A stretch of DNA of 64,000 bases from Chryseolinea serpens (GTDB lineage: Bacteria; Bacteroidota; Bacteroidia; Cytophagales; Cyclobacteriaceae), in NCBI RefSeq assembly GCF_900129725.1, contig NZ_FQWQ01000005.1, positions 496,001 through 560,000 on the forward strand, read 5' to 3'. The notes under the pieces were generated by a model. The model was not told the origin of the DNA. It made no database searches and saw only the letters and a list, made by a program, of their open reading frames with translations. Numbering within the stretch: the first letter of the stretch is position 1; the number at the start of each line of letters is the position of its first letter. The translations under genes and the position numbers were made by a program. Below, one piece after another: positions 1-64,000 of this stretch.

Positions 1-2366
1 TGAAAGCTTACGGTGAGTAACGTGATCAATAAGACTGCCGCACCGGCAATCATAAATATCCACCCGTTGAGCGCTGTGTGATAATGGAAAGTCAACAGCC
101 ATTGATTCAGATAGTGGTAGGTTATCGGCATCGCCATCAGCAATGCGATCAATACCAGGACGACAAATTCTTTCGTTAACAACATCCAGATATTCAACAG
201 CGACGCGCCGATAACTTTTCTGACACCGATCTCTTTCGTCTTTTGTTCCGCGATGAACGACGACAAGCCAAACAACCCAAGGCAAGAGATAAATATGGCG
301 AGCACCGCGAATACCGACGCCAGGTTGCCGATCCGCTGCTCGGCTTTGAATTTATTTCCATATTCTTCATCTACGAAACTGTATTCGAAAGTCGATGAAG
401 TCACCAGCTTCTTATGAATGGCTTCCACGGCAGACAAGGATTCAGCGGTGCCTTTGCCGGGATCGAGCCTCACGATCATTTGCCCAAGATTGTTGTTGGT
501 TAAATTTTTGTCCAGCCAATAAAAAACTGGGCTAGCGGCTTCATAAGGACTTTCTATGATCAGGTCTTCCACCACTCCGATAATTTCCCGCCCTGCGTCA
601 CCGTTCGAGATCACTTCACCAACGGGATTTTCGAGTCCGAGATAATCTGCCGCGGCTTTATTGATGATCACGCCGCTTACGTCTGTCGAATGATCGCGCG
701 AGAAATCTCTTCCTTTCAATATTTTCCATTGAACCGTTTTTCCGTACTCCTCATCAATCCAGGTTACCGTGAAACTCGGATCGGTGTCGGGATCTTTTCC
801 CCGCCAGTTAAATCCGCTCCAGTTGTCCCAAATAGCAGTCAATGGACTACTCGAAAACGCAACGTCGGTCGCAGCGCCACTCGAAAGCAGTTGATCGCTC
901 ATGACGAGTTTATTCTTGTCGAATTCCATGTCGTGAATAGGGATGCGGATCAAATTTTGTCTATCATAACCGACCGGGCGTTGCCGCGCGAATTGAATTT
1001 GTTGATACACGACGACCGTTCCGATGATGAGTATCACCGAAACACCAACCTGGATCACCACAAGGACCTTGCGTGGCAGCGAAGCGAATTTGCCAACCCG
1101 AAATGTTCCCTTCAAAACTTTGACGGGTTGGAACGACGAAAGATAAAAAGCAGGATACAGTCCTGCGAGGAATGCCGTGATGATGATGAAGACAAGACTC
1201 GACATCCAGAAATAGATATTGGTAAAGGGCAGCGCGATCTTTTTGTCTGCCAACTGGTTAAAAGCGGGAAATGCTAAAGAAACGATCAGCAGTGCAACGG
1301 CGAATGCCAGCGCGACAATCAGGAACGATTCGCTCAGGAATTGATTGACGAGCTGTGATCTCATGGAGCCGATCGCTTTACGCACACCCACTTCGCGTGC
1401 ACGCTTTTCGCTACGTGCCGTACTCAAATTCATGAAGTTGATGCAGGCGAGCAGCAACACGAAGGCTCCAACAATTCCAAACAACCACACGAAGGTGATG
1501 CGTCCGGTGGCGGGATAGCCGTCTTTGAATTCTGAATACAGGTACCAGTTCTTCATGGGATTCAACCACACACGCGTCTCATATTTTTTAGAATATTCCG
1601 CTATTCCTTCCGGAGTATCTTTAATATAGAGATCGGCGATTGCAGCACTGGCTTGTTCAATCGAGACGTTGTCGACCGTTTGGACGATAATGCGACAGGC
1701 ATTATTTCCCCAATTGGTTTCATTAGCTTTTAAAGTGGGAACGCTGTTCTTCAGCCCTTCAAAATTTCCGAAGAACTGAATGTCGGCAAACATTGCGTTA
1801 GCAGCAATGTCTTCATAGACGCCCGTGACCGTTGCGTCCCGCGATGCACTTATCCTGACCACCTGGCCGACCGGATCCTTGTCACCGAAAATTGACTCAG
1901 CGGTTGACCTTGAGACAATGATCGCATTCGGGTCGTTCATGCTTTCAACATTTCCGCGGATCATTTGCAGAGAAAGCAAGTCAATCACTGATTTATCGAT
2001 GTATTCTCCCTTCTTGAAAAAGTTGCGGTCTCCAACACGCAAGGGGTAGTCCGTTTCCCACCACATGATCGCGACGTGTTTGAAAAGATGGCCGTATTTC
2101 TCCGTTAACATCTTTGCCACAGGCTGAGGCGTGCCGAACCAACTAACGGCTTTTTTCGGGTCGGAAGGGTCGATGACGTGACGATTGAACGACGCGATAT
2201 GATCGTGGTTGCTGTAGCTGCGGTTGTAGCTCACCTCGTCGTACACCCATAATCCGATCATGATGGCCACCGCCATGCCGACGGCGAGACCACCGATGTT
2301 GATCAGGCTATACATTTTGTGCCTGCGTAAATTTCTGAGGGCGACTTTAAAGTGATTGCGGATCAT
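1..2366 (-). CDS. FtsX/MacB-type ABC transporter permease, 3'-truncated by the window edge
   Basis: Reading the minus strand from the ATG at 2366 gives MIRNHFKVALRNLRRHKMYS followed by a first membrane helix (about residues 21-41). This is the standard start of the large Bacteroidota permeases with two FtsX domains and MacB-like periplasmic regions. The frame stays open to base 1, so about 788 residues are visible and only the C-terminal end is missing. The hallmark stretches CINFMNLSTARSEKRAREVG (first FtsX core) and SCLGLFGLSSFIAEQKTKEI (second core) are both present. Proteins of this family work with a separate ATPase in lipoprotein, peptide or antimicrobial handling at the inner membrane. 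No ATPase gene is adjacent on the visible side. The substrate is unknown. Confidence 0.93.
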   Translation of the reverse strand, partial: MIRNHFKVALRNLRRHKMYSLINIGGLAVGMAVAIMIGLWVYDEVSYNRSYSNHDHIASFNRHVIDPSDPKKAVSWFGTPQPVAKMLTEKYGHLFKHVAIMWWETDYPLRVGDRNFFKKGEYIDKSVIDLLSLQMIRGNVESMNDPNAIIVSRSTAESIFGDKDPVGQVVRISASRDATVTGVYEDIAANAMFADIQFFGNFEGLKNSVPTLKANETNWGNNACRIIVQTVDNVSIEQASAAIADLYIKDTPEGIAEYSKKYETRVWLNPMKNWYLYSEFKDGYPATGRITFVWLFGIVGAFVLLLACINFMNLSTARSEKRAREVGVRKAIGSMRSQLVNQFLSESFLIVALAFAVALLIVSLAFPAFNQLADKKIALPFTNIYFWMSSLVFIIITAFLAGLYPAFYLSSFQPVKVLKGTFRVGKFASLPRKVLVVIQVGVSVILIIGTVVVYQQIQFARQRPVGYDRQNLIRIPIHDMEFDKNKLVMSDQLLSSGAATDVAFSSSPLTAIWDNWSGFNWRGKDPDTDPSFTVTWIDEEYGKTVQWKILKGRDFSRDHSTDVSGVIINKAAADYLGLENPVGEVISNGDAGREIIGVVEDLIIESPYEAASPVFYWLDKNLTNNNLGQMIVRLDPGKGTAESLSAVEAIHKKLVTSSTFEYSFVDEEYGNKFKAEQRIGNLASVFAVLAIFISCLGLFGLSSFIAEQKTKEIGVRKVIGASLLNIWMLLTKEFVVLVLIALLMAMPITYHYLNQWLLTFHYHTALNGWIFMIAGAAVLLITLLTVSF

Positions 2367-2637
2367 GGCCGTTGCCGTTTGGTACGGATATGCTACCGGA
2401 TAACTTTGAAATGGTTACACTATCTTTCTTTATTATTATACATAGCTGCTTATGGAATTGCCGACAATCCCAGGTCTTAAACGGTTCCCCTTGTCTGCGT
2501 ACCTCCTTCCGGGAACCCTAAATCACTAAAACCCGAAAATGAAGACTACCTGATTTCGGCCACAAGACAGACCTTCCGCTTTTGTGGGCATCATTCCAGA
2601 CAACGGAAATGCCAAGTTTGAATAGTTGATTTGGAAC

Positions 2638-2668
2638 TTGAAAATGACCCGGTCATTTTCTATCTTCA
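2638..2668 (+). promoter_or_regulatory. Putative promoter with an internal palindromic operator
   Basis: TTG at 2638-2640 and TATCTTCA at 2661-2668 are separated by 20 bases, matching the Bacteroidota -33/-7 layout. The spacer is almost entirely a perfect palindrome at 2640-2660: arms GAAAATGACC and GGTCATTTTC around a single C. TGACC-N-GGTCA is typical of TetR-family operators. A protein bound here would cover the promoter, so repression of the downstream 2806-8656 cluster is the simple reading. No TetR gene lies in the window. Confidence 0.6.
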
Positions 2669-2686
2669 GGCTATAGACCATGGAGC

Positions 2687-2722
2687 CCATCTTTTGAAGA
2701 TCAAGTCCTCTTCAAAAGGTGG
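2687..2722 (+). other. Stable hairpin in the leader of the phasin-like cluster
   Basis: A 14-base stem (2687-2700 with 2709-2722, one G-T wobble) encloses an 8-base loop. It lies about 20 bases after the putative -7 box and about 85 bases before the first start codon. It has no T-run directly after it, so it is not a classical terminator. It may protect the 5' end or bind a factor. The remainder of 2367-2805 holds no gene that I can see. Confidence 0.4.
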
Positions 2723-2805
2723 TTTGTTATCTCTGCTCCGCACTCCGCCTTCCTTATTCTCTAGTTTTGACCTAATTTAAATTACGCTCTTAAAAACCCT
2801 CTTCC

Positions 2806-3276
2806 ATGAGCATACCAAAAATTCCCCAAAATTATGATCACCACTTATTCCCTGAAAAGCCGTTTGACATCGATATAAGTGGTGGAATGGACGCCAATCA
2901 CTCCGGCAAAATAGAGACGGCGCTTTCCGGGAGTGTCGAAAACAAATTGAGCGGAAGCCTCACCACGACCAATACGCTCAAACTCACCGGCGACGCCAAC
3001 GACCCTGTGCGTACCGATAGCAAGTTAGAGATCATGAACCTCCCTCGATTTACGTTGCAGGACATTAAAGACATGATGAAAAACCGCGTACGCATCCCCA
3101 ACTATCAAACGGTGGGATTTAAGCTTATGGGCTTCGAACTTTTTAGCATTTGCATGAGTGGCGAAAGCCAGATCATCACGGAGCCCTATGTGCCCAACGC
3201 AGCAGAGCGATGTGAAGAAGATCCCTGTTGTGCCCCGGACACGCGCCCGTTTCCCGAACGCAAGCCCCATCAGTAG
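2806..3276 (+). CDS. Uncharacterised 156-residue protein, first gene of the phasin-like/isoprenoid cluster
   Basis: Not recognised. It has no signal peptide or membrane helix. Residues about 22-75 are Ser/Thr/Gly-rich and alternate polar and hydrophobic residues in a short repetitive pattern (SGSVENKLSGSLTTT), which suggests a beta-rich or flexible segment. Residues about 78-130 look folded (LPRFTLQDIKDMMKNRV, then MGFELFSICMSGESQ). The C-terminus is Cys/Pro-rich (CEEDPCCAPD). It begins a run of seven co-directional genes with gaps of at most 52 bases, so it probably acts with them. Its product may be an assembly or coat component, but that is inference from position only. Confidence 0.75.
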   Translation: MSIPKIPQNYDHHLFPEKPFDIDISGGMDANHSGKIETALSGSVENKLSGSLTTTNTLKLTGDANDPVRTDSKLEIMNLPRFTLQDIKDMMKNRVRIPNYQTVGFKLMGFELFSICMSGESQIITEPYVPNAAERCEEDPCCAPDTRPFPERKPHQ

Positions 3277-3301
3277 CTCGTCTACATAAACAAATTAAAT
3301 T

Positions 3302-4099
3302 ATGCAAGCCAAAATCTCTGATGCACTACTGGAAAACATTTCTGTTGTCCAAGACGAAATCATCTTAAATGGCGCGCCGCGCAGCTTGCGGGGAAAAATA
3401 ACGCTTCACAATAAAAACGAGTCTATTGCCCGTGTTCGCTCGATTAACTTAATGGCCCCTGACCATGCCGACCTCGAATCCGGTTTGGGTGCGGCATTGC
3501 GTATTAATTCAAAGTTGCTTCCGGGTGAAACACGTGTCGAACATGTCTCCGTGTCGCTTACACCCGACACGCCGCCGGGAACGTATGATACCTATGTTTC
3601 AATCGGTGGAAAAAACACCAAGGTGAAAATAGTTGTACAGCCTACCATTGCCATAGAAGCAGAACCAAAGACCTTCACGTTTCAAGGTACCGCGCCGGAC
3701 ACAATCCACACGGCGACCATCACGTTGACCAACATCGGTAATCTTCCCTTTCAAATTCCGCAGATCACGCACGTGGCGCCGCTGGATATGGACATGTTGT
3801 GCAGGGCACTGGGCGTGGGCTTCAGAAAAAATAAGGACGACGGGTTCACGCAGACCATGGACCATATTACGCAAAACATCAAAAACAACTTACCGGCCTG
3901 GGCGAACGCCAGCGTAGCGGAGGCTGGTCAAATACTTTCGCCCGGCCAGAGCATGTTGGTGCACTTAAATGTTACGATGCCGCCGGAGTCCAATGCCGGC
4001 AATGACTACGAGCTGCTCATCCGGTTGTGGGACATCGATCTCTCCCTTGTAATCAAGTCACATGTGGAACCCAAAAAACCAAAACGAAATGGACAATAA
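3302..4099 (+). CDS. Uncharacterised protein with two predicted Ig-like beta-sandwich domains
   Basis: 265 residues with no signal peptide. Two repeated stretches look like Ig-like/CARDB-type sandwiches. The first spans about residues 15-110 and ends with LLPGETRVEHVSVSLTPDTP then PPGTYDTYVSIGG. The second spans about 115-255 and contains TATITLTNIGNLPFQIPQI and LSPGQSMLVHLNVTMPPES. The phrases P-G-x-x-x-x-V and G-x-Y are shared with the three genes that follow, so all four appear to carry versions of the same C-terminal domain. Its 3' end overlaps the next start by 11 bases, which implies translational coupling. The function is unknown. Confidence 0.8.
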   Translation: MQAKISDALLENISVVQDEIILNGAPRSLRGKITLHNKNESIARVRSINLMAPDHADLESGLGAALRINSKLLPGETRVEHVSVSLTPDTPPGTYDTYVSIGGKNTKVKIVVQPTIAIEAEPKTFTFQGTAPDTIHTATITLTNIGNLPFQIPQITHVAPLDMDMLCRALGVGFRKNKDDGFTQTMDHITQNIKNNLPAWANASVAEAGQILSPGQSMLVHLNVTMPPESNAGNDYELLIRLWDIDLSLVIKSHVEPKKPKRNGQ

Positions 4100-4742
4100 A
4101 ATAAACCTGCAGTCAAATATACTAAGCGGTGAAGCCATGAAAAACCTGCAAACGCTTACCGACATGTCGATGGAGTTCTATGGCAACCTGCTGAACAATG
4201 TGGTGGGCAACAACACGCAATTTGGTAAAAACCTGGCTCAGCTAAGCAAGGCCGTTCTTGATCCGTATCGGAATTTATATTCCTGTTCAGACAACTGCCC
4301 TCCTAAGGAGGAATGTCCTCCACACTGCCTGGCAACCCTTCACAGAAGGGCCATGGTGGGTGAACGCATTGTCATCCCCTTTAACGTACGCAATGGCTGT
4401 GGTGAAACAAAGACGTACCGTGTCGGCATGCGTGACCTGATGGACCGTGATGGCAAGATGGCAACGGCTCAACCCTTGCTCAACAAACCTTCGGTTACAC
4501 TTTCTCCTTATACATCAGAGCGCATACTGCTCACGTTGGATCTTGCAAATTTTGCTGCCGGCACCTATGCGGCAGAGATCGTGCTGAGAGAAAACGAGTT
4601 TAACCAGAACATATGCCTTACGGTAGAAGTAGCCGATAGCGACGGCATCGTTGTGAATCCGCAGGAAGAGAAAAAATACAAACTAAAGTGGCAAAGCTGG
4701 AAATCGCACTATTACTGTGAACCCGGCCGGTCGAAAACCTAA
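4089..4742 (+). CDS. Uncharacterised protein: phasin-like helical N-terminus, Cys cluster, Ig-like C-terminus
   Basis: The start at 4089 (MDNKINLQSN) is preferred over an in-frame ATG at 4062 because it gives a short overlap with the preceding gene. Residues about 14-60 are a predicted amphipathic helix of phasin style (AMKNLQTLTDMSMEFYGNLL, then FGKNLAQLSKAVLDPYRNLY). Next comes a C-x3-C-x5-C-x3-C cluster (CSDNCPPKEECPPHC) that could bind metal or form disulfides. Residues about 90-200 form a beta-rich domain (VTLSPYTSERILLTLDLANF, then GTYAAEIVLRE). There is no export signal. Phasins coat storage granules; that comparison rests on pattern, not on a database match. Confidence 0.78.
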   Translation: MDNKINLQSNILSGEAMKNLQTLTDMSMEFYGNLLNNVVGNNTQFGKNLAQLSKAVLDPYRNLYSCSDNCPPKEECPPHCLATLHRRAMVGERIVIPFNVRNGCGETKTYRVGMRDLMDRDGKMATAQPLLNKPSVTLSPYTSERILLTLDLANFAAGTYAAEIVLRENEFNQNICLTVEVADSDGIVVNPQEEKKYKLKWQSWKSHYYCEPGRSKT

Positions 4743-4754
4743 TCTTCCAGCACC

Positions 4755-5414
4755 ATGGCTTCCAACGACGACAAAAATCCTCTCGAAGAGCTGTTCAGGC
4801 AGACACTGACGTTAAATAAAAAATATCTGTCGCAAAGCATAAGTGTACTGAGCCAGATCAGCAACCCGGAAAACATTCGGAAAAATGCGTTTAACCTTGA
4901 CCCCCGTGTTTATGGTCGTGCGCTGAATTCGTTTGCCCGGATGAATCTGGAGTATTACAACAAGATGATGGAACTGGGGCTGTCGACGGCCAGCGAAATA
5001 TTGCATGCCAAGGACGACCCTACACCTCCTGTTACCACACCATCTTTCGTACTCCAAGGAAATGGCAAACCTGGCGAAACGGTGACGCTCACCTTTGTGT
5101 TAGAAAATACCAAGACAGAAAGCGTGACCTGCGGATTCATCAACTCTCCCTTTGTGGCCGAACAGGCCGGGGGTGGTGAAGCAAACATTTCCGCCACATT
5201 CGTCCCGCAGTCGTTCGTTCAAAAGCCGGGTGAATCTCATACCGTGACTATCCATCTCCAAATTCAGGAAGACACCGTGCCGGGTGCTTATGTGAGCGAT
5301 GTGCGTGTTGTTGGATTTGATGTTGCCTATTTCAGCGTGATCCTTACTGTCGAACCCTCAGCCCCAAAATCACCCCATGCCCAACCCCAAAAGCGGTCCT
5401 CAAAAAAATCATAA
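4755..5414 (+). CDS. Uncharacterised protein: phasin-like helical N-terminus and Ig-like C-terminus
   Basis: 219 residues with no signal peptide. Residues 1-85 are helical and amphipathic (PLEELFRQTLTLNKKYLSQS, then MNLEYYNKMMELGLSTASEI), very reminiscent of phasins. Residues about 95-205 form a beta-sandwich-like domain (KPGETVTLTFVLENTKTESV, then VPGAYVSDVRVVGF), the same plan as the preceding gene. It ends in a basic tail (PQKRSSKKS). The stop overlaps the next start by 38 bases, so the two are coupled. A soluble granule-surface or scaffold protein is plausible. No catalytic motif is visible. Confidence 0.78.
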   Translation: MASNDDKNPLEELFRQTLTLNKKYLSQSISVLSQISNPENIRKNAFNLDPRVYGRALNSFARMNLEYYNKMMELGLSTASEILHAKDDPTPPVTTPSFVLQGNGKPGETVTLTFVLENTKTESVTCGFINSPFVAEQAGGGEANISATFVPQSFVQKPGESHTVTIHLQIQEDTVPGAYVSDVRVVGFDVAYFSVILTVEPSAPKSPHAQPQKRSSKKS

Positions 5415-6099
5415 TACAAAAAAGGACAAAAAACCCGACGACTTTTCATGGCCGGGCACCGACCGGGTTGTGGGTAAAGCCCAGCACATCATCGGCGCGG
5501 CGGTAAACATTTTGGAAGAAGAAATAGCAGCAGGGATCCTGGCTGCCAAAAACATTGAAAAGAAACTGATCGATGTAAATAAGGTCAGGAGCGATCCCAA
5601 CGAGTTGATGGGCCGCATACGACGCGACTCGCACGAACTGCTCGATCTCTTTTTGGATGCCTTCACATCGATGACACAACAGATGAACGCCGTGGTAGAC
5701 GCCGTTAAAAAAGAGAACGGTCAATCCGCCACGCCAGAGAAGCCTGATGAACCAAAAACAAAACCGGCGGCCGACGTGCTTGTACTCAAACCCGAGCAGC
5801 CTGTAAAGCCCGGGAAAATGGTTTCGATGACCCTCAGCTTGCAGGACGATGGAACGGAGAAGCCCGCAACAATAGTGTTCCGCAAAACGGATCTGATCGG
5901 ACCAGGCCATGAGAAGATCGGGCTGCGCGCCATTACCATTACGCCGGGCACCTTGTTGCTGAAAGCGAACGAGCAAAAAGATGTTAGCATTACCGTAAAA
6001 GTTCCCCGCAAGGCTAAGGCGGGAAGATACAATGCGTTCCTGTCGGATATAAACAATCGTGAGCTTTGTATACTGGTGGCCATTGAGGTCATCGAATAG
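5377..6099 (+). CDS. Uncharacterised protein: basic N-terminus, phasin-like helices, Ig-like C-terminus
   Basis: 240 residues. The first 25 are strongly basic and disordered. Residues about 28-112 are helical (AQHIIGAAVNILEEEIAAGI, then LMGRIRRDSHELLDLFLDAF) and end in TSMTQQMNAVVDAVKKE. A Pro/Lys-rich linker follows, then an Ig-like domain at about 132-240 (QPVKPGKMVSMTLSLQDDG, then ITPGTLLLKANEQKDVSITV). It repeats the domain order of the two genes upstream with little sequence identity that I can see, so the three may be ancient paralogues. It is the last unknown before the two isoprenoid enzymes. Confidence 0.78.
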   Translation: MPNPKSGPQKNHNTKKDKKPDDFSWPGTDRVVGKAQHIIGAAVNILEEEIAAGILAAKNIEKKLIDVNKVRSDPNELMGRIRRDSHELLDLFLDAFTSMTQQMNAVVDAVKKENGQSATPEKPDEPKTKPAADVLVLKPEQPVKPGKMVSMTLSLQDDGTEKPATIVFRKTDLIGPGHEKIGLRAITITPGTLLLKANEQKDVSITVKVPRKAKAGRYNAFLSDINNRELCILVAIEVIE

Positions 6100-6150
6100 G
6101 CATCACGGTTATCGGCACGGAGCAAGCGACTGCGTTTAACTTATTGGCTT

Positions 6151-7179
6151 ATGAATGATACCTTGATGAAGAATAAGCTTGCTGAATACGGCGCTGAAAC
6201 GTTGAAGGGTATCTACGCTTTTATTCCAAAAAAAGAACCTCAACGTTACCTCTACGAGCTCATATCGGATTACCCCACGCGAGGTGGAAAAGGATTTCGC
6301 CCTGGACTGTGTATCGCCAGTTGCAAAGCATTTGGTGGTTCTTTTGAAGACGCGAAATATTCGGCGGTGGCGTTGGAGATGCTTCATAACGCCTTCCTGA
6401 TCCATGATGATGTGGAAGATGAAAGCCATTATCGTCGAAATAGACCTACCCTGCACGAAAGCAACAACCGGGCAATCGCTATCAATGTAGGGGATGCCAT
6501 GAATGCACTCAGCCTTCAGCCCCTTTGGTACAACCGGCGGCTGCTGGGGGAAAAGCTGGCACAACAGATTTTTATGGAAGTGCAGCAAATGGTTATGGAT
6601 ACAACCGAAGGACAAGCACTGGAACTTGGCTGGCGCAAAGACAACCGGTGTGACCTTACCGAAACCCATTATCTGCAAATGATCTTAAAAAAAACCTGCT
6701 GGTACACCTGCATCCGACCCCTGCGAATCGGTGCCCTGATCGGCAGCAAAGGAACGGTAGATCCTGATCGCTTCAACAAGTTGGGTTATTTTATGGGTGC
6801 GGCTTTTCAGATCCAGGATGACATACTCAACCTGGTAGGGGAGGAAAGCGCCTACGGGAAGGAAATTGGGGGCGACATCATGGAAGGGAAGCGCACGCTC
6901 ATGCTCATTGACCTGATCGCAAAATGTGCCCCGACAGAGCGCAAACGTATTCAAAAATTCCTGGCGCTTCCTATACGGGAACGCACGGAAGCGAATGCTC
7001 GTGAGATTCTGAACTGGATGCATCGCTATGAAGCCATCACCTGCGCTAAGGAAACCAGTCAATACCTGGCCGGCGCAGCCCTGAAAGAATTCTACACGCA
7101 TTTTTCATCTTTGGAAGACACGGAAGACAAAGCCTTTCTCGAAAGTCTCATTCTCTACATGATCAATCGCCGCTATTAA
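6151..7179 (+). CDS. Polyprenyl (geranylgeranyl-type) diphosphate synthase
   Basis: A trans-isoprenyl diphosphate synthase of 342 residues. It condenses isopentenyl diphosphate with an allylic diphosphate in the cytoplasm. The first aspartate-rich motif is DDVED at residues 86-90, followed by RRNRPT. GGKGFRP (about 45-51) is the substrate-binding region. The second aspartate-rich motif reads DDILN at 223-227, with Asn where bacterial enzymes usually have Asp. Asn at this place also occurs in eukaryotic-type GGPP synthases. GGDIMEGKRTL (240-250) is the conserved lysine region. The next gene, 4 bases away, encodes a geranylgeranyl-reductase-like enzyme, so a C20 or similar product that is then saturated is likely. 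Chain length cannot be read from sequence alone. Confidence 0.92.
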   Translation: MNDTLMKNKLAEYGAETLKGIYAFIPKKEPQRYLYELISDYPTRGGKGFRPGLCIASCKAFGGSFEDAKYSAVALEMLHNAFLIHDDVEDESHYRRNRPTLHESNNRAIAINVGDAMNALSLQPLWYNRRLLGEKLAQQIFMEVQQMVMDTTEGQALELGWRKDNRCDLTETHYLQMILKKTCWYTCIRPLRIGALIGSKGTVDPDRFNKLGYFMGAAFQIQDDILNLVGEESAYGKEIGGDIMEGKRTLMLIDLIAKCAPTERKRIQKFLALPIRERTEANAREILNWMHRYEAITCAKETSQYLAGAALKEFYTHFSSLEDTEDKAFLESLILYMINRRY

Positions 7180-7183
7180 CATC

Positions 7184-8656
7184 ATGATTCGGGCAACACA
7201 AAAAATACACCATGATTGCGACGTACTCATCGTAGGTGGGGGACCGGCGGGGAGTAGCCTGGCTTATCATTTAGCCACGGCAGGCATCCGGACCATCGTG
7301 TTGGAAGCGAAGCAATTTCCACGCGACAAAATATGCGGGGACGGCGTCAGCCCGATTGCGCTGCGCGAACTTCAAACCATAGGCATCACCGAAACCGATG
7401 GTTTTATGCAGGCAAACGAGATTGACCAGGTGGGAATGTTTATGAACGGTGTGCAAGCCCATGTTGCGCTGGAAAAACCTGAAGGCCTGCCTTATCACGC
7501 ACGGATCATTCCGCGGATCACCTTGGATGCCATGATCTATGAAAGCGCCAAGAAAGCAAACGCCGTATATTACGAAAACTGCCGGGTGACCGATTATACG
7601 GTGCTTGCCAACAAGGTAGTGATAACGTATGTAAAGGATAACAAAGAAGGACAACTCACTGCTCAACTTGTTGTGGGAGCGGACGGTAGCAGATCAATAA
7701 TAGGACGAAGGTTGCGCGGAAATTCTCCAGATCCCACCTATCAGCTATTGGGATTGCGCGCCTACTATGAAGGTGTAAACGGTCCACGAAATCGCGTGGA
7801 CATTTATTTTAGCGAGGAAAACTTCCCTGGAATTTATTGGCTGTTTCCGAAGGGCGAACGAGGTGCTAACGTCGGGATGGCCATGGTATTTCAAACATTT
7901 CCACAGCAGGCCTCCGCCGTTCGGCAATGTTTTGCCAATCACATTGCCAACAATCCTTTTTTAAATGAGCGGCTCGGGTCAGCCAAAGCCACCGAAAAAA
8001 TGCAAGGCTGGCCCATTACCTTTTATGACGCACGGAATCCCCTTATTGGTGACCGCGTGCTGCTTGCGGGCGAAGCCGCCGGACTGATCAATCCGCTTAG
8101 TGGCGACGGCATACAGTATGCTCTGCTCAGCGCGCGCTGGGCCGCGGAGACGATTGTCGATTGTCTTTCACAAAATGACTATTCTCTTGCCGCACTAAAA
8201 AGCTATCGGCTTAAACTGGAGAAGGAACTGGCATACGATTTTTCAATGTCCAATTTGCTGGTGCAGTTTGGTCGCAATAAAACACTCACTCCATTGTGGA
8301 TGTCGTTGATGAAACGGGTCATTACCATCGCAAAAGATGACCCGTCTTTTGCGACCACCATTGCCGGCATCTTCGAAGGCACCTATCCTTCCTACAAAGT
8401 GCTCTCGCCCAACATCCTGTTGAAGATTCTCCAGCAGACCGGTCTTGATGCGCAGGCGTATTTGCTTAAAAACCTGGAACATCCTGATCAATTCGCAAAA
8501 GACGGCGCCCTGCTTGCCGACGGTGCGCGCTCAGGCATCCAGGAATTTATCAAAGACCCAAAAGTATATTTTCAATGGCTACTGGGGATCGCCGGTAAGG
8601 GCATCGGGGTCGCCGCTCACACTGCAAAAGCACAAGCAAAACAGGGGACCCACTAG
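7184..8656 (+). CDS. Geranylgeranyl reductase family FAD-dependent oxidoreductase
   Basis: 490 residues. The N-terminal Rossmann motif is VLIVGGGPAGSSLAYHL (about residues 14-30), followed by FPRDKICGDGVSP, the signature of the geranylgeranyl reductase branch of the FixC/UbiH superfamily. IYWLFPKGERGANVGMAM is the substrate-side motif of that family. LLAGEAAGLINPLSGDGIQY is the second FAD motif. Known members reduce isoprenoid double bonds in archaeal lipids, chlorophyll side chains or menaquinone. The C-terminal about 100 residues have no motif I can name. The gene starts 4 bases after the prenyl synthase stop, so the two enzymes should act in sequence. Confidence 0.9.
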   Translation: MIRATQKIHHDCDVLIVGGGPAGSSLAYHLATAGIRTIVLEAKQFPRDKICGDGVSPIALRELQTIGITETDGFMQANEIDQVGMFMNGVQAHVALEKPEGLPYHARIIPRITLDAMIYESAKKANAVYYENCRVTDYTVLANKVVITYVKDNKEGQLTAQLVVGADGSRSIIGRRLRGNSPDPTYQLLGLRAYYEGVNGPRNRVDIYFSEENFPGIYWLFPKGERGANVGMAMVFQTFPQQASAVRQCFANHIANNPFLNERLGSAKATEKMQGWPITFYDARNPLIGDRVLLAGEAAGLINPLSGDGIQYALLSARWAAETIVDCLSQNDYSLAALKSYRLKLEKELAYDFSMSNLLVQFGRNKTLTPLWMSLMKRVITIAKDDPSFATTIAGIFEGTYPSYKVLSPNILLKILQQTGLDAQAYLLKNLEHPDQFAKDGALLADGARSGIQEFIKDPKVYFQWLLGIAGKGIGVAAHTAKAQAKQGTH

Positions 8657-8700
8657 ACATCGTTCGCCCATCGCACCAGAGTGAAACCAATGCGTTCCAA

Positions 8701-11058
8701 CTACTCATTACGTAAGGAGTCTACCGGATTTGATATCGCCGCTTTAGCAGATTGGTATCCTACAGAAAGCAACACAATAAGCAACATCACAATTGATGTT
8801 AAAATGTATATGTCCAGATTGATCTCTGCGTGAAAGGCATATTTTGACAGGTATTCACGAATAAGATACCAAGAGACAGGAAAGCCAATGCATAAACCGG
8901 CTAAAACAAGATTTGCAAAATCGCTACAGAGCAAAACAACAAGGTTTCCAACGGAGGCACCCATCACTTTTCGGATGCCTAACTCTTTAGTTCTCCTCTC
9001 CGCCGTAAAAGAAGCTAAGCCAAATAAGCCTAAGCATGAAATAAGAACGGCAACCACGGTAAAACTCAAAAATAATTTTCCAATAACGGTTTCTGCCTGG
9101 TATTCTTTTTTAAAGACGTCATCCAGAAAAATATACTCAAATGGATGATCAGGATTGTGCTTCTTGAATATTGTTTCAATCTGTTCAATATTTTCAACGA
9201 AGGGTAATTTGCCACTTAACTTCATGAAATAGTGAGAGCCGACATTTTCAGAATACATGAATATCAGGGGTTCAATACCAAATTTCAAGTTATCATTGTG
9301 GAAGTCGTCCGTAATGCCGATTATTTTCCCTTTTCCATTCCACATTTCAAGTTCACTCCCTACGGCATTTTCAAAGGACAATCCCATAACTTCCGCAGCC
9401 TTCCTGTTAATGATATAGTTGGAGGCATCTTGACCGTCAATAAAGTTTCTGCCACTTTGGATTTTAATATTTATCGTCGGAATGAACTCTGCGTCACATC
9501 GGAATATTTTGAAGAGGATGGACGAGTTGTCGGGCTTGCTGGCCCAAACCGGGTCTGTAGTGGTAATGGGGATGGTAAATATGTTATTCCCTCCAAAGGC
9601 AATACTTTTAACAGCGCCGGATTGATACAAGTCATTTTTAATAGCCGGGTATGATTTAACAATACCTTCATTTTGGTCGACCACTATAATGTTGTCTTTA
9701 TCAAACCCAAGATTTTTTTCACTGATAAAAACGATTTGTTTGTACACGGCTATGCTCCCAACAACCAGTATGATAGAGGCCGTGAATTGAACGATGACCA
9801 GTGATTTGCGAAGCGTATTTCCAGTGAGCCCGAGTTGGGTATTTCCCTTCAGGACTTTAACAGGATTGAATCTGGATAGGACAAAAGCAGGATAACTTCC
9901 TGCAAGCAATCCGCAAATCAAAGTAATAGCCAAAATCCCTGCCATGTGCACGGGGTTGCTCACGTCTAACCGGATAGATTTGGTTGTAACCTCATTAAAG
10001 AAGGGGAGGAGCAGCTGAACGATCACCATGGCAAACAACACCGCAATGAAAGACAGAAGAATCGATTCAGAAACAAATTGAACAACAAGACTGTTCTTCT
10101 GAGCGCCGATTGCTTTCCGGATCCCTACTTCGCGACTTCGACTGGCGGCTCTGGCGGTTGAAAGATTCGTGAAATTAATACAGGCCATGGCAAGGATCAG
10201 TACGGCCACTGCACCGAAAAGGTAAATCTGTTGTATCCTGCCTCCTGCGTTCTTTCCGTTTTCAAATTCATTGTACAGCCTTGACTTTACATAAGGAAAT
10301 AGAAATGGCGTGGTGGTGCAATCGGGGCAGTTATTCTTGATCAGAGAAACAAACTTCTGATTTGCCATGTCAACAAAGGATGATGATTTCAGCAATACCG
10401 TTGTTTGGGTGCCACCACTTTTCCAATGTTGTGTCCAGGGATTTTCTTTTGTGAAAAGCTCGATGGGGGCAACAAAGTCAAATTGAAGGGTTGAATATTG
10501 TGGAATGTCTGCAAAAACACTGGTAACAATAAGGTCATGAGAGCCAGCCAGGTTTATCGATTTCCCAATGGCATCCCCGTTTTTGAATAATTTTTTTGCG
10601 AGTCTTTCGGAAACAGCGATGGATTTAATGTCTGTCAGCGGTTTGGTCGCATTGCCGCTGACAACAGGAAAGCTGAAGATCTGGAAGAGTGTCGGGTCAG
10701 CATAAACACCAAACGCATTGTACGCGGTGGTTTCAAACTTTACCAGCAGTTCTGTTTCCATGCTGTACTGGGCTGCTAATTCTACTTCAGGAATTTCTTG
10801 TACGATTACATCCTTCAGTTTAGCCGGGGTGGCGGGATACGTTTCAATCTTTCCATCGGGATACGCGTTGTTGACCATTACTTTAAAAATGCGGTCAGCA
10901 TCTGAAGGGAAGCGGTCGAAAGACAATTCATCTATTATCCAGAGTAGAATAAAAATGCTGGTGACAAGTCCGACCGTGAGGCCAAGAACATTTATGAACG
11001 TGTAGCTCTTATGGCGGAGTAGATTGCGGAACGAGGTTTTTAGGTAATTCTTAAGCAT
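8701..11058 (-). CDS. FtsX/MacB-type ABC transporter permease
   Basis: A 785-residue complete member of the same permease family as the gene at the left edge. It has an N-terminal helix after MLKNYLKTSFRNLLRHKSY, a MacB-like periplasmic domain, the first FtsX core around NFTNLSTARAASRSREVGIR, a second periplasmic domain, and the second core around CLGLFGLASFTAERRTKELG. It is visibly more AT-rich in codon choice than the neighbouring prenyl and tyrosinase-like genes. It is convergent with the reductase gene and has no adjacent ATPase. Substrate unknown. Confidence 0.94.
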   Translation of the reverse strand: MLKNYLKTSFRNLLRHKSYTFINVLGLTVGLVTSIFILLWIIDELSFDRFPSDADRIFKVMVNNAYPDGKIETYPATPAKLKDVIVQEIPEVELAAQYSMETELLVKFETTAYNAFGVYADPTLFQIFSFPVVSGNATKPLTDIKSIAVSERLAKKLFKNGDAIGKSINLAGSHDLIVTSVFADIPQYSTLQFDFVAPIELFTKENPWTQHWKSGGTQTTVLLKSSSFVDMANQKFVSLIKNNCPDCTTTPFLFPYVKSRLYNEFENGKNAGGRIQQIYLFGAVAVLILAMACINFTNLSTARAASRSREVGIRKAIGAQKNSLVVQFVSESILLSFIAVLFAMVIVQLLLPFFNEVTTKSIRLDVSNPVHMAGILAITLICGLLAGSYPAFVLSRFNPVKVLKGNTQLGLTGNTLRKSLVIVQFTASIILVVGSIAVYKQIVFISEKNLGFDKDNIIVVDQNEGIVKSYPAIKNDLYQSGAVKSIAFGGNNIFTIPITTTDPVWASKPDNSSILFKIFRCDAEFIPTINIKIQSGRNFIDGQDASNYIINRKAAEVMGLSFENAVGSELEMWNGKGKIIGITDDFHNDNLKFGIEPLIFMYSENVGSHYFMKLSGKLPFVENIEQIETIFKKHNPDHPFEYIFLDDVFKKEYQAETVIGKLFLSFTVVAVLISCLGLFGLASFTAERRTKELGIRKVMGASVGNLVVLLCSDFANLVLAGLCIGFPVSWYLIREYLSKYAFHAEINLDIYILTSIVMLLIVLLSVGYQSAKAAISNPVDSLRNE

Positions 11059-11276
11059 ATAACAAATCTAAATTGTTCCGAAGGTTTAGCGAAGACGGTA
11101 AGATAACAATCATGCCAGTATCAATCTCCTAAACCAGGTCAAATTTCGAATTGTATTTTGATTGTTCCGTTCAATACCGAACATAAGTAGGTCAGATTAG
11201 GACATCTAAGATAGATTCTCGGCAGGCCTTGCAGGGCAGATGTCGAATCACATACCGTCTCAGATCACCTGTCCGC

Positions 11277-12428
11277 TCAGCCAGAATATTCGACACTATA
11301 GCAAACTTTCCAACCCCCCAAATTTTCAATGTTCATCTCTCCGTCATGGCTAGCATACTTACCGATCCATTGGTCGGGTTTGCCCGTAAAAATCCTTTTG
11401 TAAGTGCAAAGCCTGTCATCGGGATCAAAAGTATCCAACTCCAATCCTCCCACTTGCACCGCGAGCGTGTTCTCGACGAATGCATCGAATATGACCTGGT
11501 TGATTTCAACTTCATTGTCGCCGGGTTTGTCACCCAATTTGAAATGACCCTTTCCGGGGAACGTGTGTTTTTGTGAGAGACCACCGTTGTCGGGTGTAAA
11601 TACTTTTGAATAGAATCGGAACTCGCCTTTGCCTTTATAGAAGGGCTCCCGGTCGTCGAGGATCTGAATATTTTGGAGCGTTATTTTTATGCGTTGTCCC
11701 TTCTGATGTGTGGTGGGATCATTCCATTGTAAGGGCTCATCGGATGGTCGTTCTTCATTGGCAAGCGCCACCAGGCCTTTCGCCCTGGCCCTCGTGAATT
11801 CAACTTGTTTCTGTAAGACGGGGAACCAGCGGTTGTCTTTGGGTATGAGACTCAGCCGGCGATGAAAGAGTTCGAGCCAATTTCTTTCCTGGTGCGCAAT
11901 TTCAAAAGCCTTTTCCACCTGGATATTCAATTGAAACCCGCCCAGGGTCCTGGCTTCATCGGTGCGCATCTGCAATACATCTACTTTAAAGCGCTGGCCC
12001 TTTTTTATTCCCTTGGGCAACTGCACGGTGATCAAACCCGCGATATTGTCGCCATAAAATGGAGGCACGGGCAGGTACGTTATTTCATCAACCAAAAGCC
12101 GGAGTGTGTTTTCATTGACGATCAGAACCGTTCCTGGGGCATGTCGGAGATTGCGGTAGTTGAAAATTTCAGTCACCGGCACACCGGGGATATATACATC
12201 GACGATCGAATTTTTTGGAAGGTTGTTCCAGAAAAAAACCAGTTCGTCAAGACCTGTTCCGGCTTTCCACTGGACGGCATCGAATTGCCATTTTTCCCTG
12301 GCTTCCAGCGCCTCGTGAAGCGCGTGCATCTTTTTCTCCAGGAGTTCCGGGAACTGCGCAATCCACCCCGTTTCCAGGTGGTGCATATGGTCCTGGCCCA
12401 TCCCTCCCTCGGCCGGTGATGCGGGCAT
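11277..12428 (-). CDS. C-terminal part of the broken tyrosinase-like giant protein
   Basis: This frame encodes 383 residues, starting at an ATG (MPASPAEGGMGQDHMHHLE) that lies 255 bases inside the 3' end of the preceding frame. The frame is open upstream only to a stop at 12489-12491 and still reads as protein there (VENKHLNPEANCCKVQV), so the ATG is probably not a true start. The region has a beta-sandwich segment (AGLITVQLPKGIKKGQRFKV), a helical segment (NWLELFHRRLSLIPKDNRWF) and a C-terminal beta domain with KGKGEFRFYSKVF. I recall similar stretches as C-terminal domains of other very large bacterial proteins. Most likely it is the continuation of the upstream tyrosinase-like gene after a frameshift. 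Confidence 0.7.
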   Translation of the reverse strand: MPASPAEGGMGQDHMHHLETGWIAQFPELLEKKMHALHEALEAREKWQFDAVQWKAGTGLDELVFFWNNLPKNSIVDVYIPGVPVTEIFNYRNLRHAPGTVLIVNENTLRLLVDEITYLPVPPFYGDNIAGLITVQLPKGIKKGQRFKVDVLQMRTDEARTLGGFQLNIQVEKAFEIAHQERNWLELFHRRLSLIPKDNRWFPVLQKQVEFTRARAKGLVALANEERPSDEPLQWNDPTTHQKGQRIKITLQNIQILDDREPFYKGKGEFRFYSKVFTPDNGGLSQKHTFPGKGHFKLGDKPGDNEVEINQVIFDAFVENTLAVQVGGLELDTFDPDDRLCTYKRIFTGKPDQWIGKYASHDGEMNIENLGGWKVCYSVEYSG

Positions 12429-15400
12429 GACCTGTACCTTGCAGCAATTTGCTTCCGGGTTGAGGTGTTTGTTTTCGACGTGTCCAATTCATGATCATGT
12501 GTACCGTGATCCATGTCGTCGTCAATTTCATGCTCACACTTTCTCTTCCGGGCAAGATCGATGTTGAACAAATGCTGTACCGTTCTCGTGATCTCATCAC
12601 CGGGATTCGCTGTCTGCACAATCAGCAGGTTTCTTTGTGACAAATTATCAGAAGTGCCCGGCGTTGCACCGTTTACGGTAGGATCACCGGTGTAAACAAC
12701 CTCTACGATCATGCACTGGTGATTACCCAACAGCAGGTTTCGGATGGAGAACAGCGTTCCGCCAAAGCCACCGTCGCCAGTATACGTATTGGGAAAACGG
12801 TTGGTGCTTTGGTTGATGTCCAGGTATGCACCGAAGAAACTAACATCGTCGCCTCCTCCGAAGGGGCCGAAATTGAAAAGATTGGCCGGATCGGACTGGG
12901 TATTCATATCCGTCGACACGGAGACTCTTGGTTCAGCAAAAAATGGAATGGATGCCAATTCGTTGGTGCTGGTGCGTCCCAGCAATCCGATGCCGCTGGC
13001 GGCTGTACGATACGCTAGTGTATTATCAAATTCTACATTGGCGGTTCCCCACCGGAAAAGCCTGAACGTAGCCCGGACGCCGGTTGCGCCCGTAACGCTT
13101 TGGCACTGCATTTTTGCAAGGGCAAAATTGTAGTAGGTGATCCCATTCACGGTAGTGGAGTATTCCAGTGCAGACGCCGCCTCATCCTGCGTAAGCGCAT
13201 CAAAAGTTTCTCCTCCCGCAGTTCCGTGGCCGGTGCGAAGGTTGGCGATCACCTGCTGGATAAAGGCATTTGGATCGGTCCATCCCGCAGCCACTCCAAA
13301 CTTCGTCTGTCCCTGCTGTATTTTGAATACCCTGGTATCGACGCTTAACCATGACGTTGGGCCGTCCAGCATATAAGGGTTGGCATTTATCTGCAAGCGA
13401 ACTCTCTTTGAATCGTCCACCACGCGGTTCCCGCAACGATCGGTGGCAGTGACCACGAGTTTCAGATCTTTTAAATCACCGGCGACCATTCCTGCAAATA
13501 AGGTGGTGGCCGCAGGAAAAATCACCTGGCACGTATACGTGATGCGTTGAGGGATGGCCGGATGCAAACCGGGACTTTCGGAGTTGATTGAGGTAATGCT
13601 AACCTGGATGTCTGTGGCGGGAACAGGAGTGCCCATCAAGTCCTGAAATTCGATCAACGGTTGATGGGCAACGTCCGTGTAAATGCCCGCACCGTACACG
13701 GGAGGGGCAATGAGATTTTTTAGTTGAGGTTCTACTTCCGCCGGCCAAACAATCGTGGCGGCCCTGCTGGTGCGGTCCTGGAGAATAACATAAAAGGAAT
13801 CGTCAAAAACACTTTGACCACCACTGGCCACCGCATCGACCTGGTCTTTGCTAAAAGAACTGCGATTCAGATATGTGGTAATTTCAGGAGCTTGTTTTTC
13901 CTGGATGAGAGGTAATTCAATCACTTTTTCAAAATCAAATCCATCAATGCGGGTATACGCCGATCCGGCAGGAAGATTCGGAACAAAAGCTTCAAGAAGA
14001 GTGATCGATGTATTCGAATTTATGGTGGCAATGGCTCTTACTTGTCCGTTGGCCCGCAGCAGATCGCCTTGATTAAACTGGTTAAAAGAAGTGCCTGTTC
14101 CGGTGACCGTGATACCGCTGCTGGATAGAGTACCCGCAGCAGATGCAATACTGCCGTTTGCCTGTTGATCGCAGGAAAGATGGGCCGTTATCCGAATCAC
14201 GCTGTTTTTAAAACCCGTCGCCGTTGGCGAAAACAAGAGGTTGTCCTGAATGAAGGGACCTTCGCCCGAAATATCCAGCGTGCCGGCAGAACCGTCAAAC
14301 ACAAACTGTTCTATGCGATCGACATTCTGTTGCGCGGTGGTGATTGTAAGGTTGCGCGTAATAGAGATGACCGGTGTGTTACTCACATTCTCCCGGATCA
14401 CATCACACGTGATCTTCAAATTCAAAGAACGGCCGAAGGGATCCGTCCTGACATTTACTTTCAGGTTAAGCGTTCCTTGTCCATTGGCGAGATTTATTCC
14501 TGAAATAGCATTGGACGGTTCGACCGTGTCTGTATTTGTATTCAGATCACGAAGAATCGTAAGCACTTGCGGGCTAGGAAAAGTAGCATTCGTAGATAAT
14601 ACAAAATCAAGGGCATTGAAATCAGGCCTGCGTTTGCTCCACAGATCATCGATGAAACCGTGCCATGCAAAAAATCGGGGAACGTGATTGTTGGTAACGG
14701 CATCGATCAGGTCGCCGTTCAGGATATGTCCTTCCGCATGGTAACCTGTGTCCATCCACTCTGTGATACCATCGTCTAATAGAACATTGATTTGAGTGAA
14801 TTGATTATTATCCAGCGCAAATAACTGCCCCATCAATCCGAGGTTTGGGAATTCATGGAGATCGCCATTCCAGAGGGTGTTATGAACGGGGCTGAAATTA
14901 ACCGGCGGATTCGTTGACGACGCAGCCCAGTCTACCAGTGGGTTCCCCGAGGTATCGGCTTCCACACCAGCGGGTGGAAGACCGCCACCCCCGGTGTCGT
15001 GTGCACAGCAGTTGTGCGATTGAACGGCCTCTTGATTTGTCCGCGCCAGCCAGCGGTCGAAGAGTTCCAAATGATCTCTATGGAATGCAAAAAATTCTGC
15101 CCCCACCTGGGTGCGACTGATTTCTTTTTTTCCAATGTGTTGCCCAACGCTTGTTTTAAAATAAGGTGTAGGCGTCGTCCAACCGCTTCCAATCGGCCCG
15201 CTGGGATGCCAGACGTGGTGGACCATGTAAAAAATATCCGTAAAATCTTTTTCAGAAAGTACAATGCCATCTTTGTCATACACGGCGGAAACAGGAAGCA
15301 CAGGTTCTCCAAGCAATCTTTTTCTCAGGTCGCTGACCCATTTCATGAAAGCCCAATACCGGTGACTATATGGCGTCTTTACTTCATCCTGGTTCATCTC

Positions 15401-15808
15401 CGTACCACCAAAGTAGTGCCTTGTTTCTTTATAATAATTTCGCACGGCGTTTCCCAGATCGTCTAATGTCCACCCGGCAGGAAATGCACCTCCACTCAAC
15501 GTAACAGGCAATATGGGCCCCTCCGGCAAACCCATGCCCGGATACATATCCAGTCCATTCCACGGACGGACCGGCGGCAGGAAATATTTACTGCGCCATT
15601 CTTCATAGCTGGCAAGCATGTAGTCAAGGTGATGCGACAGGAACTGCTGCCCGGTGACCGTGGTCGTTCCCAGGTTTGGTATAAATTGAAGCGTCCATCG
15701 CAAATGGTTTAGTCCACTCGATGGAAGGTGAGCTGATGCACCCAATTCAGCGCTGCCCATGTCGCCATAAATAAGCTCGTTGACGAAGGGGATTGAATTT
15801 GCTGCCAT
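12173..15808 (-). CDS. Tyrosinase-like (type-3 copper) multidomain protein, frameshifted near its 3' end
   Basis: The open frame is 1211 residues, but from about 12430 down the translation becomes Arg/Trp-rich nonsense shadowing the other frame, so the native part is about 12430-15808. Residues about 180-400 form a type-3 copper domain. CuB has His357, His361 and His383, with the same spacings (4 and 22) as Streptomyces tyrosinase, within RFFAWHGFIDDLW. CuA carries FFAFHRDHLELFDRWL (His243), with His197/198 as candidates for the first ligand. The place nine residues before His243, normally His, is Gln234. Residues 400-1100 are a series of Ig-like beta domains. No signal peptide is seen. The protein may oxidise phenols, or the domain may be non-catalytic. 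Confidence 0.82.
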   Translation of the reverse strand: MAANSIPFVNELIYGDMGSAELGASAHLPSSGLNHLRWTLQFIPNLGTTTVTGQQFLSHHLDYMLASYEEWRSKYFLPPVRPWNGLDMYPGMGLPEGPILPVTLSGGAFPAGWTLDDLGNAVRNYYKETRHYFGGTEMNQDEVKTPYSHRYWAFMKWVSDLRKRLLGEPVLPVSAVYDKDGIVLSEKDFTDIFYMVHHVWHPSGPIGSGWTTPTPYFKTSVGQHIGKKEISRTQVGAEFFAFHRDHLELFDRWLARTNQEAVQSHNCCAHDTGGGGLPPAGVEADTSGNPLVDWAASSTNPPVNFSPVHNTLWNGDLHEFPNLGLMGQLFALDNNQFTQINVLLDDGITEWMDTGYHAEGHILNGDLIDAVTNNHVPRFFAWHGFIDDLWSKRRPDFNALDFVLSTNATFPSPQVLTILRDLNTNTDTVEPSNAISGINLANGQGTLNLKVNVRTDPFGRSLNLKITCDVIRENVSNTPVISITRNLTITTAQQNVDRIEQFVFDGSAGTLDISGEGPFIQDNLLFSPTATGFKNSVIRITAHLSCDQQANGSIASAAGTLSSSGITVTGTGTSFNQFNQGDLLRANGQVRAIATINSNTSITLLEAFVPNLPAGSAYTRIDGFDFEKVIELPLIQEKQAPEITTYLNRSSFSKDQVDAVASGGQSVFDDSFYVILQDRTSRAATIVWPAEVEPQLKNLIAPPVYGAGIYTDVAHQPLIEFQDLMGTPVPATDIQVSITSINSESPGLHPAIPQRITYTCQVIFPAATTLFAGMVAGDLKDLKLVVTATDRCGNRVVDDSKRVRLQINANPYMLDGPTSWLSVDTRVFKIQQGQTKFGVAAGWTDPNAFIQQVIANLRTGHGTAGGETFDALTQDEAASALEYSTTVNGITYYNFALAKMQCQSVTGATGVRATFRLFRWGTANVEFDNTLAYRTAASGIGLLGRTSTNELASIPFFAEPRVSVSTDMNTQSDPANLFNFGPFGGGDDVSFFGAYLDINQSTNRFPNTYTGDGGFGGTLFSIRNLLLGNHQCMIVEVVYTGDPTVNGATPGTSDNLSQRNLLIVQTANPGDEITRTVQHLFNIDLARKRKCEHEIDDDMDHGTHDHELDTSKTNTSTRKQIAARYRSCPHHRPREGWARTICTTWKRGGLRSSRNSWRKRCTRFTRRWKPGKNGNSMPSSGKPEQVLTNWFFSGTTFQKIRSSMYISPVCR

Positions 15809-16191
15809 GATCTTTAGTTTTTAGAATGATAAATACTGGAGGATGTTTTGTCTATTGAGGCAAAGGGCCTGCAAATCAACGCATACGGTTCAGGGTGAAA
15901 TTTGGGATTGACGTCGGTTTCTTTACCTGTCTTAAAATTGGATCAACGCGTTCTTCAGTCTTATGAATTTCAACAACAGGATGAAGACGTCTACTACCCA
16001 CGCGGTGAGCCGCTCAGATCTCTCAACGGGCCAAAGCGCAACCGGAAACGGTCGCATAAAATATGAATCTCAAACTCCAGGTGGACGGATCAGGGGAGCG
16101 AGTAGTGACAAACGAATGTAGCGAACCTGATCAAGGCATTCAATACCAGAGAATTGGGACATGTCCGCCGCAAAAGGAAATATTTCAAATT
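15809..16191. other. Intergenic region between divergent genes
   Basis: This is the space between the tyrosinase-like gene and the MarR gene. I see no open reading frame with coding character, no tRNA and no clear terminator. It should contain the promoter of the tyrosinase-like gene, but I could not pick one with confidence. The MarR operator begins just to the right. Confidence 0.5.
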
Positions 16192-16230
16192 ATTTTAGTT
16201 GACTTAGTCAACTAAAATAATCTATCTTCG
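16192..16230 (+). promoter_or_regulatory. MarR operator and promoter
   Basis: A perfect inverted repeat, arms ATTTTAGTTGAC (16192-16203) and GTCAACTAAAAT (16207-16218), is separated by TTA. TTGAC-N3-GTCAA is the common core of MarR-family operators. The left arm contains the -33 TTG (16199-16201), and a -7 box TATCTTCG lies at 16223-16230, 21 bases on. The start codon at 16235 is 5 bases after the -7 box, so the mRNA is probably leaderless and autorepressed by the MarR protein. Confidence 0.82.
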
Positions 16231-16234
16231 TTTC

Positions 16235-16663
16235 ATGAATAACAAGCCCATCGAAGAATTTCGCTCCTTCAACCGTTTTTATACGGCGGTGATCGGGCTG
16301 CTCGACAACCATATCCTGAACAGTAATTATACACTGGTGGAGGCCCGGATCATGTATGAACTCTATCACGGCAAGAACCAAACGGCCAGTGATCTCATTC
16401 ACACACTATCCATCGATAAAGGATACCTCAGCAGGGTGCTGCGGCAATTTGAAAAAAGGAAGTTTATAAATCGACAGCGCTCTGCTGAAGATACGCGCGT
16501 CATTTTTCTGAATCTCACCGCCGAGGGGAAGAAGGAATTTCAACAGCTGGACAAAGCCTCCAACGACCAGGTGAAGTCGATCCTAAAGGAGCTTTCGGAA
16601 AAAGATCTTGCGCTGCTATTGGGCAGCATGGCTGAAATTAAAAGAATATTAACATCAAAATAA
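16235..16663 (+). CDS. MarR family transcriptional regulator
   Basis: 142 residues with a winged-helix DNA-binding domain: ARIMYELYHGKNQTASDLIH (recognition region), GYLSRVLRQFEKRKFINRQR (helix plus wing) and DTRVIFLNLTAEGKKEF. N- and C-terminal helices would form the dimer interface. The perfect palindrome overlapping its own promoter indicates autoregulation. The GNAT gene follows after 7 bases. In many bacteria this MarR type is fused to a GNAT domain in one protein; here they are separate genes in different frames. Confidence 0.92.
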   Translation: MNNKPIEEFRSFNRFYTAVIGLLDNHILNSNYTLVEARIMYELYHGKNQTASDLIHTLSIDKGYLSRVLRQFEKRKFINRQRSAEDTRVIFLNLTAEGKKEFQQLDKASNDQVKSILKELSEKDLALLLGSMAEIKRILTSK

Positions 16664-16670
16664 ATCCGCT

Positions 16671-17180
16671 ATGAGAGGGAAAATTACCCTGGACGAAGTG
16701 TCGATCCGCACAACCCTTCGGCCCGGCGATCTGGGCTATATCATCCACCGGCATGGTAAACTCTATGGCGACGAATACGGATATGGCGTGTCGTTTGAGT
16801 CCTATGTAGCCGGGGGACTGCATGAATTTTATAAAGGTTATGATCCGTCCAGGGACCGAGTGTGGATTGCGGAACACGATCAACGCATCGTCGGGTTTCT
16901 TCTGCTCATGCATCGCGACAATAAGGTGGCACAGCTTCGTTACTTTTATCTGGAAGCCGATTACCGGGGCATTGGCCTTGGCAAGAAGATGATGTCGCTG
17001 TATATGGATTTCCTGCGGGCATGCCGCTACACGGCTTCTTACTTATGGACGACGCATGAACTATCTGCCGCGGCGTCCCTTTACAAGCGGGAAGGATTTA
17101 AATTGACGGAAGAAAAAGAGTCCACAGCTTTCGGCAAGGTTCTTAAAGAACAGCGCTACGATCTTGTGACAGCGGATTGA
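16671..17180 (+). CDS. GNAT family N-acetyltransferase
   Basis: 169 residues. It would transfer an acetyl group from acetyl-CoA to an amine. The acetyl-CoA loop is YRGIGLGKKMM (about residues 98-108), preceded by AQLRYFYLEAD (beta-4) and followed by LWTTHELSAAASLYKREGFK, which is strongly reminiscent of the acetyltransferase half of MarR-GNAT fusion proteins. It is co-transcribed with the MarR gene. The substrate is unknown; a small toxic amine or antibiotic would fit the family. Confidence 0.9.
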   Translation: MRGKITLDEVSIRTTLRPGDLGYIIHRHGKLYGDEYGYGVSFESYVAGGLHEFYKGYDPSRDRVWIAEHDQRIVGFLLLMHRDNKVAQLRYFYLEADYRGIGLGKKMMSLYMDFLRACRYTASYLWTTHELSAAASLYKREGFKLTEEKESTAFGKVLKEQRYDLVTAD

Positions 17181-17230
17181 ATATAATTAGGGTCGATAAA
17201 ACGAAGGCGTCCTATCATAACATAACGATC

Positions 17231-17542
17231 ATGGTGGAAAGACACTGGAAGGGAATTGCGATCCGGGAAATGGCTGGCGATTATATTCAGCATCTCCAGA
17301 ACGAGACGCTTCCCGGATTAAAAGCGATTCCCGGATTTAAGGGCTTCTCGATCCTTAGCCAGGAGACAAAAGAAGGCATAGCGTTTTTGATCATCACGCG
17401 ATGGGAGAAACTGGAATCTATTCAGCAGTTTGCCGGAATGCATTACGAGGAGGCGGTCGTTCCCGACGTCGTCAAGGCCATGATGATCCGGTATGACCTT
17501 CGGGCGGAGCACTATGTCGTGCAATGGGAGGAGACGTTTTAG
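17231..17542 (+). CDS. Antibiotic biosynthesis monooxygenase (ABM)-type small protein
   Basis: 103 residues from the ATG at 17231; an upstream in-frame TTG at 17177 would add 18 less convincing residues. The pattern is that of the ferredoxin-like ABM fold: an N-terminal strand (ERHWKGIAI), a helix (AGDYIQHLQNETLPGLKAIP), the middle strand pair GFKGFSILSQETKEGIAFLI, then TRWEKLESIQQFAG. Members are small cofactor-less oxygenases or heme-related enzymes, and many have no known activity. It lies right after the GNAT gene and is probably part of the same operon. Confidence 0.72.
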   Translation: MVERHWKGIAIREMAGDYIQHLQNETLPGLKAIPGFKGFSILSQETKEGIAFLIITRWEKLESIQQFAGMHYEEAVVPDVVKAMMIRYDLRAEHYVVQWEETF

Positions 17543-17557
17543 TCTACCAACGGAGAA

Positions 17558-17929
17558 TCAAAATAACTTCTTGATCTTAAACGTGAGCATGAAGATAAAA
17601 AACACCAGGATCGCGAGAAAATGAATCCCTGAAATAACAACGTGTGCAACCCAGAGCCATCCTACGGGCGCCTCGATCAATGCATAAACCGAGCAACCCG
17701 CTACCAAAGCCTCAAAGACCACCACCAACATCTCACGAAATTCCATAATATGCTGTTGGATCCGGATTTGTTTTTGCGTCCAGTACAACAGCAGGGATAC
17801 ACTTACCGCTAAATTCAGATAAACGATGATGCCAAAGCTGGAAGAAGCCAATCCCACGATCAGGACGATGGCATGAATCAAAACGACCATGGCCACCGCT
17901 GCGCAGACCTGCTTGTCGGTAGTACTCAT
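17558..17929 (-). CDS. Small integral membrane protein, uncharacterised
   Basis: 123 residues with about four membrane helices (roughly residues 9-29, 33-49, 68-84 and 90-115). A short charged loop (WTQKQIRIQQHIMEFRE) lies in the middle. It ends in KIKKLF, consistent with a positive cytoplasmic end. No family recognised. It is convergent with the ABM gene and lies 24 bases after the next minus-strand gene, so it may be in an operon with it. Confidence 0.65.
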   Translation of the reverse strand: MSTTDKQVCAAVAMVVLIHAIVLIVGLASSSFGIIVYLNLAVSVSLLLYWTQKQIRIQQHIMEFREMLVVVFEALVAGCSVYALIEAPVGWLWVAHVVISGIHFLAILVFFIFMLTFKIKKLF

Positions 17930-17953
17930 GCGTCGATCGGTGCCAGGTTCAGA

Positions 17954-18316
17954 CTAGACTTCAAAGGGAAGAGCATATTCTTTGCTCACCGGCTGGGAGC
18001 TGCGCGACTTCACTTCCACGCGTGCCTTGAGCGGGGAGCCAAGGACAAGATAGTTTTTGACGTACTGATCTTCGTGTACCATCCAACTGTAGTCCTCCAG
18101 CAACATTTCCCGAAGACCAGCCTTGGTGGCTTTGTACGCCAGCCGCTCCACAAGCAAGGGTTCGTAGTTTACCGTGTAGCCCATGTAGCATACCTGGATT
18201 CCGGGTTTGGATTCGTTACCCATCTCGGTGCAGGCAATGACGTTGATGGTGATCGCCGAACCGTCTTCCAGGTCTTTCACTTTCCACTCCTCGATTGTTG
18301 TTTTTTCGTTGGCCAT
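17954..18316 (-). CDS. Uncharacterised 120-residue soluble protein
   Basis: Not recognised. It has no signal peptide or membrane helix and alternates beta-strand-like and acidic segments (EEWKVKDLEDGSAITINVIA; PLKARVEVKSRSSQPVSKEY). It looks like a small single-domain protein. It sits between an AraC-type regulator and a small membrane protein on the same strand. Confidence 0.6.
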   Translation of the reverse strand: MANEKTTIEEWKVKDLEDGSAITINVIACTEMGNESKPGIQVCYMGYTVNYEPLLVERLAYKATKAGLREMLLEDYSWMVHEDQYVKNYLVLGSPLKARVEVKSRSSQPVSKEYALPFEV

Positions 18317-18408
18317 GTTTTAGGGATAAAAGTTTGCAGAGCGTGTGATTGGAACCAGCTTCCCCTGCCTGAACGCAGGAAGGGGATTATAGTTGTCGCT
18401 CATTAAAA

Positions 18409-19314
18409 TTAGTTCAAATGCCTGAACTCCTTTGGGGACTTCCCCGATTTTGATTTGAAGATCTTTGTAAAATGGGAGGGATGCTCAAACCCAAGTTCAT
18501 AGGCAATCTCACTGATCGATTTGTCCGAACTCCACAACAGCGATTTGGCTCTCTCTACCAACTGCAGATGGATGTGCTCCTGTGTTGTTTTTCCGGTATA
18601 TCTTTTCAGTAGATCCGATAAATAACTTGGCGACAGATTCAATTCGGAGGCAAAGTATTTTACATCCGGTAAGCCTACTTCCATGAGGGAGTCCTGGGCG
18701 AAGTAGTTCAGCAGCGAGCGCTCGAATTGTTGTACGATGTCGTTGCTCACTTTTGCGCGGGTAATGAATTGCCGGTCGTAGAACCGGTCGCAATAGTTGA
18801 GTAGGAGTTCGATGTTATTTAAGATGAGTCCCTGCGAATGTTTGTCGATATTTTGAGAGTATTCCTTTTTTATTTTTTCTGCACAATCCCTCAGCGTCGC
18901 CCGTTCTTCGTCGGATACGTGCAACGCCTCGTTCACGTCGTAGTGAAAGAACGAGTATTGATGGATCTTTCTTCCCAGGTCTGTGCGGTGTAACAAATCG
19001 GCGTGGAAGAACAAACCCCACCCCTCGTTATACGAAACGTGACGCGCTGTGGAAATGGCCTGACCGGGGGCGGTAAACACCATGGTGCCCTCGTCGAAGT
19101 CGTAATAGGATTTCCCATATTTCATGGAGCCTTTCAGTTGCTTGAGGTACACCGAATAAAATCCGATCCGGTACGCCGTTTCCTCTTCGCGAAAGTTTTC
19201 CCGGCTGATTTCTTTCAGGTCGATGAACGACACCAGCGGGTGCCTGGGACTGGCGCAACCGTAGAGTTTGTGCAGGTCCGAGATGGTGGCTATATCGACA
19301 AAGGTATTGGGCAT
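18409..19314 (-). CDS. AraC family transcriptional regulator
   Basis: 301 residues from the ATG at 19314, which is preferred over an upstream TTG at 19323. The N-terminal 180 residues form a cupin-like sensor (GSMKYGKSYYDFDEGTMVF). The C-terminal AraC domain has both HTH motifs: VKYFASELNLSPSYLSDLLK and ISEIAYELGFEHPSHFTKIF, ending in KSPKEFRHLN. It is next to two SDR genes in the same direction. Control of those oxidoreductases is possible but not shown. Confidence 0.92.
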   Translation of the reverse strand: MPNTFVDIATISDLHKLYGCASPRHPLVSFIDLKEISRENFREEETAYRIGFYSVYLKQLKGSMKYGKSYYDFDEGTMVFTAPGQAISTARHVSYNEGWGLFFHADLLHRTDLGRKIHQYSFFHYDVNEALHVSDEERATLRDCAEKIKKEYSQNIDKHSQGLILNNIELLLNYCDRFYDRQFITRAKVSNDIVQQFERSLLNYFAQDSLMEVGLPDVKYFASELNLSPSYLSDLLKRYTGKTTQEHIHLQLVERAKSLLWSSDKSISEIAYELGFEHPSHFTKIFKSKSGKSPKEFRHLN

Positions 19315-19373
19315 GATCGTCAAGGATAAATATACAGAAATATAAGATTCAACCCGGGATGCAATTTCGAAGA

Positions 19374-19976
19374 TTACACACGGAGGATGCGACCGTTGAT
19401 GATCCCCAGCAAAGCCCGCTCATAGGCCTTCGCTACTTTCCAGGCATCTACCGGGATGAACCCTGGAAAATAAGGGTGATACGACGGGGACTCCGTGAGC
19501 ACGGTGGGGCTGATGCAATTGATGCGTATGCCGCGCGGCAGCTCGTGCGACGCGGCTTTCACAAAGCCTTCCACACCTCCGTTCACCACCGTGCCGAGGG
19601 TGCCTCCCGCGATCGGCTCGTCCGTCAACACACCCGACACCAAGGCGAACGAGCCCTTGTCGGAAATGTAGGGAAGCGCAGCACGCACAATATTGATCTG
19701 TCCCATCAATTTATGACCGAGTGCAAAAGCAAAGTTCTCATCGGTCAATTGTTCGAAGGGCCCGGCCACCACATCGCCGGCGGCATTGGCCACGGCATCG
19801 AAGGTGCCGATGGATTTGAACAAAGCATCCAGGCTTTCTTTCTGCTGAATGTCTGCCCGGTAGCCGCCCGAGGAGCGCGAGACGCGAACAACTTCGTGAC
19901 CGCCTTCCTCCAACGCCTTCGCCACCGCTTTTCCGATCGTGCCGCTCGCACCGATAACCACTATTTTCCGTTTCAT
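19374..19976 (-). CDS. Short-chain dehydrogenase/reductase family protein lacking the usual Tyr
   Basis: 200 residues. The nucleotide-binding motif GASGTIGKAV is at residues 9-18. NAAGDV is the NAG-like strand motif. The catalytic region reads VNGGVEGFVKAASHELPRGI, so the usual YxxxK is GxxxK: the lysine region is kept but Tyr is replaced by Gly. A branch of short SDR-like proteins with this sequence pattern is known, with unclear activity. It is immediately downstream of another SDR gene (27-base gap), probably in one operon. Confidence 0.85.
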   Translation of the reverse strand: MKRKIVVIGASGTIGKAVAKALEEGGHEVVRVSRSSGGYRADIQQKESLDALFKSIGTFDAVANAAGDVVAGPFEQLTDENFAFALGHKLMGQINIVRAALPYISDKGSFALVSGVLTDEPIAGGTLGTVVNGGVEGFVKAASHELPRGIRINCISPTVLTESPSYHPYFPGFIPVDAWKVAKAYERALLGIINGRILRV

Positions 19977-20003
19977 AATTTTTCTTTTGGGAAGTTTTGA
20001 ACA

Positions 20004-20786
20004 TCACAAATACATGCCGCCGGAAACTTCGATGCGTTGCCCGTTCACCCACTTGGCATCTTCTGAACATAAAAAGGCAACTACACCGCCAATGTCATCG
20101 GCCTGACCGATGCGGGGAAGGGCTGTGATGGATTTTATGTACTCCTGAACCTGTGGTGTCTCTCTCAATCGTCCGCCGTTAAAGTCGGTGGCAATCGCAC
20201 CGGGTGCTACGATGTTGGCCCGGATGAAACGGGAGCCCAGTTCTTTGGCCATGTACTTGGTCAGTGTTTCCACGGCCGACTTCATGCTGGCGTAAGCTCC
20301 GCTTCCTGGGTAACTGAAACGCGTCAGCCCGCTGGATATGTTGACGATGGCGCCGCCATCATTGAGGTAGGGGAGGGCTTTTTGGGTTAAGAAGAACACG
20401 CCCTTGAGATGAACATTCATGAGCTCATCAAATTGTTCTTCTGTGGTAGCGGCCAGCGACGGCACCGAGATGCCATGCCCGGCGTTGTTGATCAAAAAAT
20501 CAAAACGCTCCGTACCAAATGTTTTTTTCAAAGTGGCTTGCAACGCTGCAAAAAAAGTGTCGAAGCCGGACACGGTTCCAGCATTCAGTTGCAACGCTGC
20601 GGCGCGCTGACCCCGTTGTTCGATCTCGGCCACGACCTGGAGCGCTTCGTCTTTTTTAGAGTTATAAGTAACGATCACGTCGTTGCCTTTTCTGGCCAGG
20701 TTCAGGGCCATGTCTTTTCCCAGTCCACGGCTTCCGCCAGTGACTAAAGCGATTTTCTTTTGTGTTGTGTTCATATTTGCGTTCAT
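20004..20786 (-). CDS. SDR family NAD(P)-dependent oxidoreductase
   Basis: 260 residues with a full classical SDR set: VTGGSRGLGKDMA (cofactor loop, about residue 15), NNAGHG, the catalytic Ser in VNISSGLTRF, YASMKSAVETLTKYMAKELG (YxxxK), and the C-terminal GQRIEVSGGMYL typical of the 3-oxoacyl-ACP reductase-like branch. A second ATG, 12 bases in, could also be the start. The substrate is unknown; in Bacteroidota such proteins are often part of redox-stress or detoxification sets. Confidence 0.92.
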   Translation of the reverse strand: MNANMNTTQKKIALVTGGSRGLGKDMALNLARKGNDVIVTYNSKKDEALQVVAEIEQRGQRAAALQLNAGTVSGFDTFFAALQATLKKTFGTERFDFLINNAGHGISVPSLAATTEEQFDELMNVHLKGVFFLTQKALPYLNDGGAIVNISSGLTRFSYPGSGAYASMKSAVETLTKYMAKELGSRFIRANIVAPGAIATDFNGGRLRETPQVQEYIKSITALPRIGQADDIGGVVAFLCSEDAKWVNGQRIEVSGGMYL

Positions 20787-20923
20787 TGGTTATGACATCA
20801 CAAAATTGATCACAAAGCCACAAAGCGATTTATACGTTTTCGGGCATTCCTTATACTTTTAACAGCTTTGCTCCGGAAGTCCCTTCATCAGGTTTTGATT
20901 GGGGAGGGTGCCAGACAGGGAGA

Positions 20924-21316
20924 TTAGCTTTGAATGGCCACAGAAAGCTCTCCTGCTTTTTCCATCACATCCCTATGTGCAAGCCCCCATTGCTCCAGTT
21001 GTTTCCAGACCGGCGCCAGCTGCCGGGCGCTCTCCGACAAATGGTACTCCACCCGGGCCGGCACTTCCGCATGGACGGTCCGGATCACCAGACCGCTCTT
21101 TTCCAGTTCCTGCAGATGCAAAGTGAGCATGCGATCGGACACGTTTGGCAGGCGTTTCTTCAGCTCGCTAAAGCGCAACGTCCTGCCTTCGAGTTTGTAT
21201 AAAATGAGCAGCTTCCATCGGCCACCCAAAATGTCGACGGCATAGACCATGCCGCAGAAATCGATCAGCGTTTCGCGGTTGATGGTATTGGTGGAGGTTG
21301 GTTTGCGTTTTCCCAT
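20924..21316 (-). CDS. HxlR family transcriptional regulator
   Basis: 130 residues. The HxlR winged helix is clear: AVDILGGRWKLLILYKLEGR (first helices), LRFSELKKRLPNVSDRMLTL, LQELEKSGLVIRTVHAEVPA, VEYHLSESARQLAPVWKQLE. A cysteine near the N-terminus (DFCGMVYAV) matches the redox- or aldehyde-sensing Cys position of several HxlR proteins. It is divergent from a flavodoxin-fold oxidoreductase, a common HxlR target. Confidence 0.92.
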   Translation of the reverse strand: MGKRKPTSTNTINRETLIDFCGMVYAVDILGGRWKLLILYKLEGRTLRFSELKKRLPNVSDRMLTLHLQELEKSGLVIRTVHAEVPARVEYHLSESARQLAPVWKQLEQWGLAHRDVMEKAGELSVAIQS

Positions 21317-21432
21317 GGCTTTATTTTTTTGCGCTTACATTTTTGTGTGCTCCGCACAATGCGCTGTGCACTGTCCATGTAAACCCACACTGCGATAATT
21401 TTGTTCGGCCCATTAAAAAAACAGGGTCTCTT

Positions 21433-22101
21433 ATGAAAATATTGATCGTCCTGGCACATCCCGAGCCTCAAAGTATGAACGCCACCATGTTTACTACCGC
21501 GATTGAAACGCTCACGGCGGCCGGTCACGAAGTGAAAACTTCCGACCTGTATGCTATGCGTTTTAATCCCGTATCCGATCAAAGCAATTTCACAAGACTT
21601 CAGAATGCGGCATTCTTTAAACAGCAGTTGGAAGAAGTGCATGCCACTGAGACCGTCGGCTTTGCTGCAGACATTGAACGTGAACAACAGAAAGTAGAGT
21701 GGTGCGATCTGATGATCTGGCAATTTCCGCTGTGGTGGTTTAGCGTGCCCGGCATCCTCAAGGGTTGGGTTGATCGCGTTTTTGCCATGGGACGTTTCTA
21801 TGGGGAGGGAAGGCTCTACGAACAAGGTGTGTTCAAGACTAAAAAAGCCCTGCTTTCTCTAACCACCGGGGGTCGTGAGGAAGCTTACCGTGAGGATGGA
21901 CTTCAGGGTGATATTCAGAACATTCTCAAACCCATCCACCGCGGCATGCTGCGGTTCACGGGGTTCAGTGTCTTGCGGCCACAGATCATTTATGGACCGG
22001 CACGACAATCGCCCGCCATGCGCGAGCGGGAACTTGATCAATGGAGGAGCAGGCTGGCGGAGGTGTTCAATGAATCACCGGTAGAAGTGGGGACGTATTG
22101 A
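21433..22101 (+). CDS. NAD(P)H dehydrogenase (quinone)/flavodoxin-fold oxidoreductase
   Basis: 222 residues from ATG 21433; the frame is open further upstream but codes nothing convincing. MKILIVLAHPEPQSMNATMF is the FMN-binding start of the KefF/NQO-like family. FPLWWFSVPGILKGWVDRVF and LLSLTTGGREEAYREDGLQG are further signature stretches. It reduces quinones or other electrophiles with NAD(P)H by two-electron transfer. The divergent HxlR gene 116 bases away is its likely regulator. Confidence 0.92.
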   Translation: MKILIVLAHPEPQSMNATMFTTAIETLTAAGHEVKTSDLYAMRFNPVSDQSNFTRLQNAAFFKQQLEEVHATETVGFAADIEREQQKVEWCDLMIWQFPLWWFSVPGILKGWVDRVFAMGRFYGEGRLYEQGVFKTKKALLSLTTGGREEAYREDGLQGDIQNILKPIHRGMLRFTGFSVLRPQIIYGPARQSPAMRERELDQWRSRLAEVFNESPVEVGTY

Positions 22102-22131
22102 CGCGGGATGCCTGCCTTTTGCAAAGTGGAG

Positions 22132-24744
22132 CTACTCCCGCTTCAACACCTCGGCAGGATTTGACCGCGCCACCTTGAAGGTCTGTGAACCGACCATCAG
22201 GAACGCAATGGCCATGACGGATAGAAAACCGATCAGCATCTCCGGCCATCCGATCGGATCGTGATATACGAAGTTGGCCAACACCACCTTGTCGAAGAAC
22301 AGATAAGTAATGGGAAGAGCAATGCCGGCAGCGATGCTGAGCAGCAGGATAAACCCTTTGCTGAGCAGGACGATCAATTTGCCCTCGCTTGCACCCAGCA
22401 CTTTGCGTATGCTGATCTCTTTCAGACGCGTCTCGGTCGTGAACACCACCATTCCAAACAAGCCCATCGACGAAATACAAACGGCAAGAAACGCCAGGAA
22501 ACCGATCACCTTCAACATCATGGAGAACGCGCTGTAGGCCTGCTCGATCTGGTCATCATAAAATTTTGCGTCCAGGGGATGAACCTTGTCCACTTTTCGC
22601 CAAGCCTCTTCGATGCGCGCACGGGTGGCCGGCAAGTCGTGGCTGTTGATCTTTACGTTCACGAAACCGTAGTTCGTATTCGCAAAATAGCGGAAGGCCA
22701 TGGGCTCGATATTGTCTTCCACCGTCTCATAATGAAAATCCTTTACCACGCCCACGATCGTCAATTTCTTTCCGTCAATCGTAACTTCTTCACCGATGGC
22801 TTTGGCCGGATCGCTGTTCGCAATGTTGAATCGTTTCAGGAGACGCTCATTTACAATGGTCTCACTCTCCGTGGCACCCTCCTGTTTTGGTGTAAAATTT
22901 TTTCCCGCCAGAAGCGTGTGGCGATGAAGCGGCAAATAGTGTTCGTCGATAATATTCAGCCATACGCCAGCAGAGTCGTTCGTTTTTTCATACTTCATGG
23001 GCAACCCATAGATATGACCCAGGCTCATTACGATGAGCGACTGCGAAGCCCCTTCCACTTCAGGGAGCTCCTTCAATTCTTTTATGACTGCGTTGGCGCT
23101 GTTTCCCTGAAGGTTGATGTTCAGGATATTCTCGGTTGTGAACCCTAAATCGAAGGCCAGAAAACTGCTGTATTGTTTGTAACCCACCAGGGTTGAGGTG
23201 ATGAAGATCAAGGAAAAAAAGTATTGCACCACGATCAATCCCTTGCGCAGGTTCACGTGGCGAAAGAGTTTCAGCGTCGATGCGTCCTTTAATACTTTGT
23301 TGGGATTGATCCGCGAGAATAGCAGCGCAGGAATAATGCCGGCCGCGATACCCACGGCGATGGCGAATGCAATAAAGCTGAGAACAATTCCGGGAGTAAG
23401 CTTTAGTACGGCAAGGTTTTCAAGAAAACTATGGAGTGAAATGAATTGCGTGCGCAAAAACAGGAACAAAAGAAACGAGACCACCAGGGCCATCAACGAA
23501 ATGATCACAGATTCCATAAGGAACTGTCCCATCACATGACCTTTTCCGGCACCGATGATCTTGCGAATGCCCACTTCACGTGAACGCCTGAACGCGCGCG
23601 CCACCGACAGGTTTGTGTAGTTGAAACACGCGGAGAGGATCACCACGGCGGCGAGCCCTGCCAATATCCATATCGCTGCTGAATTCATGACCGGTCCGAT
23701 CTGGTTGACCAGTTTTTTTCCGATCGCAATATCAGCCAGGGGCTGTAGCGAAAGGGAGATCTTTGAATCCACCAGACCTCTATTTTCAGCAGCGCTTATC
23801 TTATCGAGGCTGGTTTGTAGAACGGAAGGGTCGCTGTCTTTTTGGAGAACCAGGTAAACATAATTCATGTATAGGCTGCCCCAACTCATAAAACCTCCAT
23901 CCGTATCCGGCTTTTGCAATTCCACAGTAGAAAAGGAAGCGAGCGACTCAAACCGCAGGTGCGACAGTTTGGGAATATCTTTCATCACACCGGTAATAAC
24001 ATAATTGAGCGTATCCACTTTAACAGATCTGCCCAGCACATCGGTCACGCCGAATATTTTCTTTGCCGACTGCTCTGTCAACACCAAGGAGTAGGGCTCT
24101 TTCAGGACCGTGGCGGGGTCGCCGTATAACAGGGGAAAGGTAAAGACCTTAAAGAAAGATGCGTCGGCCCATAAGCCGCTGATGGGCAAAGTTGCCGGGC
24201 CCGCCGTCACATCACCACCAAATCCCCGGCGAAGAAGGGTGAGCGCCTCGATGCCTGATAGCGTCTCGTCGATCTTTTTTCCCGCCACCACCGATGTTGA
24301 GGCGCAAACCATCGATCCGTTGGTGGTGATCACGCGGTATATCCTGTCCCGCTTTTCATGAAAGCTGTCATACGACATCAGGTCGGAAATGAAAACGATC
24401 ACCACCAAACCCACCGACATGCTCACGGCAAGCCCGGCAATGTTGATAGCAGAGAATAATTTGTGCCGCACAATACTACGGCCCGAGGTTTTGATGTAGC
24501 TGCCGATCATAATCCACTGTATTAAAAGATCTACGAAATTTGGTTTACGAACCGTATACGACCTGAAAAACTTGAAAACATCGATGACGTAAATCAGCCT
24601 GGCCCTCCCTATCCCCTTTGATCTCGCATGCCGCTGAAAATATTCATTGAGATCTCCTTCCAGATCCTCTACGATCTCAGCCCGGCAATACCAATGAAGC
24701 AATCGCGTTGCCCAACGCGGTGGACGTATATCACCCCGCTTCAT
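22132..24744 (-). CDS. ABC transporter permease with N-terminal permease prefix domain
   Basis: 870 residues. The first 65 residues (PPRWATRLLHWYCRAEIVED, then LEGDLNEYFQRHARSKGIGR) form the prefix domain found in front of some Bacteroidota permeases. The usual permease follows: TM1 after IKTSGRSIVRHKLFSAINIA, the first FtsX core around NYTNLSVARAFRRSREVGIR, and the second core around SMGLFGMVVFTTETRLKEIS. It is the third large permease in the window and, like the others, has no ATPase beside it. It is convergent with the oxidoreductase gene, 30 bases away. Confidence 0.93.
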   Translation of the reverse strand: MKRGDIRPPRWATRLLHWYCRAEIVEDLEGDLNEYFQRHARSKGIGRARLIYVIDVFKFFRSYTVRKPNFVDLLIQWIMIGSYIKTSGRSIVRHKLFSAINIAGLAVSMSVGLVVIVFISDLMSYDSFHEKRDRIYRVITTNGSMVCASTSVVAGKKIDETLSGIEALTLLRRGFGGDVTAGPATLPISGLWADASFFKVFTFPLLYGDPATVLKEPYSLVLTEQSAKKIFGVTDVLGRSVKVDTLNYVITGVMKDIPKLSHLRFESLASFSTVELQKPDTDGGFMSWGSLYMNYVYLVLQKDSDPSVLQTSLDKISAAENRGLVDSKISLSLQPLADIAIGKKLVNQIGPVMNSAAIWILAGLAAVVILSACFNYTNLSVARAFRRSREVGIRKIIGAGKGHVMGQFLMESVIISLMALVVSFLLFLFLRTQFISLHSFLENLAVLKLTPGIVLSFIAFAIAVGIAAGIIPALLFSRINPNKVLKDASTLKLFRHVNLRKGLIVVQYFFSLIFITSTLVGYKQYSSFLAFDLGFTTENILNINLQGNSANAVIKELKELPEVEGASQSLIVMSLGHIYGLPMKYEKTNDSAGVWLNIIDEHYLPLHRHTLLAGKNFTPKQEGATESETIVNERLLKRFNIANSDPAKAIGEEVTIDGKKLTIVGVVKDFHYETVEDNIEPMAFRYFANTNYGFVNVKINSHDLPATRARIEEAWRKVDKVHPLDAKFYDDQIEQAYSAFSMMLKVIGFLAFLAVCISSMGLFGMVVFTTETRLKEISIRKVLGASEGKLIVLLSKGFILLLSIAAGIALPITYLFFDKVVLANFVYHDPIGWPEMLIGFLSVMAIAFLMVGSQTFKVARSNPAEVLKRE

Positions 24745-25145
24745 GACGCCCCTATTTTTAAAGCGCTATCCAAAATAATAAGCACCATTTGTATTAATTA
24801 CGTAAATGTATGTAAAATGGTTGGATGCACGACGATCTGACCAAGCCAGTGCTGTGACCCGTCCTGAAAACTGACTACTAACTACTGAATGCCGAGAACA
24901 AGCTCCTGGCTCCCGGCTCCTGGATTCTGGCTCCTGAAAAAACGACCAATCACTCTAATCCCCCTCTGCTTTAAATATCCCTCCACCTTCCCAACACCCG
25001 CCGTGTGTTTTTTCACACATCGCCCACCCCAATCCTCCTTCAACGGTTGCAATAAAAATTATTCCCCCGTCAGCATATCATCCCATGTTTTTCGATCAAG
25101 ATTCCTTTAAATTCATGTGGAACCTGAAAAACCCTATTTCCACCT
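24745..25145. other. Intergenic region with a short GCTCCTG direct repeat
   Basis: This lies between divergent genes. Positions 24901-24936 hold three close copies of GGCTCCTG (one varied), a low-complexity tandem. A short open frame on the plus strand (24889-25110) has no coding character and no start context, so I do not call it. Promoters for the copper amine oxidase and the permease must lie here but are not clear by eye. Confidence 0.5.
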
Positions 25146-27251
25146 ATGAAAACGCGTTACGGCATTGTCTTCCTGATCCCACTACTTTCCATTCTTATTC
25201 TGCTCACCCGTTGTGCTGGTAAAAAAGTCCAGGCCGAAGCCATGGAGTCTGCGGCCGCACCGCTTCCTCACCCGTTCGATCCCCTCGGCGAAAGCGAGAT
25301 CAGGACCGTGAAGCAAGTCTTGCTCGCGGAAAAGAAAATAGACAGCACGTATCGCTTCTTTGTCATCAATCTGAAAGAGCCGGCAAAGGCCGACATGCTC
25401 AACTACAAACCTGGCGACGCTTTTCAACGACAAGCCTTTGCCGTGTTGTATGATTGGAACACCAACAAGACCTTCGAAGCGGTGATTGACATCACGGCAA
25501 AAAAAGTAAAATCGTTCGAGTACATGGCGGGCGTCACAGCCGGTGGAATGGCAGGCGATACATTGGTAGACAAACTGCTCAAAAGCGACCCGGCCTGGAT
25601 GGAGGGATTGAAAAAACGCAACATCCATCCTGACTCTATTAAGACTTCCTATGTGTTTGCCGGCGAGATGGGCATGGCACCGGCCGATCATCGTGAAATG
25701 ATCTGCACACCACAATATATCAACAAGAAGTATCACGAGCTTTTGATCGATGGTCTTGTGGCCTATGTGGACCTCACCACGAAAAAGGTTCTCAAAGTTT
25801 TGGATGATGGGGGCAAGGGATATTACAAACCCGAAGACATCGGCTATTTCAATCCTGCCGTGGATACGGTGGTGGCACCTAAAACAAAACCGTTGCAGAT
25901 GAGTCAGCCCGAGGGAACAAGCTTTACCATTGAAGGCTACGAAATAAAAAGCAAAAGCTGGACATTCCGTGTCGGCATCGACAACCGCGAGGGGTTGGTC
26001 ATCCGCGACGCCAAGTTCAACGACAACGGCACACTCCGGCCGGTGCTGTACCGCGCCTCCGTAGCCGAAATGTATGTACCCTATGGATCCACCGACATGA
26101 CACACGCCGCGTGGAACTACTATGACGTGGGCGCCTACCGCATGGGACAGGGCGATCCCAAAGTGATGAATGGCCTGAAGGCAGGCGCCGATGTGCCGAT
26201 GAATTCAAAATTCCTGTCCACCTTCTTTCACGACGAACGCGGCGAGCCCATGAAGCTCGACAGCGTGATTGCCGTGTATGAAGAATACGGCGGCCCCATC
26301 ACGCGCCACGGCCGCTTCTCGCATGAGGCGCGAAATCTCGTCGTCAAATATTTTACACGCGTATGGAACTACGACTATGGATTGAAGTGGATCTTTCACG
26401 AAGACGGCACCATCGACCTCAAAGCAGAACTCACGGGCATCGTGGGCATCAAGGGTGTGAACCGCACCAGCGACCTGCCTGGCGGACCTGATGAAACATT
26501 CAATGGAAATTATTACGGCACACTCGTAGCGCCTCACGTGGAGGCGGTGAACCACCAGCACTTCTTTTCATTCCGCTTGGATCTGGATGTCGACGGAACC
26601 GAGAACCTGGTGGAGGAGATGAACACCGTGGCCGTGCCGCCATCGAAAACAAATCCCTACGGCAATGCCTTTGCCAAACAGATGTCGCTGATCCGGAACG
26701 AAGGGGAAGGCCAGCGCAACCTGAACCCGGCCAGCAACCGCCATTGGATGATCGCCGACTCCAAGGCCGTGAATGCATTGGGGCAAATGAAAAGTTATGT
26801 GATCATGCCGGGCTCCAACGCCATGCCGTATGCAGGAACCGGCTCGGGCCCGCGAAAAATGGCCGACTTCCTGGAACGCCAGGTATGGGTGACCGCCTAC
26901 AAAGAAAATGAAACACACCCCGCAGGCGAGTATCCCAACTCAAGAGCCATAAAAGACGGCATCACGCAATGGACCAGCGACAAAGAAGACCTGGTGGGCA
27001 AGGATGTCGTGCTCTGGTATAACCTGGGCATCACCCACATCGTGCGACCCGAGGAATGGCCCATCATGAACACGCATACGCTAGGCTTTACGTTGGCGCC
27101 TTTCGGATTTTTTGAAAGCAATCCCGTCATCGGAGGCAAACACGCGAAAACAAAAACCACGGTGGTTCAAGGGACAAAGGTGCCCCCGGATGTTTCGCTG
27201 TGCGTTCCTTTGCCCGGAGAGAAGGCGCAGCCGGTTCTCGTGAAGCGATAG
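25146..27251 (+). CDS. Copper amine oxidase, predicted lipoprotein
   Basis: 701 residues. It would oxidise primary amines to aldehydes, releasing ammonia and hydrogen peroxide, with a topaquinone cofactor. The motif WNYDYG places the cofactor tyrosine at Tyr409. The catalytic Asp is Asp327 (YYDVGAY). Copper ligands are His470 and His472 (HQH) and His631 (THIVRPEEWPIM). The C-terminal LGFTLAPFGFFESNPVI is characteristic. The N-terminus has a signal helix ending in a lipobox (LLTRC, Cys24), so the enzyme should be anchored in an envelope membrane. Two smaller N-terminal amine-oxidase domains cover about 45-250. It is convergent with nagB, 5 bases away. Confidence 0.93.
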   Translation: MKTRYGIVFLIPLLSILILLTRCAGKKVQAEAMESAAAPLPHPFDPLGESEIRTVKQVLLAEKKIDSTYRFFVINLKEPAKADMLNYKPGDAFQRQAFAVLYDWNTNKTFEAVIDITAKKVKSFEYMAGVTAGGMAGDTLVDKLLKSDPAWMEGLKKRNIHPDSIKTSYVFAGEMGMAPADHREMICTPQYINKKYHELLIDGLVAYVDLTTKKVLKVLDDGGKGYYKPEDIGYFNPAVDTVVAPKTKPLQMSQPEGTSFTIEGYEIKSKSWTFRVGIDNREGLVIRDAKFNDNGTLRPVLYRASVAEMYVPYGSTDMTHAAWNYYDVGAYRMGQGDPKVMNGLKAGADVPMNSKFLSTFFHDERGEPMKLDSVIAVYEEYGGPITRHGRFSHEARNLVVKYFTRVWNYDYGLKWIFHEDGTIDLKAELTGIVGIKGVNRTSDLPGGPDETFNGNYYGTLVAPHVEAVNHQHFFSFRLDLDVDGTENLVEEMNTVAVPPSKTNPYGNAFAKQMSLIRNEGEGQRNLNPASNRHWMIADSKAVNALGQMKSYVIMPGSNAMPYAGTGSGPRKMADFLERQVWVTAYKENETHPAGEYPNSRAIKDGITQWTSDKEDLVGKDVVLWYNLGITHIVRPEEWPIMNTHTLGFTLAPFGFFESNPVIGGKHAKTKTTVVQGTKVPPDVSLCVPLPGEKAQPVLVKR

Positions 27252-27256
27252 AAAAA

Positions 27257-27994
27257 TTAAATTTTTCCGACCAACTTCTTTCCGGCGGCTGCATCCAAAA
27301 GGATCTCGCAGTTGGGATGAAGCTGCACCACCGAAGCCGGTATATCCGTAGTGACCGGGCCGAGGATGGCTTGCTCAATGATGTCGGCCTTGTGTGCTCC
27401 TTTGGCGATCAGGATAAGCTTGCGCGTATACATGATATTTTTTATGCCGCGGGTCAATCCTCCCAACACGGTTTCGGGTGGTACTTGAGTTTCGCGGCGA
27501 ACGCGTGCTTCAAAGTCGGGATCCATCGGCGACACCCACGTCTCACTTTCAAAGGGAGTGCCGGGCTGGTTTATGCCAATGTGCCCGTTGCTGCCAATGC
27601 CCAGCATTTGAAGATCGGCGCCACCGCGTTCGGCAAGCCGCTGTTCGAATAACCGCGCTTCCCGTTCAAAATCATCCGACATCGTCGGAGGCATGATAAA
27701 ATTTTCGTCGGGGATGCCCAGCGGACCGGCGAGTTGGTTTAGGATCATGGTGTAGCAGCTGCCCGAATATTCGCGGGGAAGATTCGTAAGCTCGTCCACA
27801 TTGAAAAGCGTGATGCGCGACACATCGAAAGGATATTGTTTATGGATGGCCGAGACTACGGCGTGCATGTTGATGGTGGTTTGTCCCGTGGACAGTCCAA
27901 TCACCGCGTTGGGCTTCTCCAGCATCTGGGCAATGATGCGCCAGGCGGCGGTGACGTCAAATTGGTGTTCGTCTTTCGTGATCGTGATCTTCAT
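27257..27994 (-). CDS. nagB: Glucosamine-6-phosphate deaminase
   Basis: 245 residues. It converts glucosamine-6-phosphate to fructose-6-phosphate plus ammonia. GLSTGQTTINMH is the phosphate-binding loop, FNVDE carries the catalytic Asp, and GIGSNGHIGINQPGTPFES carries the active-site His. It is the last gene of the PTS operon (25 bases after HPr). This suggests the PTS delivers glucosamine-6-phosphate directly, since no NagA deacetylase is present in the window. Confidence 0.92.
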   Translation of the reverse strand: MKITITKDEHQFDVTAAWRIIAQMLEKPNAVIGLSTGQTTINMHAVVSAIHKQYPFDVSRITLFNVDELTNLPREYSGSCYTMILNQLAGPLGIPDENFIMPPTMSDDFEREARLFEQRLAERGGADLQMLGIGSNGHIGINQPGTPFESETWVSPMDPDFEARVRRETQVPPETVLGGLTRGIKNIMYTRKLILIAKGAHKADIIEQAILGPVTTDIPASVVQLHPNCEILLDAAAGKKLVGKI

Positions 27995-28019
27995 GATACT
28001 GTATTTTGAAAAAATGCTT

Positions 28020-28286
28020 TTATAAATTCTTCAACTCCTCTTTAAAAAATGTCTCGATCGCGGCGGCAGCCTCGGTTTCGTCTTCGCCCTCCACGATCAG
28101 CGTAACCGTGTCGCCGCCCTTCAGCGCCAGCGACAAGATGTTCAGCATGCTGTTGAGCTTCACGGTCTTCTCGCCTTTTTTCAGACTGGTGGCCGACTTG
28201 TATTTTTTGGCCAGCCGGATCAGGTTGGTCGCCGGGCGGGCATGGAGGCCCTCGGCCGCGGTGATCAGGTAATCGTGTGTTATCAT
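28020..28286 (-). CDS. HPr phosphocarrier protein of the PTS
   Basis: 88 residues, the normal HPr length. The phosphorylated His15 lies in GLHARPAT, and Ser46 lies in LNSMLNIL at the position of the regulatory serine. The protein takes phosphate from EI and gives it to the IIA domain. The start overlaps the EI stop by four bases (ATGA), so the two are coupled. Confidence 0.93.
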   Translation of the reverse strand: MITHDYLITAAEGLHARPATNLIRLAKKYKSATSLKKGEKTVKLNSMLNILSLALKGGDTVTLIVEGEDETEAAAAIETFFKEELKNL

Positions 28287-29992
28287 CGTTTTGTTACAGC
28301 TTGTAGATATTGTATAATTTCAGGAGTGCTGCGCATGGCCATCACCGTCCGGCATATTTCCTGGGCGGCCGTGATGCTGGTGTTCAGGATCAGATCTTTG
28401 ACATAGGGTATCGACGCGGCGCTCATCGAGAATTCTCTCAAGCCCATTCCCAGGAGCAACAGCGTGGCCGTTACATCCCCCGCCATCTCACCACACATGC
28501 CGGTGTGATGATGGAATTTGTTTCCTTGTTCGATCACGTTTTGGATCAGCCGCAACACGCCGGGGTTGAAAGGATCGTACAAATGTTTCACCTGTTCATT
28601 CATCCGGTCTACCGCCAATGTATATTGACAGAGATCGTTTGTGCCGATACTAAAAAAGTCAACTTCGCGAGCCAATAGGTCAGCCATCACCGCCGCCGAG
28701 GGAATTTCGATCATAATGCCCACCTCGATCGCCGCATTGTAGGGCGTGGACGCCGATCGCAGCGCCGTTTTCACATCCTCCAAAATGGCTTTGGCTTGCT
28801 CGATTTCAGAGACGTTGCTGATCATGGGAAACATGATCTTCAGATCGCCGAACACACTGGCGCGCAAAATGGCGCGCAGTTGGGTAATAAAAATATCTTT
28901 CCGGTCCAGGCAAATGCGAATGGCCCGGTAGCCCAGAAAAGGATTTTGTTCAGCAGGCAAGTGAAGATAGGGCAGGGGCTTGTCGCCGCCGATGTCGAGC
29001 GTTCGCACGACGACGGGTTTGCCGCCGGCCTGCAACGCAACATTTTTATAGAATTCAAATTGCTCTTCTTCGGTTGGCAGCGTGTTGCGGCCCATGAAGA
29101 GCAGCTCCGTGCGAAGCAAGCCGCTTCCTTCAGCGCCAAACGCAAACGATGCTTCCAGGTCCGCCGCATTCGAAATGTTTGCCATCAATTTGACGCGCAC
29201 GCCATCGGTGGTCACAGCGACAATATCTTTCAAAGCATTTAATGCACTCGCCTGGGTAGTGAATGCTTTTTTCTTTGCCGTATATTCATTCAGTATTTCC
29301 GTCGTCGGATTCACCACGAGCATACCCTCGCTGCCATCGACGATAACGACGTCGCCGCCCCTCACAGACGCGAGCGCGTCGCCACATCCCACCACGGCCG
29401 GTATGCCCCGGGCCTTTGCTACGATGGCGGCATGCGACGTCTTGCCACCGGTCCGTGTGACCAATCCGATCACTTTGGCAATGTCTACCGAAAGGATATC
29501 CATCGGGGTGATGTCTTCGCCGATGAGTATGGTATTTTCGCTTACGATAAGCTCGCTGGGTTTCAGCGTGGGATCGAGTTCCATCAAGATCCGGTTGCCG
29601 GCTTCTTCCACATCGGCCGCCCGCTCGCGGAGATAGGCGTCGTCCAGATTGTGTAACGTGGTCACGGCGGCGGCAATCACTTCCATCACGGCGTCCGTCG
29701 CCGTGACGTGTTCCGAAGTGATCTTTTCGACAACATCGGTGATGATCTGCTCGTCTTGCAACAATTCGATCTGGATCTCCAGCACTTCCGTGGGACCATC
29801 GTGCGCGACGAGTGTATCCATCACGGCTTCCACTTCCGCTACTGCCGAGGTCACGGCCTGTTCGAATCGCAGCACTTCTCTTTTTACTTCCGCTTCGCTT
29901 TGCAGGGTCACGCCCGTGAGACGCGGACGTTTTTTCTCCACGACCACTGCCTTTCCTATCGCGATACCCGGTGAAGCGCCGATGCCTTTCAT
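28283..29992 (-). CDS. ptsI: PTS enzyme I (phosphoenolpyruvate-protein phosphotransferase)
   Basis: 569 residues from the ATG at 29992 (MKGIGASPGIAIGKA), the standard start; an upstream alternative start would add 17 unlikely residues. The active His187 lies in GGKTSHAAIVAKARGIPAVV. The C-terminal PEP-binding barrel has VRTLDIGGDKPLPYL, EIGIMIEIPSA-like sequence, FSIGTNDLCQYTLAVDR and the catalytic Cys in TGMCGEMAGD. It starts the phosphate relay from PEP. It lies between the permease subunit and HPr in the operon. Confidence 0.95.
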   Translation of the reverse strand: MKGIGASPGIAIGKAVVVEKKRPRLTGVTLQSEAEVKREVLRFEQAVTSAVAEVEAVMDTLVAHDGPTEVLEIQIELLQDEQIITDVVEKITSEHVTATDAVMEVIAAAVTTLHNLDDAYLRERAADVEEAGNRILMELDPTLKPSELIVSENTILIGEDITPMDILSVDIAKVIGLVTRTGGKTSHAAIVAKARGIPAVVGCGDALASVRGGDVVIVDGSEGMLVVNPTTEILNEYTAKKKAFTTQASALNALKDIVAVTTDGVRVKLMANISNAADLEASFAFGAEGSGLLRTELLFMGRNTLPTEEEQFEFYKNVALQAGGKPVVVRTLDIGGDKPLPYLHLPAEQNPFLGYRAIRICLDRKDIFITQLRAILRASVFGDLKIMFPMISNVSEIEQAKAILEDVKTALRSASTPYNAAIEVGIMIEIPSAAVMADLLAREVDFFSIGTNDLCQYTLAVDRMNEQVKHLYDPFNPGVLRLIQNVIEQGNKFHHHTGMCGEMAGDVTATLLLLGMGLREFSMSAASIPYVKDLILNTSITAAQEICRTVMAMRSTPEIIQYLQAVTKR

Positions 29993-30005
29993 GTATTGAG
30001 TTTGA

Positions 30006-31583
30006 TTATGCCAGGATGTGAAGAATACTGCCCAGGAACCCAACGACTAACAAACCGAGTAACAGCCACGTGGGTTTCATGTTTTTCTTTACGAAATAAA
30101 ACGTCAGAAAGGTAAGCCCGAGTGGGATGATGTTGGGAACGATCTGATCCAATATGGATTGCAAAGTAGCGGCGGTGTCGTCGCTACCCAAGGTGATGGG
30201 CGTTGTGATGTTCATCAACGTGGCCGTCATGGCGCCGATGACCATGAGGCCGAGGATGGACGAGCCCACAGTGAGTTTGTCCATCACGTTTGTCTTGGCC
30301 AGGTTTTGCAGGAAGCGCGTACCCGTGTTGTAGCCGATGAACGTGAGTTGATAGCGCAACACTAAATGCGGCACATTAAAGATCAGCAAAAATAAAATCG
30401 GCCCCAGCACATTGCCCTTGATCGCCAGCGACGCGCCCACACCAGCGGCAATAACTTTAAAGGTGCCCCAGAACAATGAATCGAACACGCCGGCCAACGG
30501 CCCCATGAGACCGGTCTTTACGGAATTGATAGACTCCTCATCAAAATCTTCCGATTTGCTTTTCCGCGCTTCCATCGCCGCCGTGATACCGAGGATCAAC
30601 GTAGAACCGTAAGGACTCGTGTTAAAAAACTGCAGGTGACGTGTCAACGCAGCCGACATGCTTTGCTTGGTGGTGTATAATTTCTTCAACACCGGGATCA
30701 TGGCAAAAGCAAACCCGCTGTTTTGCCAGGTCTCGAAATTGAAATTGGCCTCCAACGCCAGCGAGCGGAAAAATAAACTTCGTATCGTTTTCTTGGGAAG
30801 CTCGGGTGCAGGTTCAACGGGGCTTTCGCCTTCATCGGCATCGTCGTCTTCCGTGGAAGCCGACTTGTGTGTGATGTCCGTAATGATGAGGGCGACAATC
30901 ACACCCAAAGCGCCAATGGCGATGACGGGCAGCTTCAAATAACTTGTCAAGACAAATCCCAGGAAGAAATAGGGAGCCACCTTTTTATTGAACATCAGGT
31001 TGAGCAATAACGCAAAACCAAGCGCGGGGAGCATGTTGCCGGCGACCTTCAAACCATCATTCACCCAAACGGGGATGCTGTCGAGGAACGCTTTCATCAC
31101 GTCGGCTCCCAGCAGCAGGGCCGTAAAGGTGATGAGTCCCATCAACAGTGGTTTTAAGAGGCCCGACAGCACATGGAGTCGTTGCAGTTTTTTATAGTCG
31201 CCCTCTTCTGCGTAGGTGGCAAAGCGCTTGTTGAATACGGCGCGGAACACAAACAGTCCGCTGATGGCCATCTCTGCCAGGATGGAAATGGGCACGGCTA
31301 AAGCCAAGGCAATGGAAGGTCCTTTACCCGATAGGATTGCAAAAGCCGTACTCAACACACCTCCCGTGATCACATCTGGTGGAATGGCCGCGCCCACTTT
31401 GATGTTGCCCATAAAGATGAGCTCCAGCGTGGCACCGATCACGACGCCTTGCGAAAGATCCCCCAGCACCAGGCCAACCAACGGCCCCAACACCAACGGC
31501 CTGCTGAGCAAGGTGGTGCCCAGAAAATCTTCCGAATGGCCAAACATGGCAATGAGCGTGATGAGGATGAAGGAGACTAGCAC
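30006..31583 (-). CDS. PTS mannose/sorbose-family IIC-IID fusion permease
   Basis: 525 residues combining two subunits normally encoded separately. Residues 1-235 are IIC-like (LLSRPLVLGPLVGLVLGDLS, GATLELIFMGNIKVGAAIPP). An acidic linker (about 240-262) follows. Residues about 265-525 are IID-like (SLFFRSLALEANFNFETWQN, SPYGSTLILGITAAMEARKS, GLMGPLAGVFDSLFWGTFKV). The GTG start at 31583 gives the expected IIC N-terminus; no nearby ATG is in frame. Together with IIA and IIB it would import and phosphorylate an amino sugar or hexose at the inner membrane. Confidence 0.9.
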   Translation of the reverse strand: MLVSFILITLIAMFGHSEDFLGTTLLSRPLVLGPLVGLVLGDLSQGVVIGATLELIFMGNIKVGAAIPPDVITGGVLSTAFAILSGKGPSIALALAVPISILAEMAISGLFVFRAVFNKRFATYAEEGDYKKLQRLHVLSGLLKPLLMGLITFTALLLGADVMKAFLDSIPVWVNDGLKVAGNMLPALGFALLLNLMFNKKVAPYFFLGFVLTSYLKLPVIAIGALGVIVALIITDITHKSASTEDDDADEGESPVEPAPELPKKTIRSLFFRSLALEANFNFETWQNSGFAFAMIPVLKKLYTTKQSMSAALTRHLQFFNTSPYGSTLILGITAAMEARKSKSEDFDEESINSVKTGLMGPLAGVFDSLFWGTFKVIAAGVGASLAIKGNVLGPILFLLIFNVPHLVLRYQLTFIGYNTGTRFLQNLAKTNVMDKLTVGSSILGLMVIGAMTATLMNITTPITLGSDDTAATLQSILDQIVPNIIPLGLTFLTFYFVKKNMKPTWLLLGLLVVGFLGSILHILA

Positions 31584-31618
31584 GACGGGATGTTTAAGGA
31601 GTGATGTATGCTGTTTAA

Positions 31619-32095
31619 TTATTTATCGAGTAGACTCTCCACCTTCTGCTTGCTATCCGTCGGCACTTGTCGTATTTCGAGTTCTATATTTTTTTGAATG
31701 AGTTCTTGCAGCACCGGCACATCGTCGTCGGTGATGGCAATGGCTTTCGAGATCAGCCGCGAGCCTGCCTTGCCGCGGATGCCACCAAAGTTTATGGAGG
31801 TGATGGCGGACACGCCGGCGGCCAGCGTGGCAGCATCTTTTATGCTGTTGATCAGGATGAGCACATTCGCCTTGCTGTTCTTGTCGTCATTCAAAAAAAG
31901 AATGGCGTCGGCCAGGGTCTTGATCACCAGTTTTGTGTTGGCCGGTTTGGCGAGGTTCAGGGTCATTTTCTGAAATTCGTCTTTGGCCACTTTGTCGTTG
32001 GCCACCAACAGGCAGTCCACACTGAGCGCGGGCACCCAGGTGAAGGCCACCTGGCCGTGTACCAACCGGTCGTCTATTCTCGTGAGTTTGATCAT
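31619..32095 (-). CDS. PTS mannose/sorbose-family IIB subunit
   Basis: 158 residues. RIDDRLVHGQVAFTW carries the phosphorylated His13. NFGGIRGKAGSRLISKAI and LEIRQVPTDSKQKVESLL match the rest of the fold. It receives phosphate from IIA and passes it to the incoming sugar. The start overlaps the IIA stop by four bases. Confidence 0.93.
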   Translation of the reverse strand: MIKLTRIDDRLVHGQVAFTWVPALSVDCLLVANDKVAKDEFQKMTLNLAKPANTKLVIKTLADAILFLNDDKNSKANVLILINSIKDAATLAAGVSAITSINFGGIRGKAGSRLISKAIAITDDDVPVLQELIQKNIELEIRQVPTDSKQKVESLLDK

Positions 32096-32520
32096 GATGC
32101 TTCTTCTTCGTTAGAGGTGGCCATTAGTTTGGTGACATAGACGATTTGTTCCCGGGCATTGACAATGGCAGCCTCGATCACTTCGGCTGCGGGCGTCTCT
32201 GCATCGGCCATCAACACCTCGATCAACAACGCCAGGTTGAACCCCGACACCACGTGGACCAGGTGACCCTGCGTGTAGCGCAACACCTGGTTGGTGATGC
32301 TGCCCCCGAGCAAGTCGGTGAACACGATCAGTTCGTCGTGGGGCTGTAAGTCTTTCAATATCTTTTCAAGATCGCCTTCAATGCCTTTGTTTTCTTCCAC
32401 ATAGGCTTCGATCAAAAACACATGATCGGTTTGGCCGATAATAATATCCAGCGAAGACTTTATGCCCGTGGCCAGGCGGCCGTGGGTGGCAATAAGGAAT
32501 TTTCGTGTTGTATGTTCCAT
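32092..32520 (-). CDS. PTS mannose-family IIA subunit
   Basis: 142 residues. IATHGRLATGIKSSLDIIIG carries the phosphorylated His13. IVFTDLLGGSITNQVLR is the conserved second motif of the ManX-type IIA fold. It is the first gene of the six-gene operon IIA-IIB-IICD-EI-HPr-nagB, whose promoter must lie in the region shared with the divergent GH9 gene. Confidence 0.92.
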   Translation of the reverse strand: MEHTTRKFLIATHGRLATGIKSSLDIIIGQTDHVFLIEAYVEENKGIEGDLEKILKDLQPHDELIVFTDLLGGSITNQVLRYTQGHLVHVVSGFNLALLIEVLMADAETPAAEVIEAAIVNAREQIVYVTKLMATSNEEEAS

Positions 32521-32627
32521 GGGTGATTCAGGTGTGTGCGGTGTGCGTTGTGTTTGATGTGCGTTGTGCTACGAGAGGTGTGATGGTTTCGCGAGACAAT
32601 GCATCAATAAAAATGGAATGTTTTTCC

Positions 32628-32649
32628 TGACAATTTTTGCCACTTGTCA
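32628..32649. promoter_or_regulatory. Candidate operator between the PTS operon and the GH9 gene
   Basis: Inverted repeat TGACAA (32628-32633) and TTGTCA (32644-32649) with a 10-base spacer lies in the 202-base divergent intergenic region. It is the only clear symmetrical site there. A regulator acting on both the transporter operon and the glycosidase would fit. No regulator gene is adjacent. Confidence 0.35.
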
Positions 32650-32722
32650 AAATAATTGAAATTGAATGCAAATCATCGGAAATCAAAAAAGAAAAGTTCA
32701 CACCCTATCTATAAATTTGGTT

Positions 32723-35260
32723 ATGAAGCAACGCTTATCCACGATCATCAAACACCAAGGCGCCTTATGGCTAAGCCTGGTTGTGCTCCTCATCCTGGCA
32801 AAACACACGCCGGCGAGTGCTCAGGAACAACCAAAGATCAAAGTACTGGTGGTTGGCTCCAACGACCCATACCACAACGCCATGGTGAAAGCCGCACAAC
32901 CTTTCTTTAAAGGTCTGGCCGAACAAAATAATTTCGAGGTCGACTTCACGCGCGACGCGTCGGCGATCACCGAGGAGAACCTGGCGCACTATCAGGTCTT
33001 TATTCAGCTGCACCTGGCGCCGTTTGATCTCACGGAACCCCAGCAGTTTGCCATCCAACAATTTACGTCAAAGGGCAAAGGATATATTGCCGTGCACGCC
33101 GCCGGGCTCACCGGCACACGCTTCCTGAAGCCGGGGGAAGTTTATTGGCAATGGTTTGAACAACTCATGGGCAACGTGATCTACTCACCGCACCCGCCGC
33201 TGCAGCAAGGAACGGTAGTGGTGGAAGACCGCACCCACCCGGTGACCCGCAACCTGCCGCCAACCTTTTCCATACGCGACGAATGGTATGAATTCGACAA
33301 GAGCCCGCGCCCCAACGTGCACGTGCTGGCTACTGCGAACGAATCCACCTACAAGCCCGCCAAACCCATGGGCGATCACCCCCTCATCTGGACCAACCCG
33401 GAATATGACCGCGCATTATATATAGGTATCGGTCACGACTCCACTACGTGTGCCAACGCCGACTTCGCCATCCTCATGCGCGATGCCATAAAATGGTCCG
33501 CCTCCGAAATCGAAAACAAAGCACAACACAACCTGGACGAATCCCTGGGGCAACCCGTGACCGTTCTCGCCAACCAGGTTGCCTATTCAACCGAAGCACC
33601 CAAAAGCGCCATCGTGAGAAGTCACAAACCGCTGCCTGAAAACATGACGTTCAACCTCATCGGTGCCCTGACATTAAAGACCGTTTATTCCGGCAAACTC
33701 CAAAAAGCCGAACAAGTTGCCGACTGGCAGCCCGGCATCTGGTATAGCCGCATCGACTTCTCGGATTTTAACACACCGGGATATTATAAACTCCAGGTGG
33801 AAGCCGAGGGCAAGCCCTACGAATCTTATGCATTCACGATCGGCGAAAAAGCGCTGAGTAAAGTTGCGCTGCCCGCCATCGCCAATTTCTTTTATCATCA
33901 ACGGGCCAGCTCACCGGAAGAGGCCGGTGCCGACAAACACATCCTGCTCTATGGCAGCACCAAGACTGTCGACCTCTCCGGGGGATGGGCCGATGCCTCC
34001 GGCGATGTGAGCAAATATTTCTCGCACCTGGCCTACACCAATTTTATGTCTCCACAGCAAATACCGATGGTGGATTGGTCGATGATCAACACGGTGGACC
34101 GGATCCCCGAGCTGCTGGATCAGACCGGCTCCAAAGACGCACTGACAACGGAAGCGCTGTATGGCGCCGACTACATCATGCGATCGCTGTCGCCGGAAGG
34201 ATATTTTTATATGACAGTGTTTACCTATTTTGACAAAGATCCCAATGCACGACGCGTGGTGGGACTGCTGGCCGATAGTAAGACCACCGCCGACTATCAA
34301 TGCGCCTATCGCGAGGGTGGCGGCATGGCCGTGGCCGCATTGGCCCGCATCTCGCGCTGGCATCGCGACGGCGCCTTCACCTCGCAGCAATACCTCGACG
34401 CTGCCGAGCGCGCCTTCGCCCATCTTCAAAAGTTCAGCACCCGCTATGCCGACGACGGCAAGGACAACGTCATCGACGACTATTGCGCCCTGATGGCCGC
34501 CACCGAACTCTGGATTGCCACCGGCAAACCCGCCTACCAAGCCGAAGCCCGCAAACGCGCCGGCAACTTGAACAAGCGCCTTTCGCCAAAAGGATACTTC
34601 ATAGCCAACGACGCTAATCGCCCCTTCTGGCACGCCGCCGATGCCGGCCTGCCCGTGATCGCGCTAGCCCGCTACCTGGATGTGGAAACCAACACCTCCG
34701 ATCGAAACAAAGCCTTGACAACAATAAAAAAAGCACTGGACTACAATTTGTCCATCACACACGAAGTGACGAACCCGTTCGGATATCCGCGCCAAAGTTT
34801 CTTGTATAAAGGCAAAGTGCAGAACGGCTTCTTCATCCCCCACGAAAACGAAAGTGGCTGGTGGTGGCAAGGCGAAGACGCACGACTGGGCTCCCTGGCC
34901 GCCGCCATGCTGGTAGGCGGACGACTGGTCTACCCCGACAAAGGACCCCTCGGTGTGAAACCTGAGCTCGCCACCTATGCATCGAACCTCGTATCATGGG
35001 TGCTCGGAAGCAACCCCTACAACATTTGCATGATGTACGGCTATGGCAAAAATAATGTCCCCTACATGGCCGCCATGTATGGCCATGGCTCCGGCCGCGG
35101 AGGCATCTCAAACGGCATCTCCGGCAAGGACGGAAAAGGAGACGGCTCCGGCATCGACTTCAAAATGGAAGACAACGGCAACGAATGGCGCTGGAGCGAA
35201 CAATGGATCCCCCACTCCGGCTGGTTCCTGGCCGCCGTCACAGCGATGTCATCAAAATAA
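32723..35260 (+). CDS. Exported ThuA-GH9 fusion glycosidase, candidate exo-beta-D-glucosaminidase
   Basis: 845 residues from ATG 32723, which gives a good signal peptide (MKQRLSTIIKHQ, hydrophobic core, cut near ASAQ). About 35-260 is a ThuA-like domain (GKGYIAVHAAGLTGTRFLKP). About 280-390 is the Ig-like domain usual before GH9. About 395-845 is a GH9 barrel with NAYSCP-like region replaced by LSGGWADASGDVSKYFSHLA: the aspartates are Asp424 and Asp428, one residue further apart than in the usual DAGD. The acid region is NEWRWSEQWIPHSGW (Glu821 or Glu826). The DASGD form is, as I recall, that of Vibrio-type GH9 exo-glucosaminidases rather than cellulases. The divergent PTS and NagB support glucosamine as product. 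Confidence 0.88.
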   Translation: MKQRLSTIIKHQGALWLSLVVLLILAKHTPASAQEQPKIKVLVVGSNDPYHNAMVKAAQPFFKGLAEQNNFEVDFTRDASAITEENLAHYQVFIQLHLAPFDLTEPQQFAIQQFTSKGKGYIAVHAAGLTGTRFLKPGEVYWQWFEQLMGNVIYSPHPPLQQGTVVVEDRTHPVTRNLPPTFSIRDEWYEFDKSPRPNVHVLATANESTYKPAKPMGDHPLIWTNPEYDRALYIGIGHDSTTCANADFAILMRDAIKWSASEIENKAQHNLDESLGQPVTVLANQVAYSTEAPKSAIVRSHKPLPENMTFNLIGALTLKTVYSGKLQKAEQVADWQPGIWYSRIDFSDFNTPGYYKLQVEAEGKPYESYAFTIGEKALSKVALPAIANFFYHQRASSPEEAGADKHILLYGSTKTVDLSGGWADASGDVSKYFSHLAYTNFMSPQQIPMVDWSMINTVDRIPELLDQTGSKDALTTEALYGADYIMRSLSPEGYFYMTVFTYFDKDPNARRVVGLLADSKTTADYQCAYREGGGMAVAALARISRWHRDGAFTSQQYLDAAERAFAHLQKFSTRYADDGKDNVIDDYCALMAATELWIATGKPAYQAEARKRAGNLNKRLSPKGYFIANDANRPFWHAADAGLPVIALARYLDVETNTSDRNKALTTIKKALDYNLSITHEVTNPFGYPRQSFLYKGKVQNGFFIPHENESGWWWQGEDARLGSLAAAMLVGGRLVYPDKGPLGVKPELATYASNLVSWVLGSNPYNICMMYGYGKNNVPYMAAMYGHGSGRGGISNGISGKDGKGDGSGIDFKMEDNGNEWRWSEQWIPHSGWFLAAVTAMSSK

Positions 35261-35390
35261 ACAATAGCATCAGTCGCACGACAATTTACAAACTCAAAAA
35301 AGTTCAATAAGCCCTACGGGCTTAGGTGGCACCGGAAATTATTTTCTAATTGGGAGGGAAGCGTCTTCTTAAGCTGATTTAAAAAAGAAA

Positions 35391-35460
35391 GGCTGATGTC
35401 CAAAAAGACACCAGCCCTTGCCCGCAGCGAAGTCTCCCGCCTCGGGGACTTCGCTGCTTT
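35391..35460. terminator. Two hairpins between convergent genes, probable bidirectional terminator
   Basis: The first stem (GGCTG..TGTC with GACA..CAGCC) spans about 35391-35416. The second is a strong stem with arms GCAGCGAAGTC (35424-35434) and GACTTCGCTGC (35447-35457), followed by TTT. It lies between the GH9 gene and the AhpD-like gene, which converge. Confidence 0.7.
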
Positions 35461-35471
35461 GAAATAGACCT

Positions 35472-36068
35472 TCAGTAAATTATTTTACTCACACTAGTAA
35501 TCACAGACGCAAGCCGCACCGCCTCAAAAACCCGCTCTTCCTTAGCGCCCAACTCAATGAGCGACGCCTCATGCGCCTTCACGCACATTTCGCATCCGTT
35601 CACCGCGCTGACGGCCAGGCTCATCAGCTCAAAAAATTCCTTGCCGCCCACGGGCCGCCCCATGATGTTCATCTTGATGCGTGCAGGGATCTCGTTGTAT
35701 TTCTCCTTGTTCACGAAATGACGGAACCGGTAGAACACATTGTTGGCACTCAGCAAGGAGGCACAACCCACGGCTTCGGCGATTTCCTCCGCGGAAGCGC
35801 CTTCTTGTTGGGCGTTGGCCGCGAAGAACGTGCGCAGGATCGTGTTCCCCGCATTTACTGACAGGGCAACCCCTAACACAGCGATCTCCTTCTTGGTGAG
35901 GAACTCGCTTTCGAACGAGTTTTTAAAATTGATCTTCAGATCGGCCAGGTAGCGCGACTTGCCATTTTCCAGCAGGTCGAGGGCCTGGGTTTCGTAGTCC
36001 TTGCCAACCTTCAGGAATTCCAGGAACTCCTGCGTGCTTTCGGAATACGTTGTTACGGTTGATTCCAT
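35472..36068 (-). CDS. AhpD-like carboxymuconolactone decarboxylase family protein
   Basis: 198 residues, all-helical. The active CxxC is Cys159-x2-Cys162 in NGCEMCVKAH with His166, the AhpD proton-relay pattern. An N-terminal extension resembles alkyl hydroperoxide reductase subunit D proteins of Bacteroidota. It would reduce the oxidised peroxiredoxin encoded next to it (52-base gap, same strand), taking the place of AhpF. Confidence 0.9.
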   Translation of the reverse strand: MESTVTTYSESTQEFLEFLKVGKDYETQALDLLENGKSRYLADLKINFKNSFESEFLTKKEIAVLGVALSVNAGNTILRTFFAANAQQEGASAEEIAEAVGCASLLSANNVFYRFRHFVNKEKYNEIPARIKMNIMGRPVGGKEFFELMSLAVSAVNGCEMCVKAHEASLIELGAKEERVFEAVRLASVITSVSKIIY

Positions 36069-36120
36069 GATGATGTCGTTATAACTGTGAAATGAATAGG
36101 AATGAAACTTTAACCGGAAA

Positions 36121-36678
36121 CTACATCTTCAACGTTTCTTTTCCTTTTTCCCAGTTGCAAGGGCAGAGCTCGTCGGTTTGGAGAGCGTCCAGTACGCGGA
36201 TCACTTCTTTCACGTTGCGGCCCACGTTGAGGTCGTAAACGCTCACCCAGCGCACGATGCCCTGAGGGTCGATGATGAACGTGGCGCGGTAGGCGATCTT
36301 TTCGGTAGGCTCCAGGATGCCGAGGTCTTCTGCCAGTGACTTCGAAGTGTCGGCCAGCATAGGGAATTTCAGGTCGCGGAGATCGTCGTGATTTTTTCTC
36401 CAGGCCAGGTGAACGAATTCAGAATCGGTGGAGGCGCCGATGAGGCTGGCGTTGCGGTCGCGGAACTCGCCAAAGTTTTTGTTGAACTCGGCAATTTCGG
36501 TAGGGCATACGAACGTAAAATCCTTGGGCCACCAGAAAAGTACGGTCCAGCGACCTTCTTCATTCAACAGGTCGTCGGAAGAGATATCGAAAAATTCTTT
36601 TCCCTTTTCGAGGGAAACTACGGCTGATTTCTTGAAAGCGGGAAAGGGTTGTCCAATGGATAAAATGCCTTTTGTCAT
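36121..36678 (-). CDS. Peroxiredoxin (AhpC/Prx1 type)
   Basis: 185 residues. The peroxidatic Cys58 lies in FTFVCPTEIAEFN. Resolving cysteines are Cys172 and/or Cys174 (DELCPCNW). RATFIIDPQGIVRWVSVYDL and VLDALQTDELCPCNWEKG are Prx1-subfamily features. It reduces hydrogen peroxide and alkyl peroxides in the cytoplasm. It is divergent from the OxyR gene, 140 bases away, and is its expected target. Confidence 0.94.
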   Translation of the reverse strand: MTKGILSIGQPFPAFKKSAVVSLEKGKEFFDISSDDLLNEEGRWTVLFWWPKDFTFVCPTEIAEFNKNFGEFRDRNASLIGASTDSEFVHLAWRKNHDDLRDLKFPMLADTSKSLAEDLGILEPTEKIAYRATFIIDPQGIVRWVSVYDLNVGRNVKEVIRVLDALQTDELCPCNWEKGKETLKM

Positions 36679-36818
36679 AAGTTTGTCTTGGAGTTAAACG
36701 TTTTTAGTGATTGATTTTCCGCAATGATACGATAGGATGAGTTATAAATTATATCGATATTTGTTATCGCAGTATTAATTTTATCTATGACAACGTTTTC
36801 GGTACACGCCACAATCGT
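36679..36818. promoter_or_regulatory. Divergent ahpC-oxyR control region
   Basis: A 140-base AT-rich region. Around 36735-36770 there are spaced ATAG, TTAT, ATCG and TATCG elements that loosely match a LysR-type/OxyR tandem site, including an ATCGAT core. I cannot define the exact site by eye. The arrangement (regulator divergent from its peroxidase target) is the usual OxyR layout. Confidence 0.4.
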
Positions 36819-37739
36819 ATGAACCTGCAGCAACTCGAATATATCATCGCCCTCGACATCCATCGCAACCATGTGAAGGCCGCCGAACACTGCCACGTGA
36901 CCCAACCCACGCTGAGCATGATGGTGAAAAAACTCGAGGACGAACTCGATGTCAAGATCTTCGACAAGAGTCAGCCCCTGAAGCCGACACCGGCCGGCGA
37001 AATGATCGTGTCGCGGGCGCGGCAGATCCTGCAAGACATCAAGAACCTGAAAGAATTTATCCGCAACGAAAAAGATTCCATCGAAGGCGAGTTTAGGTTG
37101 GGCGTGATTCCCACGCTGGCGCCCTACCTGTTGCCCCGCTTCCTGAACGAGTTCCTCGAAAAAAATCCCGGCACCTCGTTCACCGTCATGGAGTTGCAAA
37201 CCCAGGAGATCATCCGCCTCCTCAAGACCAACCGCCTCGACATCGCCATCCTTGTCACCCCCCTCGACGACAAAGAGATCCGCGAGCTCCCCGTCTTCTA
37301 CGAACCCATTTTGCTCTACACTTCCGAAGGCCTCAAATACTACCAGCAAGACAAAGTAAACCTCAAGTCGCTCACCTACGACAACCTCCTGATGTTGGAG
37401 GAAGGCCACTGCTTCCGCGGCCAGGTCGAAAATCTGTGCTCCGCCAAAGGCAAAAAAGTGCACCACCAACTCAACTACCAAAGCGGCTCCTTCGAAACCC
37501 TCAAAGCCATGGTAGACAACAACTATGGCTACACGCTCATCCCCGAGCTCTCCGTAAACGTAAAAAGCAAACATGTGAAGCATTTCACCTCACCCGAACC
37601 CGTCCGAGAAGTAAGCCTGGCCGTCCACCAGGGCTTCGTCAAAGAAATGCTCCTCTCCAAACTCCGCGACGCCATCCTAAAATCCATCCCCGCCCACTTC
37701 AAGAAAAACGAAAAGTATATCCGCGTCCGCTGGAATTGA
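36819..37739 (+). CDS. oxyR: OxyR-type LysR family peroxide sensor
   Basis: 306 residues. The N-terminal LysR winged helix is clear: MNLQQLEYIIALDIHRNHVK, CHVTQPTLSMMVKKLEDELD, PTPAGEMIVSRARQIL. The sensor domain has the two OxyR redox cysteines, Cys198 and Cys207, in EEGHCFRGQVENLC, the same spacing as E. coli Cys199/Cys208. It should activate the divergent peroxiredoxin and AhpD-like genes on oxidation. Confidence 0.93.
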   Translation: MNLQQLEYIIALDIHRNHVKAAEHCHVTQPTLSMMVKKLEDELDVKIFDKSQPLKPTPAGEMIVSRARQILQDIKNLKEFIRNEKDSIEGEFRLGVIPTLAPYLLPRFLNEFLEKNPGTSFTVMELQTQEIIRLLKTNRLDIAILVTPLDDKEIRELPVFYEPILLYTSEGLKYYQQDKVNLKSLTYDNLLMLEEGHCFRGQVENLCSAKGKKVHHQLNYQSGSFETLKAMVDNNYGYTLIPELSVNVKSKHVKHFTSPEPVREVSLAVHQGFVKEMLLSKLRDAILKSIPAHFKKNEKYIRVRWN

Positions 37740-37871
37740 TCTGTGGCCGAGGGATGAGTCGCCTCGTAATGGGCCTGCACTTCGAAGAAGGCGCAGTAAA
37801 ATGCGCGCCATGCACGTGCGCATTTCAAGGAAAGCTTGAGCGTGGCGCTCCTGATAAAACTACCTCATAAC

Positions 37872-37936
37872 CCCGGGTACTCCGATTGCATCGGAGCACC
37901 CGGGGCTATGATAGGCAATCCCTTCGGGATTTTAAT
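37872..37936 (+). terminator. Terminator region after oxyR
   Basis: A very stable hairpin of two 16-base arms (37872-37887 and 37891-37906, one mismatch, loop TGC) is followed by a short one, AATCCC-TTC-GGGATT then TTT (37918-37934). The second has an intrinsic-terminator look. The rest of 37740-38082 has no convincing gene. Confidence 0.65.
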
Positions 37937-38082
37937 TCAAAAAGATATTTGCATAGACTACGGCCAAAGCCCGGGATTAGACGAACAGAAAATGGGCGCA
38001 ATGCGAAAGATCAATCAACATTGTTGCCCCCCCAAATCATTCAATCAACCCTCACCCCAACCCCACTCCCGCACCTCTTCCA

Positions 38083-38181
38083 GCATGTTCCCATCAGGGC
38101 CTAAGCCTATCTTTGGCCTGGTAGTGGCATGTGCGGATAGGGTTAAGCCCTGGTGGGAACATGCGGGGCCCCCGCGGCCCC
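38083..38181. repeat. Long imperfect inverted repeat followed by a GC hairpin
   Basis: Two 29-base arms, 38083-38111 and 38136-38164, pair at all but two positions (plus one wobble) around a 24-base loop. A second hairpin, GGGGCC with GGCCCC, follows at 38166-38182 or nearby. It is unrelated to coding sequence and has no T-run. It may be a non-autonomous repeat unit or a structured RNA. It ends about 110 bases before the GbsR operator. Confidence 0.55.
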
Positions 38182-38290
38182 GGAGCGGAGCTATGAAATG
38201 GGAAAGAAATTTACGCGCAAAACCCACCTATCCCACAGGACGCTCAGGCCCACAAAGACAGAGCAAGAGCTAAAATCCAAGCAAAATGAC

Positions 38291-38336
38291 GAACTTTCAA
38301 TAACTATTGAAAGTTCGGAAACTTTCCTTATCTTTA
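38291..38336 (+). promoter_or_regulatory. GbsR-type operator and promoter
   Basis: A perfect inverted repeat, GAACTTTCAATA (38291-38302) and TATTGAAAGTTC (38305-38316), is followed by a third half-site ACTTTC at 38321-38326. GAAAGT and ACTTTC are therefore arranged as two overlapping dimers. The -33 TTG (38307-38309) lies inside the right arm and the -7 box TATCTTTA is at 38329-38336. The start codon at 38342 is 5 bases later, so the transcript is probably leaderless and autoregulated. Confidence 0.75.
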
Positions 38337-38341
38337 TCCGT

Positions 38342-38845
38342 ATGAAATACACAGAAGCCAAAGAAGAACTCATCCAAGCCTGGGGCAACCTCGGCTATAG
38401 CTGGGGACTCAACAAAACCATGGCCCAAATCCATGCCTTGCTGATGGTATCACCAAAAGCCCTCTCCACCGAAGAGATCATGCAAGACCTCTCCATTTCC
38501 AGGGGAAACGCCAACATGAACATCCGCGCGCTGCTGGATTGGGGTATCATCGCGAGAATCTCGGTGGCGGGTGAGCGCAAAGAGTTTTTCAAGTCCGAAA
38601 AAAATGTCTGGGCGCTCGCGCGACAAGTGGCCAAGGAAAGAAGGAAACGCGAACTCGAACCCATCCTGAAAGTGCTGAAAGAAGTGAACGACGTTCAGAC
38701 CGATGGCTCGGAAGAATCGAAAGAATTCAAAAAAGTGGTGAAGGAACTGAAGAACTTCGCTGAAAAATCCGACGGGCTACTGGAAACTTTCATCCGGTCG
38801 GAAGAAAGCTGGTTCTGGAACACGGTGTTGAAAATGATGAAGTAG
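38342..38845 (+). CDS. GbsR/MarR family transcriptional regulator
   Basis: 167 residues from ATG 38342; the frame is open further upstream, but through the operator, so the upstream part is not coding. The HTH region is LSTEEIMQDLSISRGNANMN followed by IRALLDWGIIARISVAGERK and a helical dimerisation tail. Relatives control osmolyte or membrane-protein genes. The four genes that follow on the same strand are its likely targets. Confidence 0.88.
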   Translation: MKYTEAKEELIQAWGNLGYSWGLNKTMAQIHALLMVSPKALSTEEIMQDLSISRGNANMNIRALLDWGIIARISVAGERKEFFKSEKNVWALARQVAKERRKRELEPILKVLKEVNDVQTDGSEESKEFKKVVKELKNFAEKSDGLLETFIRSEESWFWNTVLKMMK

Positions 38846-38864
38846 GCATTTAAACTTTTTCCAT

Positions 38865-39425
38865 ATGAAACTTCAACCGGCCCTGGCAGATCTGCTCCGC
38901 CAGGCATACTCCGCAGAAAAAGCGGCAGCGTTTGCCTACCAGGGGCACGCGGGCGCTGTGAAAAATAAAGCCGAGAAAGCGGCCATCCACCAGATCGAGA
39001 TCGATGAGTGGAATCATCGCCGGGAAGTGTTGGCCATCATGGGCTTGTATGGCATCAAACCTTCGCGCTGGTATGAGATCCGGTTTCATGTGGTCGGAAA
39101 AATAATTTCAGGAAGCTGCTACGTCATCGGGTGGTTTATGCCTTTCTATTTTGCAGGCCGGCTCGAGAGTGGCAATGTGTGCGAATACTTCAGAATGAAA
39201 CAGTACTTCAATGCGATCGGCATCCACGAGCACGACCCCGTGCTGTATGAGATGGGAATAAAAGAGAAAGAGCATGAAGTATACTTTGGCGAGCAGATCA
39301 AAGACAACCGCCTGCTCCCTTTTTTTGAAAAACTTTTCGGTTGGAGCAGTGCGAGCAGCTTCAATAACATCGACCTCGACAACAAGTACCCCGTGGAGAA
39401 ATCTGATTCGTACTGTCACAAATAA
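38865..39425 (+). CDS. Ferritin-like di-iron protein (Coq7/demethoxyubiquinone-hydroxylase-like)
   Basis: 186 residues. Helical with carboxylate/His motifs of a four-helix di-iron bundle: AEKAAAFAYQGH (first Glu), HQIEIDEWNHRRE (E-x2-x-H type), EYFRMKQYF and KEKEHEVYF (second Glu pair and His). The hydrophobic middle (IISGSCYVIGWFMPFYFAGR) could associate with a membrane. It may hydroxylate or handle a lipid, or act in iron or oxygen protection. It follows the GbsR gene by 19 bases. Confidence 0.78.
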   Translation: MKLQPALADLLRQAYSAEKAAAFAYQGHAGAVKNKAEKAAIHQIEIDEWNHRREVLAIMGLYGIKPSRWYEIRFHVVGKIISGSCYVIGWFMPFYFAGRLESGNVCEYFRMKQYFNAIGIHEHDPVLYEMGIKEKEHEVYFGEQIKDNRLLPFFEKLFGWSSASSFNNIDLDNKYPVEKSDSYCHK

Positions 39426-39477
39426 AAATTTAAAATAATGTTTCAATATTTCCTGAAAATACAAAACGTATAGTATT

Positions 39478-39861
39478 ATGAAATACATCGACGTGACCAT
39501 ACAAACCCTCCTCTTCGTTTTTGCCATAGCGTTGCTGATACTTTCTTTTGACGACGGAGAACAGTGGTATTTCGTCGTTCTCTATGCGCAGGTCCTCTTG
39601 GGTCCGTGGCAATTGTTGGGTTCATTGACGTCGATCCTTTTAAAGACAAGACACTACCGGCTAAAGATCGTGCACCAGCTCCTTTCCTGGATCGTGCTGC
39701 TCGTACTCTATATCATCGGACGCAGCACCGGCGAGATGCCCCATCCGGCGTTGTTGATCCTGGTGCCCTGGACGCTGGCCTTCTACTATTACCTGATCAC
39801 CTGGAGTGAAGTCATCGGAAAACGGGTCCAGGGTAAATTTCTTCCTCACCTCAGTTTTTAA
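39478..39861 (+). CDS. Small membrane protein, uncharacterised
   Basis: 127 residues with four predicted membrane helices (about 5-23, 29-52, 64-83 and 89-108). No family recognised. It has no signal peptide cleavage site. It lies 52 bases after the ferritin-like gene and 11 bases before another membrane protein, so it is probably co-transcribed with both. Confidence 0.7.
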   Translation: MKYIDVTIQTLLFVFAIALLILSFDDGEQWYFVVLYAQVLLGPWQLLGSLTSILLKTRHYRLKIVHQLLSWIVLLVLYIIGRSTGEMPHPALLILVPWTLAFYYYLITWSEVIGKRVQGKFLPHLSF

Positions 39862-39872
39862 ATGAACTCGCT

Positions 39873-40343
39873 ATGAAAACGCTAAAGGATTATCTCATCC
39901 CGCAAGATGAGCACACCTTCCATGTGCCGTATCGCGTTGCTTATCTCGTCTTTACCTGGCTGGTGACCAGCCTGATCCTGAATGCCTACACACAATTATT
40001 AAGTCCGCTCGTTCCCGCGAGCCATTTGACGCGGGAGTTGTGCATATGTGGAGGACAGATCCTGTTTCAAAGTGTCGTGGCGGTCGTGGCGAACAAAAAC
40101 AAAGCGCTTGCCTACCTGGGGAATATGATGACGGTATCTTTCATCGGGGCGTTGTTGCTGCTGCCGGGCTTGATGTTTACACAGGGCACATATTCTGCCG
40201 AAGGTCACCTCGTCTGGTTCACGATCGTGGTGGGCATTATGTTCTTCGAACACATCCGGCGTGTGAAACTTTTGGGAATGCCGTGGTTTATGTCCCTGAC
40301 TTGGGTTTTGTATCGTGTTCTTGTACTTTGGGTCATTCTATAA
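39873..40343 (+). CDS. Small membrane protein, uncharacterised
   Basis: 156 residues. A soluble N-terminus (MKTLKDYLIPQDEHTFHVPY) precedes four predicted helices. CICGGQ in the first third is a short Cys pair in a membrane context. No family recognised. It is tightly placed between the previous membrane gene and the epimerase gene (6-base gap). Confidence 0.7.
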   Translation: MKTLKDYLIPQDEHTFHVPYRVAYLVFTWLVTSLILNAYTQLLSPLVPASHLTRELCICGGQILFQSVVAVVANKNKALAYLGNMMTVSFIGALLLLPGLMFTQGTYSAEGHLVWFTIVVGIMFFEHIRRVKLLGMPWFMSLTWVLYRVLVLWVIL

Positions 40344-40349
40344 TACTAT

Positions 40350-41270
40350 ATGAATAAAGTAGTTCTTGCAGGAGGAAGCGGATTTTTGGGTTCCGTGTTG
40401 GCCCGTCATTTTAGTACGCGCGCAAAAGAGGTAGTCATCCTCAGCCGGAGAAATCAACCTGCGTCGGCCAACATCCGGACGGTAGTGTGGGATGCAAAAC
40501 ATCTCGCCGATGCGTGGGCGCGTGAATTGGATGGTGCCGACTTGCTGATCAACCTCACGGGAAAAAGTGTGAACTGTCGTTACACACCCGAAAACAAAAA
40601 AGAAATACTCGATTCCCGTTTAGACTCCACGCGTGTACTGGGAGAAGCCGTGCGCCAGGCCGCTGTGCCGCCACGCGTTTGGATCCAGAGCGCATCGGCC
40701 ACCATCTATCGCCACGCCGAAGATCGTCCCATGGACGAAGCCACCGGCGAGATCGGCGAAGGTTTTTCGGTGGATGTATGTCGTGCGTGGGAGAAGATCT
40801 TTTGGGAACAAAATGTGACGGCCACACGAAAAATATTGCTGCGCATCGGCATTGTTTTGGGGATGGGCGACGGGGCGTTTCCTCGTATGCTCAACCTGGT
40901 GCGCGCTGGTTTGGGAGGTAAACAGGGCAGTGGCCATCAATACATCACCTGGATCCATGAAGACGATGTAGCCGCCATCATGCAATGGCTCTATGATAAT
41001 GAAGCACAACAAGGCACCTTCAATGTAACTTCGCCGACACCGGTGCTCAATGCAGACTTCATGCGCACGCTGCGGGAGGTTTGTAAAGTTCCGTTTGGTT
41101 TGCCCTCACCTGCCTGGTTGCTGAAACTCGGTGCTGTTTTTATTGGTACGGAGACGGAGCTGATTCTCAAAAGTCGCCGCGTGGTTCCGACCCGATTATT
41201 GGCCGAGGGGTATGTGTTCAAACACTCCGATCTAACCGGGGCTTTGACCGATGTTCTGAAACGAGTCTAG
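40350..41270 (+). CDS. TIGR01777-type NAD(P)-dependent epimerase (SDR39U1-like)
   Basis: 306 residues. The nucleotide-binding loop is VVLAGGSGFLGSVLARHF (residues 4-21). LINLTGKSVNCRYTPENKKE and SRLDSTRVLGEAV are specific to this family, as is RIGIVLGMGDGAFPRML. The C-terminal segment (VPFGLPSPAWLLKLGA) closes the fold. Its physiological substrate is unknown. It is the last gene of the GbsR-linked set. Confidence 0.92.
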   Translation: MNKVVLAGGSGFLGSVLARHFSTRAKEVVILSRRNQPASANIRTVVWDAKHLADAWARELDGADLLINLTGKSVNCRYTPENKKEILDSRLDSTRVLGEAVRQAAVPPRVWIQSASATIYRHAEDRPMDEATGEIGEGFSVDVCRAWEKIFWEQNVTATRKILLRIGIVLGMGDGAFPRMLNLVRAGLGGKQGSGHQYITWIHEDDVAAIMQWLYDNEAQQGTFNVTSPTPVLNADFMRTLREVCKVPFGLPSPAWLLKLGAVFIGTETELILKSRRVVPTRLLAEGYVFKHSDLTGALTDVLKRV

Positions 41271-41584
41271 TATTGTCGTCTGGAACTTGCACCTGATTTG
41301 TGTCGGCACGAAGGTGTACCAACACATACCGCATCCCTATTTTCAGGGTATTCAACCTGAAATGCGAAATACGATCGAACGCATGGCGCGTTGCCGTCAA
41401 ATGCATGTTCTCACATATTAACAAATTAATAAAACACTCATCTCCCCTTGCTTCGGACGCAGCATGATTTTACCTTAGTAAAGGATCGTTACAGGATATC
41501 CCCGTTCAGGTTGTTGGTAAATTGTTTAGTGCGTGTTGACGAAAAACAACCCGTTGGATTGCAAAAATTTAACACTCACACGAT
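41271..41584. other. Intergenic region without a recognised feature
   Basis: 314 bases between the epimerase gene and the secreted protein gene. I see no gene, strong terminator or repeat. The promoter for the 41585-44395 pair should be here; TTG-rich stretches near 41500-41560 are possible but unclear. Confidence 0.4.
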
Positions 41585-42673
41585 ATGGCGACGAAATTTC
41601 ACCTCTCTGTTATTTTGGTCGCGGTACTTTCGACCGGGCTCGCCCAAACGAAAGAATCAGCGGACAAAGAAGCCGGCAATGCCGAAACGAATCGATTCTA
41701 CTATTTCGAGATCCCCTCGGCCATCAATGGATCAAACCTGGACCCTTCTGCCATCAGCAACGTGTCCTCCAATTTTACGGACAGCAAAATATCCTTTAAG
41801 CTCGGATTCCCGTCGCTGTTCAAGGATGCACCGAGCACGAAGGACTTGAAATATACTGGCTTTGTTCAACCTTGGTTCAAAGCGACCAATGGAGCCACCA
41901 CACTTTACAAGGCGAACTCGGCGCCTTTGGAGTTTGGCGTTAACGCAGGACTTAGTATCGTCGCAGGACATTATTATTGGGTCTTCCTCGACGGCAAAGG
42001 GAATGAAACCCAGGAACATTCTTCAGAATCGATGTGGTGGGTCAACTTCATCGGGAGCATCGATCAAGGGAACTACAATTTATTCAATACGACCGCGAAG
42101 TATGACGAGATCTTGATCAAACAGACGGAGACGAACGGAAGCCTTTATGTAAGCCTGAACCGGTACTTCTATTCCCAGATGACTCGCTATAAGTGGAGAA
42201 GTTGCATTTGGTCGATCGGCGCGGGGTATGCAAAGACCAAATATTATTCGTCACTCAAAAACAGAACGCTCGAAACGGGCAAGTTGACTTACAATGCCGA
42301 CTCAACGGCCTATCAAACCGTGGTGGAAACCACAAGCGGCCGCAGTGGAACGCTGGTCATCTTTGAAGGCCTGTCATATTTTGGCGAATTGTTCATCCCC
42401 ATCGTACGCAACAAAACGTATGGCGGCGTGTACTGGGGCAATAGGCTTACCTACTACGGCATCGGAAGCGACGACTACATCGCCAACGGCGTTACGGGCT
42501 TTTACTTTAATCTAAAGGATAAAAAAGTGAATGGCGACAAGCCGGCAAAAGACGTGTTGAACTTCTCGGTCACGGCGCAATTCAACCAGTTGGACAAAAG
42601 GAGTGAAGAGGACTACATCGACAAAAACTTTTCGATCATGTTGCAAGCGGCCATTCCGCTTCGCTTCAATTGA
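41585..42673 (+). CDS. Secreted or outer-membrane protein of unknown function
   Basis: 362 residues with a signal peptide (MATKFHLSVILVAVLSTGLA, cut near AQ). The mature part has many aromatic strand-like segments (AGHYYWVFLDGKGN, GSLYVSLNRYFYSQMTRYKW) and ends in IMLQAAIPLRFN, that is with a terminal aromatic-Asn pattern often seen in beta-barrels. No known family recognised. It is 27 bases before the phospholipase-D-like gene, so the two are probably one operon. Confidence 0.72.
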   Translation: MATKFHLSVILVAVLSTGLAQTKESADKEAGNAETNRFYYFEIPSAINGSNLDPSAISNVSSNFTDSKISFKLGFPSLFKDAPSTKDLKYTGFVQPWFKATNGATTLYKANSAPLEFGVNAGLSIVAGHYYWVFLDGKGNETQEHSSESMWWVNFIGSIDQGNYNLFNTTAKYDEILIKQTETNGSLYVSLNRYFYSQMTRYKWRSCIWSIGAGYAKTKYYSSLKNRTLETGKLTYNADSTAYQTVVETTSGRSGTLVIFEGLSYFGELFIPIVRNKTYGGVYWGNRLTYYGIGSDDYIANGVTGFYFNLKDKKVNGDKPAKDVLNFSVTAQFNQLDKRSEEDYIDKNFSIMLQAAIPLRFN

Positions 42674-42700
42674 GAGAAACAACCAAATTACCTTATAGAT

Positions 42701-44395
42701 ATGCGCAAATCTCTAGTGTCTGATGACGGTCTCTTGAAGGTGAACGTCATCTCCGGAACCTACGTCGTATTGCTCGCCTTTGACCTCCCCGAGGCATCCT
42801 GTCCAGGATTACACGGATTCTCCATTCACCGGCAGGATCACACCGAAAATGAATCCTTCTTCCTCGACGGCATGAAAGCATTCGCTGAGACAGATCCTGG
42901 ATTCCCCGCGGGTTCGTTGTATTCTACAAAGGATCATCCCATCCAGGGATTTCAATGGGCCGATTACTCGGCAAAACCGGGCCACCGCTATACCTATACC
43001 GTAACGGCACTGAAGGGTACGCCAAAAAAATTGCTGGCGTTTGCGAGTGCAGCCGTCGCCATTCAAACGGAAAGCCCCGAAAACGGAAATCACGATGTCT
43101 ATTTCAACCGCGGGACGGCAGCTTCCCAAGAGTACGTCAGGCGGTTTGGCAACCACCGGCCCGAAGATGTTCCCAATCATGCGGCATTCGACTGGCTATC
43201 GCGTGGGCTTTATGAAGCCATGAAAGATTTCATCACATCATGTGCGACCGATGGAACTTCCCTCAGAATTGCGGCCTACGAGTTCAACTATGATGACGTG
43301 TTGTCCGTGATCCGGGAGACCATTAAGAACGGTGTAGACATCCGCATCGTTTATGACGCACGCCAGGAAGATCCGGGAGAAGGGAATACAAAAAAAATTG
43401 AAGCGCATGACCTCACCGATTTTTGCAAACCGCGAACACAAGGAAAGTCATTCATTTCCCACAACAAGTTTATGGTAAAAGTGGATGGCCAGGGAAAAGC
43501 GGTTTCCGTCTGGACAGGTGGCACAAATTTTTCGGATGGCGGAATCTTCGGCCACTCGAACGTGGCGCACGTGGTAGAAGACACGGAAGTGGCCGACAAG
43601 TTCCTTCAGTATTGGGAGCTTTTAAACAGCGACCCGCGGACCGAAGCCTTGCGAGACGACAACGAGGAACTCACGCCGCTGCCCGATCTCCCTGTGCCCA
43701 CCGGAACGACGGTAGTGTTCAGTCCAAGACAAAGCCTCGATGCCTTGAATCTCTATGCGGCGATAGCTTCCCGCGCCAGCAGCGGTTTGTTCATGACCTT
43801 TGCCTTTGGGATCAACAACATCTTTAAGGAGGTATACAGAAACGGCCAGGCCCCCTTCAGGCTGGCACTGCTGGAAAAGAAAACACGTCCCTTAAAAAAC
43901 GGCAGCCCCGAAAAAGCAAAAGAGGAAGAAGAGATACAGGAGTTACGCAATCAACCCGAGAATGTGTTTGCCATCGGGGACTTCATCAGGACCAACGAAT
44001 TTGACGGATGGGTAAAGGAAAAGCTCACAGGCCTCAATTCAAATGTCAAGTATGTCCACAACAAATTCATGCTGGTCGATCCCCTGAGCAACGACCCCAT
44101 CGTCGTGGCCGGTTCGGCCAACTTCAGCGATGCCTCGACAACAGACAACGACGAGAATATGATCATCGTCCGGGGCAACACGCGCGTGGCCGACATATAC
44201 CTCGGCGAATTCATGCGATTGTTTTCTCACCACTCCTTCCGCGAGTCGCTGCAGTGGCGAAAACTGAATGAACCACCAAAGCCACTCGACACCGGTGACG
44301 GCTGGTGGAAAGACAATTTCGGAAAGACGGCGCGTTCGGCCCGGCGCAAGTTCTTCGCCCAGGAAATTGAGGAGGTGGTTGCAGAGGTTGAATGA
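42701..44395 (+). CDS. Phospholipase-D-like (HKD) protein
   Basis: 564 residues. The N-terminal about 130 residues are a fibronectin/Ig-like domain. Two PLD half-sites follow. Site 1 is SHNKFMVKVD (His254, Lys256) followed by TGGTNFSDGG. Site 2 is VHNKFMLVD (His453, Lys455, Asp460) followed by GSANFSDAS. In site 1 the Asp is one residue later than the standard HxKx4D. Such enzymes cleave phosphodiester bonds in lipids or nucleic acids. No signal peptide is seen, in contrast to the gene upstream. Confidence 0.88.
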   Translation: MRKSLVSDDGLLKVNVISGTYVVLLAFDLPEASCPGLHGFSIHRQDHTENESFFLDGMKAFAETDPGFPAGSLYSTKDHPIQGFQWADYSAKPGHRYTYTVTALKGTPKKLLAFASAAVAIQTESPENGNHDVYFNRGTAASQEYVRRFGNHRPEDVPNHAAFDWLSRGLYEAMKDFITSCATDGTSLRIAAYEFNYDDVLSVIRETIKNGVDIRIVYDARQEDPGEGNTKKIEAHDLTDFCKPRTQGKSFISHNKFMVKVDGQGKAVSVWTGGTNFSDGGIFGHSNVAHVVEDTEVADKFLQYWELLNSDPRTEALRDDNEELTPLPDLPVPTGTTVVFSPRQSLDALNLYAAIASRASSGLFMTFAFGINNIFKEVYRNGQAPFRLALLEKKTRPLKNGSPEKAKEEEEIQELRNQPENVFAIGDFIRTNEFDGWVKEKLTGLNSNVKYVHNKFMLVDPLSNDPIVVAGSANFSDASTTDNDENMIIVRGNTRVADIYLGEFMRLFSHHSFRESLQWRKLNEPPKPLDTGDGWWKDNFGKTARSARRKFFAQEIEEVVAEVE

Positions 44396-44418
44396 TAACA
44401 TCCCGTTCACAAACAAAA

Positions 44419-44445
44419 CACCGGGTCCGAAAATCGGACCCGGTG
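44419..44445 (+). terminator. Strong hairpin after the PLD-like gene
   Basis: A perfect 12-base stem CACCGGGTCCGA / TCGGACCCGGTG with an AAA loop. No T-run follows directly, so it may be a transcript-end stabiliser or a weak terminator. Confidence 0.6.
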
Positions 44446-44565
44446 AATAAGTCTTACCATGAAGGACCAGCACCGCAAATCTGCTCGCCGGCATTTGGTG
44501 TTAAGGGTGTCCAAAAATTGATGAAAAATGATGCCGCTGGCCGCTAATGCCATCTAAAAAGCCCC

Positions 44566-44594
44566 AAAAGCCGCTCTCCCCTGCGGCTTTTTTT
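44566..44594 (+). terminator. Intrinsic terminator
   Basis: Stem AAAAGCCGC / GCGGCTTTT with an 8-base loop and a seven-base T-run. It ends the 41585-44395 unit and insulates the sigma-factor gene that starts 87 bases on. Confidence 0.85.
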
Positions 44595-44680
44595 ATTTGC
44601 CCGAAAATCTGTAAATCTGGTTGTAACCATTTATTAACCTCCCGGTAACTAACACGAAATTGACAAAAAGCACAGAGTTG

Positions 44681-45217
44681 ATGACAGACGAAATGATCAT
44701 GGAGGCCGTAAAAAACGGTGATCTTCAGCAGGCATCGATGCTTTTTGAGCGGTATAACAAGCGCATCTTCAATTTTCTGGCCCGGTTGGCGATGGACCGC
44801 GCCCTGGCCGAAGACCTGACCCAGAATGTTTTTTTGCGGATCATCAAATACCGCGGCAGCTATAAAGAAGGAGCCCGGTTTCAATCGTGGATCTACCAGG
44901 TGGCCCGCAATGTTTTTTCGGACCACTACCAGGCGCATAAAAACAAGTACTCCGATTTTGTAGACGTGGAAAAACTGAGAGACAACATGCCCGAACCGGA
45001 AGACGAACCATGGGAGGAAAAAGAAAAGCTACTCCACCGTTCCATGGCCATGCTGCCCGACGAACAACGCGAGCTGCTGGTGCTCACCCGCTTCCAGCAC
45101 ATGAAGTACGAGGAAGTGGCACAGATCATGAACACCACCGTGGCCAACATCAAGGTGAAAGTGCATCGCGCCGTGGCCAAGCTTCGCGAACATTATTTTG
45201 AACTGGAGAAAAATTGA
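44681..45217 (+). CDS. ECF RNA polymerase sigma factor
   Basis: 178 residues from ATG 44681; an upstream TTG at 44660 is less likely. Sigma-2 region: ASMLFERYNKRIFNFLARLA, DLTQNVFLRIIKYRGSYKEG, FQSWIYQVARNVFSDHYQ. Sigma-4 region: LPDEQRELLVLTRFQHMKYE, VAQIMNTTVANIKVKVHRAV. The anti-sigma gene follows after 28 bases. It probably controls the operon and the two DUF4097 genes downstream, a stress-type envelope module. Confidence 0.94.
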   Translation: MTDEMIMEAVKNGDLQQASMLFERYNKRIFNFLARLAMDRALAEDLTQNVFLRIIKYRGSYKEGARFQSWIYQVARNVFSDHYQAHKNKYSDFVDVEKLRDNMPEPEDEPWEEKEKLLHRSMAMLPDEQRELLVLTRFQHMKYEEVAQIMNTTVANIKVKVHRAVAKLREHYFELEKN

Positions 45218-45245
45218 ACGGATCCCCCGCGATCCCCAAGACGAT

Positions 45246-46022
45246 ATGGAAAAGGAAAAATTGGAAAGCCTGCTCATTGACTTCATCGACGGAAAACTTT
45301 CCGAAGAAGAAAGAAAGAACGTGGAGCAGGAATTGGTGCGCAACGCAGAAGCCTTTACGCTCTACGAACAACTCAAGGAAGTGATCCAGGCCATGAACAA
45401 CGCGGCGCGCCTGGAACCGTCGGCTCACCTGAAGGTGGCCTTCGACAAGATGTTGCAGGAAGAGATGGGCAACCAGAAAACCGGCAAGACCGTGTTCTTC
45501 CGGCCCGCATTCTACCGGGTGGCCGCCGCCGTGCTGTTGTTGGTCTTGGGTGGAGGCATCGGCTTCTGGATCAGCAAACAACAGCAGCAAGCCCAACAGA
45601 TGGCTGAATTGCAGCGAGAGATGAATCACACAAAGCAATTACTAATCGGTTTGCTGGACAATCAAAATTCAGCAAGCCAGCGCGTGGCGGGAGCAACAGT
45701 AGCCTACAAAAGTGTTGTCAAGGCCGACGACGAGATCGTGAATGCCCTGGTGAAGGCCATGAACGACGATCCGAACACGAATGTACGCATGGCCGCCCTG
45801 GAAGCGTTGCGCAAGTTCCAACACCAGCCCTATGTGCGCAAGATGTTGGTCGCCTCGCTGAGCACACAAAAAGACCCCATGGTGCAGATTGCTTTGATCC
45901 GCCTCATGGTGGAAATGAAAGAGAAGGGCGTGACGGAAGAACTGCAACGCATCACCACCGAAGAAGGCGTGTTGCCCGCGGTGAAAGACGAGGCCCACAT
46001 CGGACTGATGAGGCTCTCTTGA
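45246..46022 (+). CDS. Membrane anti-sigma factor with HEAT-like repeats
   Basis: 258 residues from ATG 45246. The cytoplasmic N-terminus (KLESLLIDFIDGKLSEEERK) is the short anti-sigma helix type, without the zinc-binding His/Cys set. One membrane helix lies at about 98-117 (AAAVLLLVLGGGIGFWI). Outside the membrane are a Gln-rich coiled segment and two or three HEAT-like repeats (DDPNTNVRMAALEALRKFQH, QKDPMVQIALIRLMVEMKEK). It would hold the ECF sigma factor and sense an envelope signal by the repeats. Confidence 0.85.
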   Translation: MEKEKLESLLIDFIDGKLSEEERKNVEQELVRNAEAFTLYEQLKEVIQAMNNAARLEPSAHLKVAFDKMLQEEMGNQKTGKTVFFRPAFYRVAAAVLLLVLGGGIGFWISKQQQQAQQMAELQREMNHTKQLLIGLLDNQNSASQRVAGATVAYKSVVKADDEIVNALVKAMNDDPNTNVRMAALEALRKFQHQPYVRKMLVASLSTQKDPMVQIALIRLMVEMKEKGVTEELQRITTEEGVLPAVKDEAHIGLMRLS

Positions 46023-46155
46023 AGAAGAAAAGAAGTGAAAGCATAATAGTAATATCAAATACGTATACGTAAAGTCACACCCACACCAGCACTATTACCG
46101 AGTAACGCTTTAAATACAAGTCAAAAACAAACAAAAACGAAAACAAGCATCTGCA

Positions 46156-46923
46156 ATGAGAAAGATAATGACAACGATCGCCCTGGTAGTAACAACATTG
46201 GGGTATATCCAGGCACAGGAATTCAAACTCGCGAAGAGTACCGGCCGGTTGGAAATCAAAGAAGTGAACAATGTGGACATTGAAGGATACTCTGGCAACG
46301 AGATCATCTTCACCTCCCGAAGCGGCAAACGCGACGCCGACGATCGTGCCAAAGGTCTGCGCGCCATCAACGCCCTGGGCCTGGAGGACAACACAGGCCT
46401 CGGTCTGTCGGTCGTCGACAAGAATGGCGTGATCGAGGTACAGCAAATGAAGCGCATGGACGGCCCCGACATCACCATCAAAGTGCCCAAAGGCGTAACG
46501 GTTTCCTACACCCACACCTCGCCCCACGGCAGTGAAGTGAACATCAAGGACGTGGAGGGCGAGATCGAGATCTCCACGGTTCACAACGGTATCAACCTGA
46601 CGAACGTGACCGGCCCCATGACGATCAATACCGTCCATGGCAACATTGAAGGTTCGCTCAGCGCTAACCTGAAGAATCCTATCTCCATCGTGTCAGTGCA
46701 TGGCCACGTAGACCTCGCACTGCCCACCACGGTGAAGGCTTCGGTGAAAATGAGTACGGTGTACGGGGAAATCTTTGTTGACCCCGAGTTCAAGGTGGAC
46801 GCGACCACGGCAGGTGGTCTCAACAAATACAGCAGCGACACCGTGACGGCCAAAATAAATGGCGGGGGAGTAGACATCACCCTGTCTTCCACACACAACA
46901 ACGTGTATCTCCGGAAGAAATAA
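46156..46923 (+). CDS. Exported DUF4097 beta-repeat protein
   Basis: 255 residues with a signal peptide (MRKIMTTIALVVTTLGYIQA, cut near QA-Q). The mature protein is a right-handed beta-strand repeat of the DUF4097 type (VEGEIEISTVHNGINLTNVT, GPMTINTVHGNIEGSLSANL). These proteins are common partners of Bacteroidota ECF sigma systems and are thought to act in the envelope; the molecular role is not known. It is 133 bases after the anti-sigma gene. Confidence 0.88.
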   Translation: MRKIMTTIALVVTTLGYIQAQEFKLAKSTGRLEIKEVNNVDIEGYSGNEIIFTSRSGKRDADDRAKGLRAINALGLEDNTGLGLSVVDKNGVIEVQQMKRMDGPDITIKVPKGVTVSYTHTSPHGSEVNIKDVEGEIEISTVHNGINLTNVTGPMTINTVHGNIEGSLSANLKNPISIVSVHGHVDLALPTTVKASVKMSTVYGEIFVDPEFKVDATTAGGLNKYSSDTVTAKINGGGVDITLSSTHNNVYLRKK

Positions 46924-46997
46924 CTTGAACTGTGCTCCCCCGAATGGACTTGCCTTGCGGCAGGGCGGGGGAGTACGGCTTCTAAAAATCTAATGCT

Positions 46998-47744
46998 ATG
47001 AAAAGAAACACGCTAGGGATTTTGATCGCGCTGGTGATGCCGCTGACAAACTTCGCGCAAACCGCCATCAACAAGACGGTGGAGGCAAAACCGGGACAGC
47101 AAGTGGTGCTGCACTTCGATTACCCCGAAATGGTGCGCGTGAGCACCTGGGATAAAAACGAGATCAGCGTGCAAGGCACGGTGAGCATCAACTACGGAGA
47201 GAACGACGATGCGTTCGAACTGCTCTCATCGGTTTCGGGAAACACGATCACGATCCGGAACGAGATCAAGAACATGAAGAACCTTCCCCACCACATCACC
47301 ATCGTGGACGGTGCCAACAAAATTGTTTTCAAGAACAAAGAAGAGCTGCACAAGTATGAGCAGGAGCATGGCCGCGGTGGATTTGACCGGATGTCGTATG
47401 GACTCGACATGGATATTGTCGTGGAGATCAAAGTGCCGCGAAATTTCCAAACACGCGTGGAGTCGGTCTATGGCATGGTAGAGATCAAGGACTTCACGGG
47501 ACCACTCATCGTAGACGCCACCTATGGCGGAGTGGACGCGGCGCTGACCGAGCGCGCCACCGGTGAAGTGGCCGCCACAACAAACTACGGCGAGATCTAC
47601 ACCAACTTCGACGCCAAGTTCGGCTCGGAAGGTTTCAAACAGGGCGACTTCCACACCTACGTGGTGGCCAAACCCGGCACCGGCCCGAAATATGAATTCG
47701 ACTCTAAATACGGCAACGTCTACATCCGGAAAGCGGTGCAGTAA
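46998..47744 (+). CDS. Exported DUF4097-type protein
   Basis: 248 residues, signal peptide (MKRNTLGILIALVMPLTNFA, cut near AQ). The beta-repeat part reads VPRNFQTRVESVYGMVEIKD then GPLIVDATYGGVDAALTERA and ends in KYEFDSKYGNVYIRKAVQ. It is a diverged paralogue of the gene upstream and shares its C-terminal pattern (VYLRKK versus VYIRKAVQ). A strong terminator follows. Confidence 0.87.
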   Translation: MKRNTLGILIALVMPLTNFAQTAINKTVEAKPGQQVVLHFDYPEMVRVSTWDKNEISVQGTVSINYGENDDAFELLSSVSGNTITIRNEIKNMKNLPHHITIVDGANKIVFKNKEELHKYEQEHGRGGFDRMSYGLDMDIVVEIKVPRNFQTRVESVYGMVEIKDFTGPLIVDATYGGVDAALTERATGEVAATTNYGEIYTNFDAKFGSEGFKQGDFHTYVVAKPGTGPKYEFDSKYGNVYIRKAVQ

Positions 47745-47767
47745 CAGAACAAACGATTTAGATAATG

Positions 47768-47807
47768 TCCCTGCGCGTGGTCGAGACCGTGCGCAGGGAT
47801 TTTTTTT
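47768..47807 (+). terminator. Intrinsic terminator of the sigma-factor operon
   Basis: Stem TCCCTGCGC / GCGCAGGGA (47768-47776 and 47791-47799) with an eight-base T-run. Confidence 0.9.
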
Positions 47808-47958
47808 GCACGCTATTTTTTTATCGAAGCGGTTCGGTCATCGGTGCTCTATTATATAATTGTTAATAGGGCGGAAATATTTTTCCTGGTGTACTGTTGT
47901 TGGATCATTTTTATAATTTTGCTGCGTTGATAAAATTTTTTTGAGCGAAAAATAAAAA

Positions 47959-48001
47959 TCTACCAATTTGATAGACATTTAAAATTTCCTTTTTACTTTT
48001 G
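47959..48001 (+). promoter_or_regulatory. Promoter with 17-base regulon operator (copy 1)
   Basis: Near-palindrome TCTACCAATTTGATAGA (47959-47975), read as TCTAcCAA-T-TTGaTAGA. A -33 TTTG lies in its right half (47967-47970) and a -7 box TACTTTTG at 47994-48001. The same motif, with variation, occurs before three other units at 50876, 54174 and 56682. It should drive the YeiH-type transporter gene through a long leader. Confidence 0.62.
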
Positions 48002-48523
48002 TCCCGTTGCCGCGCAAGAAAGGCAACATCGAAGAGTAAGCGTGAATTTGTTTAGGCGTTGCTGATAGAAGCAATAATTTTTTAGACATCATTTCCCACC
48101 AAAGTGAAGCTGGAAATTTAAGAAATGCCCCGAGGCATAAACTTGTCTATTGGCCATGAACGGTGAATCTCAAATGAAATTGGTTGACAACCCATATGCG
48201 AATTCTGGTTGTAGTTAGTTAGGTAGGGTAAAGGGACGAGGGATTCAAACTCTGGTACAGTCTGGATCACCTCTCCCTTTTCGTTTCGACTGTATATAAA
48301 GGCACTCATTAACCTAAACAGGTTAAACCCCTTTTAAGGAGCCGGGCCACAAGCCCGGCTCCGGAAGGGCACCGTTGATCAGGCACAACACGCAGGCGTT
48401 ATCCGTATTTACCTCCTGTATATTTATTCCCGTGCACGGCTTATATTTTTAAGGAAGTACTAAATTGCTTCCGGCAACGATGGAGATTCCCTCCTTTCAT
48501 CGCCCAGACCAAACGCAATACTC
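48002..48523 (+). other. Long leader of the YeiH-type transporter gene
   Basis: About 520 bases separate the putative promoter from the start codon. GTTGCC/GGCAAC forms a hairpin just after the start site (48007-48028 or nearby). A strong hairpin GGAGCCGGGC / GCCCGGCTCC lies at 48338-48362, without a T-run. No poly-cysteine mini-ORF was found here, unlike the other leaders. A minus-strand frame at 48118-48309 is not convincing. Confidence 0.45.
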
Positions 48524-49783
48524 ATGGCATCCGTGCAAACCAAAGCAATACTTCCTGAAGACTGGGCCGTTGTGGTCCTCGGTTTTGTGATCATCATTCT
48601 TTTCCTGGCGGGAATGACCGTTCCCGTGCCCGCATTTTCCTGGAGCAACATGCAAGAGTTGTCGGAAAAGGTTTTCACGGCGCAGAACCTGGCGAAGATC
48701 GGGGCACAGTTCGTTCTGGTATTTGTATTTTCCGTGGCGGGTGCGTGGCTCACCAACAAACCGGTGAAGCAGGCAGCGCTGGTCTTCCCGGTTGTCTATT
48801 TATTGACCGTGGTAGCGCTGGTGCTGGCCGGCAACAAAGGCGTGAAGGACCTGAACCTGGAGGCGGTGATCTTCAGTCTCTCCATCGGCTTGCTCGTGGG
48901 CAACGTCATCAACCTGCCGCAGTGGTTTCGCGAGGCGCTGTCCACCGAGTTGTTTGTGAAGATCGGGTTGGTGTTGTTGGGTACGGGGGTGATCTTCTCC
49001 GATATTCTGAAGGCGGGTTCGTTGGGCCTGGTGCAGGCGCTGGTGGTAGTGCTCAGCGTTTGGTATTTCGCGTTCTGGCTTTGCAAAAAATTGAAAGTCG
49101 ATGATGAACTGACCATGATGATCAGCAGCGCGGTTTCGATTTGTGGCGTGTCGGCCGCGATCGCCACGGCGGGTGCCATCAAGGGCGATACAAAAAAACT
49201 TTCTTATGTCATCTCGCTGGTGCTCATCACAGCCATTCCCATGATGATCGTGATGCCCTACATCGCGCGCTACTATGGCTTCTCCCAGGAAGTGACCGGC
49301 GCCTGGCTCGGCGGCAGCATCGACACCACGGGAGCGGTAGTGGCTTCGGGCACCTTGGTGGGTGAAACAGCGTTGAAGATCAGCACCATCGTCAAGTTTT
49401 CTCAAAACGTGTTGTTGGGCCTCGCAGCGTTTGCCATCAGCGTGTATTGGACGTATGCCAGCAAAGGGCCGGATGCCAAGCAGGAACAAAAGCCCACACT
49501 CGGCGTGATCTGGGAAAGGTTCCCTAAATTTGTTATCGGATTTGTGGGCGCGTCGCTGCTCTTTTCATTTTTCCTCAGCCCCGAAAAAGTTGGCGCAGTA
49601 AAAGACGGTCTCAAGAGCATCCAAACCCTGTGGTTTGTTCTGGCCTTCACCAGTATTGGTCTGGAAACAAAATTCTCCGACCTGTTTAACTCCAATTCAC
49701 AAAAGCCCATGTATGCTTTCCTGGGCGCGCAGCTTTTCAATGTTATTGTGACGCTAATCGTTGCGTATTTCTTGTTCGGTTGA
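48524..49783 (+). CDS. YeiH/PSE family putative sulfate (sulfur-anion) exporter
   Basis: 419 residues, 10-11 membrane helices. The family is recognised from LSIGLLVGNVINLPQWFREA, VSICGVSAAIATAGAIKGDT, GSIDTTGAVVASGTLVGETA and VKFSQNVLLGLAAFAISVYW. Members are called putative sulfate exporters, and some are linked to cysteine and taurine metabolism. The upstream 17-base operator shared with other sulfur-linked genes here fits that assignment. It is convergent with the PAP2 gene. Confidence 0.9.
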   Translation: MASVQTKAILPEDWAVVVLGFVIIILFLAGMTVPVPAFSWSNMQELSEKVFTAQNLAKIGAQFVLVFVFSVAGAWLTNKPVKQAALVFPVVYLLTVVALVLAGNKGVKDLNLEAVIFSLSIGLLVGNVINLPQWFREALSTELFVKIGLVLLGTGVIFSDILKAGSLGLVQALVVVLSVWYFAFWLCKKLKVDDELTMMISSAVSICGVSAAIATAGAIKGDTKKLSYVISLVLITAIPMMIVMPYIARYYGFSQEVTGAWLGGSIDTTGAVVASGTLVGETALKISTIVKFSQNVLLGLAAFAISVYWTYASKGPDAKQEQKPTLGVIWERFPKFVIGFVGASLLFSFFLSPEKVGAVKDGLKSIQTLWFVLAFTSIGLETKFSDLFNSNSQKPMYAFLGAQLFNVIVTLIVAYFLFG

Positions 49784-49796
49784 ACAAGCCAGGAGC

Positions 49797-50759
49797 CTAA
49801 TGCCTTCTCGACGGCCTGTATTGTACCAGTCTGTTCATTTTCACCGTGGCTTTTCCACAGACGTATCCTATTCCCACAGCAAGCGGATAATCGCTGGCCC
49901 AGTGCACGCCGTTGTTCATCATGGCTGCGCCCACCAGAACCATGATGGTGTAGCCAACTGGACGGATCCAGCGCTTTTCGGGATAGTTCTCGGCCAGCAC
50001 GGTCACCGTTGCCATCATCGTGGCCATGTGCCCGGAGGGAAAAGCATCATAGCGCGGCGTGTTGTTGGTGAACTCCTTGAACCCTGGCAGCGGCCGCCAC
50101 ACACCCGTTGGCGACGTGGCTGCAAACGGACTCTCCCGGCCCGTGATTCGTTTGATGGTTTGGGTGATCAGACCGAGCGTCAATTGCACTTGCAGTATTT
50201 GTGAAGCCGTCTGTACCGCGCGCCGGTCCTGATTTATTTTGCCATAAAGATAAAGACCTCCGCAAATGGCAATACTGGTAAAGCCTTCGCCAACCGAGTA
50301 GAGCGATGTGTTTACGTTTTGAGGAAGCTGATAGACCGGAACATCTTTTGAACCCAACCTAAACCCGACCAGCGTCTTATATTCCGTATCCGGGCTGATG
50401 TGCAGGGATTGACAAAGATGCTGCATACCCACTTCCGTGTGATGGTCCAACGGCAGCAAAGCCAGGGTAGAGCCAATGATCAATCCCCATGCGGGAAGGG
50501 CTTTCTTTGAAAACGATTCTTTGCCTGCCAAAACAATACTTTTCGGAATACCCGTCACAAAAGCAAACGGGCGCGGCGTTTTATAGATCAGCAGTTGATC
50601 CCCATAAGGAACGACCGTCGCTTTATACGTTTTTGAGGAATCGCTGGAGTAAAGCAAGGTGTCATACGACTGTGCCTTACCTGTTTGCACAAAAAACAGG
50701 ATCAAAATAACGGCAATACTCCATCTTCCTCCCGGCAAGGAAATTTTTGAGGATTTCAT
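49797..50759 (-). CDS. PAP2 family phosphatase
   Basis: 320 residues with a signal-like first helix (WSIAVILILFFVQTGKAQ) and several more membrane helices. The three phosphatase motifs are KRITGRESPF (motif 1), FPSGHMATMMATVTVL (motif 2) and WASDYPLAVGIGY (motif 3; here Asp replaces His in the usual SRxxxxxHxxxD frame). It probably removes phosphate from a lipid such as undecaprenyl diphosphate or phosphatidate in the periplasm. Confidence 0.87.
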   Translation of the reverse strand: MKSSKISLPGGRWSIAVILILFFVQTGKAQSYDTLLYSSDSSKTYKATVVPYGDQLLIYKTPRPFAFVTGIPKSIVLAGKESFSKKALPAWGLIIGSTLALLPLDHHTEVGMQHLCQSLHISPDTEYKTLVGFRLGSKDVPVYQLPQNVNTSLYSVGEGFTSIAICGGLYLYGKINQDRRAVQTASQILQVQLTLGLITQTIKRITGRESPFAATSPTGVWRPLPGFKEFTNNTPRYDAFPSGHMATMMATVTVLAENYPEKRWIRPVGYTIMVLVGAAMMNNGVHWASDYPLAVGIGYVCGKATVKMNRLVQYRPSRRH

Positions 50760-50875
50760 TATTATCGATGCTGGTGTACATATTAAGATAGAGAAAAAGC
50801 CAGACGCGTCAAAACAGAAAGCCGGGCGTTGAAGGCCACCAAAAATGCGATTGAAAGAAAAAATTAAAATAAAAC

Positions 50876-50925
50876 TCTATAAAAACTATAGACTTTATTT
50901 GTTTTGAGAAATTTTTATATCTTTA
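50876..50925 (+). promoter_or_regulatory. Promoter with 17-base regulon operator (copy 2)
   Basis: TCTATAAAAACTATAGA (50876-50892) has the outer TCTAT/ATAGA arms of the shared operator. TTTG at 50898-50901 and TATCTTTA at 50918-50925 form -33 and -7 boxes. The first mini-ORF starts at 50931, 5 bases after the -7 box, so translation may begin at the first base of the RNA. Confidence 0.52.
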
Positions 50926-50930
50926 CCCCC

Positions 50931-51002
50931 ATGAAACGGCGCTGGTTCAAGTGTTTTTCACTTGGGCCACTTTTTCACACCAGTCTTCAGACTGGCATTT
51001 AA
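50931..51002 (+). CDS. Leader peptide, 23 residues, probably leaderless
   Basis: The peptide starts MKRRWFKCFSLGPLFH and has one Cys at position 8. Its coding sequence contains a hairpin CAAGTG-TTTTT-CACTTG (50948-50964), and its last codons lie in the intrinsic terminator that follows. Arrangement (promoter, mini-ORF, terminator) is that of a transcription attenuator. Whether it is translated cannot be proved from sequence. Confidence 0.45.
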   Translation: MKRRWFKCFSLGPLFHTSLQTGI

Positions 51003-51012
51003 TTTTTTTTTG
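50980..51012 (+). terminator. Attenuator-like intrinsic terminator in a leader
   Basis: Stem CCAGTC / GACTGG (50980-50985, 50990-50995), loop TTCA, then a T-rich run ending in nine T. It lies about 330 bases before the next full-length gene and overlaps the end of the first mini-ORF. Confidence 0.78.
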
Positions 51013-51019
51013 AAAGAAA

Positions 51020-51139
51020 ATGAAACATACTCAACTGCACACACCAAACCAGAAGGACTCCACCATCCGCACGCGCCCTCACCGGCGCCTCATCTGTTGT
51101 TGTTTGCAGTATAAAATCCCTCATAACATGAAGGACTAA
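51020..51139 (+). CDS. Poly-cysteine leader peptide (39 residues, CCC)
   Basis: The ATG at 51020 is 9 bases after a GAAAG sequence. The peptide begins MKHTQLHTPNQKDSTIR, and residues 21-28 read HRRLICCC, with three consecutive TGT codons at 51095-51103. It is the first of three mini-ORFs with 3-4 consecutive Cys codons within 5 kb. A ribosome that runs out of Cys-tRNA would stall here, so I infer cysteine-responsive control of the gene at 51326. Confidence 0.6.
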   Translation: MKHTQLHTPNQKDSTIRTRPHRRLICCCLQYKIPHNMKD

Positions 51140-51241
51140 CCGGCACTCCCGGTCAACTGAACAAAATCAAAAAGAATTTTCTCATCTCACCGGATCCCAA
51201 CAAAAGATCCCCAACAGAAGAGAATTAACCAAATGGCTGGC

Positions 51242-51309
51242 GAATGCACCTGCTTGACAGAACTATTGGTGGTAGGTCTGTTAAAAGGGTGCATTCCGTA
51301 GCCACCAAT
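51242..51309 (+). ncRNA. Pseudoknot-type leader RNA, riboswitch-like
   Basis: Three helices interlock. P1 pairs GAATGCACC (51242-51250) with GGTGCATTC (51288-51296). P2 pairs ACAGA (51257-51261) with TCTGT (51277-51281). The P2 loop sequence ATTGGTGG (51265-51272) is exactly complementary to CCACCAAT (51302-51309), which lies just before the Shine-Dalgarno sequence AAAGGAG of the next gene. Forming or breaking the pseudoknot could open or close that site. I do not recognise it as a known class. Confidence 0.55.
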
Positions 51310-51325
51310 CGAAAGGAGAAATGAA

Positions 51326-51847
51326 ATGACGCGCAGCGGATGGAAAAGATTTCTTTTTATCGGGATGCTTCTCACAACGGGCTTGACACTCGCGCAGGAA
51401 CACAAGCAGAACGCTGAAGCCAATGGCTCATCTCCTTCGGCCTCTGCCCGTAAAGCCAACCCCGTCGCCAGCACCCGGCAGGTCTACATAGCAGCGGGCG
51501 AAAAGTCAATTGACGCGGTCTCGCTCTGCAAACAAAAACAAAAAAATATTCGCGCCTGTGGCGTGGCCGTTGACCCGTATCAGCCGGAGTTTGATTTATA
51601 TACCAGCAAAGTAGTGCTGCTGCGGATCGCGAAAGCGCATACGTGGCAAGACGATAAGAGTCTTCAAGGGTTGAAGGCGATTGCTTCGGCAGAACCTTAC
51701 GCGGTTATTGTGATAGCGGAAGAGGGAGCGGTGGTGAATGATTTTCCGGCGTTGCCTTTTCCGGTGGTCGCGGTGGCGGCGAAGGATTCGTCGTTTGTGA
51801 TCCAGGCGGCGGAGAGGAGGCAGCAGGTTTCGATTTTGGTGCGGTGA
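51326..51847 (+). CDS. Secreted protein of unknown function behind a complex leader
   Basis: 173 residues with a signal peptide (about residues 1-23, LFIGMLLTTGLTLAQ). ATG 51326 is chosen because ATG 51321 stops after two codons. The mature part has two Cys (SLCKQ, IRACGV), then a beta/alpha pattern (SKVVLLRIAKAH, YAVIVIAEEGAVV, FPVVAVAAKD). No family recognised. The extensive leader (operator, two mini-ORFs, terminator, pseudoknot) suggests tight control. The last 150 bases are G-rich and C-poor compared with the rest of the gene. Confidence 0.65.
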   Translation: MTRSGWKRFLFIGMLLTTGLTLAQEHKQNAEANGSSPSASARKANPVASTRQVYIAAGEKSIDAVSLCKQKQKNIRACGVAVDPYQPEFDLYTSKVVLLRIAKAHTWQDDKSLQGLKAIASAEPYAVIVIAEEGAVVNDFPALPFPVVAVAAKDSSFVIQAAERRQQVSILVR

Positions 51848-51866
51848 TGAAATGGCTGCTTGGGAA

Positions 51867-52092
51867 TTCGTTGATGAAGAACTCCAACGAAGACGTGGGG
51901 TTTTGATTTTGGTTGGTAGAGAGGCTGGTTTGCGGAATTTTGTTGGTGAGGAACACCAACAAAGGCGGGGTTTCCGAAAAAAACTTGTTGGTGGGACACC
52001 AACAAGTGGGTGGGTAGCTTGTGAACTTGTTGGGTAGAAACATTAACAGGGCACGGGTTCTGAATGAGCTTGTTGGTGGGAAAACCAGCAAG
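51867..52092. repeat. Cluster of palindromic repeats (cluster 1)
   Basis: Four hairpin-forming copies of one family. 51867-51891: arms TTCGTTG/CAACGAA, degenerate. 51939-51963: arms TTTGTTGGTG/CACCAACAAA, loop AGGAA. 51983-52007: arms ACTTGTTGGTG/CACCAACAAGT, loop GGA. 52069-52092: arms CTTGTTGGT/ACCAGCAAG, one mismatch. Two more copies lie at 59678 and 59743. The consensus is TTGTTGGTG - short loop - CACCAACAA. This resembles REP-type elements; no REP-associated transposase is in the window. Confidence 0.8.
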
Positions 52093-52141
52093 TGTTGGCT
52101 GGCCTGTGAAGATGTTGATGGTAAGAAAAAAAGGAATGGCT

Positions 52142-52900
52142 ATGGAAAAAGATATGAAAGCGATTGAATTGCCGACGGTGCCGCTTTTCGATGTGGGAGA
52201 GGGGGAGCCGATTATTTTGTTGCATGGGTTGTTTGGGAACCTGAGCAATTGGGGACAGGTGGCGTTTGAGTTTACGGCTACCCATCGTGTGCTCATCCCA
52301 AGGTTGCCACTGTACTCCACACCCTTGACGCGCGAGCGACTGGATAATTTGGTGGACTATGTGGAGAATTTTATTGAGGAACTAGGGTTGGAACAGGTTA
52401 CGCTGATGGGCAATTCTTTAGGAGGGCACATCGCGTTGCTGTATGCGTGGCGTCATCCGGAGAAAGTGAAGAAGCTGGTGTTGGCGGGCAGCTCGGGGCT
52501 GACGGAGAATTCTTTTGGAGGTACGTTTCCGAGAGTGAAAGACTATGACTACATCCGCGAACGGGTGGAGAATACATTTTATAAACGCGAAGTGGTGACC
52601 AAGCAATTGGTGGATGAAGTGTATGAGACCGTGCAAAGCCGCACCCGTACACTCAGCATCATCGGACTGGCGCGGGCGGCGCAGCGTCACAATGTCACCG
52701 ATATGTTGCGCGAGATCAACACGCCCACCTTGCTGATTTGGGGACGGCAGGATACGATCACGCCGCCGGAAGTGGCGCTCGAGTTTCACGACCTGTTGCC
52801 GCGGTCGCAAGTGATTTTTTTAGACCAGTGTGGGCATGTGCCCATGATGGAACATCCCAAGCTTTTCAACCGACATGTCAGAATTTTTTTGGAGCAATAA
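52142..52900 (+). CDS. Alpha/beta hydrolase
   Basis: 252 residues from ATG 52142, six bases after AAGGA; the frame is open upstream but through a palindromic repeat. IILLHGLFGNLSNW is the oxyanion segment, GNSLGGH holds the nucleophile Ser, WGRQDTITPPE the acid Asp and DQCGHVPMMEHP the His. The full Ser-Asp-His set suggests an active esterase or meta-cleavage-type hydrolase. The 3' end overlaps the sterol-desaturase-like gene by 26 bases, so the pair is coupled. Confidence 0.9.
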   Translation: MEKDMKAIELPTVPLFDVGEGEPIILLHGLFGNLSNWGQVAFEFTATHRVLIPRLPLYSTPLTRERLDNLVDYVENFIEELGLEQVTLMGNSLGGHIALLYAWRHPEKVKKLVLAGSSGLTENSFGGTFPRVKDYDYIRERVENTFYKREVVTKQLVDEVYETVQSRTRTLSIIGLARAAQRHNVTDMLREINTPTLLIWGRQDTITPPEVALEFHDLLPRSQVIFLDQCGHVPMMEHPKLFNRHVRIFLEQ

Positions 52901-54104
52901 TGCCATCAACTATGCGGCGTTGGCCATACCCGCATTCTTTTTGTTTTTGGGGCTGGAGTATGTCGCGGCCATCCGGCAACGGAAGACACACGTTTTCAAC
53001 TTCGATAGCTCGGTGGCCAACATCAGCATCGGCATCGCCGAGCGTTTGCTCAACCTGTTTTTGACGGCCAGCTTTTATGGCGTGTTCACCTATATATATG
53101 AGCACTTTGCTTTGTGGGCTATTCCCAATACGTGGGGAGTGTGGGTGATGTTGATCCTGGTCACGGATCTGGTGTGGTACTGGTATCACCGGCTGGGACA
53201 TGAAATAAATTTATTTTGGGCGGCACACATCGTGCACCATCATAGCGAGGAATTCAACTACAGCGTTTCGGCGCGCATCACCACCTTGCAATCCATCGTG
53301 CGCAATGTGTTTTGGTCGGTGTTGCCACTGGTCGGATTTCATCCGGCGATGGTCATGACCATTCTGGTGGTGCATGGCACATATTCTTTCTTTACGCATA
53401 CGCAACTGATCCGTTCGTTAGGGTGGCTGGAACACATTCTGATCACGCCCTCGCATCACCGGGTGCACCATGCTTCCAACGAAAAATACCTCAATAAAAA
53501 CTATGGCGACCTGTTTGTGTTTTGGGACAAGCTGTTTGGCACGTTTCAAAAAGAAGAAGAGCAGCCGGTATATGGGCTCACACATCCCTTGAAGAGCTAT
53601 AGTTTTATCTGGCAGCACTTTCATTATTTTCTGGAGCTGCTATACGCCACAAGACAAGTCAGCGGCATCGGCAACAAACTGAAAATTGTTTTTGGTCCGC
53701 CCGAGATGTTGGATCAAAACATCCGGCCGTTGTTGGAAAAACGTTTCATCCCTGACCGGCGCGAGACCAACGCATTGGTCCGGTTTAAGGTTTATCTCGT
53801 CATTCAGCTGGGATTGGCCCTCGTGGTGCTTTTCTTTATCACACTGTTCTATCAACAAACTCAACCGCTGGAAAAAGTGGTGGGCACGCTTTTTATTTTG
53901 ATCACGCTGGTAAACTGCGGTGCCTTGCTGGAGCAGCGCCGATGGATCTATTACCTCGAATACCTGCGCCTGCTGGTGGTGGTAACGTATGCATCCTATA
54001 TAATAGAGCGCCCGGAACTTTTGGCGGGAGTTTTGGTTGTCAGTCTGGCCATGCTGTGGCCCATGCAGAAATGGTATCTGCGATTGGTGTATGGGCAGGG
54101 TTGA
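52875..54104 (+). CDS. Sterol desaturase/fatty acid hydroxylase family protein
   Basis: 409 residues, membrane protein with about eight helices. The di-iron His boxes are HRLGHE (HxxxH), HIVHHHSEEFN (HxxHH) and HHRVHHASNEKYL (HxxHH). LITPSHHRVHHASNEKYLNK and YGDLFVFWDKLFGTFQKEEE are typical of bacterial family members that hydroxylate or desaturate lipids. The C-terminal about 150 residues add further membrane helices. It is coupled to the upstream alpha/beta hydrolase. Confidence 0.92.
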   Translation: MSEFFWSNNAINYAALAIPAFFLFLGLEYVAAIRQRKTHVFNFDSSVANISIGIAERLLNLFLTASFYGVFTYIYEHFALWAIPNTWGVWVMLILVTDLVWYWYHRLGHEINLFWAAHIVHHHSEEFNYSVSARITTLQSIVRNVFWSVLPLVGFHPAMVMTILVVHGTYSFFTHTQLIRSLGWLEHILITPSHHRVHHASNEKYLNKNYGDLFVFWDKLFGTFQKEEEQPVYGLTHPLKSYSFIWQHFHYFLELLYATRQVSGIGNKLKIVFGPPEMLDQNIRPLLEKRFIPDRRETNALVRFKVYLVIQLGLALVVLFFITLFYQQTQPLEKVVGTLFILITLVNCGALLEQRRWIYYLEYLRLLVVVTYASYIIERPELLAGVLVVSLAMLWPMQKWYLRLVYGQG

Positions 54105-54142
54105 AAAAAAATAATTTTGCGATAAAGAAACCTTCATGACCC

Positions 54143-54190
54143 TTGCATCGTTTTGTATTTTATATTAGGTTTGTCTATCGATTTGGTAGA
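54143..54190 (+). promoter_or_regulatory. Promoter with 17-base regulon operator (copy 3)
   Basis: -33 TTG at 54143-54145, 20-base spacer, -7 TAGGTTTG at 54166-54173. The operator TCTATCGATTTGGTAGA follows immediately (54174-54190) and overlaps the expected start site, a repressor position. The SAM-I-like riboswitch begins about 23 bases on. Confidence 0.65.
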
Positions 54191-54212
54191 GATTAAAACA
54201 AGCCGATCGAAT

Positions 54213-54318
54213 CATTTATAAAGAAGAGGGGAGAGAACAGGCTCTGCGAACCTCTAGCAACTTTCTGGAAAGAATAAGTGCTACATCCTGCCCGAAAACA
54301 ATATGGGTATATAAAATG
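54213..54318 (+). ncRNA. SAM-I-like riboswitch
   Basis: P1 pairs CATTTATA (54213-54220) with TATAAAATG (54310-54318, one bulged A). P2 pairs AGAGG (54225-54229) with CCTCT (54251-54255), with an inner helix AGAG/CTCT (54232-54235, 54242-54245) and the core GCGAA before CCTCT, as in the SAM-I kink-turn region. TAGCAAC, then AAGTGCTACATCCTGCC, match the SAM-I core (GGCAAC, and GGTGCTAA-TCC-TGC). The 3' strand of P1 contains the start codon of the following mini-ORF. SAM binding would close P1 and could hide that start. Confidence 0.7.
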
Positions 54319-54429
54319 AAAAACATGAACACAACACAATCTTCGCACAACGTGCATCCTCATCCGTCAGCATCGCCTTCCCATCAACATACGTGTTGCC
54401 GTGCAACGGGATCGTGTTGTTGTTGCTGA
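54316..54429 (+). CDS. Poly-cysteine leader peptide (37 residues, CCRATGSCCCC)
   Basis: Starts MKNMNTTQSSHNVHPHPSAS and ends HTCCRATGSCCCC-stop, so six of the last eleven residues are Cys, the final four consecutive. Its ATG lies in P1 of the SAM-I-like riboswitch. Downstream to 54672 there are small hairpins (for example TTCTTT/AAAGAA near 54452) and a 12-residue mini-ORF ending in Cys at 54536-54574, too weak to call alone. The dioxygenase gene follows at 54673. Confidence 0.6.
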   Translation: MKNMNTTQSSHNVHPHPSASPSHQHTCCRATGSCCCC

Positions 54430-54672
54430 ACCATCTTTCGGAATTCTCTTTTTCTTTGTGAAAGAATAGCCGGGTGAATCAGCCTGCTGGAATTCCACTG
54501 TCATCATCATCATCAAAGTTTAAAACACTGTCACCATGAAACGTGCACGATTCGTGTATCCCTATCGATGTTAAGCGGATTTGAGATCCTCTCTCGGATA
54601 GTCATCATATCATAAAATACAGTGTCACATTTAATCAACAAAATTTTTTTAACCACCAAATTCGAAATCATC

Positions 54673-55521
54673 ATGTCAACGTATAAAAAATTTACATTCC
54701 AGGGCGCACTCACACAGGAACAGATCACCTTCTTCCAGGATAATGGCTTTATTCATTTTGAGAACTACGCTTCACAAGACACCGTGCAGGAGATCATCCG
54801 CTCCACGGAAGAAGTGCAAAGGCAGTGGGTGGCCGGAGGCGTGGAGAAGGTGAATGGCATACCGATCAAATACGGCGTGGACGAGAATGGAAAAAAAATC
54901 GTGCAGCGCTTTGCCTTCACCAATCAACATAGTGAAGCCGTACGCCGCTTTGCCGCGCATCCCAACCTGGACGCGTTGAAGGCCCTCATGCCCAAAGGCG
55001 CACGCCTGGGGCTGGAAGAAAAAGATGGCGTGGTGTTCAACCACTACGTGAACACCGAAGGCAGCAACTTCTTCCACATGGGCTGGCACACCGACAGCGC
55101 CCGCGACATCTTCTATGGCAAGAAGGTGGCCCCCATGCTGAACATCGGTTTCTATCTCGATGACTCCACCGCCCAAAAAGGTGGTCTGCGCATTTTGCCC
55201 GGCACACACAAACAAGGCTTGTGGGACTTGTTGTTTCGCAAAAAATATTTCGTGAACAACTACGCCGACGAAAAAGAAGTGCTGGTGGAAGCCAAAGCCG
55301 GCGACCTCGTGATCCACGACGGAAGGATCTGGCACCGCGTGGCACCCTCGCCGGTGACCGGTGAAGCCAGCCGCCGTCGCGTGATGTATATCCCGATGAT
55401 CGTCGGAAAATATCAACCCAAAACGGAAAAGAGCGCGACGCCTTTGTACCTGCATCTGCTTCCGTTTGTGAGCACGAAAAAACATAAAAAGCTGGTCCCT
55501 GCTTTTCGCAAAGCAGCGTGA
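54673..55521 (+). CDS. Phytanoyl-CoA dioxygenase (PhyH) family protein
   Basis: 282 residues from ATG 54673. The Fe(II) triad is His139 and Asp141 in MGWHTDSARD, plus a distal His in IHDGRIWHRVAPS. The 2-oxoglutarate Arg is in ASRRRVMYIP. It should be an iron/2-oxoglutarate oxygenase; the substrate is not a lipid by necessity. The riboswitch and poly-Cys leader before it suggest a sulfur-containing substrate, such as a sulfonate or a sulfur amino acid derivative. A strong terminator follows. Confidence 0.88.
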   Translation: MSTYKKFTFQGALTQEQITFFQDNGFIHFENYASQDTVQEIIRSTEEVQRQWVAGGVEKVNGIPIKYGVDENGKKIVQRFAFTNQHSEAVRRFAAHPNLDALKALMPKGARLGLEEKDGVVFNHYVNTEGSNFFHMGWHTDSARDIFYGKKVAPMLNIGFYLDDSTAQKGGLRILPGTHKQGLWDLLFRKKYFVNNYADEKEVLVEAKAGDLVIHDGRIWHRVAPSPVTGEASRRRVMYIPMIVGKYQPKTEKSATPLYLHLLPFVSTKKHKKLVPAFRKAA

Positions 55522-55528
55522 TGATAGG

Positions 55529-55566
55529 GCGTTGCCCGCGGCGACACGGGCAACGCTTACTTTTTA
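55529..55566 (+). terminator. Intrinsic terminator after the PhyH-family gene
   Basis: Perfect stem GCGTTGCCCG / CGGGCAACGC (55529-55538, 55547-55556), followed by TTAC and a run of five T. Confidence 0.88.
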
Positions 55567-55639
55567 TTAGGATGATTTTTAACAGAGAATACCGATCGAG
55601 ATAAAAAGAATGTCAATCGTTTTAAAACCAAATCAAAAA

Positions 55640-55687
55640 ATGAATTTTCGTGTCAACGGTTTGACGCTGATGCCCTGTTGTTGTTAA
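55640..55687 (+). CDS. Poly-cysteine leader peptide (15 residues, CCC)
   Basis: MNFRVNGLTLMPCCC, encoded from 55640, with three TGT codons at 55676-55684 directly before TAA. An intrinsic terminator follows 18 bases later, and the ATP-grasp gene starts at 55762. Order promoter-peptide-terminator-gene, with tandem codons for one amino acid, is the textbook arrangement of ribosome-mediated attenuation. GCTGATGCC (55666-55674) can also pair with GGCGCAGC (55706-55713) at the base of the terminator, which would compete with it. Confidence 0.65.
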   Translation: MNFRVNGLTLMPCCC

Positions 55688-55705
55688 TCCACTGCCCACC
55701 ACCAT

Positions 55706-55737
55706 GGCGCAGCCGCGCCGCTTTTAATTTTTTTTTT
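55706..55737 (+). terminator. Attenuator terminator before the ATP-grasp gene
   Basis: Stem GGCGC / GCGCC (55706-55710, 55715-55719) with loop AGCC, then CG and a run CTTTTAATTTTTTTTTT. It is intrinsic in form and lies 25 bases upstream of the ATP-grasp start, downstream of the CCC leader peptide. Confidence 0.75.
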
Positions 55738-55761
55738 AATTCACCTAAACCCGCCGTCGCT

Positions 55762-56670
55762 ATGTTTAGCACTGTTGAAAAACCCATTGGAATCTTTTAT
55801 AGTTATGAAGAATGGTTCAATCCCCTGTTTCGCGAATTGGAACGAAGGGGTTTGCCGTATGTGAAGCTCGATCCCGCCCGGCAATGGTTCGATTTGTCGG
55901 AAACGGATGTGTCCTATAGCCTGCTCTATAATGATATGAGCTATCCCTCGTATGTGGATGGCCCATCACAGGCCAACCTAAACCTGCAACCCTACCTGAG
56001 CCACCTGGAACAACACCATGTGCCCGTCATCAACGGGTCGGTAGCCATTGCGTTGCAACGATCAAAGACACAACAACTTTTATTGTTGCGCAGCCTGGGC
56101 CTGAGTTTCCCGACGACCCGGATCGTGACGCACGCCAACCAGTTGACCGTCGCGACGAACGGATTCAAATTCCCCATCATCCTGAAAGGCAACGCCGGCC
56201 GCGGAGCGGAAACCGTGCTTGTAAAGTCCATCCAAGACCTCAAAGAGGGTTGGGAAGATGGAACGCTGGCCTTGCGGGATGAACAACCGTGGATCCTCCA
56301 GGAATGGATTCCCGCCAAGGGCAACCACGTGGTGCGCGCCGAAGTGATCAACGGCAACTTTCAATACGCCGTAAAACTTTATCGCACGCCCCACGACATC
56401 GACTTCTGGACGGCCGACAACGAACCCTTCCAACCTTCCCTAACGATCGTTAAAGCGATCGAAAAAATTGCGCGTGCTGCGCGGTTGGAGGTGGCCAGCG
56501 TGGAATTTGCCATCGACCGGCGCGATAATCAACCCTATTTCTACGCCATTCACGCCCATTCCAATTTCATTGTGGGCCACCGGCCTGGGGGGCACGATGC
56601 CTATGCCAGCCTGGCCAATCATATCGAATCGCGACTGCAAAAAAGACGGGAAATAGAATTAATTCTATAA
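55762..56670 (+). CDS. ATP-grasp family enzyme (RimK-like)
   Basis: 302 residues from ATG 55762. ATP-grasp motifs: GFKFPIILKGNAGRGAETVL (glycine-rich loop and Lys), EEWIPA-like LQEWIPAKGNHVVRAEVING, and SVEFAIDRRDNQPYFYAIHA (metal-binding region). The N-terminal domain resembles the RimK/glutathione-synthase fold (IGIFYSYEEWFNPLFRELER). Such enzymes join a carboxylate to an amine or thiol with ATP. Poly-Cys control suggests a role with cysteine, for example making a Cys-containing peptide. Substrate unknown. Confidence 0.85.
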   Translation: MFSTVEKPIGIFYSYEEWFNPLFRELERRGLPYVKLDPARQWFDLSETDVSYSLLYNDMSYPSYVDGPSQANLNLQPYLSHLEQHHVPVINGSVAIALQRSKTQQLLLLRSLGLSFPTTRIVTHANQLTVATNGFKFPIILKGNAGRGAETVLVKSIQDLKEGWEDGTLALRDEQPWILQEWIPAKGNHVVRAEVINGNFQYAVKLYRTPHDIDFWTADNEPFQPSLTIVKAIEKIARAARLEVASVEFAIDRRDNQPYFYAIHAHSNFIVGHRPGGHDAYASLANHIESRLQKRREIELIL

Positions 56671-56681
56671 ATCCGCTTACG

Positions 56682-56715
56682 TCTATTGACTTGATAGTGT
56701 TTAATACTAAATTTG
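56682..56715 (+). promoter_or_regulatory. Promoter with 17-base regulon operator (copy 4)
   Basis: TCTATTGACTTGATAGT (56682-56698) is the fourth copy of the TCTA-N9-TAG(A/T) motif. It overlaps a -33 TTG (56686-56688). A good -7 box TAAATTTG lies at 56708-56715, 19 bases later. The TonB-dependent receptor starts at 56746. Confidence 0.65.
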
Positions 56716-56745
56716 CCTGAAATCCACCAAAACGATAGAGTTAAT

Positions 56746-59658
56746 ATGAATCATGTTTACCGACTCCTCTTTCTTCTCCTGTTAGCTACTGGCGCCCTCG
56801 CCCAAGACCCCGCAATCATTACCGGAAAAATTACCGACGGCGAAACCGGAGAAGAGCTGGCGGGAGTGAATATTTTAATAAAAGGTACCGTGACCGGCAC
56901 CGTGACTGACCTCAAAGGCGGGTTCACATTAAAAGCAAAATCCCTTCCCGTAACCTTGACGGCCTCTTTCGTAGGCTTCAAAACACAAGAAGTTTCCATT
57001 ACGTCACCCGGCCAAACTGTGAACCTGGTGCTGGAGCCCAGCGCATTGCTGGGAGCCGAAGTGGTGGTAACGGCTTCGCGCGTGGAGGAATCACAATTGA
57101 AATCGCCCGTGGCCATCGAAAAGATGGATACGCGCGCCATCAAGGACTCGCCCGCGCCCAGCTTCTATGATGCCCTCGAAAATTTGAAAGGTGTTCAAAT
57201 GACCACGTCAAGCCTCACCTTCAAAGTGCCCAACACACGGGGCTTCAACATCCCGAACAACTTCCGCTTCATGCAGGTGGTCGACGGCGTGGATATGCAA
57301 TCCGCCACCCTGGGCGTGCCGCTGGGAAATGCCATCGGCCCCACGGAACTTGACATCGAAAGCGTGGAGATCACACCCGGCGCGGCCTCTGCATTGTACG
57401 GTATGAACGCCATCAACGGTATGGCTAACCTCATCACCAAGAGCCCTTTCCTCTATCAAGGGTTGAGCGTCTATCAAAAAACAGGCGTGAACCACGTGGA
57501 TGGTATCGACTATGATCCCAGCCTGTTGTCGGAAACCGCTGTGCGTTATGCGCATGCCTTCAACAACAAACTGGCCTTTAAAATAAACGGCAGCTACCTG
57601 CGCGCCACCGACTGGCGCGGCAGTTCCACAAACGACCAAAATCCCAACAGCACACCGAGCACTGGCAATCCCAACTATCCCGAATTGAATGTGACCGATC
57701 ACCCGGCCTACGATGCGTGGAATAAATACGGCGACGACAGCGGCAGCAATGCCGTAACCGTGAGTGGCATAAACTACAACGGCGCAGCAAACCAGTCCTT
57801 CATCGTCAGAAGAACAGGCTACTGGGAAAAGGATTTGGTGCCCGGCAAAGTGGACAACAAAAAGATCGACGCGGCCCTTCACTACCGCATCGGCAACAAC
57901 GCCGAACTCTCGTACACCTATCGTTTTGGTGAAATGGACGGCTTGTTCCAGCGCGGAAACAAGATCCAATTGAACAACGCCCGTGTTCAAAACCACAAAT
58001 TGGAATTGAAGGGCGCCAACTACTTCATTCGCACGTATGTCTCCATTGAAAATACGGGCGACTCCTATAACTTGAAGCCTTTGTCGGACAATTTGGATCT
58101 CTCGCACCTTTCCAATAAAGACTGGACAACCAAGTTTAAGGGGTCGCTTCAAACGGAGTTGAACAACGGCACAGACCTGGCCGAAGCCATGCGCCGTGCA
58201 CGTGCTGCGGCAGATGCTGGCAGAGTAGAGCCGGGCACACCCGAATTTACCGCACTGAAAGATCAGATCATCAACATCAACAACTGGGATCACATCAGCT
58301 CCGTGCCTACAGGAACAGCAACCGGTGGCGCGGCCCTCTGGCAACGCAGCCGCATGTATCACACCGATGCACAGTGGGATCTTTCCAAAAAGGTGAGGAT
58401 CTTCGATCTGCTGGTGGGCGCCGACTTCCGTGTTTACGAAGTCATCCCGGATGGCAACAACTTTGTTGACTTCTCCCGCCCCATCGCCGAACGCACCCAG
58501 GCAGAATCCGACGGCAGCTATGGCAGCAATGTGTATTACAAAAAATACGGCGCCTTTGCGCAAGTGACCAAGACCCTTTTCAAGGAACACCTCAAGCTCT
58601 TCGGGTCGCTGCGCGTGGACCACAACCTGGAATTCAATCCCAAGATCAATCCCCGGATCGCCGCCGTCTATACCGTGGCCGAGAAACATAATTTCCGCGC
58701 CTCGTTCCAGAACGGCTACCGTTTCCCCTCACTGTTCGAAGCCCTTTCGTTTGTGAACAACGGTAACATTCGCCGCGTGGGTGGCTTGTCTTACATCAAC
58801 GACGGTTTGAACTACCTCGACAATTCGTATACCCTGGCGTCCATCAACACCTTCAACGCGGCCGTCAACACCGATGTGAAAGGCGGGCTGAGCGCAAACG
58901 ACGCGGCGTTGAAGAACCGTGCTTTGCTGGAGGCCACCAACCTGTCGCCTACCCGTCCGGAAAAAATCAACTCCTTCGAAGTGGGCTACAAAAGCGTGTT
59001 GTTCAATAACACCCTGGTGATCGATATCGACGCCTACACCAACACCTACGATGGTTTCCTCGGCCAGGTGGAAGTGGCCGTGCCCTACCTGACCACCGAC
59101 GGAAAATATCCCGACGACAACAAGCAGGTGCAAGTCGGCTCCGACGACGCCGTGATCTCGATGCTGGCTGCTAACCGGACCCCGCGTCAGAAACGCTATC
59201 GCGTATATACCAATGCAAAACAGAAGTACCATAACTACGGTTCGTCCCTGGGGTTGACCTACAACTTCTACAAGAAATTCACCGTAGGGGGTAACCTGAA
59301 CTACAATAACATCTCTCAAAATAATCAGCCGGATGTGTTTGTCACCGGCTTCAACACGCCGAATTGGGCAACCAACATTACGTTCGGCAATCGCGAGGTG
59401 GCCAAGAACCTTGGGTTCAGCGTGGTGTACAGATGGCAGCAGTCGTTCCTGTGGCAAAGCCCGCTGGCGAACGGCACCATCCCGGCATATCACACGTTCG
59501 ATGCGCAAGTGTCGTATAAGCTGCCGCAGTTGAAGTCGACGTTGAAACTGGGTGGAACGAACGTTTTGAACAACCGGTATATTCAATATGCGGCAGGGCC
59601 TACGATTGGGGCGTTGTATTATTTGTCCATTACGGTGGATGGGTTGTTGAAGAAATAG
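56746..59658 (+). CDS. TonB-dependent outer-membrane receptor
   Basis: 970 residues from ATG 56746, signal peptide cut near ALAQ. Residues about 24-105 are a carboxypeptidase-regulatory-like domain (GKITDGETGEELAGVNILIK). The plug follows (VVVTASRVEESQLKSPVAIE, YDALENLKGVQMTTSSLTFK, GAASALYGMNAINGMANLIT) and then the 22-strand barrel, ending LYYLSITVDGLLKK. It takes up a large substrate across the outer membrane. No SusD partner is present, so it is of the siderophore/vitamin/sulfonate kind rather than a SusCD pair. The shared operator suggests a sulfur-containing ligand. Confidence 0.92.
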   Translation: MNHVYRLLFLLLLATGALAQDPAIITGKITDGETGEELAGVNILIKGTVTGTVTDLKGGFTLKAKSLPVTLTASFVGFKTQEVSITSPGQTVNLVLEPSALLGAEVVVTASRVEESQLKSPVAIEKMDTRAIKDSPAPSFYDALENLKGVQMTTSSLTFKVPNTRGFNIPNNFRFMQVVDGVDMQSATLGVPLGNAIGPTELDIESVEITPGAASALYGMNAINGMANLITKSPFLYQGLSVYQKTGVNHVDGIDYDPSLLSETAVRYAHAFNNKLAFKINGSYLRATDWRGSSTNDQNPNSTPSTGNPNYPELNVTDHPAYDAWNKYGDDSGSNAVTVSGINYNGAANQSFIVRRTGYWEKDLVPGKVDNKKIDAALHYRIGNNAELSYTYRFGEMDGLFQRGNKIQLNNARVQNHKLELKGANYFIRTYVSIENTGDSYNLKPLSDNLDLSHLSNKDWTTKFKGSLQTELNNGTDLAEAMRRARAAADAGRVEPGTPEFTALKDQIININNWDHISSVPTGTATGGAALWQRSRMYHTDAQWDLSKKVRIFDLLVGADFRVYEVIPDGNNFVDFSRPIAERTQAESDGSYGSNVYYKKYGAFAQVTKTLFKEHLKLFGSLRVDHNLEFNPKINPRIAAVYTVAEKHNFRASFQNGYRFPSLFEALSFVNNGNIRRVGGLSYINDGLNYLDNSYTLASINTFNAAVNTDVKGGLSANDAALKNRALLEATNLSPTRPEKINSFEVGYKSVLFNNTLVIDIDAYTNTYDGFLGQVEVAVPYLTTDGKYPDDNKQVQVGSDDAVISMLAANRTPRQKRYRVYTNAKQKYHNYGSSLGLTYNFYKKFTVGGNLNYNNISQNNQPDVFVTGFNTPNWATNITFGNREVAKNLGFSVVYRWQQSFLWQSPLANGTIPAYHTFDAQVSYKLPQLKSTLKLGGTNVLNNRYIQYAAGPTIGALYYLSITVDGLLKK

Positions 59659-59677
59659 TGATCCCAAAGGGAAAAGA

Positions 59678-59767
59678 GCTTGTTGGTAGGACACCAACAA
59701 GCGTGGGTGGGTTTTTGGTTGAGGGGGTCCCAAAGGGAATAGGTTGTTGGTGAAGAACACCAACAAC
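59678..59767. repeat. Palindromic repeats (cluster 2)
   Basis: Two copies of the same family as at 51867-52092. 59678-59702: arms GCTTGTTGGT/ACCAACAAGC, loop AGGAC. 59743-59767: arms GTTGTTGGTG/CACCAACAAC, loop AAGAA. Each is preceded by TCCCAAAGGGAA, itself a small palindrome (59662 and 59728 regions), so the repeat unit is about 65 bases and tandem. They lie between the receptor and the TauE/SafE gene. They could act as terminators or mRNA stabilisers. Confidence 0.78.
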
Positions 59768-59872
59768 GGCGTCTTGACAAGTGAGGGATCGCTCTTTTGG
59801 AGGGCGATCTTTTCTCGTTAGGTGGGGGGCGATGGAGGAGGTAGGGGAAATAAAAATAAAGACAAGCGAACT

Positions 59873-60763
59873 ATGGAAGTAGCTGAAAAAAATGTGACGA
59901 GTAATAGGAGGGCCATTTTGGGTGTGATGGTGGCTGCGGGGGTGTTGGTGGTGTTGGCTTCGGTTTTTTATTTTGATGTGATTGTGGATCGGGGGGGTGA
60001 GTGGCTTGAGGGTGTGGGGCCGGAGTTTTTTCTTTTTGTGTTGGGGGGATTTATTGCGCAGATGATCGATGGGTCGTTGGGGATGGCATATGGGGTGAGT
60101 GCGTCCACGTTTTTGATGTCGTTTGGGGTGCCGCCGGCGGCGGCGAGTGCGAGTGTGCATACGGCGGAGATCTTTACCAGCGGGGCGTCGGGGCTTTCGC
60201 ATTTGCGTTTGCAGAATGTGAATAAGAAGTTGTTCCGGAGCCTCTTGCTGCCGGGCATTGCCGGGGCGGTGACGGGAGCTTACTTGCTTTCTTCTTTCGA
60301 GGAATATAACTACATCCTAAAGCCCATTGTGGCAACGTATACGCTGGTGCTCGGCGTCATTATCGTGCGCAAGGCCATTCGAAAGCATCAGCCAAAAACG
60401 AAAACTAAAAATATTCCGGCGCTCGCCTCGTTTGGAGGGTTCATGGATTCCATCGGCGGTGGTGGGTGGGGGCCAATCGTGGCTTCGACGCTGATCGCCA
60501 AAGGCCGGAATCCGCGCTACACCATCGGGTCGGTGAACCTGGCGGAGTTCTTTATCTCGTCGGCCAGTTCCATCACGTTCTTTGCGACCATTGGCGTGGG
60601 ATATCTTCATATTATCGTGGGACTTATCCTCGGTGGGCTCGTTGCCGCACCCATCGCCGCGCAGCTTACCCGGAAGTTGCCCGTAAAAAAAATAATGATC
60701 ATTGTGGGTGTGGTCGTCATCCTTGTCAGCGTCCGTTTGATCGTGAAAGCCTTCCTTGCCTGA
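59873..60763 (+). CDS. TauE/SafE family sulfite/sulfonate permease
   Basis: 296 residues from ATG 59873; the longer frame from 59822 begins in a purine-rich leader. Eight membrane helices. Family motifs: GGFIAQMIDGSLGMAYGVSA near the first helix, GSVNLAEFFISSASSITFFA, and the second G-G-F-M-D-S-I-G-G-G-G-W-G repeat at about 205-218. Members export or import sulfite, sulfoacetate, sulfonates or sulfur-containing anions. The first 330 bases are C-depleted (G and T rich), unlike the rest of the gene. Confidence 0.92.
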   Translation: MEVAEKNVTSNRRAILGVMVAAGVLVVLASVFYFDVIVDRGGEWLEGVGPEFFLFVLGGFIAQMIDGSLGMAYGVSASTFLMSFGVPPAAASASVHTAEIFTSGASGLSHLRLQNVNKKLFRSLLLPGIAGAVTGAYLLSSFEEYNYILKPIVATYTLVLGVIIVRKAIRKHQPKTKTKNIPALASFGGFMDSIGGGGWGPIVASTLIAKGRNPRYTIGSVNLAEFFISSASSITFFATIGVGYLHIIVGLILGGLVAAPIAAQLTRKLPVKKIMIIVGVVVILVSVRLIVKAFLA

Positions 60764-61079
60764 CGGGTTCGTAACCAAAAAAGAATTTCTGTGTTAAGTT
60801 TTTGTTGAGCCTTCAGCGCCTCATTCGTTTGCATGGTCGGCGAAAAAGCGTCAAACGTCGTGTCTCAACGGGCCAGGCATGCCCTTTACAGAAGGGTGAT
60901 CCGCTTGCCCTGGAACCTATTTCAACGTTTTCCGATGCAGTGACCGTGCGTGTACGATAGAGACAAGCACCGGACGCGTTAGCGTGCGCACATCACAATT
61001 GATTTTTGTTGGCGTATAAATTCTTTTATCTTGCGCCCCATTTATAGATTTGTAACCGACCCGGACCTTTTGAAATTGA
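60764..61079 (+). promoter_or_regulatory. Intergenic region with SET-protein promoter
   Basis: The region has no gene. A good promoter, TTTG at 61005-61008, 18-base spacer, TATCTTGC at 61027-61034, precedes the SET gene by about 45 bases. I see no terminator for the TauE/SafE gene beyond weak hairpins. Confidence 0.55.
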
Positions 61080-61604
61080 ATGGCACTACTCGAAAAGCAA
61101 CTTTACGTTAAGAAGTCAACGATCCCCAACGCAGGCCAAGGTCTGTTCACAAAGAAATTCATCCCCAAAGGCACGCTCATCGTCGAATACAAAGGCCGCC
61201 GCAGCACCTGGGCTGAGGTGAAAGACGAAGACGGCAAGAACGGCTACATCTTTTTCATCAACCGCAACAACGTGATCGATGGCCTGCCCTACAAAAGTGC
61301 GCTGGCTCGCTACGCCAACGACGCCCGCGGCCTGGTGCGCATCAAAGGACTGCTGAACAACTCCGAATATTCCGTCGACGGTGTGAAAGCCTACATCGAA
61401 TCCAAGAAAGACATCCCGGCCGGTTCCGAGATCTTCGTGGACTATGGAAAAGATTACTGGAAAGTGATCCGCGAAAACGTGAAGTTGTGGAAACAAGAGG
61501 AGAAAGAAGCCAAACGGAAGAACGGCACTCCCCTGAAATCAAAGAAAGGCGCGGGCAAGAAGAAAGCTCACGCCACGGCTAAGCGAATGGAGCACGGGCA
61601 CTGA
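61080..61604 (+). CDS. SET-domain protein with lysine-rich tail
   Basis: 174 residues. SET core: YVKKSTIPNAGQGLFTKKFI (start of the fold), YKGRRSTWAEV, RYANDARG in the place of the RFINHSC-like motif, and IFVDYGKDYW as the C-terminal catalytic Tyr motif. Such enzymes methylate lysines with S-adenosylmethionine. The last about 45 residues (EEKEAKRKNG, KSKKGAGKKKAHATAKR) are basic and like histone H1 tails, so the enzyme may bind nucleic acid or be its own substrate. Its target is unknown. Confidence 0.87.
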   Translation: MALLEKQLYVKKSTIPNAGQGLFTKKFIPKGTLIVEYKGRRSTWAEVKDEDGKNGYIFFINRNNVIDGLPYKSALARYANDARGLVRIKGLLNNSEYSVDGVKAYIESKKDIPAGSEIFVDYGKDYWKVIRENVKLWKQEEKEAKRKNGTPLKSKKGAGKKKAHATAKRMEHGH

Positions 61605-64000
61605 TCAGTGCAACGCTCTCTCCTGCTCGTCTAACCGCTGTGCAGCACTGGCGGCGTACAGATCAAATCCTTTCCGGGCCGCCTCCGCGGCATAGGCCTT
61701 CAACAGGCGTATCGAATTGCCATTGACCTGCAAAGCTTCCGCCAAAATGGTGTAGGCACGAAACCCGTTCAGATCCTGGGCGCGATAAAATTCCGCGGCC
61801 GCAATAATGCCCTCTTCAAAGTAAGGATTGTAAGTAGCCAGGATCGCATATTGCTTTTCCGCCGTCACCGAGTCTGCACTGGATTCTGCGACCACTGCCG
61901 TGTATAGAAATTTCTCCAGGCTTTGTGAATCATCGAACGTGATGTCCTTGTTAATCTGCCGTGCCAGCGCGCGCGCTTCTTTGCGGTGGGCCAGCATGAG
62001 CAACTCGAAATGGCGCACGTTGTTGTAAAGATTTTTATCGGTCAGTTCCAGCCCGGCAATGCGGTTGAAGAGATTGATGGCGGGTGCCAGGCGATCGGCC
62101 TCGAAGTAGCGGCGGCTAAGATCCAGGAGCGCCTGCGCTTTATAGTTGGCGTTGTCGAATGTGTTGGCGAGCCGGTTGAAGTCCGTGGAGTCGCCCAGTC
62201 CAATGCGGTAGCGGCAGTATTGATATTTTTCTGCATCCGTCCCCTGGAGCACGTCCTGCAGCGGCATCGTCAGGATCTTTTTCATTTGCACGGAGATGGC
62301 TTGGCGTGTCACATCGCGGTCGCGCGACACCGAGTCCCAGGCCATCAGCGCTTCCGGGATCCGGCGGGCTTCTGTCAGGGCAATGGCACTATAGAAACGC
62401 GCTTCCTTGTAGGCATACGTGTCGGCATACGTAAAATAGCTGTTGGCCAAATTCGGATTTCGTTGCTCCAGTGCCCACAATCCCATGATGTAATTGAATT
62501 TTCCCTGGTACTGTTGGCTCAGGTACACCTGCTCGGCCAATATTTCCAACGCTTTCGACACATTTCCCCGGTGATAATAGGCAAACGCCAGAGACGACTT
62601 GAGCGCCTCACTAAAATCGCTGTTCAACGAATCGCTGGCCATGCGATAGGCTTCGTTGATGAAAACCGTATCGACTGTCGTCGCATATTTCATGATGTAG
62701 TTGTTCAACAACGTAGCGGAATACAGGTTGAGTTGTTTGGCGGCGAGAGGATCCACCTTCGTCTTGAATTCCTGCGTTTGCGCAGTAGAGAGCGCCAGGG
62801 CGTTGCTCATCACCGCAGGTGCGGTAGCATCGAAAAGCTTTAGCACCGAATCGGTGTTCACCGGCACGTGCTCGGTGGCGGCCAGGGCGAAGAAGTTGGT
62901 TTCGGCCGAAGCCTGCGACAGGCGGTTGCGCCGTGCACGCTCCAGGTAGAACACGGACGAATCCAGGTTGTGGAGCTTGGCGTAGACGTAGCCGAGGTTG
63001 TTTTCCAGCGCGCCGTTGCCCGGCATCACATGGAGGCCATGCTGATATTCGGGGATGGCGCCTTCCAGGTTGCCTTCGCGCACATAGGCGTTGCCGGCGT
63101 TGGTCAGCGAAAACGGTGTGGGGTGTTTGGCGTTGGCGTAGGCATAGTTCAGGTGAGCGCCCTCAAAATCGTAGCCCGCAGCCTTGAGACGACCCAGGGC
63201 ATAGTTGGAGTGGTTGTTTTGGAACGCCTGGGCGCGGCCTTTGTCGTAGAACGATAGCGCATAGGTGGAGTTGCCCATGAGCGTATACAGATCGCCCGCA
63301 CTGTTATATAATCCACCCGTGCCGTGAAATACATATTCTTGCCAGTTGGAGTAGAAGACAAACGCCAACATGGCGATCATGCCCGCAAAGCGATACGTGA
63401 AATAGGGCATGCGGGTGGGCTGGTACAACACTTTATACACCGCCATGTTGCGCGCCAGCATCAGCACAAAATTCGAGAAGACATAGATGAAGAAGATCAA
63501 CCCGTAGCCCAGGTGACTGAAGATGATAAAGTCTCGGATGATCTTCAGCGCCGGGTCGTTCGCGTTGCCCAGCAGCTGGGCCGTTGTGGCAAAGGCCATC
63601 GCACCCATCGCCAGGAAAAAATAGCCGCCAAAGGGATGGTAGGGAAAGATGTTGGCATACAAAGATTCGCGTTTGCGAAATCCCCACACCCCCAGCACCG
63701 CCGAGATGGTCAGCAACAAATACAAGTTGATATACAGGAATTTCCACTGCACAATACCCAGCTCGTGCAGGCAGGTGATGATGAGGTTGGCGAGGTAGAT
63801 TACGCTGATGATCAAAAAATGGCGCAAACTTTTTGAAGTCCCCTGGTTGGAGATAAACACCAGCGACGCAAAAATTTCATGGGCAACGATGATGATGAAC
63901 AACACCGTCACAATGATTGCGGGCGTGTAGCCTGTGAGCGTAAGTTGATAGAATGGAAAGGGAACGGTTGAAAAGATAGCGATCACCAGGGCCAGAAGGA
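61605..64000 (-). CDS. Large membrane protein with TPR-type repeats, 5'-truncated
   Basis: The frame is open to the right edge and still codes for a hydrophobic helix (LLALVIAIFS) at 63986-64000, so the start is outside the window. Residues in view: six or seven membrane helices in the first 230 residues, then about 560 residues of helical TPR-like repeats (YNSAGDLYTLMGNSTYALSF, LENNLGYVYAKLHNLDSSVF, LAFAYYHRGNVSKALEILAE). No catalytic motif is seen. It may be a periplasm-facing scaffold or a protein of gliding/secretion type. It converges with the SET gene; only 0 bases separate their stops. Confidence 0.8.
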   Translation of the reverse strand, partial: LLALVIAIFSTVPFPFYQLTLTGYTPAIIVTVLFIIIVAHEIFASLVFISNQGTSKSLRHFLIISVIYLANLIITCLHELGIVQWKFLYINLYLLLTISAVLGVWGFRKRESLYANIFPYHPFGGYFFLAMGAMAFATTAQLLGNANDPALKIIRDFIIFSHLGYGLIFFIYVFSNFVLMLARNMAVYKVLYQPTRMPYFTYRFAGMIAMLAFVFYSNWQEYVFHGTGGLYNSAGDLYTLMGNSTYALSFYDKGRAQAFQNNHSNYALGRLKAAGYDFEGAHLNYAYANAKHPTPFSLTNAGNAYVREGNLEGAIPEYQHGLHVMPGNGALENNLGYVYAKLHNLDSSVFYLERARRNRLSQASAETNFFALAATEHVPVNTDSVLKLFDATAPAVMSNALALSTAQTQEFKTKVDPLAAKQLNLYSATLLNNYIMKYATTVDTVFINEAYRMASDSLNSDFSEALKSSLAFAYYHRGNVSKALEILAEQVYLSQQYQGKFNYIMGLWALEQRNPNLANSYFTYADTYAYKEARFYSAIALTEARRIPEALMAWDSVSRDRDVTRQAISVQMKKILTMPLQDVLQGTDAEKYQYCRYRIGLGDSTDFNRLANTFDNANYKAQALLDLSRRYFEADRLAPAINLFNRIAGLELTDKNLYNNVRHFELLMLAHRKEARALARQINKDITFDDSQSLEKFLYTAVVAESSADSVTAEKQYAILATYNPYFEEGIIAAAEFYRAQDLNGFRAYTILAEALQVNGNSIRLLKAYAAEAARKGFDLYAASAAQRLDEQERALH

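Follow-up and report, generated by a model that had tools for sequence, protein, structure and literature searches.

A window of 64,000 nucleotides of Chryseolinea serpens, the whole stretch of DNA analysed here, contains three short open reading frames (ORFs) with runs of consecutive Cys codons, raising the question of whether they are leaders that sense cysteine supply for the genes behind them. To our knowledge, little is understood of how Bacteroidota control their supply of cysteine and methionine. The three ORFs are present as the first-pass annotation listed them, with another start preferred for the third (Table 1). Each of the three intergenic stretches contained one ATG-started ORF of 8–60 codons with three consecutive Cys (CCC). 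Their presumed rarity by chance was borne out, as 2000 dinucleotide shuffles of these stretches gave a mean of 0.0035 CCC ORFs and a maximum of one, never reaching three. The two strands of the window together had ten CCC runs, and six of the seven outside the three ORFs overlapped a frame of 100 aa or longer; the run near 1459 on the minus strand was the only one of the seven without such a frame.

Table 1. Positions of the leader ORFs and neighbouring features in the window.
Feature	Position	Strand	Remarks
Palindrome GTCTAT-N8-TAGA, putative operator, upstream of leader 1	50876..50893	.	C9:546876-546893
Leader ORF 1, 39 aa	51020..51139	+	CCC, then 11 codons and stop; no SAM riboswitch
Putative conserved structured RNA	51234..51309	+	Possible pseudoknot UUGGUGG/CCACCAA; fold z -6.13
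173-aa protein, first gene behind leader 1	51326..51847	+	No Pfam match
Palindrome GTCTAT-N8-TAGA upstream of SAM riboswitch	54173..54190	.	C9:550173-550190
SAM-I riboswitch aptamer (RF00162)	54213..54317	+	69.5 bits; gathering score 44.4
Leader ORF 2, 37 aa	54316..54429	+	C-terminus CCRATGSCCCC, then stop
PhyH-family dioxygenase, the gene following leader 2 and its SAM riboswitch	54673..55521	+	PF05721, 2.3e-18
Terminator-like hairpin behind PhyH gene	55527..55558	+	Terminator scan; by eye, most of the stem is conserved in G213
Leader ORF 3, 25 aa	55610..55687	+	CCC-stop end; no SAM riboswitch
Intrinsic terminator hairpin and T run, between leader 3 and next gene	55705..55720	+	-10.1 kcal/mol
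RimK-like ATP-grasp protein behind leader 3	55762..56670	+	PF08443, 2.7e-5

The first-pass annotation had made its reading depend on conservation of the Cys codons in related genomes. In a congener (G213), the frames and Cys runs of the leaders persisted, and substitutions elsewhere mostly altered the residue. Leader ORF 1 (MKHTQLHTPNQKDSTIRTRPHRRLICCCLQYKIPHNMKD) kept its CCC and frame, and all seven substitutions within it changed the residue. Leader ORF 2 kept its terminal CCCC-stop and was 9 nt shorter in frame, the difference lying directly before the Cys run, and leader ORF 3 kept its frame and CCC, with 10 of 11 changed codons altering the residue. For this third ORF the annotated end at 55687 (CCC-stop) stood, and the annotated start at 55640 appeared too late; position 55610 is the likelier start because the congener's frame is open from there and the ATG at 55640 is lost in it, and the ORF then reads MSIVLKPNQKMNFRVNGLTLMPCCC. 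No NCBIfam family was found for leaders 1 and 2. A further ORF implied by an annotated start at 50931 (MKRRW...) was broken by frameshifts in the congener and was rejected, as was a terminator-like hairpin at 50980 that was not conserved there.

A riboswitch next to leader ORF 2 was confirmed as an RF00162 match, and the leader starts at its 3′ end; position 54325 offers another in-frame ATG, at the distance from the aptamer that is usual for these leaders. Missed earlier was that the SAM riboswitch and the leader form one recurring unit. This genome has seven SAM riboswitches, of which five have behind them a leader containing three or more consecutive Cys, and a sixth has one with Cys-Cys; the seventh precedes metH and has no such leader. 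In a family sample, leaders with at least three consecutive Cys were found at 31 of 67 non-metH SAM loci versus 0 of 28 metH loci, and in 0.07% of shuffles of the family SAM loci. This sample covered 95 SAM loci out of 156 matches, excluding L061 and L063 near contig ends; regions were chosen mostly by score order, G015 and G017 were added deliberately. From a separate set of 30 loci, nine were taken. The other 36 non-metH loci had no run of three Cys, nine of them having two, and some metY leaders had no Cys pair.

A pattern scan across 84,980 species gave at least 80 stretches. Among those listed, 76 had in-frame leaders, 75 of which were labelled Bacteroidota, and the other four had no leader. 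The genes behind the listed leaders were mostly metY (OAH/OAS sulfhydrylase), and others were CysH, NirA/sulfite reductase-like, MetX and sulfatase genes. In Bacteroidota, short ORFs that have their consecutive Cys codons close to the stop are thus far found repeatedly in front of sulfur genes. Rfam SAM-I matches were obtained for 17 of 18 listed loci tested, the eighteenth being truncated by the end of its stretch, and the window and each of these 17 had a single Rfam aptamer. The three PF01507 matches of this genome, of the sulfate-reduction type, had no CCC short frame within 1500 nt upstream. For the ATP-grasp gene behind leader 3, five Pontibacter homologues (32–34% identity) among the matches listed lay behind a SAM-type core and CCCCCC(C) leaders. 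Across eight loci of ATP-grasp homologues, a CCC short frame was found upstream in four (the window, L302, L303 and L307) and an Rfam SAM riboswitch in two (L302 and L303), and L304, L305, L306 and the paralogue L311 had neither. Homologues of the 173-aa protein behind leader 1 were found, beyond this genome, in the congener only (39 genomes searched). Comparative sequence evidence supports the first-pass reading of the Cys-codon leader ORFs as sensors.

We consider it probable that the composite 5′ leader is a sensor for two of the end products of sulfur assimilation and gives a NOR output, most plausibly via Rho. The steps that we infer are SAM binding, gating of leader translation, ribosome stalling and a Rho-dependent output. 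The SAM-I riboswitch would come first, with its P1 helix ending a few bases short of the leader start codon; the leader ORF would have ~20–60 codons, the last of them forming the Cys run. Bound SAM would stabilize P1 and bar ribosomes from starting the leader; at low SAM, the leader would be translated and would serve as the cysteine sensor. Given ample Cys-tRNA, the ribosome would reach the stop codon and depart, and when Cys-tRNA is scarce it would stall on the Cys run and shield the RNA surrounding the stop codon, rich in C and poor in G, preventing Rho termination before the gene. If SAM gates the leader and cysteine shortage stalls the ribosome, expression of the gene would require low levels of both SAM and cysteine, an output that would suit metY, cysH, sulfite reductase and sulfatases. 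Leaders 1 and 3, which have no riboswitch, would sense cysteine alone.

The gating step is suggested by the geometry of the two elements. At 52 of the 67 non-metH family loci, an ORF no shorter than 15 aa began 2–15 nt behind the aptamer, and 41 of 53 such starts lay at 7–9 nt. The mean outward extension of P1 was 2.32 bp at 31 poly-Cys loci and 1.89 bp at 37 other loci, compared with 0.63 bp at 27 metH loci (28 in the leader count, the rules being slightly different) and about 0.70 bp after shuffling. This clustering of starts, and a P1 extended at leader loci and not at metH loci, argue against two independent tandem controls, in which the riboswitch alone would act on the main mRNA or on transcription and the Cys leader would be a separate downstream attenuator translated regardless of SAM. 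Such independence is consistent with locus L259, where the riboswitch is followed by its own strong intrinsic terminator (-14.9) and then by a separate Cys leader preceding a PAPS reductase-type gene (named by eye), and with the Cys leaders that occur without an Rfam riboswitch (leaders 1 and 3 and L368). We regard independent controls as rather unlikely, and gating as not universal because of the order at L259.

The output step proposed here, Rho termination, is suggested by base composition. C exceeded G in 73 of 74 listed leaders and in all 74 gaps, versus 95 of 154 other upstream regions; the 74 loci are the 76 listed leader loci minus two whose stretch ends before any downstream gene. RNA that is C-rich and G-poor at and behind the leader is what Rho-dependent attenuation would call for, an indirect indication of that route, and a rho gene is present in the genome.

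The same RNA is also predicted to fold. Over the final 60 nt of the leader and gap combined, folding was better than in shuffles (mean z -2.03), so a structural switch would fit too, and the 150 nt upstream of the genes behind the leaders had a fold z of -1.24 versus -0.59 for other genes. A stalled ribosome might act on translation, by opening a structure that masks the main gene's start site. Behind leader 1 and in seven further loci, a putative conserved structured RNA adjoins the gene start, its 3′ end lying 16 nt before the start codon in the window. It has no Rfam family, and the case for it comes from fold energy, pairing relative to slid controls and recurrence, covariation being weak (the score was matched by 113 of 500 shuffles). 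Its model, R1, found eight copies in 4 of 59 genomes, every copy behind a Cys leader, after two of ten rows had been left out as weak opposite-strand echoes. The element is not general at SAM-leader loci, since the good matches among 79 sources were only the window, L316 and L349, which are already inside the model. Masking of the start site was rejected because the trend was opposite: predicted openness was 0.63 at the start sites of 74 downstream genes versus 0.50 at those of 81 other genes, the latter being first ATGs and possibly wrong. The Cys run paired with the gap scarcely more than chance would give (mean z -0.62), and such pairing was rejected as well. Translational attenuation by RNA structure appears unlikely, somewhat more so than independent controls.

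Classical transcription attenuation by an intrinsic terminator seems less probable again. In its favour, a terminator is present just behind leader ORF 3, with a hairpin of -10.1 kcal/mol in G213 as well as in G000. No antiterminator was recognised for leader 3 in a single 106-nt fold, however, and the region folded no better than shuffles (z -0.01). Weaker hairpins with T runs were slightly above shuffles in SAM-leader loci (31/74 versus 24.9% at -4 kcal/mol and 14/74 versus 12.2% at -6 kcal/mol), whereas terminators of -8 kcal/mol or better were found at 7 of 74 loci versus 5.1% of shuffles, a scarcity that is weak evidence because the test has low power, finding only 4 of 40 downstream of metY genes, a place where some should occur. 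The terminator routine had been loosened after a stricter version missed the leader 3 hairpin.

That the ORFs are not leaders and encode working Cys-rich small proteins, for metal binding or redox, would fit open, in-frame ORFs that often have extra Cys beyond the run. The peptides differ widely outside the Cys run, however, their Cys number varies from about 4 to 11 among the leaders listed (only three in frame in L159 and L188), congener substitutions mostly alter the residue and the position between riboswitch and gene is constant, all of which makes this very improbable. Cys codons, of mixed usage (TGT/TGC = 307/216), numbered 523 in the 76 listed leaders, from matches chosen for four Cys codons, whereas the downstream genes had 109 Cys among 14,380 codons, and the last Cys run abutted the stop in 49 of the 76. 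Although TGYTGYTGY is a short repeat, a protein-bound (UGY)n RNA motif merely reading as Cys, or plain chance, can be dismissed almost entirely, as the first pattern match was in phase with the leader ATG in 71 of the 76 listed leaders versus none of the four listed leaderless matches, single in-frame Cys codons also occur outside the run and shuffles yield almost none.

The individual parts of this arrangement have known counterparts. Mycobacterial poly-Cys leaders were reportedly termed leaderless in a 2020 title by Canestrari; leader ORF 2, unlike that type, is directly preceded by a 105-nt aptamer. The tnaC and mgtL leaders are Rho-dependent attenuators in which the position of the ribosome on the leader ORF decides Rho access, and a similar role is proposed here, with a different input amino acid and an upstream aptamer. 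Aptamers here score well above the RF00162 gathering score as in other SAM-I riboswitches, but a leader ORF, and not the main gene, starts directly behind them. In actinobacteria, poly-Cys leader ORFs of cys operons have been described (Seliverstov 2005, PMC1262725). In the part of that paper available to us, they are likewise short ORFs that precede sulfur genes, have Cys runs close to the stop and lack a conserved terminator hairpin, and Rho is suggested weakly; the present ORFs differ in phylum, in the SAM-I aptamer that precedes them and in the genes behind them, among which are metY, sulfatases and cysH. The Cys-Cys leader uORFC-8-2 of cysS in Rhodobacterales shares the tandem Cys codons, and in the accessible sections of its description (PMC8632094) it has an intrinsic terminator, no SAM riboswitch is described, and gene and class are other ones. 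Tandem riboswitch logic gates resemble the proposed device in having two sensors per 5′ UTR and a predicted Boolean output, SAM-I/AdoCbl being a NOR gate, although the second sensor here is a Cys-codon leader and not an aptamer or T box; the available text of the tandem riboswitch paper makes no mention of leader peptide, uORF, attenuation or Bacteroidota. Within the partly accessible sources of our literature search, no natural two-input device pairing a riboswitch with the ribosome as sensor was found. It is an evenly balanced proposal that a riboswitch gates ribosome entry onto an amino-acid-sensing leader, that a SAM-I aptamer and a poly-Cys attenuator form a one-transcript NOR gate in Cytophagales and some neighbouring orders, and that an operator palindrome (11 GTCTAT-N8-TAGA sites genome-wide, eight ahead of Cys leaders) and the one-clade structured RNA are added layers.

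Comparative genomics here yields a concrete, testable regulon, in which a riboswitch and a poly-Cys leader precede metY, sulfate reduction genes and sulfatases. If the proposed mechanism is true, the unit would be a natural two-input device, with a riboswitch as one input and the ribosome itself as the other. Poly-Cys leaders may also help to flag, in a simple way, genes whose function is unknown and that are linked to sulfur, the ATP-grasp and PhyH genes of the window being examples.

All three poly-Cys ORFs reported in the first-pass annotation were present in the window, whose genome comprises 8.36 Mb in 10 contigs, and the finding of poly-Cys leaders is real. A single CCC-containing ORF (ATG start, 8-60 codons) was present in each of the three intergenic stretches, while 2000 dinucleotide shuffles of these stretches gave 0.0035 such ORFs on average and never more than one. 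The annotation had also suggested testing whether the Cys runs are conserved while the rest of the peptide changes; both runs and frames were kept in the congener G213. There, leader 1 retained its frame and CCC, and all seven substitutions within the ORF changed residues. Leader 2 retained CCCC-stop in an ORF 9 nt shorter but still in frame, with different codons directly before the run. Leader 3 retained CCC-stop, with the residue altered in 10 of 11 changed codons; its start is more likely at 55610, from where the frame was kept in G213, than at the ATG first assigned (55640), which was lost there. A further ORF at 50931 was broken in G213 and was discarded.

Features of the window
Feature	Position	Remark
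Leader 1	51020-51139	plus strand
Leader 2	54316-54429	plus strand
Leader 3	55610-55687	plus strand
SAM-I riboswitch	54213-54317	sole Rfam match at gathering score within the window
Structured RNA	51234-51309	behind leader 1
GTCTAT-N8-TAGA palindrome	47959-47976	
GTCTAT-N8-TAGA palindrome	50876-50893	
GTCTAT-N8-TAGA palindrome	54173-54190	
Weaker palindrome copy	56682	
Hairpin of ~10 pairs	50943-50969	ahead of leader 1; present in G213 with one pair changed from U-G to U-A
Repeated intergenic palindromes	51860-52110; 59660-59770	type TTGTTGGTG...CACCAACAA, by eye
TauE/SafE-type exporter gene	59873-60763	PF01925; further down the window

The start of leader 2 overlaps the last bases of the SAM-I riboswitch, and a second ATG lies seven bases behind it. 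Seven SAM-I riboswitches were found in the genome, and directly behind six of them lies a short ORF that contains adjacent Cys codons. Besides leader 2, these ORFs end in ...CMCCCCACCC, ...CCCCC, ...CCCC, ...CCC, and ...HCCHS (CC only). The six units precede genes for MetY, PhyH, two sulfatases, a protein that matched no Pfam family, and, after the ...HCCHS leader, a Glu/Leu-type dehydrogenase; the seventh riboswitch precedes metH, named by sequence.

SAM riboswitches were detected in 58 of 60 family genomes (156 matches in total), from which a non-random choice of 95 loci (7 from this genome and 88 from others) was examined. Leaders with a run of three or more Cys were found at 31 of 67 non-metH loci and at none of the 28 metH loci (Fisher p = 1.6e-6), compared to 0.07% of shuffled gaps; the remaining non-metH loci had two Cys in a row (9) or fewer (27). 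At 52 of 67 non-metH loci, an ORF of 15 codons or more started 2-15 nt behind the aptamer, and 41 of 53 starts in this range were 7-9 nt behind it. The mean outward extension of P1 was 2.32 bp at poly-Cys loci (n = 31), 1.89 bp at other loci (n = 37), 0.63 bp at metH loci (n = 27), and ~0.70 bp in shuffled sequences. Together, the start spacing and the P1 extension indicate that the leader start adjoins the helix that SAM stabilises.

Breadth was examined by searching a collection of 84,980 species for an exact pattern that combined the aptamer core, an ATG in any phase, and four Cys codons. The pattern matched at least 80 stretches, which, being selected by the pattern, show breadth and not frequency. 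Among the 80 matches listed, 76 had an in-frame leader, and the four without one were from Obscuribacterales, Syntrophomonadaceae, Paenibacillus, and Bacillus; the Cys pattern was in phase with the ATG at the first match in 71 of the 76 and in none of the four. Seventy-five of the 76 leader loci carried a Bacteroidota label. The other (L185) was on a contig labelled as a Thalassobius MAG, which is probably mis-binned; its metY locus resembles those of Bacteroidota. Of 18 named loci tested against Rfam, 17 were confirmed to carry the aptamer; the exception (L178) has its core at the extreme end of its stretch. Genera among the matches listed included Pontibacter, Rufibacter, Chryseolinea, Ohtaekwangia, Fulvivirga, Nafulsella, Cesiribacter, and Chitinophaga, as well as Psychroflexus of the Flavobacteriaceae. 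The downstream gene was metY by N-terminal motif in 54 of the 76 leader loci listed. Other downstream genes tested included those for CysH, a NirA/sulfite-reductase-like protein, and a YfhL-type ferredoxin and, with scores under cut-off, MetX (curated cut-off) and an OsmC-like protein.

In a phylum-wide Rfam sample of 69 loci, a short ORF with at least three consecutive Cys between aptamer and gene was found at 6 of 42 own-class loci (a count that takes in the own family and order, with 0 of 5 at the loci from family genomes) and at 0 of 27 loci outside the class. Two of the six leaders (L243 and L259) begin well behind the aptamer. At L259, the SAM riboswitch has its own intrinsic terminator; behind it come a separate Cys leader (CCCC...CCC) and then a PAPS reductase-kind gene.

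Leader 3, which has no riboswitch, separates the PhyH gene from an ATP-grasp gene; the intrinsic terminator behind this leader was also found in G213. In Pontibacter, five homologues of the ATP-grasp protein (32-34% identity) stand behind a SAM core and a CCCCCC(C) leader, with the riboswitch confirmed by Rfam at one (L147). The homologue in family genome G027 (L303) stands behind a riboswitch and a CCCCCCC leader, and in G190 a riboswitch with a CCC leader lies ~1.1 kb upstream of the homologue. Neither element was found at four other homologue loci (L304, L305, L306, and the paralogue L311), and L307 had a CCC frame only.

The GTCTAT-N8-TAGA palindrome occurs at 11 genome sites (13 strand hits, vs 3 when the pattern was reversed). 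Cys leaders lie behind eight of these sites, leaders 1 and 2 among them, the run being CC only in one case; a ninth site is ~550 nt upstream of the window's PF03601 gene. One leader preceded by the palindrome (...AMGCCC, upstream of a sulfatase gene) has no Rfam riboswitch. In the genome scan, the palindrome was absent from the metY leader and leader 3. It probably serves as the binding site of a sulfur regulator (an operator), likely one common to the palindrome-bearing loci.

Behind leader 1, which also lacks a riboswitch, a strongly folding RNA (z -6.13) with a possible pseudoknot ends 16 nt before the next gene. Its model identified eight copies, spread over 4 of 59 genomes; three of these copies are members of the model. 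A Cys leader precedes all eight, its stop 44-133 nt upstream, and one copy also has an Rfam SAM riboswitch ahead of it. G190 contains a ninth copy, upstream of a gene resembling by eye the window's PF03601 gene, with no Cys leader between. No Rfam family matched this RNA and its covariation was weak; together with loci L353-L358, it is a candidate new cis-regulatory RNA. Degenerate SAM-like boxes without an Rfam call were seen by eye upstream of the Cys leader at L355-L358, and may be riboswitches that have decayed or variants that bind a different ligand.

Leader make-up was computed on the 76 named loci listed, 74 of which had a downstream gene. The longest Cys run was 3-9 residues, the last run abutted the stop codon in 49 of 76 leaders, and the 523 Cys codons comprised 307 TGT and 216 TGC. 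C exceeded G in 73 of 74 leaders and 74 of 74 gaps, compared to 43 of 74 downstream genes, 16 of 23 metH gaps, and 95 of 154 other upstream regions, and a Rho gene is present in the genome. On balance we tentatively favour Rho-dependent attenuation, in which the stalled ribosome would act as a shield. RNA structure may still play a part, since the final 60 nt of leader and gap combined gave more stable folds than shuffles did (mean z -2.03). Intrinsic terminators were hardly more frequent than in shuffles: they were predicted at 7 of 74 SAM-leader loci at -8 kcal/mol (5.1% in shuffles), at low power (4 of 40 found behind metY genes), and weaker hairpins at 14 of 74 (12.2%) at -6 and 31 of 74 (24.9%) at -4. 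Hiding of the start site is disfavoured by the predicted accessibility of gene starts, which was higher than that of controls (0.63 vs 0.50), although the control starts were simply taken as first ATGs.

Poly-Cys ORFs of mycobacteria were reportedly called cysteine-responsive attenuators by Canestrari in 2020. Leaders with Cys runs have been described for cysS of Rhodobacterales (PMC8632094) and, in actinobacteria, for cys operons and cbs (PMC1262725); a Flavobacterium transcriptome mentions, in general terms, leader-peptide attenuation ahead of amino-acid operons (PMC9723704); a Bacteroides transcriptome contains short ORFs reminiscent of leader peptides (PMC7366714); and a SAM-II riboswitch can act at a distance (PMC9373788). 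Among titles and abstract openings, with subscription journals mostly outside coverage, we found no SAM riboswitch with a Cys leader. SAM-I riboswitches and poly-Cys leaders each belong to kinds already described; the fusion of the two and the use made of it appear to be new, and the central element of the window is one member of this recurrent architecture of Bacteroidota.
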